Source: a virus. Taken from it: 26,378 nucleotides of DNA. The notes below the pieces were generated by a model, which was not told the DNA's origin, made no database searches, and saw nothing but the letters and a program-made list of their open reading frames with translations. The translations under genes and the position numbers were made by a program. Positions 1-26,378 of this stretch are shown here, piece by piece. The DNA is taken from IMG/VR virus record IMGVR_UViG_3300012936_000139, positions 1 through 26,378 of that record; one strand, given 5' to 3'. Numbering within the stretch: position 1 is the first letter of the stretch; each line of letters opens with the position of its first letter.

Positions 1-1
1 C

Positions 2-1531
2 AGAGGAGTTAATTCAAAAATTAGAGGAGGTGAAGTCGCACACACAGGAATCATCCCATTCCTAAAAAAGTTTGAAGCAACTGTTCGCTGTTGCACACAA
101 AATGGTGTACGTGGCGGTTCAGCGACTACACATTTTCCTTTTTGGCATCAAGAGATTGAAGATATTCTTGTACTTAAAAATAACAAAGGCACAGAAGATA
201 ATCGTGTAAGAAAATTAGATTATTCTATTCAGTTGAATAAAACAATGTACGAAAGACTTTTATCTGGTGGCGACATAACTCTTTTCTCGCCAAATGATGT
301 GCCAGGATTATACGATGCATACTTTGGAGATCCAGACAAGTTTACAGAACTTTATGAATCATATGAAAGAAAAACTTCTATCAAGAAAAAAGTTATGCCA
401 GCAATGGAATTATTTTCTGCTCTTATAAAGGAACGTGCTGAAACAGGACGTATCTACATAATGAATGTTGATCATTGTAATACACATAGTTCATTTAAGG
501 ATACAGTATACATGAGCAATCTATGTCAAGAAATTACATTACCTACAAAACCACTCCAACATATTGATGACGAGCAAGGAGAAATTGCACTTTGTATCCT
601 ATCTGCAATTAACGTTGGTGTAATAAAATCATTAGACGATTTAGAAGAACTTTGTGATTTAGCTGTCAGAGCATTAGAAGAAATAATTGATTATCAAAGA
701 TATCCTATTAAGGCGGCTGAAATATCTACAAAGGCAAGAAGGTCTTTAGGTATCGGATATATTGGACTAGCACATTATTTGGCAAAAAACAAAGTGTCTT
801 ATAATAGTAAAAAGGCTTGGAAACTTGTACATGATTTGTCAGAAGCATTTCAATACTACTTGCTTAAAGCATCAAATGAATTAGCACAAGAACGAGGAGC
901 ATGTGAGTATTTCAATAGAACTAAATATGCAGACGGCATCTTACCTATTGATACATATAAGAAAGATGTTGATGAATTAGTGGAGAATAAACTTAAATAT
1001 GATTGGTCTTCTTTACGCAAGGACATTAAACAACACGGTTTACGGCACAGCACATTGTCCGCACAAATGCCTTCGGAGAGCAGTTCCGTTGTGTCGAACG
1101 CAACAAACGGAATTGAGCCACCTAGAGGATACTTGTCCGTTAAAAAGTCGAAGAAAGGGCCTCTTAAGCAGATTGTTCCACAATATTACTCCTTAAGAAA
1201 TGATTATACATTGCTTTGGGAAATGACAAGCAACGAAGGATACATAAACATAGTTGCTGTTATGCAGAAATTCTTTGATCAAGCTATCAGTGGTAACTGG
1301 TCATACAATCCAACACAGTATGAAAATAACGAAGTACCAATGAGTGTAATGATAAAAGATTTATTAACAACATATAAACTAGGATGGAAAACGTCATACT
1401 ATCAAAATACATATGATTTTAAAACTGATCCTAGTGAATTACAAGAAGAAGAAAACAAGCCAATTGAGAGGGCAGAGTTTTCCGGCACAGACGAGGAGTA
1501 CGAAGAATATTGTGAAGCCTGTGCAATATAG
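2..1531 (+). CDS. nrdA: Ribonucleotide reductase class Ia, large subunit (5' end outside window)
   Basis: Reduces ribonucleoside diphosphates to deoxyribonucleotides for phage DNA synthesis, with NrdB supplying the radical. The frame is open from base 2, so the gene enters from the left and only about 509 C-terminal residues (roughly two thirds of a ~760-residue NrdA) are seen. The first codons contain the NrdA signatures VRCCTQNGVRGGSATTHFP and EDILVLKNNKGTEDNR. Also visible are SNLCQEITLPTKPL (the N-x-C-x-E of the thiyl-radical site), EIALCILSA (the partner active-site Cys), MPSESSSVVSNATNGIEPPRG, the YY pair in KTSYYQNTYD (radical relay), and a C-terminal CEAC pair reduced by glutaredoxin. 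All key residues visible in this part are present, so the enzyme looks functional. An ATG at 233 is internal and not the true start. nrdB follows after 54 bases. Confidence 0.97.
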   Translation, partial: RGVNSKIRGGEVAHTGIIPFLKKFEATVRCCTQNGVRGGSATTHFPFWHQEIEDILVLKNNKGTEDNRVRKLDYSIQLNKTMYERLLSGGDITLFSPNDVPGLYDAYFGDPDKFTELYESYERKTSIKKKVMPAMELFSALIKERAETGRIYIMNVDHCNTHSSFKDTVYMSNLCQEITLPTKPLQHIDDEQGEIALCILSAINVGVIKSLDDLEELCDLAVRALEEIIDYQRYPIKAAEISTKARRSLGIGYIGLAHYLAKNKVSYNSKKAWKLVHDLSEAFQYYLLKASNELAQERGACEYFNRTKYADGILPIDTYKKDVDELVENKLKYDWSSLRKDIKQHGLRHSTLSAQMPSESSSVVSNATNGIEPPRGYLSVKKSKKGPLKQIVPQYYSLRNDYTLLWEMTSNEGYINIVAVMQKFFDQAISGNWSYNPTQYENNEVPMSVMIKDLLTTYKLGWKTSYYQNTYDFKTDPSELQEEENKPIERAEFSGTDEEYEEYCEACAI

Positions 1532-1532
1532 G

Positions 1533-1561
1533 TTGACAACAATGTTTGATCAGTGTACACT
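1533..1561 (+). promoter_or_regulatory. Predicted host-type promoter for nrdB
   Basis: TTGACA (1533-1538), a 17-base spacer and TACACT (1556-1561) lie in the gap between nrdA and nrdB. The -35 box is perfect and the -10 box matches at four of six positions. It would give nrdB and the genes after it a start independent of nrdA. Prediction from sequence only. Confidence 0.5.
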
Positions 1562-1585
1562 TAACATACAGTAAAAGGAAGAAAG

Positions 1586-2689
1586 ATGGCAAAAACAGTT
1601 TTTAATAAAGATAAGGTCGATTTCACCAAACAGAACATGTTCTTTGGTGCAGATCAAAACACACAAAGATATGACGTATTTAAATTTCCAGTGTTTGATA
1701 AATTAAATCAAACAATGCTTGGGTATTTTTGGAGACCAGAAGAAGTAAGTTTACAAAAAGATAGAGCAGATTATGCTAACTTTCGTCCTGAACAAAAACA
1801 TATTTTCACTGCGAATTTAAAATATCAGACACTGTTAGATTCGGTGCAGGGAAGAGGACCTTGTCTTGCTTTCTTGCCTCATGTGTCTCTTCCTGAACTA
1901 GAAGGTTGTATTGTTACGTGGGACTTTTTTGAAACAATACATTCACGTTCATATACACATATTATGAAAAATGTATATGCAGATCCAAGTGAAGTATTTG
2001 ATACTATTCTTGATGACGAAAAAATACTTGAACGTGCTGTATCAGTAACAAAACATTATGATGCTTTTACTGAAGCGGCAGACAAATTGATCCATTTAAA
2101 AGAAGGTACAATGACAGACGTCAAAAAGAAATTATTTCTTGCAATGATGACTGTAAACATTCTTGAAGGACTTAGATTCTACGTATCATTTGCCTGTACA
2201 TTCGGCTTTGGCGAACTAAAGCTAATGGAAGGCAGTGCTAAGATTATTTCACTTATAGCTAGAGATGAAGCACAACACCTAGCTCTTTCAACACATGTTC
2301 TTAAATTATGGTTGCAGGGTAAAGATGATCCTCAAATGGCAAAGATTGCTAAGTCATGTGATAAAGAAGTTTACGAACTATGGAAATCATGTGTTGAAGA
2401 AGAAAAGGCTTGGGCAGAATACTTGTTTAAAGATGGATCAATGATTGGATTGAATGCACAGTTACTACACCAATACGTTGAATATATTGCTAATCGTAGA
2501 CTTAAAGCACTAGGATATGATGCTATATTTGATCAGCCTGTGAATACAAATCCACTTCCGTGGACACAACATTGGCTATCTAGTTCTGGGTTACAAGTAG
2601 CACCACAAGAAACTGAAGTAGAGTCTTACATCGTCGGGGGCATTAAACAAGATGTGACTAAAGATGTATTGAAAGGATTTAGTTTATGA
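1586..2689 (+). CDS. nrdB: Ribonucleotide reductase class Ia, small (radical) subunit
   Basis: Houses the diiron-tyrosyl radical cofactor that starts catalysis in NrdA. The 367 residues are close to the usual NrdB length. Diiron ligands and the radical tyrosine can be read in order: LLDSVQGRGP (Asp), ETIHSRSYTHI (Glu, His and the radical Tyr), LEGLRFYVSFACTF (Glu) and ARDEAQHLALS (Glu, His). The C-terminus ESYIVGGI keeps the tyrosine that relays the radical to NrdA. AAGGAAG lies just upstream of the ATG. The stop overlaps the next start (ATGA), so the downstream oxygenase is probably translationally coupled. Confidence 0.97.
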   Translation: MAKTVFNKDKVDFTKQNMFFGADQNTQRYDVFKFPVFDKLNQTMLGYFWRPEEVSLQKDRADYANFRPEQKHIFTANLKYQTLLDSVQGRGPCLAFLPHVSLPELEGCIVTWDFFETIHSRSYTHIMKNVYADPSEVFDTILDDEKILERAVSVTKHYDAFTEAADKLIHLKEGTMTDVKKKLFLAMMTVNILEGLRFYVSFACTFGFGELKLMEGSAKIISLIARDEAQHLALSTHVLKLWLQGKDDPQMAKIAKSCDKEVYELWKSCVEEEKAWAEYLFKDGSMIGLNAQLLHQYVEYIANRRLKALGYDAIFDQPVNTNPLPWTQHWLSSSGLQVAPQETEVESYIVGGIKQDVTKDVLKGFSL

Positions 2690-3192
2690 TAGAAGTCCAG
2701 GACAATCTATTTCCTGAGGAACTTTTAACACGCACTTTTAATTATTTTGAATCTTATAATGACTGGGAAGAACTTCCTGATAGTCCCGAAGATGAAAATC
2801 TATTTACACTAGGCAAGCCATTTGAAAGAAACTTTGAACCAATTGCTTATGAATTTATAGAGCTACTAGATCAAAAAGAGTTTAAAAGATGCATCTATAA
2901 TTGTTTTCGTCCTGGCGATTGTCCGCAGCCACATGTGGATAGTAGTTCTTGGAACGGGCATACATATATGATATACCTGAGTCCAAACTGGGACGTAACA
3001 ATGGGTGGCGAGACTATTTTTATAGAGGGCCAAGAAATTTTCCGCACAGTTGTTCCTATTTTTGGAAGACTGGTAAAATTTAAATCGGAAATACCTCATG
3101 CGGCAAGACCACCGCTTAGAGGGAAAAGATATAGTTTAGTGTTTCAAACGCATCCGATAGGACTTGAAACATTGGGCCAAATTGGTTTTTGA
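2686..3192 (+). CDS. 2-oxoglutarate/Fe(II)-dependent oxygenase (prolyl 4-hydroxylase-like)
   Basis: A 168-residue double-stranded beta-helix oxygenase of the type common in T4-like marine phages. Iron ligands are readable as H83-x-D85 (QPHVDSSSW) and distal H138 (EIPHAARP), with R148 (GKRYS) placed to bind 2-oxoglutarate; GGETIFIEG and VVPIFGRLVKF are the matching core strands. The substrate is unknown: it could hydroxylate a protein side chain or a nucleobase. It overlaps nrdB by 4 bases (ATGA) and is followed by glutaredoxin, so it is transcribed with the nucleotide reduction genes. Fold is confident; role is inferred only. Confidence 0.85.
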   Translation: MIEVQDNLFPEELLTRTFNYFESYNDWEELPDSPEDENLFTLGKPFERNFEPIAYEFIELLDQKEFKRCIYNCFRPGDCPQPHVDSSSWNGHTYMIYLSPNWDVTMGGETIFIEGQEIFRTVVPIFGRLVKFKSEIPHAARPPLRGKRYSLVFQTHPIGLETLGQIGF

Positions 3193-3203
3193 AAGGATAG
3201 TAA

Positions 3204-3455
3204 ATGAGCGTTGAGATATGGGGTAAGCCTGCCTGTCCATCTTGTATGAAAGCAAAAGCATTGTGCGAATCAAGAGGATTTAGTTTTACCTACAAAGAAC
3301 TTGGAAAAGATTTTGATAGAGATGAAGTTTTCGAAAACTTCCCTGGTGCTAGAACATTTCCACAAATCAAAGTACACACACATGTCGTAGGTGGCTATGA
3401 ACAGTTTGTGAAATACATTGAAGACACCGGATACAATGGAACAGGACACGGATAA
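3204..3455 (+). CDS. Glutaredoxin
   Basis: An 83-residue thiol-disulfide oxidoreductase with the active site C11-P-S-C14 (KPACPSCMKA), close to the usual CPYC, then RTFPQI (cis-proline loop) and VVGGYEQF (glutathione-binding GG). The length is normal for a phage glutaredoxin. Lying after nrdA and nrdB, it is the likely electron donor that re-reduces the C-terminal cysteines of NrdA, like NrdC of T4. A weak AAGGA precedes the ATG. Its TAA overlaps the ATG of the next gene (TAATG). Confidence 0.93.
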   Translation: MSVEIWGKPACPSCMKAKALCESRGFSFTYKELGKDFDRDEVFENFPGARTFPQIKVHTHVVGGYEQFVKYIEDTGYNGTGHG

Positions 3456-3742
3456 TGTTAGTTGAAGGTCCTTACAAAGAAAATGATACTATTTCTATCA
3501 AAATTACTTCAGGTGAAGAAATAGTAGGCAGATTAGTTGAAGAAACATCTGTGTACGTTAAACTAAGAAAACCTATGATGGTTGTAATGGCAGGACAAGG
3601 TATTGGACTTGCTCCTTATATGTTCACTAGCGGTAGTGAAGATATGCGTTTTAATAACAATTTAATTGTTACTAAAGCAAAAACCATCGAAGATATTAAT
3701 AAAAAATATCTAGAAACAACCACAGGTTTAAAACTTAATTAA
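3455..3742 (+). CDS. Conserved small phage protein, Sm-like beta-barrel candidate
   Basis: 95 residues. The first half (TISIKITSGEEIVGRLVEET followed by VYVKLRKPMMVV) has the pattern of an Sm/LSm-type domain: 'I-x-I-x-x-x-S/T-G-E-E-I-x-G-x-x-x-E' with alternating hydrophobic residues. Similar small proteins occur in many T4-like marine phages; their function is unknown to me. The start overlaps the glutaredoxin stop by one base, so it belongs to the nrd transcript. RNA binding would be a guess from the fold alone. Confidence 0.75.
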   Translation: MLVEGPYKENDTISIKITSGEEIVGRLVEETSVYVKLRKPMMVVMAGQGIGLAPYMFTSGSEDMRFNNNLIVTKAKTIEDINKKYLETTTGLKLN

Positions 3743-3754
3743 AAGGAGATAAAT

Positions 3755-3931
3755 ATGAGTATACATGAACAAATCGTTCAAGCGTTTAATAATTACGTAG
3801 CTGAACAAGAATCTTTTGAAACAAAAGGTGTAAAAGCTGCGGCGGCCCGTGCAAGAAAAGCATTAGGCGACCTTGGTAAACTTACAAAGGAAAGACGTAA
3901 GGAAATCCAAGAGAAGAAAAATAATATGTGA
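3755..3931 (+). CDS. Small histone H1-like phage protein
   Basis: A 58-residue gene with a good ribosome site (AAGGAG, 8 bases before the ATG). The protein begins MSIHEQIVQAFNNYVAEQES and continues with AAAARARKALGDLGKLTKER and RRKEIQEKKNN, a lysine/arginine/alanine-rich helical tail. Many tailed phages encode a protein of this size and pattern, often annotated as Hc1/histone H1-like; DNA binding is the usual suggestion but not shown here. The next gene starts 6 bases after its stop. Confidence 0.8.
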   Translation: MSIHEQIVQAFNNYVAEQESFETKGVKAAAARARKALGDLGKLTKERRKEIQEKKNNM

Positions 3932-3937
3932 TCAGAT

Positions 3938-4213
3938 ATGGCTATGCAAGGTGGTCAAACCTTCAAAGACGAAAAGCCAAATAAAAAATATAAACCATAT
4001 AAAGGAATCGGTCGACTATATCACGGTCGGCCGGTTGTCTTTTATGCGACTGACGATCCAGAATTTCAAATGTGGATACACAAACGAAAAGAAAGAATCC
4101 GATTGGGTGTCATTTCTTTATTCTGGATATCCTTTGCATATATTGTGGGAGATATTTTTTATTTGCAAGTATATAAAGAAATGGTTGACAAAGCCGTTCG
4201 TTATATGCTATAA
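3938..4213 (+). CDS. Small membrane protein, unknown function
   Basis: 91 residues. A basic, hydrophilic N-terminal half (residues 1-54, including KPNKKYKPYKGIGRLYHGRP) is followed by one membrane segment near residues 56-78 (LGVISLFWISFAYIVGDIFY). I do not recognise the family. No clear Shine-Dalgarno sequence precedes the ATG; a second ATG lies two codons in. A longer ORF in another frame (3873-4247) covers the same stretch but reads as a shadow, because this frame has the coherent domain-plus-membrane layout. Its last 29 bases contain the predicted promoter for the tmRNA. Confidence 0.7.
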   Translation: MAMQGGQTFKDEKPNKKYKPYKGIGRLYHGRPVVFYATDDPEFQMWIHKRKERIRLGVISLFWISFAYIVGDIFYLQVYKEMVDKAVRYML

Positions 4214-4216
4214 ATA
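4185..4216 (+). promoter_or_regulatory. Predicted tmRNA promoter, overlapping a T4-late-like box
   Basis: TTGACA (4185-4190), an 18-base spacer ending in TGC (extended -10) and TATAAA (4209-4214). The same bases carry TATAAATA (4209-4216), the T4 late promoter box. Transcription would start near 4221, at the expected 5' end of the tmRNA acceptor piece. The promoter lies in the last codons of the preceding gene. Prediction from sequence only. Confidence 0.55.
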
Positions 4217-4221
4217 TAGTA

Positions 4222-4282
4222 CGATGTTGAAGCAATTCGAAAGGTGAACTGGACCCGGGGGCGGTACCCGGCAGCTCCACCA
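4222..4282 (+). ncRNA. ssrA: tmRNA acceptor piece (permuted, two-piece tmRNA)
   Basis: This is the 3' half of a tmRNA, placed before the 5' half, as in alphaproteobacterial permuted tmRNA. It contains a T-arm, CCGGG (4255-4259), a seven-base loop GGCGGTA, CCCGG (4267-4271), then the acceptor strand CAGCTCC (4272-4278), discriminator A and an encoded CCA (4280-4282). CAGCTCC pairs with GGGGCTG at 4485-4491 over seven pairs including G3-U70, the identity element for alanyl-tRNA synthetase. The T loop is not the canonical TTC sequence. The stretch GAAGC (4229-4233) could pair with GCTTC (4652-4656) of the other piece, tentatively. The exact 5' end is inferred from the promoter. Confidence 0.88.
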
Positions 4283-4294
4283 TAAGGACATTGA

Positions 4295-4483
4295 ATGGAA
4301 GTTATATGGCACATTCTACTTACTGTTTGTTTAGGCTCGACCTGCCTAGAACAAGATGTACAATGGTTTAAATCTGAAGTAGAATGTAATCAAATGTTGA
4401 AAGTGTATGCAAGTATGCCAGCAGATGGTGACTGGGATACAGTTGAATATATTTGTAAGCCAGTTGGGTCAATGTCTTTATGA
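4295..4483 (+). CDS. Small secreted cysteine protein encoded between the two tmRNA pieces
   Basis: 62 residues with a hydrophobic N-terminus (MEVIWHILLTVCLGS) and four cysteines. It carries an F-K-S-E-V-E-C motif and a C-terminal YICKPV, both shared with the protein at 19308-19541; the F-x-S-x-x-x-C part also occurs at 7098-7334. AAGGA (4284-4288) stands 6 bases before the ATG. The gene begins 13 bases after the CCA of the acceptor piece and its TGA ends one base before the coding piece, so it fills nearly the whole segment normally cut out of a permuted tmRNA precursor. Function unknown; export to membrane or periplasm is inferred from the N-terminus. Confidence 0.72.
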   Translation: MEVIWHILLTVCLGSTCLEQDVQWFKSEVECNQMLKVYASMPADGDWDTVEYICKPVGSMSL

Positions 4484-4484
4484 T

Positions 4485-4700
4485 GGGGCTGAAATAGGAT
4501 CGACAGGCGGTGATTAGGAAAGTGGAGTCGTCCGGCGCAAGCTCGGTTAACGCAAGAAAAACTATAAATGCAAACGATAACTTTGCACCTGAAGCGTTCA
4601 CTTCTTTGGACATGTCCATGGATCGTGAACTTATCGCAGCCTAGGTTGTGAGCTTCGCGGTATGGTACCACCGGGCAACAGAACGGGCCACTTTTTATCT
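4485..4700 (+). ncRNA. ssrA: tmRNA coding piece (permuted, two-piece tmRNA)
   Basis: The 5' half of the tmRNA. It starts with the acceptor strand GGGGCTG (4485-4491) and the conserved AGGATCGACAGG, a counterpart of the GGATTCGACGGG block of other tmRNAs. A likely pseudoknot region (about 4525-4560) precedes the resume codon GCA at 4570, and a 24-codon tag frame ends at TAG 4642-4644. GGTA-TGG-TACC and other short stems follow, then CTTTTTATC near 4692. Together with the acceptor piece it would be charged with alanine and rescue stalled ribosomes. The 3' end is approximate. The purine permease gene follows at 4719 with its own ribosome site. Confidence 0.88.
4570..4644 (+). other. tmRNA tag-peptide reading frame
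   Basis: From the resume codon GCA the frame reads ANDNFAPEAF, then TSLDMSMDR, then ELIAA and a TAG stop: 24 encoded residues. The ANDNFA opening matches alphaproteobacterial tags (Caulobacter begins ANDNFAEEF), and the hydrophobic-Ala-Ala end fits recognition by ClpX. Most known encoded tags are roughly 8-15 residues, with some longer ones, so this one is long. The middle acidic part is unlike the short tags I know. Confidence 0.85.
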
Positions 4701-4718
4701 TACTAATAGGAGACATAT

Positions 4719-6011
4719 ATGTTAGAAAAACTATTTGGATTGTCAGCAGCTAAGACGACTGTGAAAACAGAAGTCATGGCAGGGTTGGCAACCTTTCTTA
4801 CAATGGCTTATATTACTGTAGTGAATCCAGCTATTCTTTCAACTGAAGGAAGTGGTATGGGTTTTGGTGCTGTATTTACAGCAACTATTATCGCGGCAGT
4901 GATCGGTACATTGATTATGGGGCTATGGGCCAACTGGCCAGTAGCACTTGCACCAGGTATGGGACTAAATGCGTTCTTTACATTTGGTGTTATCTTTGGT
5001 ATGGGATATACCTATCAACAAGCACTAGCGGCTGTGTTTGTAGCAGGTCTAGTGTTTATTGCTTTAAGCGTAACACCAGCACGTAAATATATCATTAATA
5101 GTATTCCAAGAAGTATGAAACTTGGTGTAGGCGCAGGTATTGGCTTGTTTCTTGCTATTATTGGTCTTAAGAATGCAGGCGTGGTTGTAGATAACCCAGC
5201 AACATTAGTTGGCTTAGGTGATGTTACAAGCTGGCCGGTATTACTTACAGGCTTAGGTTTTATTATCATGGCAATCTTAGATAAACGTAAAGTACCAGGT
5301 GCAATTATCCTCGGTATTCTTGCTGTTTCTATTATTGCATGGGTAACAGGTATTTCAGATCTCAACGGATTAGCTGGTGCTATTCCAAATCCAGAACATG
5401 CTTTTAGCATGGATTTTAGTATGATTGCTACTGCTGGATTTATAGGAACTGCATTTGCATTCTTGTTTGTTGACTTTTTTGATACGGCAGGCACACTTAC
5501 AAGTGTTGCAAACCTTACCGGCAAAGTAAACAAAAAAGGTGAAGTTGAGCAAATTGATCGTGCATTATTAGCAGATTCGGTTGCAACAACCGCAGGTGCA
5601 TTGGTTGGTACATCTAATACTACATCATATATTGAAAGTGGTGCTGGTATTAAAGAAGGTGGAAAAACAGGTTTAACCGCAGTAGTTGTTGCAGGTTTAT
5701 TTGCACTATGTTTATTCTTTGCACCATTGGCGCAAAGCATTCCAGCTTTTGCAACTGCACCAGCACTAATTTTTATTGCTACATATTTCTTACGCAACAT
5801 TGCAGATATCGACTGGGATGATGTAACTGAATATGCTCCAGCAGTATTAGCGGCTGTTTTAATGCCTTTGACATTTAGTATTGCTCATGGTATTGCACTT
5901 GGTTTTATTGCTTACGCAGTAATTAAAGCCCTAAGTGGAAAACATGCAGAACTAAACGCAGGCAGTTTAGCTATTGCCGCAATCAGCGTCATTTACTTTA
6001 TCGCTGTATAA
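4719..6011 (+). CDS. AzgA-type purine (adenine/guanine/hypoxanthine) permease, NCS2 family
   Basis: A full-length 430-residue inner-membrane transporter with a dozen or more hydrophobic segments. Signatures of the AzgA/COG2252 branch are present: FLTMAYITVVNPAIL, ALAPGMGLNAFFTFGVIFG, FLFVDFFDTAGTLTSVA (the conserved acidic TM8 region) and GALVGTSNTTSYIESGAGI (TM10 region). The family takes up purine bases with protons. AGGAG precedes the ATG, and a strong terminator follows. No frameshift or missing signature is visible. A transporter of this size is unusual for a phage; with the GMP reductase at 14117 it suggests that the phage increases purine salvage in infected cells. Confidence 0.93.
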   Translation: MLEKLFGLSAAKTTVKTEVMAGLATFLTMAYITVVNPAILSTEGSGMGFGAVFTATIIAAVIGTLIMGLWANWPVALAPGMGLNAFFTFGVIFGMGYTYQQALAAVFVAGLVFIALSVTPARKYIINSIPRSMKLGVGAGIGLFLAIIGLKNAGVVVDNPATLVGLGDVTSWPVLLTGLGFIIMAILDKRKVPGAIILGILAVSIIAWVTGISDLNGLAGAIPNPEHAFSMDFSMIATAGFIGTAFAFLFVDFFDTAGTLTSVANLTGKVNKKGEVEQIDRALLADSVATTAGALVGTSNTTSYIESGAGIKEGGKTGLTAVVVAGLFALCLFFAPLAQSIPAFATAPALIFIATYFLRNIADIDWDDVTEYAPAVLAAVLMPLTFSIAHGIALGFIAYAVIKALSGKHAELNAGSLAIAAISVIYFIAV

Positions 6012-6020
6012 AACATTCCT

Positions 6021-6050
6021 AACCGGCCTTATTCTTTAGGGCCGGTTTTT
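6021..6050 (+). terminator. Rho-independent terminator after the purine permease
   Basis: AACCGGCC (6021-6028) pairs perfectly with GGCCGGTT (6040-6047), and a run of five T (6046-6050) follows. The stem can be extended inward by wobble and A-T pairs. It ends the tmRNA/permease transcript just before the late-type box of the next gene. Confidence 0.92.
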
Positions 6051-6058
6051 CTTTCCCC

Positions 6059-6067
6059 GATAAATAC
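6059..6067 (+). promoter_or_regulatory. T4-late-like promoter box GATAAATAC
   Basis: The box lies directly after the terminator and 3 bases before the ATG at 6071. A start 5-7 bases downstream of the box would fall at or next to the ATG, giving a nearly leaderless mRNA. Confidence 0.5.
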
Positions 6068-6070
6068 ATT

Positions 6071-7066
6071 ATGCAAGTTATAGATTTACTTTCCGAACGA
6101 AAAGATGATACGACCTCACTAGGCAACTCTATTATAGCCATTCTTAAAAAGACACCAAGTGTTAAAAAACCATTAGAACAATTTAAGAACGATCCAAACA
6201 AGTTTCACTCTACTGCTAGAAGTAGATTTAGAACTTGGGCTACAAGGTCAGGACTAAGCTATGTTCAAACAAATGTTATGTCAAGAGGTAGGGGCGGAAC
6301 AAAACGTATTGCAATGTATTCTTTTATTGCTATGATGCAAAAAGAATGCGGAGTGCCAGTTACAGGCATACTGGATACACAAAGTATGCGAGCTTTTATT
6401 AACAATGCAGGCAAATTTACTGATACCTATATTAGTGGTAGAGTTGAGTCAGCTATTGCAAGTAATTCTGTAAAAGTTCCTAGAGGTTGCATTGATGTTG
6501 TACAGGCTATTGAGAATCCTGGTAACAACTGGGGTAGCACTTATGCTACATATCATGATAGAAATGGAAAATTAGACTTTGGTATTGGTCCTGGACAAGT
6601 CGAACCAGCAACTTATTCCGAAACAGGAGGAAGTTTCAATTTTGGCGATTTAGACTCTATTGCATCTATAGATAAACTGACTGGCATTATGCTTGAAGCA
6701 ATAAATCTAAAAATGAAATATGCAGATAGACTTGCTAAGAAGGATAGCAGAGAAATTACAACATTAGAAGATTTTGCTAGAGCATGGAACTATAAAAACT
6801 ATGGCAAAGCACAAGGTGTTTACGGCGACAACATTCCTATGCGTAATACTCCTTCAACTAAACCAAAATCAAAACCTAAAGATGTTGACTCCACTTTACC
6901 AAAAGTGCCAAAAAATGCAATTGATAAAGCTATTGATAAAGCACTTGCTCCTGAGCCAGAAACACCAAAAAACACAGATATCCAAAAAAGTGAACCAGGT
7001 TATATAGATAAACTCAAAACAGGTTTTGGTAACATTCTTCGTGGATATTTAGACTCCGACGGTTGA
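6071..7066 (+). CDS. Putative lysozyme-like (lytic transglycosylase) virion or wall-active protein
   Basis: 331 residues. Residues 95-115 (VPVTGILDTQSMRAF) resemble a peptidoglycan-binding repeat. Residues 140-240 look like a lysozyme-fold domain: VVQAIENPGNNWG (candidate catalytic E148), DFGIGPGQVEPATY (the G-x-G-Q-x-x-P-x-T block of lytic transglycosylases) and ARAWNYKNYGKA. The C-terminal 90 residues are rich in Pro and Lys (TKPKSKPKDVDS) and probably disordered. It begins MQVIDLLSE, a type of N-terminus common in T4-like marine phage proteins. A late-type promoter suggests a structural or release role, for example cell-wall digestion at entry. Enzymatic activity is inferred, not certain. 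Confidence 0.6.
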   Translation: MQVIDLLSERKDDTTSLGNSIIAILKKTPSVKKPLEQFKNDPNKFHSTARSRFRTWATRSGLSYVQTNVMSRGRGGTKRIAMYSFIAMMQKECGVPVTGILDTQSMRAFINNAGKFTDTYISGRVESAIASNSVKVPRGCIDVVQAIENPGNNWGSTYATYHDRNGKLDFGIGPGQVEPATYSETGGSFNFGDLDSIASIDKLTGIMLEAINLKMKYADRLAKKDSREITTLEDFARAWNYKNYGKAQGVYGDNIPMRNTPSTKPKSKPKDVDSTLPKVPKNAIDKAIDKALAPEPETPKNTDIQKSEPGYIDKLKTGFGNILRGYLDSDG

Positions 7067-7091
7067 CTTTTTCTTTAACTTATAGTATAGT
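7063..7091 (+). promoter_or_regulatory. Predicted promoter, probably giving a leaderless mRNA
   Basis: TTGACT (7063-7068), a 17-base spacer and TATAGT (7086-7091). The predicted start is at or next to the A of the ATG at 7098, and no Shine-Dalgarno sequence is present. Confidence 0.65.
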
Positions 7092-7097
7092 GTAACT

Positions 7098-7334
7098 ATG
7101 AGTAAAATATTTTTAGTAATATCTTTCGTAAGCATGTTTAGTGATGTAGGTCAAACTTTCGTCACTGACAGAACTTTTGATTCTTTTGATGAATGTTCTG
7201 TACATGAAGTATATATTGATCACACAGATTTCCATTTTGGTTTAATGTGTGTGGATGAATTTGAACTACAAAACATGTTAGAATGGAATGAAACTAATCG
7301 TTATCCTGAAGAAGATCTAGTTCTACCAAACTAG
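7098..7334 (+). CDS. Small secreted cysteine protein
   Basis: 78 residues with a hydrophobic start (MSKIFLVISFVSMFS) that may be a signal peptide or anchor. It has the F-D-S-F-D-E-C form of the F-x-S-x-x-x-C motif shared with the proteins at 4295 and 19308, and a second Cys in FGLMCVDE; the C-terminus is acidic. It has its own -35/-10 promoter so close that the message should start at the ATG. It is followed directly by another promoter, so it is a single-gene unit. Function unknown. Confidence 0.7.
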   Translation: MSKIFLVISFVSMFSDVGQTFVTDRTFDSFDECSVHEVYIDHTDFHFGLMCVDEFELQNMLEWNETNRYPEEDLVLPN

Positions 7335-7335
7335 G

Positions 7336-7363
7336 TTGACTTTTCTATTAATTTTGTTATAAT
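7336..7363 (+). promoter_or_regulatory. Predicted host-type promoter
   Basis: TTGACT (7336-7341), a 16-base spacer and a perfect TATAAT (7358-7363), starting inside the gap after the 7098 gene and 28 bases before the ATG at 7391. One of the best promoter matches in the window. Confidence 0.7.
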
Positions 7364-7390
7364 CAATTAAACTTTGATAGGAGTAGAACT

Positions 7391-7852
7391 ATGACTATGC
7401 ATCTTGCACGTGGATTAACCACCCTTAACACAAAAAAGCCTAAAAAGAAAAAGATGACTTTAGAACGTATTGCGAAGTATCAGGCAGATTTAAAGAAACA
7501 TAATAAAGAAATGAGACGTATTGGAGCTCATAATTTACAAATGGACTTAGAACAATATATTGCGTATTGTCACGGTGAACACAAACCCAGAACAAAGTCA
7601 GCACCTAAGGCAGACTGGTTACATGAAGGTGGCACAGTTTGGGAAAGACCACAAACTGATGCTCCTAGTTTGATGAGCAAAGATAGTTTTGCGCCTTGCA
7701 CGAAAAAAGAAACTGTACAATACACAGGTAAAAGAAAGCTGGTCGGTATTGCTACAATGCATAAGTCAAACATGGTTCCTATTTTTGCAGATGAAGATGA
7801 TAAAAATGGATCTAAACAGGCAACAGAAATTGCAACTATGAGGAGAGGATAA
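7391..7852 (+). CDS. Conserved tailed-phage protein of unknown function
   Basis: 153 residues, basic in the first third (LNTKKPKKKKMTLERIAKY). The C-terminal part KRKLVGIATMHKSNMVPIF is a block I recognise from hypothetical proteins of many tailed phages, usually followed by a short acidic tail and MRR as here. The function is unknown. GATAGGAG lies 7-8 bases before the ATG, downstream of a strong promoter. Its stop overlaps the start of the next small gene (TAATG), and the cell-wall hydrolases follow, so it may be part of an early/lysis transcript. Confidence 0.85.
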   Translation: MTMHLARGLTTLNTKKPKKKKMTLERIAKYQADLKKHNKEMRRIGAHNLQMDLEQYIAYCHGEHKPRTKSAPKADWLHEGGTVWERPQTDAPSLMSKDSFAPCTKKETVQYTGKRKLVGIATMHKSNMVPIFADEDDKNGSKQATEIATMRRG

Positions 7853-8031
7853 TGTTTCAAACTAAAGAACAAGCTACCGAATGGGCACTTGATCAATTAA
7901 AAAAATATGGAATCAAGCAACCACAGGAATATACAGTTGAAGAACTGACTGTATTGAATCCAACTGTTCCTACACAGTTTATAAAAGATAGTGTCAGGAA
8001 AAATAAGGAAGAAACTAATGTTAGTGTTTAA
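7852..8031 (+). CDS. Small hypothetical protein
   Basis: 59 residues, beginning MFQTKEQATEWALDQLKKYG and ending with a charged tail. AGGAGAGG precedes the ATG, which overlaps the previous stop (TAATG). The 3' end overlaps the first codons of the SleB-like gene. No family recognised. Pattern and ribosome site make it a likely real gene despite its size. Confidence 0.65.
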   Translation: MFQTKEQATEWALDQLKKYGIKQPQEYTVEELTVLNPTVPTQFIKDSVRKNKEETNVSV

Positions 8032-8638
8032 AGATTTTTTGACCACTTGTAAATACTACATGAGGTACATGTTAAAGTTTGCCTTAGCAATATTATATAC
8101 CTTTTGGTTTGTACCAATAAGTTATGCACAAGCGGTGACGCTTCCAAATGTTGTTGAGGGTGAATTATATACTGAGCTTTCCCATCCTGAGCTTTACTGC
8201 TTGGCAAAGAATATCTATTTCGAAGCTAAGTCAGAGCCTATAGCAGGACAGTACGCCGTCGCCGATGTTGTGCTTAACAGAGTAAAAGACAGCAGGTTTC
8301 CAAACACAATTTGTGAAGTAGTTTATGAAGGTCCTTTGAGAGAAAGTTGGCAAACAAAGAAACAGACTGACTTAGATGATTCGTTAAGAGTTTATCATCC
8401 AATCAGAGACCGTTGTCAATTTTCTTGGTGGTGTGACGGCAAGTCAGATAATATCAAAGACGGAGACGCTTGGCGTAAAGCACAAGAGATAGCTTACAGA
8501 TTAGTAAACGATTATAAACATCGTGGCTTAACAGAAGGAGCAACACATTATCATGCTACCTACGTTAATCCAAAGTGGGCACCTACACTTGACCTTGTAG
8601 GTAGAATAGGAACACATATTTTTTATAGATGGCCATAA
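8018..8638 (+). CDS. SleB/CwlJ-type cell wall hydrolase
   Basis: 206 residues from the ATG at 8018, which has AAGGAAG 6 bases upstream. A hydrophobic stretch ending SYAQA (about residues 20-39) acts as signal peptide or anchor. The SleB domain is clear: LYCLAKNIYFEAKSEP (catalytic E69), QYAVADVVLNRVKDSRFP, CQFSWWCDGKSD and GATHYHATYVNPKWAP. The enzyme cleaves peptidoglycan, so a lysis role is likely. Alternative starts are GTG 7991 and ATG 8060; the latter lies right after a late-type box (8049-8056) and would give a protein beginning with the signal sequence. The last 10 bases overlap the Bax-like gene. Confidence 0.9.
   Translation: MLVFKDFLTTCKYYMRYMLKFALAILYTFWFVPISYAQAVTLPNVVEGELYTELSHPELYCLAKNIYFEAKSEPIAGQYAVADVVLNRVKDSRFPNTICEVVYEGPLRESWQTKKQTDLDDSLRVYHPIRDRCQFSWWCDGKSDNIKDGDAWRKAQEIAYRLVNDYKHRGLTEGATHYHATYVNPKWAPTLDLVGRIGTHIFYRWP
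8049..8056 (+). promoter_or_regulatory. T4-late-like box inside the SleB 5' end
   Basis: GTAAATAC (8049-8056) followed by TAC and ATG (8060). The 14-mer GTAAATACTACATG recurs exactly at 10889-10902. It could drive a shorter, leaderless late transcript of the hydrolase. Confidence 0.45.
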
Positions 8639-9279
8639 AATTAAAACACATTACGTTATATATATTATTATGGGTGTTGACAACTGCAAGTGCATTCTAT
8701 ATAGGAACCTATTATCCTAACAAAAAAACAATTAGAAATATTGAAGATAAAATAACTGTAGATATACAAAATGATTATGCTAGGCATAAGTTGTTTGAAC
8801 CAGAGATGATTTATAACGATAATGTGTCTTTTGCTCATGCAGTAAATGAATGTATTAATTTTGCAAACTTGACTACACCAATCGAAAAAAGAATTGATCG
8901 TGATATTATAATTGCAATGGCAATTATTGAATCTGCTTATGGTACAAGTAGATTTGCAGTCAAAGGAAATAACTTGTTCGGCATAAGAACATGGGATAAA
9001 AATATTGCACAAATGAAACCAAAAGAAAATCCTAACGCAGAATGGGGTGTAAAAACTTATATTACAAAGTGTAAGTCAGTAATTGATATGATATCTATTC
9101 TAAATAGATTGCAAGTATACGAAGAATTCAGAAAAGAACGTGAAAGACAAAGAGAAAGCGAAATCAATAATATTGATTTAATGATTAACCATCTAAGTGC
9201 TTGGAGTACCAATCCTGCCTATACTGCATTGGTCAAACAAAAAGCCAAAGAATCTTACCAAATATTTTCCTCAAATTAA
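8629..9279 (+). CDS. Bax-like N-acetylglucosaminidase (membrane-anchored)
   Basis: 216 residues. One N-terminal membrane segment (about residues 8-26, ITLYILLWVLTTASAFYIG), a linker, then a glucosaminidase/Bax domain: TPIEKRIDRDIIIAMAIIES (candidate catalytic E101), AYGTSRFAVKGNNLFGIRTW and the WGVKTY block. The family cleaves glycan strands of peptidoglycan, complementing the SleB-like enzyme it overlaps by 10 bases. Together they look like a lysis pair; the membrane anchor suggests action from the inner-membrane side. No separate holin is evident in the neighbourhood. Confidence 0.85.
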   Translation: MAIKLKHITLYILLWVLTTASAFYIGTYYPNKKTIRNIEDKITVDIQNDYARHKLFEPEMIYNDNVSFAHAVNECINFANLTTPIEKRIDRDIIIAMAIIESAYGTSRFAVKGNNLFGIRTWDKNIAQMKPKENPNAEWGVKTYITKCKSVIDMISILNRLQVYEEFRKERERQRESEINNIDLMINHLSAWSTNPAYTALVKQKAKESYQIFSSN

Positions 9280-9323
9280 TTTTACCAAAAAACATTGACT
9301 TTAGTATTGTGCTATGCTATAGT
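9274..9323 (+). promoter_or_regulatory. Predicted promoter with conserved upstream A-rich element
   Basis: TTGACT (9295-9300), a 17-base spacer and TATAGT (9318-9323). The upstream AATTAATTTTACCAAAAAAC recurs, with small indels, before the promoter at 21889. It drives the secreted protein at 9364. Confidence 0.7.
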
Positions 9324-9363
9324 GTATACAATACTAACGAAAAAGGCTTTTAAGGAGGCACTA

Positions 9364-9645
9364 ATGAAGAAAGTAGTAACAGTCGCGGCAGTAATTATGC
9401 TGGCAACGGCAGTTCAGGCAAATGACAACCCAATTATTGATACTGTTGACAATGCAAAAGATTTTGCAGTGAACAATCAAGTATCTCAGTTTGTGGTCCA
9501 GGAGTATAATGATATTTTGGATTTCCAAGCTGAAAGTTGGCAACAAGGCAAAGACCAATTAGGTCGTAACAAAGAACAGATAGTGAGCATTTTTTCTAAT
9601 GTGAAAGATGCATTTAAACACTATTTTGTTAAAGATAGCAAATAG
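9364..9645 (+). CDS. Small exported protein
   Basis: 93 residues with a typical signal peptide, MKKVVTVAAVIMLATAVQA, probably cut before ND. The mature part is helical and amphipathic (TVDNAKDFAVNNQVSQF, then DAFKHYFVKDSK at the end). TAAGGAGG lies 5 bases upstream of the ATG, which fixes this start; a longer frame from TTG 9295 runs over the promoter -35 box and is not credible. The lipoprotein cluster follows 9 bases later. Function unknown; location in the periplasm is inferred. Confidence 0.82.
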   Translation: MKKVVTVAAVIMLATAVQANDNPIIDTVDNAKDFAVNNQVSQFVVQEYNDILDFQAESWQQGKDQLGRNKEQIVSIFSNVKDAFKHYFVKDSK

Positions 9646-9654
9646 GAGGCTGTA

Positions 9655-10188
9655 ATGAAAGGCTTATTTAAAATCGCTACAATCGGTACTATGGTTGCAA
9701 TGCTAGGTGCATGTAGCACAATGAAAGAAATTGAAATCCGTGAAACAAAAGCACACCCTTCTTGGTATGAAGATTGTGAACAAATTGGTTCAGAAGGATA
9801 TCTATTTTGGAAAACAGATTATGCTTACTCATGTGGTATGGGTGAGAGTAAGTTCGAACAAGCATCTGAGTCTCAGGCATATGCATTTGCAGTTAAAGGA
9901 TATGCTGAAAGAATCAATGGTGTAGTTAATTCTAATACTACAGTTGACATCAAAGGTAACAATGGTGTTGAAGGTCGTGTTACTAGAACTATTGTAGAAC
10001 ATTCTACTAAAGACACTTCAATTCGTGAGCATGTAGAAGTAAAAAGATATGCTTATGAATTAGGCTCTACTGGCAGGGTTCATACTTATGTAAGAATTAA
10101 GATGCCATTAGATATTTTTAACGCACTTGTTCAAGAGGCAAAAGATGACAAGAACTTGGCTGCTATTGCTCAGTCTAACAACGGTTAG
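9655..10188 (+). CDS. Lipoprotein, LPP20-like
   Basis: 177 residues. The start MKGLFKIATIGTMVAMLGAC carries a lipobox (L-G-A-C), so the mature protein would be lipidated at C20. The mature domain has a pattern seen in LPP20-like bacterial lipoproteins (ESQAYAFAVKGYAERINGVV, then a beta-rich part ending HTYVRIKMP). AGGAGG stands 6 bases before the ATG. The 3' end overlaps the next lipoprotein gene by 44 bases. Possible roles are envelope remodelling or superinfection exclusion, both speculative. Confidence 0.8.
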   Translation: MKGLFKIATIGTMVAMLGACSTMKEIEIRETKAHPSWYEDCEQIGSEGYLFWKTDYAYSCGMGESKFEQASESQAYAFAVKGYAERINGVVNSNTTVDIKGNNGVEGRVTRTIVEHSTKDTSIREHVEVKRYAYELGSTGRVHTYVRIKMPLDIFNALVQEAKDDKNLAAIAQSNNG

Positions 10189-10498
10189 TCTACTTACAGC
10201 CTGTGCAGGCAAACAGATAGACACTGTTGATGTTGGACCTCAGTATTGTTATACAGACGAAAACATCGAAATAGAAAACGGAACAACAGTCAGTAGTCGT
10301 AAGAGTATTGACTGTACGGACAAACCAAGAGTTGAACACTTTGTGAAAAGCACAGGTATGGCTCAAGATTGTACACCTTATGAAGATAGGGTAAACATTA
10401 ACGGAAGGACTGCTTATGTTAAAGGATTTATTTGTGGGTTTCCAACGGCTGATGGAAGTATCAATTACGAGGCTGTTGACGCTCGGTATACTTATTAG
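10145..10498 (+). CDS. Small lipoprotein
   Basis: 117 residues from the ATG at 10145: MTRTWLLLLSLTTVSLLTAC, a clean lipoprotein signal with lipobox L-T-A-C. AGAGG lies 8 bases upstream, inside the preceding gene. Six cysteines are in the mature part, which ends in a YVKGFICGFPTADGS block reminiscent of bacterial surface-antigen domains (G-x-x-x-x-x-x-C). The 5' end overlaps the preceding lipoprotein by 44 bases, and the 3' end overlaps the next gene. An upstream ATG at 10127 would add six residues but has a poorer signal-peptide start. Function unknown. Confidence 0.75.
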   Translation: MTRTWLLLLSLTTVSLLTACAGKQIDTVDVGPQYCYTDENIEIENGTTVSSRKSIDCTDKPRVEHFVKSTGMAQDCTPYEDRVNINGRTAYVKGFICGFPTADGSINYEAVDARYTY

Positions 10499-10883
10499 CT
10501 TAACTGCTTGTGCATCGCACCAACCGTATTACGGCGAACAATCAACTGCTGATAGAACTAACACAGGCAATAGTTTTTATGGCTTGCTTTATAATTGGGG
10601 AGAAGCTCATGCATATACTATCCCTAAAGAAGACAGAAGTCGACACCAACGTTGTGTGTTTTTTACGCTAGATAAAGCAGATCCAGGACAAACTTGTTCT
10701 TGGCATGGTCCTGATAGCGGTGCAAATGGTATTGTAAAACTAATTGGAAGATATCCGCAAGGTGGTAAGGTTTGTCACATTTTATTTACAAACTTAACTT
10801 ATCGCAATAAAACAAAACAATTTAAAGATGTAGCATGTTATAGCCCTGTTAGGGATAAATGGACATTTATCTCAAAGACGTAA
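10452..10883 (+). CDS. Lipoprotein resembling 17-kDa surface-antigen C-terminal domain
   Basis: 143 residues from ATG 10452: MEVSITRLLTLGILISLTAC gives a lipobox L-T-A-C. The last 70 residues have the W...G..G....Y...G..C........G......C....D.W pattern of 17-kDa antigen-type outer-membrane domains (CSWHGPDSGANG, then KVCHILF, then DVACYSPVRDKW). The gene overlaps the preceding lipoprotein by 47 bases. An earlier ATG at 10416 gives 12 extra residues; no start has a clear ribosome site, so coupling with the upstream gene is likely. Outer-membrane location is inferred. Confidence 0.7.
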   Translation: MEVSITRLLTLGILISLTACASHQPYYGEQSTADRTNTGNSFYGLLYNWGEAHAYTIPKEDRSRHQRCVFFTLDKADPGQTCSWHGPDSGANGIVKLIGRYPQGGKVCHILFTNLTYRNKTKQFKDVACYSPVRDKWTFISKT

Positions 10884-10888
10884 TGCAG

Positions 10889-10896
10889 GTAAATAC
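10889..10896 (+). promoter_or_regulatory. T4-late-like box before the large membrane protein
   Basis: GTAAATAC followed by TAC and the ATG at 10900. The 14-mer is identical to the one at 8049-8062. No Shine-Dalgarno sequence separates it from the start. Confidence 0.55.
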
Positions 10897-10899
10897 TAC

Positions 10900-12759
10900 A
10901 TGTTCTTAGCAATTTTAACTTTAATAACTGCATTATCAATAAGTGCAGTAGCAATTTATTACTCAGTCGCCGGTCTGGTTGCTATATTTGCCGCGGCGGC
11001 TGTTCCCATTATGATAATGGGAGGTACCCTTGAAATAGGAAAACTAGTTACAGCAGTGTGGCTACACCGATATTGGTCGAAAGCTACATGGTGGTTGAAA
11101 ACTTACCTAAGTATTGCAGTCGTAATCTTAATGGTTATTACTTCAATGGGTATCTTTGGTTTCCTATCTAAAGCACATATCGAACAAACATCTGCCAGTA
11201 TTGAATCTACAGAAAAAATTGAACGTTTAGACACTGATATCAAACGGCAAGAGGGAATAATTGCTAAAGCTGAACGTAAAATAGAAGATGCTGAAAATCA
11301 AGGTGCAAACAAAAACGATACAATACAAGATCAAATTGATAGAGAACAAGACAGAATTGATACTGCTTACACAAGAATACAACCACTTGTTGCTGAACAA
11401 CAGAAGATAATACAACAAGAAACAGAAAGAAAAGATAAAAAATTAGAACCTTATCTAGCACAAATTAGTAGTATAGATGAAGATTTACAGACACTGTCTG
11501 ATTTATTGAATAGGCGTGACAGTGAAAGCATAAGACGTTTACAAAGTATTGTAGGCACAAGAGTAGACGGAACTTATGGTACACGAACTGCAAAACAAGT
11601 AGAAAATTATAGAGAAGGATTGATTGCAAAAAGAGAAAGTATACTTGCAACGATTACAAAATTAGAAGAAAAAGAATCTCCCATTATTAAATCTGCTAAT
11701 GCTGAGATTAAAAGACTAAGAGATATTGCAGAACAAGAAATTGCAGATTCAAATAAAGTTATCAACAAATTACGTAGTGAAATAGGAAGTGTTGTTCCTG
11801 ATAACAACACAGATTTGATTGAAGAAAACCTACTAAAAATTAAAAAAGCCAACACAGAAATTGATACACTTACAGAAGAGAAATATAAACTTGAAGCTGA
11901 ATACAGAGCTTTAGAAGCCGAAGTAGGACCTATAAAATATATAGCAGAATTCATTTATGGAGAAGAAGCTGATAGAGATTTATTAGAAGAAGCAGTAAGA
12001 TGGGTAATCATTATTCTTATTGTTGTATTCGATCCGTTAGCAGTTTTATTGCTTATTGCGAGCCAATACACATTTGAATTTGTAAGACCAAATAAAAAAG
12101 ATCAGTGGCGTGAATACGAAGAAAAAAGAGCGGCAATGATTATAGCAAATCGAGGACCAAAAGATGATACACCACCTAGTGACGATCCAAATCCAGAACC
12201 TGACGATGATAGACCAGATGATGGGGACAAACCTGACTCAGATGTTCAAACGGACGATGTGGATGACAATGAACGAAATGGAGAAGCCGGTGATGAAGCA
12301 AGTGTTGATTCAAGGGAGACAGTGGAGGAAACTGAAAGAACAGTTTCTGACCCTAAATTAATTCCTGCAGAACCTGATGAAGTCGAAAAAAAAGACGAAT
12401 CGTCGGAAGAATCAAACGCAGATCTTGAACAATGGAATAAATGGGTAGAGGCAGCCGAAGCTGAAGTAGCCAAAGAAGCCGAAGCAAAAGGAATGCTATT
12501 CGGTGAAGATAATTTAAAAAAAGCTGAAATAAAAGATAGAGCTAATCTTGTTAAAGAATATGCACAAGATGAAGATTGGACAAAAGCAAGAGAAGAATGG
12601 CAAGAACAAAACCCAAATGAAGATCCTAACACTTATAGACAAGCATTTATTTCAGGACGCATACATAAACTACCCTGGGAAGAATTATTAGACCCAAAAA
12701 AAAAGAGAGCTTACATAACCAAAGTCCAGGACAAACAAATCAGAATCAAAACAGATTGA
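10900..12759 (+). CDS. Large membrane-anchored coiled-coil protein of marine T4-like phages
   Basis: 619 residues. Three hydrophobic segments lie in the first 95 residues, then a long coiled coil (about 100-345, rich in Glu, Lys, Ile and Leu heptads), with a DGTYGTRTA patch near 225 recalling a peptidoglycan-binding motif. A further membrane segment is at about 366-390 (VIIILIVVFDPLAVLLLIA), followed by a strongly acidic Pro/Asp/Glu-rich linker (PPSDDPNPEPDDDRPDDGDK) and a charged C-terminus. I know similar large proteins from marine T4-like phages but not their function. The coiled coil and the DNA-mimic-like acidic tail are suggestive only. A run of nine A (12696-12704) lies near the 3' end. 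Confidence 0.75.
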   Translation: MFLAILTLITALSISAVAIYYSVAGLVAIFAAAAVPIMIMGGTLEIGKLVTAVWLHRYWSKATWWLKTYLSIAVVILMVITSMGIFGFLSKAHIEQTSASIESTEKIERLDTDIKRQEGIIAKAERKIEDAENQGANKNDTIQDQIDREQDRIDTAYTRIQPLVAEQQKIIQQETERKDKKLEPYLAQISSIDEDLQTLSDLLNRRDSESIRRLQSIVGTRVDGTYGTRTAKQVENYREGLIAKRESILATITKLEEKESPIIKSANAEIKRLRDIAEQEIADSNKVINKLRSEIGSVVPDNNTDLIEENLLKIKKANTEIDTLTEEKYKLEAEYRALEAEVGPIKYIAEFIYGEEADRDLLEEAVRWVIIILIVVFDPLAVLLLIASQYTFEFVRPNKKDQWREYEEKRAAMIIANRGPKDDTPPSDDPNPEPDDDRPDDGDKPDSDVQTDDVDDNERNGEAGDEASVDSRETVEETERTVSDPKLIPAEPDEVEKKDESSEESNADLEQWNKWVEAAEAEVAKEAEAKGMLFGEDNLKKAEIKDRANLVKEYAQDEDWTKAREEWQEQNPNEDPNTYRQAFISGRIHKLPWEELLDPKKKRAYITKVQDKQIRIKTD

Positions 12760-12860
12760 AGCCTGATCTTACAGAAGTAATTTACCCGCAAGGATATATA
12801 CAAAATGAAGAGCAAAATTCTTCATCTATATGGCAACGAATAAAGAATGAGCAAAATTAA
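12696..12860 (+). other. -1 frame extension downstream of an A9 run (possible frameshift product)
   Basis: Nine A residues at 12696-12704 sit 18 codons before the stop of the membrane protein. A -1 slip there reads on for 51 more codons to TAA 12858-12860, past the zero-frame stop. The extension contains a protein-like block, KPDLTEVIYPQGYIQNEEQN followed by SSSIWQRIKNE. It covers the otherwise unexplained gap 12760-12846. Alternatively it is a small gene starting at TTG 12756 without a good ribosome site. Confidence 0.35.
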
Positions 12861-13224
12861 CTTAATTACTCCTCCAGATATATTACACAACAAAAATAGG
12901 AGTATCCTATCTGTGTGTTTAGATGATCAGCATAGGCAAGAATTGCAAAACATTTTAGCAGAGATTGAGGACAATATTAACGTTTACATATATTCTTATG
13001 AAGATGTGCAACATGCAGATTGGCTTTTAAATTTACATAAAATTTGTGATGTGGTTTTGGTAAATTTAGACAATTTACAGCCAGAAATTCGGACTATTAT
13101 GAGCTACTTAATTAGTTTTGATAACACTTACTGGTTGACAAAAGGCGAGAACTTAATGTATAATAAGATAAGCTCGAATAGAATATATAATATTGAACAA
13201 ATAAAACAAAGAATAGGAGGTTAA
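12847..13224 (+). CDS. Conserved marine-phage protein of unknown function
   Basis: 125 residues beginning MSKINLITPPDILHNKN. A response-regulator-like alternation of hydrophobic strands is visible (SILSVCLDDQHRQEL, NVYIYSYEDVQHADWLL, DVVLVNLDN, TYWLTKGENLMY), giving a Rossmann-like impression, but no catalytic motif is apparent. No strong ribosome site precedes the ATG. Its last codons contain the Shine-Dalgarno AGGAGG of the bS21 gene, so the two are adjacent on one transcript. Function unknown. Confidence 0.72.
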   Translation: MSKINLITPPDILHNKNRSILSVCLDDQHRQELQNILAEIEDNINVYIYSYEDVQHADWLLNLHKICDVVLVNLDNLQPEIRTIMSYLISFDNTYWLTKGENLMYNKISSNRIYNIEQIKQRIGG

Positions 13225-13225
13225 T

Positions 13226-13495
13226 TTGGGATATAACAAAAATTGGAGACCAAGAGAAAGATACAGTGATGATAAAGTTACTGGTAGTGGTATCTCCGTA
13301 GTTGTTAGAAATAATGACTTTAATGGTGCTTTGAGAAAATTTAAAAAGAAAGTTCAAGAAGCAGGAATAATTCAAGAAGTGCGTAGAAGACAAGAATACG
13401 TAAAACCAAGCGAAATAAAAAGGAAAGCAAAAGCGGCAGGCAAAGCAAGATGGCTTAAGAAACAAGCCAAAGAAAAATTTGATAGAGGCTACTAA
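13226..13495 (+). CDS. rpsU: Phage-encoded ribosomal protein bS21
   Basis: 89 residues from a TTG start with a perfect AGGAGG 5 bases upstream. After a 22-residue N-terminal extension comes the bS21 core: ISVVVRNNDFNGALRKFKKK, VQEAGIIQEVRRRQEYVKPS, and the basic C-terminal helix EIKRKAKAAGKARWLKKQAK. In the host ribosome bS21 sits near the anti-Shine-Dalgarno site and helps start translation; a phage copy could replace it and bias initiation. bS21 genes have been reported in pelagiphages and other environmental phages. The next start lies one base after the stop. Confidence 0.95.
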   Translation: MGYNKNWRPRERYSDDKVTGSGISVVVRNNDFNGALRKFKKKVQEAGIIQEVRRRQEYVKPSEIKRKAKAAGKARWLKKQAKEKFDRGY

Positions 13496-13496
13496 G

Positions 13497-14117
13497 ATGG
13501 CAATGCATTCCGAATTGTGGTTCCCAAGTGTAATATGGTCAAGTGTTGTTCATGTTGTAGATAACATAGAATTTAAAAAATGGGCGTATGACAGAAAAAA
13601 TAATGATGTAGGAAGAGTCATTAGTAACTTTGGTGGTTATCAAAGCTCGGATATCCTACCTAGACAATCAACTCTTATAGATACTTTAGTTGGACATTTA
13701 AACACAGAAATAGACAACTGTGCAAGACAGGTAGGTTTAGGTCCAATGTCAATAATGAACATATGGTTAAACATAAATCCTCCAGGTGCATACAATCAAT
13801 TACATAATCATGTTGGAGCAACCTTTAGTGGAGTATATTATATCCACGGTGAAGAAAATCAAGGTAACATACAATTTGAAAGGAATGATGGTGCAGAATA
13901 TCATCTTCCGGATATTCCAGATCAAGTGACATATTATACATCATCAAGAGCAACATATAAAGCTAAGACAGGAGCTCTGTATATCTTTCCTGGATGGCTT
14001 AGACACAGTGTACAAGGTAATCAAAGTAACACTGATAGAATTAGTGTAAGTTTTAATTATGGTCCTGATGTAAGAAATTGGATAGGTATTAACAAAGAAG
14101 ACGGAGACGTAAAGTAA
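13497..14117 (+). CDS. 2OG-Fe(II) oxygenase, TIGR02466-like
   Basis: 206 residues from ATG 13497 (GAGG 8 bases upstream, within bS21). The C-terminal half has the pattern [46 protein letters not shown] and DRISVSFN, which I know from the TIGR02466 family of putative oxygenases. Metal ligands would be H103-x-H105 and H170, with R181 for 2-oxoglutarate; the first pair is H-x-H rather than H-x-D, as in this family. Substrate unknown. The stop overlaps the GMP reductase start (TAATG). Confidence 0.82.
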
Positions 14118-15286
14118 TGCGAATTGAAGAAGATGTCAAATTAGACTATAAGGACGTTCTTATTCGTCCGAAACGTTCAACATTAGGTAGTAGAAAAGAA
14201 GTAGACTTAGAAAGAGGATTTTCATTCCGTAACTATAAACCTTCAGAAATGACAATGGAGGATATACGTCCAGACTACAGAAATTGGAGAGGCATTCCAT
14301 TAATGGCAAGCAATATGGACGGAGTAGGAACATTTGAAATGGCAAATGTTCTCGCTGAACAGAAAATTATGACTTGTCTAGTTAAAACTTATACAGTGGC
14401 ACAACTTGTAAATTATTTTGAGACAGGTGGAGTCACACCCGAAAGAACAAATTATGTTGCAATGAGTATTGGAATTACAGATGCTGATCATGATAAGTTC
14501 CGAAAAGTTTACGAACAGACTGATACACAATTAAAATATGTGTGTATTGATGTAGCAAACGGTTATTCAGAAAGATTTGCGGCTTTTGTAAAAGAGTTTA
14601 GAAATTTATATCCGCATGTCGTTATTATTGCAGGAAATGTAGTAACAGGTGAAATGACAGAAGAGTTGTTGTTGAATGGAGCAGATATTGTCAAAGTGGG
14701 TATTGGCCCTGGTAGTGTTTGCACTACTAGAATACAGACTGGTGTTGGATATCCGCAGTTGTCCGCAGTCATAGAATGTGCAGATGCGGCACATGGCCTT
14801 GGTGGACATGTTATAGCTGATGGTGGTTGTACTTGTCCTGGAGACATTGCGAAAGCATTTGCTGGCGGTGCTGATTATGTAATGCTAGGAGGTATGTTAG
14901 CAGGACATGATGAAGGTGGCGGAGAAGTAGTAACAAAATATTACAAAACTGGTGAATGGGTCAAAGAAGAACAACAAGCCGCACAAGGTGGCCCTATTAG
15001 CGTCAGTTGGAAAGATAAAATAGATAGGAAACAATTCGTGCAGTTTTACGGCATGAGCAGTAAAGCCGCAAACGACAAACATTTCGGTGGTCTTAAGGAA
15101 TATAGGGCTTCGGAAGGCAGGGATGTGCTGGTACCTTACAGAGGATCTGTGATGCATAGCATACAAGAAATACTCGGAGGTATCCGCTCTACCTGCACTT
15201 ATGCAGGAGCACAAAGGCTAAAACATTTAATGAGATGCACTACATTTGTTAGATGTACAAAACAGTTCAATGATGTGTATGCATGA
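14117..15286 (+). CDS. guaC: GMP reductase
   Basis: NADPH-dependent deamination of GMP to IMP. 389 residues against ~347 in E. coli. Key residues align: catalytic C202 and T204 in [20 protein letters not shown] (E. coli C186, T188), K90 (K77) and E333 in EYRASEG (E289); D145 and G-rich IADGGC and [14 protein letters not shown] are also present. About 27 extra residues lie between GGGE and FYGMSS, rich in Lys/Glu/Gln. An IMP dehydrogenase would have a different flap (no R-Y motif here), so GuaC is the better call. It overlaps the oxygenase by one base and the next gene by four (ATGA). Confidence 0.93.
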
Positions 15287-15492
15287 GTGGACAACGTAGG
15301 TTTTTAAAAATGTGGGCAAGAACAGTAGGTATGCCTATCGGTTTAAATGATGAAGATAAACCAGAATTCTTGCCTATTCCACAAGAAGATGTAAAAAGAG
15401 CTCTTGCTTTTAGAACATTTTGGATAGTATTACATATAGTTACTTGTTGTGCAATTATAGCAGGAAATGGTAGAACACTTGGTTTTTGGTAA
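15283..15492 (+). CDS. Small membrane protein conserved in T4-like marine phages
   Basis: 69 residues: a basic N-terminus with [20 protein letters not shown], then one membrane segment near residues 46-62 ([15 protein letters not shown]) and a short NGRTLGFW tail. Proteins with the same K-x-W-A-R-T-V-G start and C-terminal ..W end occur beside many marine T4-like genes. Function unknown. It overlaps guaC by ATGA and ends just before the hsp20 promoter. Confidence 0.75.
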
Positions 15493-15500
15493 TCATTTTC

Positions 15501-15531
15501 TTGACAAATTAATGAAAAGATTGTATAAATA
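15501..15531 (+). promoter_or_regulatory. Predicted promoter of the hsp20-clpS-bilin operon, with overlapping late box
   Basis: TTGACA (15501-15506), a 17-base spacer and TATAAA (15524-15529). The bases 15524-15531 also read TATAAATA, the T4 late box. Start predicted near 15536, leaving a leader of about 80 bases before the hsp20 ATG. Confidence 0.65.
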
Positions 15532-15535
15532 TATA

Positions 15536-15618
15536 TGTAATTTAGGAAAGAGTCCTATTTTACTAGAGTGCCCAAAAGGGGCTCTAAAATTAATCTTGCT
15601 TATTAAAGGAGAAAACAA
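15536..15618 (+). promoter_or_regulatory. hsp20 5' leader with imperfect hairpin
   Basis: The untranslated leader contains an imperfect hairpin around CCCAAAAGGGG (TAGAG 15564-15568 with CTCTA 15582-15586, CCC with GGG around an AAAA loop), then the ribosome site AAAGGAG (15605-15611). TCCT at 15553-15556 could pair with AGGA of the ribosome site over four pairs. Thermosensor control is possible, as ROSE-type leaders control hsp20 genes in rhizobia, but pairing here is weak. Confidence 0.35.
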
Positions 15619-16080
15619 ATGACAAGAATAACAACTCTAGACTTACCCTCAATACATAGACACTTTGTAGGATTCGACAGAATGTTCGATGAAATGGACA
15701 GAATGTTTGAAAATTCTAAAAGTCAAGGGTATCCCCCATACAACATTGCTAAACTAAATGACAATGAGTTTATGATCTCATTGGCAGTAGCCGGCTTTGG
15801 TATGGACAACTTGGCAATCGAAAAGGATAAAGATGTCCTTAAGATTGTAGGAACAGCACCTAAAGGAGACGACGAAGTCAATTACCTACATAGAGGCATT
15901 GGCGGACGTAATTTCCGTAGAGAGTTTACATTAGCTGAACATGTAGATGTTCACAATGCTGAACTAAAAAATGGAATGTTAAACATTCACTTGAAACGTG
16001 AAGTTCCAGAAGAGTTGCAACCTAAAAAAATTAAGATCAATGAAGGTCTTACAATTGAAGGGTCTGCAACAGACAAGTAA
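15619..16080 (+). CDS. Small heat shock protein Hsp20 (IbpA type)
   Basis: 153-residue ATP-independent chaperone that holds unfolding proteins. The alpha-crystallin domain spans about residues 38-140: PPYNIAKLNDNEFMISLAVA, GIGGRNFRREFTLAEHVDVH, AELKNGMLNIHLKREVP with the conserved A-x-x-x-N-G-x-L motif, and a C-terminal I-K-I for oligomer contacts. AAAGGAG precedes the ATG. Hsp20 is common in T4-like marine phages. A strong GC hairpin separates it from clpS. Confidence 0.95.
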   Translation: MTRITTLDLPSIHRHFVGFDRMFDEMDRMFENSKSQGYPPYNIAKLNDNEFMISLAVAGFGMDNLAIEKDKDVLKIVGTAPKGDDEVNYLHRGIGGRNFRREFTLAEHVDVHNAELKNGMLNIHLKREVPEELQPKKIKINEGLTIEGSATDK

Positions 16081-16087
16081 ACGTCTA

Positions 16088-16109
16088 GGGGGAGCGTAAT
16101 TGCTCCCCC
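16088..16109 (+). other. GC-rich hairpin between hsp20 and clpS
   Basis: GGGGGAGC (16088-16095) pairs perfectly with GCTCCCCC (16102-16109) around GTAATT. No T-run follows, so it is less likely a full terminator than a stabiliser or processing point that lets hsp20 mRNA outlast the downstream genes. It may attenuate transcription of clpS, heme oxygenase and the bilin reductase. Confidence 0.7.
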
Positions 16110-16124
16110 GCATAAGGAAATATT

Positions 16125-16436
16125 ATGACAATAGCAACAGATACAGAAATTAAGTTAGACGAAAAGATAGAAAAAACTATCGATGAACCAGGAAAGTATC
16201 ACGTAATTTTTCTTAACGATGATTCAACTCCTATGGAGTTTGTTATAGAGATGTTAACTCATGTTTTCAAACACTCTAAAGAAACTGCTGAAAAAATTAT
16301 GTTAGAAATACACAACAATGGTAGTGGTATTGCTGGCACTTTTAATTTTGAAATAGCAGAACAAAAAGCAAACGAAACCATATCATATGCTCGAGGAAAT
16401 GGCTTTCCACTAAATATCAAGATAGAGAAAGCATAA
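16125..16436 (+). CDS. clpS: ClpS, N-degron adaptor for ClpAP
   Basis: 103 residues. ClpS delivers proteins with bulky N-terminal residues to ClpA and inhibits ClpA action on ssrA-tagged proteins. Recognition residues are intact: FLNDDSTPMEFV (N31, D32, D33, T35, M37) and H63 in EIHNNGSGIAG; the C-terminal FPLNIKIEKA fits the family. The first 22 residues form the flexible extension that reaches ClpA. AAGGA lies before the ATG. Heme oxygenase starts 5 bases after its stop. Phage ClpS genes are rare to my knowledge. Confidence 0.95.
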   Translation: MTIATDTEIKLDEKIEKTIDEPGKYHVIFLNDDSTPMEFVIEMLTHVFKHSKETAEKIMLEIHNNGSGIAGTFNFEIAEQKANETISYARGNGFPLNIKIEKA

Positions 16437-16440
16437 CAAT

Positions 16441-17007
16441 ATGAGCAACTTAAAACAACTAACGTGGGAACATCACAAAAACGCAGAAAGACAATCGTTT
16501 GTAAAAGTCTTAATGAGTGGTAAAATTAATCCTAAATTTTATGCCACTTACCTTTGGAATCAACATAAAAAATATGACATACTAGAAGCCATGGCATTTG
16601 CCCAAGGATGTTTAGATGGACTTGTTGATATAAAAAGAAAAATGAAAATAGAACAAGACTTTGTTGAACTGTGGAAAGATGATGAAATGCCTATGTTGGT
16701 AGAAAGCACACACGAATACATGAGACATATGAAAACAATAATGACTGATCCAGATAAACTTATGGCTCATGTCTACGTTTTACATATGGGTGATCTAAGT
16801 GGCGGACAAATGATTAAAAAGAAAGTGCCTGGCGAAGGTCGTATGTATACTTTTGATACAGACAAAGCTGAATTGAAAGAAGCTATCAGGGCAAAGACAA
16901 ATGATAGCATGGCAGATGAAGCAAAGTGGGTGTTTGATTCTGCAACCAAGTTGTTCCAAGAATTAATGGAGATTGATATTGAGCATTATATGGAACAAGC
17001 TGATTGA
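16441..17007 (+). CDS. Heme oxygenase
   Basis: Opens heme to biliverdin, releasing iron and CO. 188 residues. The proximal ligand is H12 in LTWEHHKNAERQSF (the H-x-x-A-E pattern); the distal helix is AHVYVLHMGDLSGGQMIKKK with the G-D-L-S-G-G-Q signature. Length is near a compact bacterial/phage HO. No good ribosome site is visible before the ATG, which sits 5 bases after the clpS stop, so coupling is likely. The bilin reductase gene overlaps its end, pointing to a two-step pathway. Confidence 0.93.
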   Translation: MSNLKQLTWEHHKNAERQSFVKVLMSGKINPKFYATYLWNQHKKYDILEAMAFAQGCLDGLVDIKRKMKIEQDFVELWKDDEMPMLVESTHEYMRHMKTIMTDPDKLMAHVYVLHMGDLSGGQMIKKKVPGEGRMYTFDTDKAELKEAIRAKTNDSMADEAKWVFDSATKLFQELMEIDIEHYMEQAD

Positions 17008-17671
17008 TTGTAAAGATCAAATTATAGACATATTCAACGAACAAGCAACTGAAATTGACGAACCTGGATTAGATTATTTTAACCGTCCTGACAGTGGATG
17101 GATAAACAGAGTGTGGGCTAATGATTATGTCCGTAGGGCTCACATAGATGTAGTCGATGCTCGAGATTCTAAAGGCTTATGGATGATGCATGTTTGCATT
17201 TTTCCAACACTAGACAATCCTGCACCTATATATGGCTTCGATGTAATAGCAGGTAAAAACAAGATGACAGGCGCATTCCATGACTTTTCACCAAGTGCTG
17301 ATCCAGATCACGATATGATACAAGGTTACTATGAAAGTGTTGAACACTTTGTACCTGAAAAGCAACGTGAGCTTCCTGAATGGGCTAGAAACATTTTTAC
17401 AGGCAAAATGCTTGCCGCTGGCAATGTTAAAACAGACGAAGAAGCAACAGAAATTATACGTATAGCACTAAGCAATCTACATGCATACTTTGCCGAAGTA
17501 GGTGCTACAAAAGGCTACGGTGATCAAGATTTAGTAGCGGCGTCACAAAACTATTACTGCCATAATCAGCAACAAAACCCACACACAGCTAACGTAATGA
17601 AGTCTCTAGGCTTACCAGAAGAAGATGTAGATCGCTTCTGCACAGATATGTTGTTTCCTAAACTTGCATAA
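16979..17671 (+). CDS. Ferredoxin-dependent bilin reductase (PcyX/PebS-like)
   Basis: Reduces biliverdin to a phycobilin. 230 residues from TTG 16979, preferred because TGGAG lies 7 bases upstream; TTG 16973 is the alternative, and there is no ATG before the core. The family core is clear: HVCIFPTLDNPAPIYGFDVI followed by AGKNKMTGAFHDFSP. H71 and D88 are 17 residues apart, matching the H88/D105 pair of PcyA. The YGFDVIAGK and HDFSP blocks are closest to PcyA-type enzymes. The viral reductase PcyX, described from ocean metagenomes beside a heme oxygenase, is the nearest known analogue; product (phycoerythrobilin) is inferred. It overlaps heme oxygenase by 29 bases. Confidence 0.9.
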   Translation: MSIIWNKLIDCKDQIIDIFNEQATEIDEPGLDYFNRPDSGWINRVWANDYVRRAHIDVVDARDSKGLWMMHVCIFPTLDNPAPIYGFDVIAGKNKMTGAFHDFSPSADPDHDMIQGYYESVEHFVPEKQRELPEWARNIFTGKMLAAGNVKTDEEATEIIRIALSNLHAYFAEVGATKGYGDQDLVAASQNYYCHNQQQNPHTANVMKSLGLPEEDVDRFCTDMLFPKLA

Positions 17672-17675
17672 ATAC
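17668..17675 (+). promoter_or_regulatory. T4-late-like box ATAAATAC
   Basis: ATAAATAC overlaps the bilin reductase stop and precedes the gene at 17692, which also has AAGGA. Likely a late start for the following gene. Confidence 0.5.
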
Positions 17676-17691
17676 ATTGTAAGGAATAAAC

Positions 17692-18765
17692 ATGCGTTAT
17701 CATCAATTTAAAATAAACGAATACACAGATCTAGAAACAGAAAAACAAACTATTATTAAAACAATTAGTGGTTTAGATGCTTCTAATGAAGAAGAGGCGG
17801 CTATTTTAGATAGGATTTATAAGATACTTAATTCTGATAGAATCAGCACAACTATAGATAATGCTTTTAGTAAGCCTATTGCTGATGAAAGTCTAAGTGA
17901 TAATGCAAAAAAACAAATTATAAGAGATGTCACAGAGATACTAGGAACACTTTCTGTAGATTACAAAAGGATGAATCAGTTCTTAGACAAAATGGAACAA
18001 GGTGGTGTCATCAATACAACTGCGTTAGGCAAACCTGTAAGTAGTTTTGAATCTGTATTTGATAATGATGTAGTTGCACAAATGGCTTTCTTAAAACTTG
18101 CTAACTATGGTTCAGGTAAAAATCAAAAAGGTCCTGGAGAATATGCACTTGCTATGTTAAGTGATAAGATTTCATTACGTCCAGGCGGGGGTGATTTAGA
18201 TGTTGAAGGACTAGGGCAAGTAGAACTTAAAGCCGCAGTTGGAGCAAGTGGTGGAAGACTAGGACATGGTGGATTAGCACAAAAAGATGCAAAAGCCGCT
18301 TTAGAAAAATATCACGATAATGTACCAGCACTAAAGCAACACTTTGAACAAGGTGCAAAAGGTATGAGTTTGAAAAACTTCCAAGTATATCTTGCATCAG
18401 GCTTACCGCCAAGAGACGAAGCAAATAAAAAATTAAGATACGAAATAGGTATGGATCTTTATGGTCCTATTTTTGGAGAGTTTGCAAAAGCAATGGCAAC
18501 TGCTTTGACGCAAGACGATTACAATGTGCTAGAAGCAGAATTTTTAAAAGCTAACTATGCCTATTATCTAGATAAAGATTATTTTGATGTATTATTACTG
18601 TGTAGTTTTTCAGCAGGAAAATTTGCGGCAGTAAGAAATGCTGATGAACTAATTGCACTTAAACAAGCAGGGCATCTTTCTGCTCCTGCTCCTTCGGCAG
18701 TACCAACCAACGCAGGCATGCGTGAAGTGTTTTCTAAAGTTAGTTTGTCAAAAGCTAAAATATAA
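17692..18765 (+). CDS. Phage protein with possible PD-(D/E)XK nuclease motif
   Basis: 357 residues, start MRYHQFKINEYTDLE typical of marine T4-like virion-associated proteins. The centre (residues 147-195) holds GPGEYALAML, then GGGDLDVEGLGQVELKAAVG. E150, D168/D170 and E178-x-K180 form the spacing of a PD-(D/E)XK nuclease core. The C-terminal third is helical, ending in Pro/Ala-rich sequence. The rest shows no known domain. A late-type promoter and AAGGA precede it. Either a nuclease packaged or acting late, or a structural protein with a chance match. Confidence 0.6.
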   Translation: MRYHQFKINEYTDLETEKQTIIKTISGLDASNEEEAAILDRIYKILNSDRISTTIDNAFSKPIADESLSDNAKKQIIRDVTEILGTLSVDYKRMNQFLDKMEQGGVINTTALGKPVSSFESVFDNDVVAQMAFLKLANYGSGKNQKGPGEYALAMLSDKISLRPGGGDLDVEGLGQVELKAAVGASGGRLGHGGLAQKDAKAALEKYHDNVPALKQHFEQGAKGMSLKNFQVYLASGLPPRDEANKKLRYEIGMDLYGPIFGEFAKAMATALTQDDYNVLEAEFLKANYAYYLDKDYFDVLLLCSFSAGKFAAVRNADELIALKQAGHLSAPAPSAVPTNAGMREVFSKVSLSKAKI

Positions 18766-18795
18766 ACTGCTAGTTTTATCCTATCCCAAAAAATC

Positions 18796-18803
18796 TTAAA
18801 TAC
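18796..18803 (+). promoter_or_regulatory. T4-late-like box TTAAATAC
   Basis: TTAAATAC in the short gap between 18765 and the gene starting at 18817. Confidence 0.45.
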
Positions 18804-18816
18804 CTATAAGCAGAGC

Positions 18817-19305
18817 GTGAGGGCTTTAAATTTGATAGATCCAGTAACAGCCATCGCGGGGGCAACCGCGGCTTTCAATGCAATTAAATCAGGTTTCAGC
18901 GTAGGCAGAGACATAGAATCCATGGCGGGCGATTTAGGCCGCTGGATGAGTCACGTGTCAGATTTAAAGAAAGCAGAAGACATGAACAAGAAACCGCCTT
19001 TGTTCAAAAAACTATTCCAAGCAGGTTCAGTAGAAGAAGAAGCATTACAAATTTTCATGGCAAAGAAAAAAGCGGCTGATATGAGAGATCAACTGCGTCA
19101 AATTATTGTTGCAACTAGAGGACCAAGTGCTTGGGACGAACTGATAAAAACTGAAGGCGACATTCGTAAAAAACGTCAAGAAGCTATCTATGCACAACAA
19201 GAACGTAGACAGCAGGTATTAGAAATAGTAGGTATTGGTTTCTTAATGCTTGTCATTGCCGGCGCTTTAATTGGTTTTGCTTATCTTTATTCGTTACGTA
19301 ATTAA
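18817..19305 (+). CDS. Membrane-tethered helical protein, conserved in marine phages
   Basis: 162 residues from GTG 18817 (no clear ribosome site; a TTG at 18832 with GAGGG upstream is possible). An Ala/Gly-rich N-terminus (LIDPVTAIAGATAAFNAIKS) is followed by charged helices (SDLKKAEDMNKKPPLFKKLF) and one C-terminal membrane segment near 138-157 (IVGIGFLMLVIAGALIGFAY). Similar proteins appear beside unknown genes in marine T4-like phages. Function unknown. Confidence 0.7.
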   Translation: MRALNLIDPVTAIAGATAAFNAIKSGFSVGRDIESMAGDLGRWMSHVSDLKKAEDMNKKPPLFKKLFQAGSVEEEALQIFMAKKKAADMRDQLRQIIVATRGPSAWDELIKTEGDIRKKRQEAIYAQQERRQQVLEIVGIGFLMLVIAGALIGFAYLYSLRN

Positions 19306-19307
19306 TC

Positions 19308-19541
19308 ATGATGATACATGCCTTCATATTGATCGTATTAGTAGGTGCAGGCGAAGAAGCAAAACAAGAACCCAATCCCATGTATTTTAGAAGTATTGAC
19401 GTCTGTCAATATTATGCAAAACGTGTGCCAAGGCAATACGGCAACTATGGATCTAAATACCTAGTGCCTCCTGAACATAGAATAACTGCATATTGCAAGC
19501 CTGTGTATGTAAAAGACGGTCCTTACATATACGATCACTAA
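19308..19541 (+). CDS. Small secreted cysteine protein
   Basis: 77 residues with a hydrophobic start (MMIHAFILIVLVGAG), the motif F-R-S-I-D-V-C and a C-terminal TAYCKPVYV. It shares F-x-S-x-x-x-C and C-K-P-V with the protein at 4295-4483, and the first motif with 7098-7334. It begins two bases after the previous stop. Function unknown; export is inferred. Confidence 0.7.
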   Translation: MMIHAFILIVLVGAGEEAKQEPNPMYFRSIDVCQYYAKRVPRQYGNYGSKYLVPPEHRITAYCKPVYVKDGPYIYDH

Positions 19542-19545
19542 ATAC
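19538..19545 (+). promoter_or_regulatory. T4-late-like box CTAAATAC
   Basis: CTAAATAC overlaps the stop of the preceding gene, 4 bases before the GTG at 19550. Confidence 0.45.
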
Positions 19546-19549
19546 TAGT

Positions 19550-19795
19550 GTGGTGTATAATTTTGGAAACCTTATCTTAGATTTAAATAATTCCGCTAGA
19601 GCAAAACTTTACAAAAACAAACAACTAGTTTTTATCGGCGACGGATATATAGCTTTGAAAATGTTTTTGAAAGATTCAGAATATCACCCAGACGTAATGG
19701 CAAAGTTTAAAAATCAATTAGAACAAAGAGAAAAATATAAATGGAAGGAGCCCAAGATAAATGGATCAGATGGATTACAGAATAATGGATCTTAA
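19550..19795 (+). CDS. Small hypothetical protein
   Basis: About 81 residues from GTG 19550 (GTG 19553 equally possible), reading VYNFGNLILDLNNSARAKLY, then FIGDGYIALKMFLKD, and ending in a charged tail. No ribosome site; the late box ends 4 bases before, so the message may be leaderless. An upstream frame to 19493 runs through the previous gene and is not needed. Family unknown. Its last 35 bases overlap the next gene. Confidence 0.6.
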   Translation: MVYNFGNLILDLNNSARAKLYKNKQLVFIGDGYIALKMFLKDSEYHPDVMAKFKNQLEQREKYKWKEPKINGSDGLQNNGS

Positions 19796-20021
19796 ACAAC
19801 GAGTAGTTGACATGAAACAGCGATTAGATAATAAGTCAGATAGTGCAGAGCCTGATCCCCTGCTTGCACCCTCCAAAACGTTGCCGATCCGCGATCTATT
19901 TCAAAGTGTTGCACAAGCCGCGACTTCAGATGATCAATATGCCAATGTGCTACATAATCGAGAACGCCAATTAAGAGAGCGAATTGAAATGGCAAGAAGT
20001 AAATTACCACTAGGAAAGTAA
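19761..20021 (+). CDS. Small charged protein, antisense to the DUF3307-like gene
   Basis: 86 residues with AAGGAG 11 bases before the ATG. The sequence is helical and charged: MDLKQRVVDMKQRLDNKSDS, then LPIRDLFQSVAQAATSDDQY and a C-terminal RERQLRERIEMARSKLPLGK. It looks protein-like and has a ribosome site, yet 230 of its bases are also coding on the other strand. Local base composition is richer in G+C than its neighbours. Family unknown; it may be real, or a shadow of the minus-strand gene. Confidence 0.55.
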   Translation: MDQMDYRIMDLKQRVVDMKQRLDNKSDSAEPDPLLAPSKTLPIRDLFQSVAQAATSDDQYANVLHNRERQLRERIEMARSKLPLGK

Positions 20022-20157
20022 GTATTCCGTGTTCTGCATAATGTCTATGGGCATTGCTGATATACTTTATTTTATTGATATTGTTATGGAACGATTGTAG
20101 ATACAAATCAGCAATAGCATGTTTAATCATGAGTAGGGCAAGCAAATGAATTTCCAT
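19792..20157 (-). CDS. DUF3307-like integral membrane protein (only minus-strand gene)
   Basis: 121 residues from the ATG at 20157, with AGGAG exactly 5 bases upstream on the minus strand. It has hydrophobic helices with the DUF3307 pattern: MIKHAIADLYLQSFHN near the start, SNAHRHYAEHGILTFL, LLIGVLDYVAHWHIDHLKSR and QAGDQALHYLTYYLIA. Histidines at the helix ends and H-x-x-x-D...D-Q...H are typical. Function unknown; the family also occurs in bacteria. Convergent overlap with the + strand gene at 19761 covers its C-terminal two thirds. Nine further codons upstream (to 20184) are open but lack a ribosome site. Confidence 0.8.
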   Translation of the reverse strand: MEIHLLALLMIKHAIADLYLQSFHNNINKIKYISNAHRHYAEHGILTFLVVIYFLPFQFALLIGVLDYVAHWHIDHLKSRLVQHFEIDRGSATFWRVQAGDQALHYLTYYLIAVSCQLLVV

Positions 20158-20177
20158 AATATCTCCTAAAATATTTA

Positions 20178-20206
20178 TTGACAAGTGGTATAATTGATGC
20201 TAGTAT
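20178..20206 (+). promoter_or_regulatory. Predicted promoter for peroxiredoxin
   Basis: TTGACA (20178-20183), a 17-base spacer ending in TGC (extended -10) and TAGTAT (20201-20206), in the divergent gap between the minus-strand gene and peroxiredoxin. The rest of the gap to 20276 is A+T-rich leader without other visible signals. Confidence 0.55.
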
Positions 20207-20276
20207 ATATATAGTCAAATACAGTTATTTTTAAAATTTGAACTGTTAAATAAGACATAACCCATAAGGAAAAATA

Positions 20277-20810
20277 ATGATTGAAGGTTTCAAAATACCA
20301 TGCGTGACTTTTAAAATGAGAGTCCGAGATGAATCAATTGGTGGTCCTAACCCTTATCGTTGGGAGGATATAACCAGTGACTCACTGCTTAAAGGCAAAA
20401 GAGTAGTATTGTTCAGTCTACCAGGAGCGTTCACACCTACGTGTTCAACATATCAACTTCCTGGTTTTGAAGAAAACTACGATAAAATCCGTAATCAAGA
20501 CATAGATGAAGTTTATTGTATTTCTGTAAATGATGCTTTTGTAATGAATGCTTGGGCAAAGCACCAAAACATACAAAACGTCAAAGTAATACCTGATGGT
20601 TCAGGAAACTTTACAAGATACATGGGGATGCTAATAGGAAAAAACCATTTAGGTTTTGGATTGCGTTCCTGGAGATATATGGCAGTTATCAATGATGGTG
20701 TTGTAGAAAAATGGTGGCAAGAACCTGGTATTAATAATGACGGTGACGATGATGATCCGTATGTAGAAACTACACCAGATAACTGTGTAGGCTATCTTTG
20801 CGATGTATGA
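20277..20810 (+). CDS. Peroxiredoxin (Prx5-like)
   Basis: 177 residues that reduce peroxides with a thiol. The peroxidatic site is SLPGAFTPTCSTYQLPGFEE with C56, in the P-x-x-x-T-x-C form; R142-type Arg is in the GLRSWRYMAVINDGVV block. The C-terminus (TPDNCVGYLCDV) has two further Cys, one possibly resolving. ATAAGGA precedes the ATG at a good spacing. Glutaredoxin at 3204 could serve as reductant. Protection of infected cells against oxidative stress is the likely use. Confidence 0.93.
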   Translation: MIEGFKIPCVTFKMRVRDESIGGPNPYRWEDITSDSLLKGKRVVLFSLPGAFTPTCSTYQLPGFEENYDKIRNQDIDEVYCISVNDAFVMNAWAKHQNIQNVKVIPDGSGNFTRYMGMLIGKNHLGFGLRSWRYMAVINDGVVEKWWQEPGINNDGDDDDPYVETTPDNCVGYLCDV

Positions 20811-21354
20811 AACATTTGATTGGACCCACCTAATTACTGAAGATGATAGGTCTTCTATTATAGAAGATATTAGATCTATCATCAATCAAGGCGATTATTA
20901 TAAAAATGCTCCTAAATACCAAACTACAATGGAAGTATTTTCTATTAAAAAACCACACTGGTCAAAGTTACGTATGAGTTTTTATTGGAGTTGTTTTGCT
21001 TTTAATAAAGGTGAAGTGCCAATCAAACATATAAAAAGCTGGGGTGTAATGACCAGTAGCAAATGGGCCGAGGAAAGAGATAATCTTTGGCACCATCATG
21101 CTTGGTACGCAAACGCTACCTTGCCCAGATTAAGTGGAATTTTTTATCTTAAGGTACCTAGTGAAAACCTAGGAGATATAGAATGTGGCACAGAGTTTGC
21201 TCCTAAAGGTGTAGAGGATCCAGAAAGATTTTGGACACCTCCATTAATAGGACATTGGATAATATATCCAGCAGAATTATATCATAGACCAGGACTTTTA
21301 AAGAGTGAAGACGAAAGATTTGTTGTTGCCGCTGATTTAGGATGGGAAGTATAA
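20803..21354 (+). CDS. Putative 2OG-Fe(II) oxygenase-like protein
   Basis: 183 residues overlapping peroxiredoxin by 8 bases. The core LWHHHAWYANATLPRLSGIF, GTEFAP, GHWIIYPAELYHRPG and ERFVVAADLGW fits a cupin/2OG-oxygenase fold: metal ligands among H97-H99 and H161, R172 for the co-substrate. The usual acidic second ligand is not obvious. Similar to phage proteins annotated as putative oxygenases. Substrate unknown; coupling with peroxiredoxin suggests a shared stress or modification setting. Confidence 0.65.
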   Translation: MYETFDWTHLITEDDRSSIIEDIRSIINQGDYYKNAPKYQTTMEVFSIKKPHWSKLRMSFYWSCFAFNKGEVPIKHIKSWGVMTSSKWAEERDNLWHHHAWYANATLPRLSGIFYLKVPSENLGDIECGTEFAPKGVEDPERFWTPPLIGHWIIYPAELYHRPGLLKSEDERFVVAADLGWEV

Positions 21355-21357
21355 ATA
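21350..21357 (+). promoter_or_regulatory. T4-late-like box TATAAATA abutting a start codon
   Basis: A perfect T4 late box ends immediately before the ATG at 21358. A start 5-7 bases downstream would fall between ATG 21358 and ATG 21367, favouring the second ATG on a late transcript. Confidence 0.5.
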
Positions 21358-21573
21358 ATGGATAATATGGATAAGGTTACACAATATAAAGCTGAAGATA
21401 TCTTTTTTGAAGATCCAAATGATCCTACTAAAAAGATAATGAAGATTCCAGATGAAATTTTGAAAAAGAAAGGCTGGAAAGAAGGAACAAAAGTAAAAGT
21501 GTCAGTAGGCGATCAAGGCACTGTAATAATTGAAGAAGTAAAGGATGAAACTAAGCAAGAATCCACTGATTAA
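21358..21573 (+). CDS. AbrB/SpoVT-like small protein
   Basis: 71 residues. The centre (MKIPDEILKKKGWKEGTKVK and VSVGDQGTVIIEEV) has the swapped-hairpin AbrB/MazE pattern: I-P-x-E-I-L-x-x-x-G-W-x-E-G-x-x-V. The same type is found in many marine T4-like phages. A DNA-binding regulator is possible; an antitoxin without a toxin gene is unlikely. ATG 21367 is an alternative start. Confidence 0.72.
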   Translation: MDNMDKVTQYKAEDIFFEDPNDPTKKIMKIPDEILKKKGWKEGTKVKVSVGDQGTVIIEEVKDETKQESTD

Positions 21574-21577
21574 ATAC
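21570..21577 (+). promoter_or_regulatory. T4-late-like box TTAAATAC
   Basis: TTAAATAC overlaps the preceding stop, upstream of the small membrane protein at 21621. Confidence 0.45.
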
Positions 21578-21620
21578 ATAGTACATTTGCGTATGTTATA
21601 CGCAGATATAAGGGGTCATC

Positions 21621-21875
21621 ATGGCAAAAGATGGAACTATGAGCCAGGAGATCACTATATGGGCCGGTCAAAAGATAGGAGAAAACATGTCAACAAAAGA
21701 TGATCAAGGAAAATTAGAAGTATCAGTTCGTGTATTAGGAAACGAACTAGTGGCACTTAAAATGACTGTAGATGACTTTAAAATGAAGTGGTTAGTGCTA
21801 GGAGTCATAACAATCGTAGCTTTAGGTTGGGCAGCCGGCGAATTTGGGCCTGATTTAATAGGCATGTTTAATTAA
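21621..21875 (+). CDS. Small membrane protein with two possible starts
   Basis: 84 residues from ATG 21621 (AAGGGG upstream). An internal ATG at 21687 has a better ribosome site (AGGAG, 6 bases) and would give 62 residues. The C-terminal part LGNELVALKMTVDDFKMKW runs into a membrane segment (LVLGVITIVALGWAAGEFGP). The pattern G-N-E-L-V-x-L-K is seen in other marine phage membrane proteins. Function unknown. Confidence 0.68.
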   Translation: MAKDGTMSQEITIWAGQKIGENMSTKDDQGKLEVSVRVLGNELVALKMTVDDFKMKWLVLGVITIVALGWAAGEFGPDLIGMFN

Positions 21876-21916
21876 TTTACCAAAAAACTTGACTTTAACT
21901 CTATATTTGCTATAAT
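21870..21916 (+). promoter_or_regulatory. Predicted promoter with conserved upstream element
   Basis: TTGACT (21889-21894), a 16-base spacer and TATAAT (21911-21916). Upstream AATTAATTTACCAAAAAAC nearly repeats that at 9274. It drives the metalloprotease at 21946. Confidence 0.72.
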
Positions 21917-21945
21917 AAGTATATATTAGCAAATAGGTGAGATTT

Positions 21946-22416
21946 ATGAATATTCATGTTAAAGGCGGGTCAAAATCACAAAAAAAGCACATTAAAAGTA
22001 TGGTTGAATTTTGTGTGGGCAAAATGATGCCTAGAATGAGTAATCTTGAATTTAATATACATATCAAAAATTTCGGCAAAGACGACAGTTGGGGATATTG
22101 TATCCCATCGGATTATGCTGATGCTATTAGACCAAGAGAATTTGATATAGAAATTAATAAACAGGCAAAACTACGTAGAATGCTTGAAACCCTAGCTCAT
22201 GAAATGGTACATGCAAAACAATTTGCAAGAGGTGAACTGTACGAGAGCTCAAGAACAAACAAGCATAGATGGCAAGGCAGATGGTTATCAAAGGAACCAG
22301 GATATTGGGATCAACCATGGGAAATAGAAGCACACGGTAGAGAGTGTGGTCTTTTTATTCAATGGGCACAGGCAAATAAATTAGGCACAAGAAAGTGGAC
22401 ACATGACAAAGTTTAA
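21946..22416 (+). CDS. Zinc metalloprotease, SprT-like
   Basis: 156 residues from ATG 21946, which has AGGTGAG 4-5 bases upstream (GTG 21937 overlaps that site and is rejected). The zincin motif is H85-E86-x-x-H89 in LETLAHEMVHAKQFA, with E128 in WEIEAHGRE as likely third zinc ligand. Related small metalloproteases occur in T4-like marine phages; the substrate is unknown. The next gene overlaps by 14 bases. Confidence 0.82.
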   Translation: MNIHVKGGSKSQKKHIKSMVEFCVGKMMPRMSNLEFNIHIKNFGKDDSWGYCIPSDYADAIRPREFDIEINKQAKLRRMLETLAHEMVHAKQFARGELYESSRTNKHRWQGRWLSKEPGYWDQPWEIEAHGRECGLFIQWAQANKLGTRKWTHDKV

Positions 22417-23077
22417 AACTCAAGATGTATTAGCAGTTGCATACGCCGCATATAGAAAAAACAAAGGTTATGTAAAAGATACTTTCAGGTTCAGTGAGCC
22501 AACTAATGAAACTGCATTTTCTAATAAAGATTATGTAAAATATCAAATGGTTCCAGAGCATCGTCCACAGGACTTCAAGCCACTTGTAATTACAGAAGAT
22601 GATTACAGAGGTGTAGAGGATGCTTTGAAACATTTTCGTAGATATACTTTAGGTATTTTAGCAAACAATTTAAATAACTTTCAACAGGATATGATTGATG
22701 CTATACTTGTTGAAGATGTAAATTCAAACAAGCTAGGCATTTTAGCATATGTACCAGAGCTTGTATCTCGTGAACTAAAAGAAAACAGTCTTAAGAAGTC
22801 ACTTAGAACACTTTATAGAAATAGTAACTATATTGGAGAACCTAAAGAAGATTTTGAAGGTGTTGTTTGTGTTTTGGCTGAAAATTATATTGCAGATTAC
22901 GAAAAATTCGTGTATACTTGTGATTATATGGGAAACGTTGTTTCATTTTGGTCTAAGTATCAGTTGCAAACAGGCGATCGTAGAAGAGTAAAAGCAAAGA
23001 TTAAAAGCCATGTTAAAAATAGATTGTTTGAAGTAAATGAAACACAATTAAATTATGTGAAAATGTATAAGGTATAA
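22403..23077 (+). CDS. Conserved phage protein of unknown function
   Basis: 224 residues beginning MTKFKTQDVLAVAYAAYRKN. The C-terminal half (LAYVPELVSRELKENSLKKS, NSNYIGEPKEDFEGVV, GNVVSFWSKYQLQTGDRRRV, NETQLNYVKMYKV) is a domain I have seen in other T4-like and marine phage hypothetical proteins; beta strands with K/R could indicate an OB-like fold, not shown. Start overlaps the metalloprotease. Confidence 0.78.
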   Translation: MTKFKTQDVLAVAYAAYRKNKGYVKDTFRFSEPTNETAFSNKDYVKYQMVPEHRPQDFKPLVITEDDYRGVEDALKHFRRYTLGILANNLNNFQQDMIDAILVEDVNSNKLGILAYVPELVSRELKENSLKKSLRTLYRNSNYIGEPKEDFEGVVCVLAENYIADYEKFVYTCDYMGNVVSFWSKYQLQTGDRRRVKAKIKSHVKNRLFEVNETQLNYVKMYKV

Positions 23078-23078
23078 A

Positions 23079-23312
23079 ATGAAAATAAAATATGAACAAA
23101 AGTGTAAAGTAATTTGTAATGATAACGACAAAGAAGTAGAAGCTGACATAATGTCTTTTACTCCTGAAAGCAGACTCATAGTTGCTATTGCTGGTAACAA
23201 AATTCAGCTAAATTATAACAACCACGGAATGTATATAGGCAATAAAGTGGGAATGGAGTTTATAAGTGAAGGACCAAAAAGTTATGAAATCAATATGGGG
23301 AGAGTACGTTAA
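23079..23312 (+). CDS. Small hypothetical protein
   Basis: 77 residues of beta-type pattern ([54 protein letters not shown]). It starts one base after the preceding stop and overlaps the clpP start by one base. Similar short proteins occur near clpP-like genes in marine phages by my recollection, but I cannot name a family. Confidence 0.7.
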
Positions 23313-23896
23313 TGCCTAATTTAGTTCCTGTAGTTATTGAAAAAGAAAGTCGTGGCGAACGTTCATATGACATTTATTCTAGGCTTTTAAAAGATAGAAT
23401 CATCATGCTTGATACAGATGTCAATCAGATGAGTGCGAGTTTGATCGTTGCACAAATGTTATTCTTAGAGTCGGCTAATAAAGAAAAGCCAATTAATTTT
23501 TATATTAACAGCCCAGGTGGAAGTGTTACAGCAGGCATGAGTATATACGATACTATGCAATTAATTAAATGTCCTGTGCATACTATTGTTATTGGTATGG
23601 CGGCTTCAATGGGTAGTTTTTTAGCAAGTGCTGGAGAAAAAGGTAAAAGAATGGTGTTGCCTAATTCAAGGCATATGATCCATCAACCACTTGGCGGTAC
23701 ATCAGGACAAGCAAGTGATGTTGAGATCCAGTACAAAGAATTACAATTTTGGAAAGATAGATTGACAGAGTTGTATGCAAAACACACTGGTCAGCCTGTA
23801 GACATATTACAAGCTGATATGGATAGAGATAATTTTATGAGTGCAGAAAAGGCAGTAGAATATGGACTCGCAGATCGTATCATCGAAAGTCGCTGA
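23312..23896 (+). CDS. clpP: ATP-dependent Clp protease proteolytic subunit
   Basis: 194-residue serine peptidase that forms the degradation chamber used by ClpX or ClpA. The triad is intact: S99 ([16 protein letters not shown]), H124 ([20 protein letters not shown]) and D173 ([19 protein letters not shown]). The [16 protein letters not shown] block is present. Length equals mature ClpP, with little or no propeptide. No ATPase gene is visible in the window, so it would use the host ClpX or ClpA. Its start overlaps the preceding stop by one base. Confidence 0.97.
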
Positions 23897-24155
23897 ACTA
23901 AAGGGTATTCCTACCCTTGATGAATTAAACAATCAGCTTAGAGAATCAGTACTAGTCGTTACGTTTAACAAGCTAGACGGTGACGAACGTATAATGACAT
24001 GTACAAAAAAGTTTGAGCTTATTCCAGAATCCAGCAGACCTAAGACTGACAAAGAACCTCCAAAAGGTAATGTAACAGTTTGGGATTTAAATGCTAAAGG
24101 ATGGCGATCATTTAAGTATGATCGTGTAACAAAAGTAGAAACAGGAGAATCATGA
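23862..24155 (+). CDS. SH3-like (DUF2693-type) phage protein
   Basis: 97 residues. The core [20 protein letters not shown] and [17 protein letters not shown] match the T4-like phage family with V-T-F-x-K-x-x-G-x-x-R-x-M-x-C-T and a V-W-D end, known as an SH3 beta-barrel-type protein of unknown function. The first 12 codons overlap clpP by 35 bases; no better start is visible. Confidence 0.8.
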
Positions 24156-24569
24156 GTGAAAAATATTTTTGTAATTGGATTAGTAATTGGTGCTAGTATG
24201 ATTACCAATGGTGCTATTGCACACACATCTGATGTATCTATACAGGATCACTATAAAACTGTTATTGACAGAACACCATACGAAGTTGAAGTATGTACTG
24301 CTGTCGAGACAAACAAAGGTCCTACTATTGGTGGTTTAGATGTGCAAGGTGCAATTATTGGCGGCATTATCGGTAATCAAATTGGTGACATGAAAGGTAA
24401 CGGTGCCGCAGGTGCTCTTATCGGAGGATTGTTAGGAGGAGAAAAAACTCCAACTAATAAATGTGTAATTGAAACTAGATACAACGAAACATCTAAGAAT
24501 GTCTACAGTCATAGCACTGTGACTTTTAGTGCTAATGGCAGGGACTATTCAGTAAGGTTTATAAAATGA
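24156..24569 (+). CDS. Exported glycine-zipper protein
   Basis: 137 residues from GTG 24156, directly after the preceding TGA, with AGGAG upstream. A signal peptide ends near NGAIA-HT. Residues 67-92 are a glycine zipper (GAIIGGIIGNQIGDMKGNGA, then AGALIGGLLGG), like 17-kDa-antigen/OmpA-type outer-membrane lipoproteins, here without a lipobox. Cys residues flank the zipper. Insertion into the outer membrane is inferred. Its stop overlaps the next possible start (ATGA). Confidence 0.78.
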   Translation: MKNIFVIGLVIGASMITNGAIAHTSDVSIQDHYKTVIDRTPYEVEVCTAVETNKGPTIGGLDVQGAIIGGIIGNQIGDMKGNGAAGALIGGLLGGEKTPTNKCVIETRYNETSKNVYSHSTVTFSANGRDYSVRFIK

Positions 24570-25102
24570 TAAACTTTGTTAGGAGGATGGGCAGGACGGT
24601 AATGCAGCGGATTGCTAATCCGTACTACGTGTATAAGCGTAGAGTGGGTTCGACTCCCACATCCTCCGCCATTTTTGTGTGTTTTCTTTTAGCAAGTTGT
24701 CATCCTGTGTTTGCTTACGATGATATAATTGAACAACTAAACGATTATGTTATTGTTGAAGTAGATACAAATGAATGCAAAAGAGATAGAAAGTCAGATG
24801 GCTGGTACATGCCTTGGGCTAATAAGATACATTTCTGCAAAGAAAATATTATCCAAGGCTGGCCAAAAGAAAAACACGAAAGCGTTTTTAGAAAAGTTTT
24901 ACTTCATGAGGCTGTTCATGTAGCCCAAGATTGTAAAGCTGGTTTCAACAATAATCATTTGCACAATATAAGTGTAAATGTAGAAGTGCCTGATTATGTT
25001 GCTAAACGTTATAGCAAAGACAGGCATACAATCGAAGCAGAAGCATTTTCTTATTGGCACAAAGGTGATAAACCTTTGGCGTTAGTAAGAAAATATTGTT
25101 AG
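24566..25102 (+). CDS. Zincin metalloprotease, frame running through the tRNA-Ser gene
   Basis: The frame is open from ATG 24566 (ATGA overlap with the previous gene) through the entire tRNA-Ser to TAA. The certain part starts after the tRNA: IFVCFLLASC is a signal/lipobox-like stretch (L-A-S-C), then YDDIIEQLNDYV, with the zinc motif H114-E115-x-x-H118 in VLLHEAVHVAQDC and E157/E159 as third ligand. GTG 24677, six bases after the tRNA CCA, is the alternative start but has no ribosome site. Membrane-anchored or periplasmic metalloprotease; substrate unknown. Confidence 0.7.
   Translation: MINFVRRMGRTVMQRIANPYYVYKRRVGSTPTSSAIFVCFLLASCHPVFAYDDIIEQLNDYVIVEVDTNECKRDRKSDGWYMPWANKIHFCKENIIQGWPKEKHESVFRKVLLHEAVHVAQDCKAGFNNNHLHNISVNVEVPDYVAKRYSKDRHTIEAEAFSYWHKGDKPLALVRKYC
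24582..24671 (+). tRNA. tRNA-Ser(GCT)
   Basis: Acceptor GGAGGAT (24582-24588) pairs with ATCCTCC (24661-24667), discriminator G and encoded CCA follow. The anticodon loop TTGCTAA has anticodon GCT (codons AGC/AGT). A long variable arm (CTACG...CGTAG) and the T-arm GTGGGTTCGACTCCCAC confirm serine. Confidence 0.95.
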
Positions 25103-25178
25103 GCTGGTGTAGCTCAATTGGTAGAGCAGCTGATTTGTAATCAGCAGGTTGCGGGTTCGAGTCCCATCACCAGCTCCA
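25103..25178 (+). tRNA. tRNA-Thr(TGT)
   Basis: Acceptor GCTGGTG (25103-25109) pairs with CACCAGC (25168-25174), then T and encoded CCA. D-arm GCTCAATTGGTAGAGC, anticodon stem-loop GCTGATTTGTAATCAGC (anticodon TGT, codon ACA), T-arm with GGGTTCGAGTCCC. Very close to bacterial tRNA-Thr(TGT), so recently host-derived or strongly conserved. Confidence 0.96.
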
Positions 25179-25198
25179 TTTTTCAAAGGAGATAAAAC

Positions 25199-25396
25199 AT
25201 GTTAACATTTGGCGTTGTCGTTCTGGCATTATGGTCTATGGACAACAGAGAATATATTGATACAATGAATGAGCAATTAGCTCAAGGATATAAATGGGAG
25301 CAAATCGAATGTAGAGCTCCTGACAATTCATTGCCTCATATTGCAATAGAAACACCAATTGGCAACAAATACGTTTGTCACAAACTCAAAAAATAA
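25199..25396 (+). CDS. Small exported or membrane-anchored protein
   Basis: 65 residues: hydrophobic start MLTFGVVVLALWSM, then a soluble part with two Cys (QIECRAPDNSLPHI, NKYVCHKLKK). AAAGGAG stands 7 bases before the ATG, just after the tRNA-Thr. Unknown family; it resembles the other small Cys proteins in layout but lacks their F-x-S-x-x-x-C motif. Confidence 0.65.
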   Translation: MLTFGVVVLALWSMDNREYIDTMNEQLAQGYKWEQIECRAPDNSLPHIAIETPIGNKYVCHKLKK

Positions 25397-25399
25397 TAT

Positions 25400-25564
25400 A
25401 TGATGTATATATGTCTTACGGCTATGTTACTAGTTCTTTCAGTAACATTAGCCGTAATTGTAAGATTTACTTTTGTTTTGAAACAAAATGTTATGCACAA
25501 TAGATGCCATACGGACGGTATAAATATTGAGGACTTGCACGGTCACACAGAACCGCACGTATGA
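25400..25564 (+). CDS. Very small membrane protein
   Basis: 54 residues from ATG 25400 (or 25403): one membrane helix (YICLTAMLLVLSVTLAVIV), a basic stretch and a His-rich tail (HNRCHTDG, DLHGHTEPHV). No ribosome site; it starts three bases after the previous stop. Layout favours a real gene, moderate certainty. It contains a late-type box at 25519. Confidence 0.5.
   Translation: MMYICLTAMLLVLSVTLAVIVRFTFVLKQNVMHNRCHTDGINIEDLHGHTEPHV
25519..25526 (+). promoter_or_regulatory. T4-late-like box TATAAATA
   Basis: A perfect late box 45 bases before the DHODH-like gene, inside the small membrane protein gene. Confidence 0.45.
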
Positions 25565-25570
25565 GATACT

Positions 25571-26272
25571 ATGATTTTTATTGCCGCACCATTTGGAAAC
25601 TATATACACCGTAAAGATACTGTTAGTGTTACGGGAACATTTACTGTAGATCCACGTCCTGGCAGATTAAAAGCAATAATTAAAACTCTACGATATACCA
25701 AACAGGGTTGGAGGAACAAATTAGGTTTACGTAATCCTGGTTTACATGCTGGTATGTTTAAAACAAGTTATAATGATGTGCTAAGTGTAGCGGCTATAAA
25801 TCCTACAGATTGGACAAAAATACAAATGGCAATAAGCACACAACGTAATATAGAATTGAATGTAAGTTGTCCTAATTTAGATTCACATGACGACACAACA
25901 ACTTGGGAAAGTTTTGAAAAGTTTCCCGAAAGAATGACAGGCGATTACTGTATTGTAAAGATTCCTCCAACGAGTAGCGAAGAATTGATTGATAAAATAG
26001 TAGATATGGGATATACACAGATACATGCAAGTAATACCTTGCCAACAGACAAAGGTGGATTAAGTGGTAAAACACTTGTTCCTTATACACTAAAAATTAT
26101 ACAGTATATAAAAAACAAGTATTCAAATATAGAAGTAGTAGCAGGTGGTGGAATCACTTCACCACAAGATGCACAAACATATTACGATGCAGGTGCTGAT
26201 CATATCAGTTTAGGATCGGTATGTTTCACACCTTGGAAAATAAAAAAAATTATTCACTTGACTAATTCTTAA
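25571..26272 (+). CDS. Dihydroorotate dehydrogenase-like flavoprotein (short)
   Basis: 233 residues, shorter than the ~310 of class 1 PyrD. Class 1 features can be read: TGTFTVDPRPGR, IELNVSCPN with C100 in the place of the catalytic Cys, VKIPP with K130 (FMN lysine), IHASNTLPTDKGGLSGKTLV, and the FMN phosphate loop VVAGGGITSPQDA with AGADHISLGS. It would oxidise dihydroorotate to orotate in pyrimidine synthesis, or be a related oxidoreductase; the compact size leaves the substrate open. No clear Shine-Dalgarno sequence is visible. Confidence 0.82.
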   Translation: MIFIAAPFGNYIHRKDTVSVTGTFTVDPRPGRLKAIIKTLRYTKQGWRNKLGLRNPGLHAGMFKTSYNDVLSVAAINPTDWTKIQMAISTQRNIELNVSCPNLDSHDDTTTWESFEKFPERMTGDYCIVKIPPTSSEELIDKIVDMGYTQIHASNTLPTDKGGLSGKTLVPYTLKIIQYIKNKYSNIEVVAGGGITSPQDAQTYYDAGADHISLGSVCFTPWKIKKIIHLTNS

Positions 26273-26286
26273 ATATTAGTTATATT
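26258..26286 (+). promoter_or_regulatory. Predicted promoter for tRNA-Trp
   Basis: TTGACT (26258-26263), a 17-base spacer and TATATT (26281-26286), starting in the last codons of the DHODH-like gene. Transcription would begin a few bases before the tRNA at 26298. Confidence 0.65.
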
Positions 26287-26297
26287 AAAATTAATAC

Positions 26298-26372
26298 ATA
26301 GGTATAGTGTCAATGGTAGCACGTCGGTCTCCAAAACCGAAAGTAGGAGTTCAAATCTCTTTACCTATGCCA
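26298..26372 (+). tRNA. tRNA-Trp(CCA)
   Basis: Acceptor ATAGGTA (26298-26304) pairs with TACCTAT (26362-26368), discriminator G and encoded CCA (26370-26372). Anticodon stem TCGGT/ACCGA with loop CTCCAAA, anticodon CCA. T-arm AGGAG-TTCAAAT-CTCTT has one G-U pair. Discriminator G fits tryptophan. Confidence 0.92.
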
Positions 26373-26378
26373 ATTTTA

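Follow-up and report, generated by a model that had tools for sequence, protein, structure and literature searches.

The tmRNA locus and its spacer

The question raised by this locus is whether the spacer of a split tmRNA can also be the seat of a protein gene. The tmRNA is an RNA that rescues stalled ribosomes, and its two-piece form matures by removal of a spacer, which has so far been treated as discarded filler. The window, i.e., the whole stretch of marine phage DNA analysed here with a length of 26,378 nucleotides, contains a permuted tmRNA of the alphaproteobacterial type at about 4222-4692, in which the acceptor piece lies upstream of the coding piece. Both Rfam covariance models scored above their cut-offs, namely alpha_tmRNA (RF01849; 4181-4692, 120.7 bits, E 9.6e-33, cut-off 50) and tmRNA_permuted (RF04321; 4222-4644, 104 bits, cut-off 47); an ARAGORN run on the window missed the tmRNA. 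The acceptor stem is formed by seven pairs, including G3-U70, between CAGCUCC (4272-4278) and GGGGCUG (4485-4491). Since the 3' acceptor strand with its ACCA (4279-4282) ends at 4282 and the coding piece starts with GGGGCUG at 4485, the spacer corresponds to 4283-4484. The sequence-only reading had placed a 62-codon gene in this segment, which proved exact to the base: the frame fills the spacer except for 12 nt of leader and a single base at the end, the ATG begins at the 13th base after the CCA, the UGA ends one base before the coding piece, and an AAGGA is present at 4284-4288. The features of the locus are listed in Table 1.

Table 1. Features of the permuted tmRNA locus and of the gene in its spacer (window positions).
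Feature	Position	Strand	Basis
Promoter-like TTGACA - 18 nt - TATAAATA, directly before the pre-tmRNA	4185-4216	+	Sequence
Acceptor piece (3' part: T arm, 3' acceptor-stem strand, encoded CCA)	4222-4282	+	RF04321, RF01849
Intervening segment (IVS, spacer), 202 nt, CCA to coding piece	4283-4484	+	
IVS helix 5' strand, identical with the whole ORF leader (UAAGGACAUUGA)	4283-4294	+	12/12 pairs with 4469-4480
Shine-Dalgarno (SD) AAGGA within the helix	4284-4288	+	Sequence
62-codon ORF MEVIWHILLTVC...KPVGSMSL, four-cysteine beta-beta-alpha-beta protein	4295-4483	+	dN/dS, homologs, AlphaFold2
IVS helix 3' strand, last four sense codons of the ORF, TCA ATG TCT TTA (S-M-S-L)	4469-4480	+	
UGAU leader ahead of the RNase P site, with the ORF stop as its UGA	4481-4484	+	
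tmRNA coding piece (5' acceptor-stem strand through tag and 3' structures)	4485-4692	+	RF01849 to 4692
Tag reading frame ANDNFAPEAFTSLDMSMDRELIAA-stop	4570-4644	+	Within ORF 4510-4644

In the majority of ORF-bearing relatives the promoter-like element recurs with the same spacing, at about -98/-75 relative to the CCA end; it was passed over by a sigma-70 scanner for which the second hexamer has to end in T. The tag frame of the window shows the GCA AAC GAY start and the AA end, and ANDN..AA is kept in the tags of ORF-bearing relatives.

Several other genes were noted on the same phage fragment. With ClpS (16125-16436, 3.9e-28) and ClpP (23312-23896, 2.9e-80), the tagging RNA, an adaptor and a protease subunit are found together in one phage. 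A xanthine/uracil-type permease gene (4719-6011, 1.1e-51) directly follows the tmRNA and, together with an IMPDH/GMP reductase (14117-15286) and a dihydroorotate dehydrogenase-like gene (25571-26272), suggests nucleotide salvage. At 16441-17671, genes for a heme oxygenase and, after it, a ferredoxin-dependent bilin reductase (Fe_bilin_red, 5e-17) make up a phage bilin pathway pair, and a 58-aa lysine-rich ORF at 3755-3931 matches Histone H1-like Hc1 (8.8e-12).

Conservation and predicted structure of the spacer gene

Scanning IMG/VR with the window protein yielded 90 homologs, from which 80 loci were kept, and the copies nested in tmRNAs were gathered with the help of three pattern scans, of which two targeted the tmRNA coding piece and one the start of the spacer. 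The reading frame, whose conservation in relatives the sequence-only reading had singled out as decisive, is kept in at least 23 distinct nested copies, the tmRNAs of which have eight acceptor-stem types, each with its two strands pairing across the spacer. Stems that flank the ORF covary, with U70 in all recovered stem types; because the differing stems stay paired and the tags stay ANDN..AA, the tmRNA is maintained too. With the terminal helix left out, the nested copies have a median dN/dS of 0.18 and a pooled pN/pS of 0.32, as opposed to pN/pS values of 0.76 and 1.98 for the same alignment in shifted frames, and the variable sites are distributed over codon positions 1/2/3 as 31/25/51. A chance frame was rejected on the basis of dN/dS and of the shifted-frame, shuffle and antisense controls. 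A real, conserved gene lies in the spacer of a tmRNA scoring over 100 bits, and the proposal that the precursor would be both an mRNA and a structured RNA is supported.

An AlphaFold2 model, calculated from an alignment of the window protein with the fetched loci, predicts a compact strand-strand-helix-strand fold with a mean pLDDT of 90, in which only the last residues are unordered. Residues 5-13 would form core strand 1 of this beta-beta-alpha-beta domain (pLDDT 91-94), and since the predicted fold uses the hydrophobic stretch near the N-terminus as strand 1, secretion of the product, as suggested earlier, is unsupported. The 62-aa product has no significant match in PHROGs, Pfam or PDB sequences, and with regard to a homing-endonuclease cargo, no nuclease domain was detected in these databases or in the small predicted fold. 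With Foldseek, only small phage proteins lacking characterisation matched, and weakly (E 4.5e-3 at best), while nothing significant turned up in the PDB (best E 0.66); 8g9s_A, a chain of 70 residues from a CRISPR-Cas3 entry of type I-C, reached a TM of 0.68, but was discarded as too weak at E 0.76. A host-derived gene was likewise dismissed, as a search of 297 SAR11-order genomes, run without a positive control, did not detect the protein.

Homologs of the 62-aa protein are also located at other places in phage genomes. Its tree indicates several moves between the spacer, tRNA-flanked and other sites, to be read with care given the few columns, and a single origin of the nested gene was rejected, as the tree needs at least 3-4 location changes (62 columns, weak forks). 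At eight loci (L133, L140, L171, L172, L174, L187-L189) the gene directly follows a tRNA with a Thr(TGT)-like anticodon arm, and in several of them a tRNA-Leu-like gene comes next, therefore placing it again within a stretch that tRNA processing would excise.

Spacer helix and ribosome-binding site

In viral spacers, the 11-12 bases right after the CCA pair with a stretch whose end lies four bases ahead of the coding piece. Among the matches listed, these pairs covary over 181 viral spacers of at least 36 nt, long and short, and the median helix has 11 bp compared with a mean of 4.8 in shuffles, a control that, like the other shuffles used here, ignores phylogeny. UGAU ends the spacer in 72/89 long and 78/92 shorter viral spacers, again among the matches listed. 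In the window, the helix of 12 bp pairs the whole ORF leader, including AAGGA, with the S-M-S-L codons, and the local fold has a z of -6.3 relative to shuffles. Translation and folding of the tmRNA draw on the same bases and have to compete for them. The helix measures 12-15 bp in the nested copies (7 bp in one); homologs that do not lie in tmRNAs reach only 3-9 bp, no more than shuffles do, and the S-L tail is mostly absent from them. The helix was therefore rejected as a property of the gene itself; since it is long in nested copies only, it belongs to the tmRNA spacer and the ends of the ORF were fitted to it, so that the gene took over elements already present.

Base-pair probabilities of growing transcripts, which assume equilibrium, predict an SD opening of about 0.45-0.62 as long as the transcript ends at or before 4475, of 0.018 at 4480 and of 0.002 at 4484. 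For 52 ORFs with an SD in or at the helix, the mean predicted opening is 0.57 before and 0.10 after closure; in other cargo ORFs the SD lies beyond the helix (11) or none was found (12). Among the matches listed, AAGGA occupies this site in 19/52 long spacers as opposed to 2/70 short ones, and an SD at spacer positions +2..+6 is enriched in long spacers (p 9e-7).

Spacer genes in other viral tmRNAs

The phenomenon is general and extends beyond the window, to which the sequence-only reading was confined. The dataset comprised 232 distinct viral permuted tmRNAs among the matches listed, including family-targeted fetches; the IMG/VR contigs are partly redundant and were merged only where spacer-plus-stem pairs were identical. 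Viral spacers range from 5 to 499 nt with a median of 94, and 89/232 among the matches listed reach at least 120 nt, whereas 110 bacterial spacers from GTDB contigs have a median of 29 and a maximum of 116, so that 0/110 reach 120 nt. A single ATG ORF takes up at least 70% of the spacer in 84% of the long viral spacers among the matches listed, compared with 6% of shuffled and 8% of antisense sequences, and the longest ATG frame covers on average 82% of them (shuffled 36%, antisense 29%). With the two coding-piece pattern scans alone, 40/188 tmRNAs (21%) among the matches listed carry a spacer ORF, taken here as a frame that begins with ATG, has 30 codons or more and covers at least 60% of a long spacer.

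Grouped by sequence, the spacer frames form at least 27 clusters; for many of these, homologs exist at other sites in phage DNA, and one of them belongs to DUF6356 (5e-12). Eight other cargo families with 2-7 sequences each are likewise under purifying selection, with median dN/dS values of 0.08-0.42, e.g., MDFHW 0.08, MKNP 0.19, MWIYKC 0.21 and MFKWL 0.25. A (P/V)KYLxG-type motif is common to several otherwise different spacer ORFs (L422, L090, L199, L196, L170, L394), hinting at a larger cargo superfamily. Nine cargo frames (L011, L026, L030, L052, L067, L070, L060, L385, L323) continue past the spacer for 13 bases of the coding piece, most of them terminating at the TAG in GAAATAGG, so that the message would lose its stop codon upon cleavage by RNase P. 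Altogether, the stop lies past the RNase P site in 21/75 ORF-bearing spacers. The permuted tmRNAs of Sinorhizobium phage Phosso and of Roseobacter phage DSS3P8 contain no convincing spacer ORF. The spacer of Phosso (L500) spans roughly 410 nt (about 511-918) and is perhaps a structured RNA, and a GOLLD RNA (L498, 245-678) lies just upstream of the DSS3P8 tmRNA.

Exchange of spacer cassettes

The permuted-tmRNA spacer of marine phages is a swappable cassette slot, as closely related tmRNAs carry different contents. The tmRNA exons of L120, which carries the 62-aa gene, and of L031 with an unrelated spacer of 106 nt are 93% identical; those of L011 (MDFHW) and L061, whose 28-nt spacer is empty, are 98% identical; and L151 with the 62-aa gene shares 91% exon identity with L360 and L328, both empty (39 and 45 nt). 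Likewise, the nearest exon neighbours of L123, L131, L191, L347 and L484, all with the 62-aa cargo, have other or empty spacers.

Comparison with known systems

The window shares the acceptor piece, the spacer, the coding piece, G3-U70 and the tag frame with the permuted alphaproteobacterial tmRNA (RF01849 / RF04321). However, listed tmRNA genes of the SAR11 order span 181-189 nt as opposed to 423 in the window, and the 110 bacterial permuted tmRNAs sampled have no long ORF-filled spacers, unlike those of phages. In the 2025 tmRNA database paper, with its curated set of 97,179 tmRNA genes, the text gives one tRNA gene and one repeat in spacers and no protein genes (PMC11915505). Group I introns with homing endonuclease genes (HEGs) in tmRNA genes, found in 36/883 intron forms (PMC11915505), likewise place a protein gene within a removed tmRNA segment, but they reside at a T-loop site, are self-splicing and have a homing nuclease as cargo, whereas the phage spacers hold many unrelated cargos and no recognised nuclease.

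A close analogy is provided by I-TevI in the td group I intron of T4, where the ORF lies in a loop of the removed segment, its ribosome-binding site is sequestered in a hairpin, its 3' end contributes to the structure needed for processing and unrestrained translation harms splicing (PMC2988022). Comparably, the spacer ORF lies in a loop with its end in the processing structure, and its ribosome-binding site is predicted to be paired in the full transcript (0.002) and freed in shorter ones (about 0.45-0.62). Unlike td, the window spacer contains neither ribozyme nor homing nuclease and would undergo tRNA-type excision without re-ligation; unlike I-TevI, the codons of the ORF itself mask the SD, and a private late promoter within the segment is not evident. 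Because a group I intron core is lacking, no intron family having been detected in the window with Rfam, the spacer ORF is an analogue of the T4 intron ORF and not a member of that class.

An isolated example is the Methylophilales phage Melnitz, which is described in the accessible part of its report as a marine myophage with a two-piece tmRNA, ssrA (PMC9004378). Its 142-nt spacer holds another conserved ORF of the MFKWL family, which is unannotated and has an SD (GGAG) at the helix end, while a homolog of the 62-aa gene lies just upstream; that part of the report does not mention the spacer ORF (PMC9004378). In a BLAST search for annotated isolates with the 62-aa cargo in the spacer, only Melnitz surfaced, carrying this different cargo.

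Proposed mechanism and alternative explanations

We consider it probable that the spacer acts as a cargo slot whose gene is expressed from the nascent precursor until folding and maturation put an end to it. In the pre-tmRNA, a hairpin would connect both strands of the acceptor stem, with the small phage gene in its apical loop, and in the window it would be transcribed within the pre-tmRNA from the tmRNA's own promoter, although upstream genes could also supply read-through transcripts. The ribosome-binding site would form one strand of the spacer helix; the opposite strand would be supplied by the last four codons, and the UGA would belong to the conserved UGAU leader. While the polymerase copies the roughly 190 nt after the SD, the latter would be open and ribosomes could load; as the 3' strand emerges, the helix would shut the SD, RNase P and 3' processing would cut out the spacer, and the two-piece tmRNA would assemble. 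Cleavage of the phage precursors is expected by analogy with what is established for two-piece tmRNAs. With the SD open only before closure, protein output would thus be confined to the nascent, unprocessed precursor and ended by maturation. The predicted SD closure is thermodynamic only, and a loaded ribosome could hold the helix open; moreover, SD gating is not universal, because of the cargo ORFs with an SD beyond the helix or none found, and some long spacers, such as that of Phosso, speak against a general cargo role in that they have no ORF. A feedback, by which maturation turns the spacer message into a non-stop or near-non-stop one so that ribosomes are rescued and the product is tagged by the tmRNA just made, is conceivable but doubtful. 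After cleavage, the message would be of the non-stop type in 21/75 ORF-bearing spacers and near-non-stop in the window, where the stop lies one base from the end. If this were true, protein output would report or limit tmRNA maturation, and the tags and the phage's own ClpP and ClpS would clear the spacer product.

It is possible, though somewhat improbable, that the genes are tolerated passengers, real and translated, for which the spacer is a neutral landing site within a gene-dense phage genome, the overlap of SD and helix is non-regulatory and the helix serves processing only. The diverse, swappable cargo, the empty spacers between 91-98% identical exons, the several ORFs with an SD outside the helix and the homologs residing elsewhere in phage genomes all agree with such passengers. 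However, unrelated families (62-aa, MDFHW, MWIYKC, MAKYR, L043, L385) use the helix strand as SD, and long spacers are enriched in AAGGA at this place, even though an unpaired SD could readily evolve in the loop. The sequence-only reading had offered a positive link between maturation and output, with processing freeing the ORF as a separate, translated mRNA. Excision would indeed yield a 202-nt RNA with SD, ORF and stop, but this RNA retains the 12-bp helix and its SD is predicted to stay closed (P unpaired 0.012), the stop codon lies one base from its 3' end, and in the 21 spacers mentioned excision would cut the ORF. We therefore regard a release of usable message as very unlikely; silencing by maturation fits better, because the helix persists in the excised spacer.

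Two further readings question the gene or the tmRNA itself. That no protein is made and the frame is a by-product of RNA structure or chance could draw on the spacer folding better than shuffles (z -6.3), but is hardly credible in view of dN/dS and the shifted-frame controls, the homologs outside tmRNAs, which lack the helix, and the confident predicted fold. A decaying tmRNA pseudogene overrun by genes has nothing direct in its favour; a phage could in principle use the host tmRNA, and a tmRNA is present in 265/297 SAR11-order genomes. The Rfam scores exceed 100 bits, and the ORF-bearing loci have retained U70, their tag frames and acceptor stems that covary, which makes such decay extremely unlikely.

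Significance of the spacer genes

No report of protein genes in tmRNA spacers was found in a literature search that covered only a minority of subscription papers and preprints, and this use of the spacer is apparently undescribed. About a fifth of the sampled marine phage permuted tmRNAs (40/188, among the matches listed) carry a spacer ORF, which reveals a class of phage genes overlooked by annotation. One transcript would serve in turn as mRNA, tRNA-like RNA and tag template, providing a natural system for how translation and the maturation of a structured RNA share one molecule. In addition, the cargo genes offer a testable explanation for the retention of long-spacer permuted tmRNAs by phages.

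Follow-up and report, generated by a model that had tools for sequence, protein, structure and literature searches.

What viruses of non-photosynthetic bacteria gain by producing a light-harvesting pigment is a question raised by two overlapping genes in the marine IMG/VR virus record IMGVR_UViG_3300012936_000139, of which we analyzed positions 1 to 26,378 as one stretch (26,378 nucleotides, here called the window; Table 1). We propose, with a probability of roughly 75%, that these genes, encoding a heme oxygenase (HO) and a ferredoxin-dependent bilin reductase (FDBR), provide a virus-encoded route from heme to the pink pigment phycoerythrobilin (PEB) in a PA5oct-like phage whose host is non-cyanobacterial and probably alphaproteobacterial.

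Table 1. Window features bearing on the HO-reductase pair, its carrier, and its host
Feature	Position	Strand	Properties
nrdA-nrdB	2..2689	+	85%/84% identity to related phage contig G002, gene order kept
NCS2 purine permease	4719..6011	+	Pfam Xan_ur_permease, 1.1e-51; used as host indicator
IMPDH/GMP reductase-like protein, usual upstream neighbor	14117..15286	+	Pfam IMPDH, 4.8e-66; in 70/81 PcyX loci
Hsp20 small heat-shock protein	15619..16080	+	Pfam HSP20, 7.2e-15
ClpS, N-degron adaptor of Clp protease	16125..16436	+	Pfam ClpS, 3.9e-28
Heme oxygenase (HO)	16441..17007	+	188 aa, ATG start; Pfam Heme_oxygenase, E = 1.3e-19
PcyX-type ferredoxin-dependent bilin reductase	16979..17671	+	230 aa, TTG start; Pfam Fe_bilin_red, E = 4.9e-17
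Peroxiredoxin	20277..20810	+	Pfam Redoxin, 6e-24; phrog_2281, 2.3e-65; 2.6 kb from PcyX

Two overlapping genes and the class of the reductase

A preliminary description of this DNA had read the two genes as a heme oxygenase and a bilin reductase, and this reading stands, as both Pfam matches exceed the curated cut-offs. The HO combines the family score (PF01126) with the proximal His and the GD..GG motif; the proximal His12, the heme ligand, is kept in 113/114 sequences and Gly117-Asp118, in the region of the catalytic Asp, in 113 to 114 of 114. The enzyme may have the regiospecificity that yields biliverdin IXalpha. The 29-base overlap of the two genes that had been described is exact if the reductase starts at TTG 16979, which leaves 29 nucleotides shared with the HO open reading frame. 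This start is supported because relatives keep a start codon at position -29 (TTG, GTG, or ATG across many related loci); a second in-frame TTG, at 16973, lies upstream of it and is less conserved.

Several lines of evidence support the assignment of the reductase to PcyX rather than to PcyA or PebS. Its best match in the PDB was the PcyX structure 5owg (E = 2.5e-83), with PcyA structures at ~1e-12. In a maximum-likelihood tree, it fell within a PcyX clade of 21 sequences that includes 5owg and the enzyme of phage Mosig (support, 99/98) and that stands apart from cyanophage PcyA and PebS; the positions of the tree's outgroups, which have long branches, are unsure. PcyX has been grouped with alphaproteobacterial PcyA in earlier work (PMC10151467). 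An AlphaFold model of the reductase (pLDDT, 89.6) also had 5owg as its top fold match, and the phylogeny and structural model that the preliminary description had suggested as checks thus both agree with the PcyX class that it had put forward.

The signature residues point in the same direction. Residue D57 is the PcyX-specific Asp, found as Asp in 115/115 distinct viral relatives and as Glu in six PcyA sequences; the published residue that marks PcyX is the catalytic Asp55, which is Glu76 in PcyA (PMC11480375). D57, H71, D88, and N200-P201-H202 were invariant in the alignment of the 115 distinct relatives, and the His and Asp that had been noted to lie 17 residues apart, as in PcyA, are H71 and D88 here and H88 and D105 there. 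PcyA residues Glu76 and Asp220 (Synechocystis numbering) are replaced by Asp and Pro, and the reductase is identical to PebS, which lies outside the PcyX/PcyA branch, at 45/198 positions. Given these class features, fold, and residues, the product made from biliverdin would be PEB.

Phage lineage and probable host

Gene order is shared between the window and G002, a 262-kb phage contig, along a stretch of about 31 kb; the G002 terminase (terL) was 57.7% identical to that of the Pseudomonas jumbo phage PA5oct and 50 to 51% identical to those of Sinorhizobium and Agrobacterium jumbo phages. The terL proteins of three relatives (G001 to G003) showed 31 to 33% identity to that of the SAR11 phage Mosig (33% for G002), which protein searches returned as the one cultured non-cyanophage relative with an HO-reductase pair. 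This level is too low for these relatives to be kin of SAR11 myophages of the HTVC008M/Mosig type, and the backbone of the window appears not to be Mosig-related. Terminase kinship and a genome of >200 kb are found together in G002, as in Arenbergviridae and their kin; the window itself carries no terminase, and these relatives suggest that its phage is a large PA5oct-like myovirus. The window also encodes a small histone H1-like Hc1 protein (positions 3755 to 3931; Pfam, 8.8e-12) that is conserved in G002 and G003.

It is very improbable that the two genes are a cyanophage auxiliary pair supporting host phycobilisomes. Cyanophages do carry HO with PcyA or PebS, and at the DNA level the window nrdA is nearest to cyanophages (72%), but the PcyX clade leaves out both cyanophage enzymes, and terL of the large relatives is nearest to that of proteobacterial jumbo phages. 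The markers psbA, cpeT, cobS, and PebS were absent from two ~260-kb relatives, as were psbA and cpeT from G001 to G003, the window being only a fragment. These observations bear out the earlier suspicion of a non-cyanobacterial phage.

The best match of the NCS2 permease, at 77% identity, lies on a chromosomal contig of G062, a genome in the alphaproteobacterial sample (the class of a Rickettsiales MAG); the next best match reached 63%. No cyanophage or pelagiphage record contained a relative of this permease; when the search was narrowed to taxa around G062, only G062 itself matched; and no 16S was found in G062 or in genome G024. With moderate confidence, this one transporter gene and the terL kinship suggest a host that is non-cyanobacterial and probably alphaproteobacterial. 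A SAR11-like host, which the preliminary description had entertained conditionally, is not supported and is probably not the correct one, since terL of the relatives is only 31 to 33% identical to that of Mosig and the permease, the sole host-like gene of the window, points to another alphaproteobacterium.

ClpP was discarded as a host indicator because, across the 273 genomes in which ClpP was matched, phage ClpP reached at most 59 to 62% identity, which fails to discriminate. FDBR genes were rare in alphaproteobacteria (1 to 2 of 385 genomes, and distant), and a plasmid search gave no match. The four PcyX matches in bacterial genomes (L083 to L086) all showed phage gene order and are likely phage contigs mis-binned into MAGs; these MAGs are assigned to Pirellulales, Halobacteroidaceae, Neomarinimicrobiota, and Rickettsiales, and the L085 match lies on a 335-kb contig.

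The gene neighborhood of the pair

In the window, the ClpS stop lies 4 nucleotides upstream of the HO start, and the ClpS protein has the pocket motifs NDDxTPM and IMLxIH. Family searches with the gene 3' of PcyX (17692 to 18762) gave no match. PcyX relatives were found on 201 viral stretches, and when the best 80 of these were taken together with Mosig, 73 had ClpS and 74 had HO, the genes being arranged as GMP reductase-like protein, Hsp20, ClpS, HO, and PcyX. Two contig sets were gathered with ClpS as the sole query, so that there was no selection on the bilin genes; the second was ranked by similarity to PA5oct ClpS. HO lay immediately 3' of ClpS in 71/71 contigs with room for it in the ClpS-only search and in 55 of the 57 HO-bearing contigs of the PA5oct-ClpS set, and ClpS was preceded by Hsp20 in 69/69 and 68/70 contigs, respectively. 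Where enough sequence was available, the PA5oct-ClpS set contained 57 contigs with both HO and PcyX, 17 with neither, and 0 with one alone (Fisher 4e-17, a guide only because IMG/VR contigs are partly redundant and the counts are not independent events). In most contigs, the HO start falls at, or overlaps, the ClpS stop.

In the cultured phages PA5oct, Phosso, and Atu_ph07, ClpS follows Hsp20, with a thymidine kinase between the two in Phosso and Atu_ph07, and HO is absent. This arrangement suggests that HO-PcyX was probably added behind an older Hsp20-ClpS unit, or lost from it, as a single cassette, and it weakens the case for a specific functional link between ClpS and HO. The PA5oct gene after ClpS, considered as a possible HO, was ruled out, since it encodes an Fe/Mn superoxide dismutase.

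The surroundings of the cassette vary among relatives. Three loci (L243, L246, and L312) carry a SufB-like (Fe-S cluster assembly) gene of 481 to 482 aa directly after ClpS, in the HO-PcyX slot. A tryptophan-halogenase family protein lies between HO and PcyX in L055, L073, L231, and L292; a CN-hydrolase or 2OG oxygenase separates them in some other contigs; and L213 has two desaturase-like membrane proteins there, one of which gave no Pfam match with its first 120 residues. PcyX is located elsewhere in the genome, without an adjoining HO, in L061/G003, L063, L064, and L076 to L078, the L076 copy being beside DNA polymerase, and in G003, a contig of 133 kb that may be incomplete, Hsp20-ClpS is not accompanied by HO. 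Curli secretion genes, not found in the window, lie 1.6 to 3 kb 3' of PcyX in L164, L217, L303, and ~90 other loci; Pfam confirmed CsgG, CsgF, and Curlin_rpt near HO-PcyX, with CsgF at 96, CsgG at 89, and a curlin-repeat protein at 77 of 215 loci. Curli genes are known from pelagimyophages (PMC7029224), whereas the phages here belong to a different lineage.

Possible roles of the bilin and relation to known systems

In the proposed pathway, HO would open heme to give biliverdin IXalpha, Fe2+, and CO, and PcyX would convert biliverdin to PEB in a four-electron reduction. A search of 16 related phage contigs showed no plant-type ferredoxin, and host ferredoxin or a similar protein is therefore assumed as the electron donor. 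Hsp20, ClpS, HO, and PcyX may constitute one operon whose genes are co-transcribed and translationally coupled. ALA synthase, read in relatives and not in the window, scored above the equivalog cut-off in 7/21 viral contigs, including G001 and G002 (both ~260 kb; one TAA is marked in the G002 match), which suggests that these phages drive new heme synthesis besides heme breakdown. In G002 it lies about 20 kb past the nrdA end, and the phage of the window is predicted to have it at the corresponding place. Since phages that make heme spend iron, the presence of ALA synthase and the strict HO/PcyX pairing make a bilin output likelier than net iron release. We therefore suggest, tentatively, that the point of the pathway may be the reduced bilin itself, an antioxidant or a regulatory pigment produced during infection, rather than light harvesting or net iron gain. 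A redox-stress theme near the cassette (superoxide dismutase after ClpS in PA5oct, the SufB-like gene in the same slot of other relatives, and the peroxiredoxin of the window) fits this suggestion but does not prove it. HO-PcyX is nearly fixed in a widespread jumbo-phage lineage, always paired, and often accompanied by ALA synthase, which argues that the pair is important to these phages and narrows the explanations toward the bilin product itself. The three cultured phages without the pair (PA5oct, Phosso, and Atu_ph07) are natural comparisons.

Iron supply is a possible but doubtful purpose. HO could free host heme iron for ribonucleotide reductase and 2OG-Fe(II) oxygenases, with PcyX doing no more than clearing biliverdin; class I nrdAB and 2OG oxygenases are encoded in the window, some relatives have the SufB-like protein in place of HO-PcyX, and such a role has been discussed (PMC11480375). 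However, HO was never kept without PcyX, and the ALA synthase of relatives, together with a ferrochelatase beside HO in Mosig, indicates heme building, which costs iron. PcyX might merely remove biliverdin and so keep HO turning over. We consider it unlikely that the bilin is a chromophore for a bilin-binding photoreceptor or globin of host or phage: PEB and PCB can load biliproteins, and bilin-binding globins occur in non-photosynthetic bacteria (PMC10151467), but no phytochrome PHY domain was found among 24 records, nor any credible phycobiliprotein-type globin in the large relatives, where one match lay inside a 4122-aa ORF.

Improbable, too, is a role in which HO-PcyX, perhaps with ClpS-directed proteolysis, would strip the host of heme or of heme proteins, or would generate CO, allowing a takeover of respiration or the disarming of heme-based defenses. 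ClpS adaptors direct Clp proteolysis, and the close junction of ClpS and HO would suit such a role, but the ALA synthase of relatives acts in the opposite direction, and the Hsp20-ClpS unit of PA5oct, Phosso, and Atu_ph07, being without HO, means that the neighborhood may be ancestral chance. We regard as distinctly unlikely a more elaborate scheme in which Hsp20-ClpS-HO-PcyX is one working unit, with ClpS steering host Clp proteolysis while phage ALA synthase, HO, and PcyX redirect host tetrapyrrole flow to PEB; if true, the phages would take over the heme metabolism of non-photosynthetic hosts in a programmed way.

Among known systems, the crystallized PcyX (5owg; EBK42635), a PEB synthase that occurs together with HO in uncultured ocean viruses, shares with the window the enzyme, its signature residues, and the HO-PcyX pairing; the two reductases are identical at 118/226 positions, and the window belongs to another phage lineage. 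The 2016 PcyX paper reportedly already argued for phages of alphaproteobacteria. Since 5owg is identical to Mosig PcyX at 191/226 positions, it is of the SAR11-phage type. In Pelagibacter phage Mosig EXVC030M (MT647606), HO and FDBR overlap and adjoin as in the window, but HO is 43% and the reductase 52% identical, the terminase lineage differs, and the Mosig HO has no adjoining ClpS or Hsp20, with the ferrochelatase (L002, 16357-17127) close to HO-PcyX instead. Cyanophage PcyA and PebS share superfamily and fold with the window reductase, although PcyA has Glu where the window has the key-site Asp and PebS forms a distant clade.

Both HO-PcyX and hemO-pcyA/X-valaS cassettes of aquatic phages have been published (PMC11480375), and novelty is therefore limited to the setting. 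The pathway of those cassettes is shared, and ALA synthase also occurs in the window's relatives; the marine contigs of that study were assigned to pelagiphages, whereas the carriers here appear to be PA5oct-like jumbo phages with HO after Hsp20-ClpS. The open literature that we searched, with incomplete coverage, held no report of the Hsp20-ClpS-HO-PcyX order or of a PA5oct-like carrier lineage. The HO-PcyX pair is thus already known from ocean viruses, and what is new and informative is its genomic setting, in a putative Hsp20-ClpS operon and a jumbo-phage lineage.
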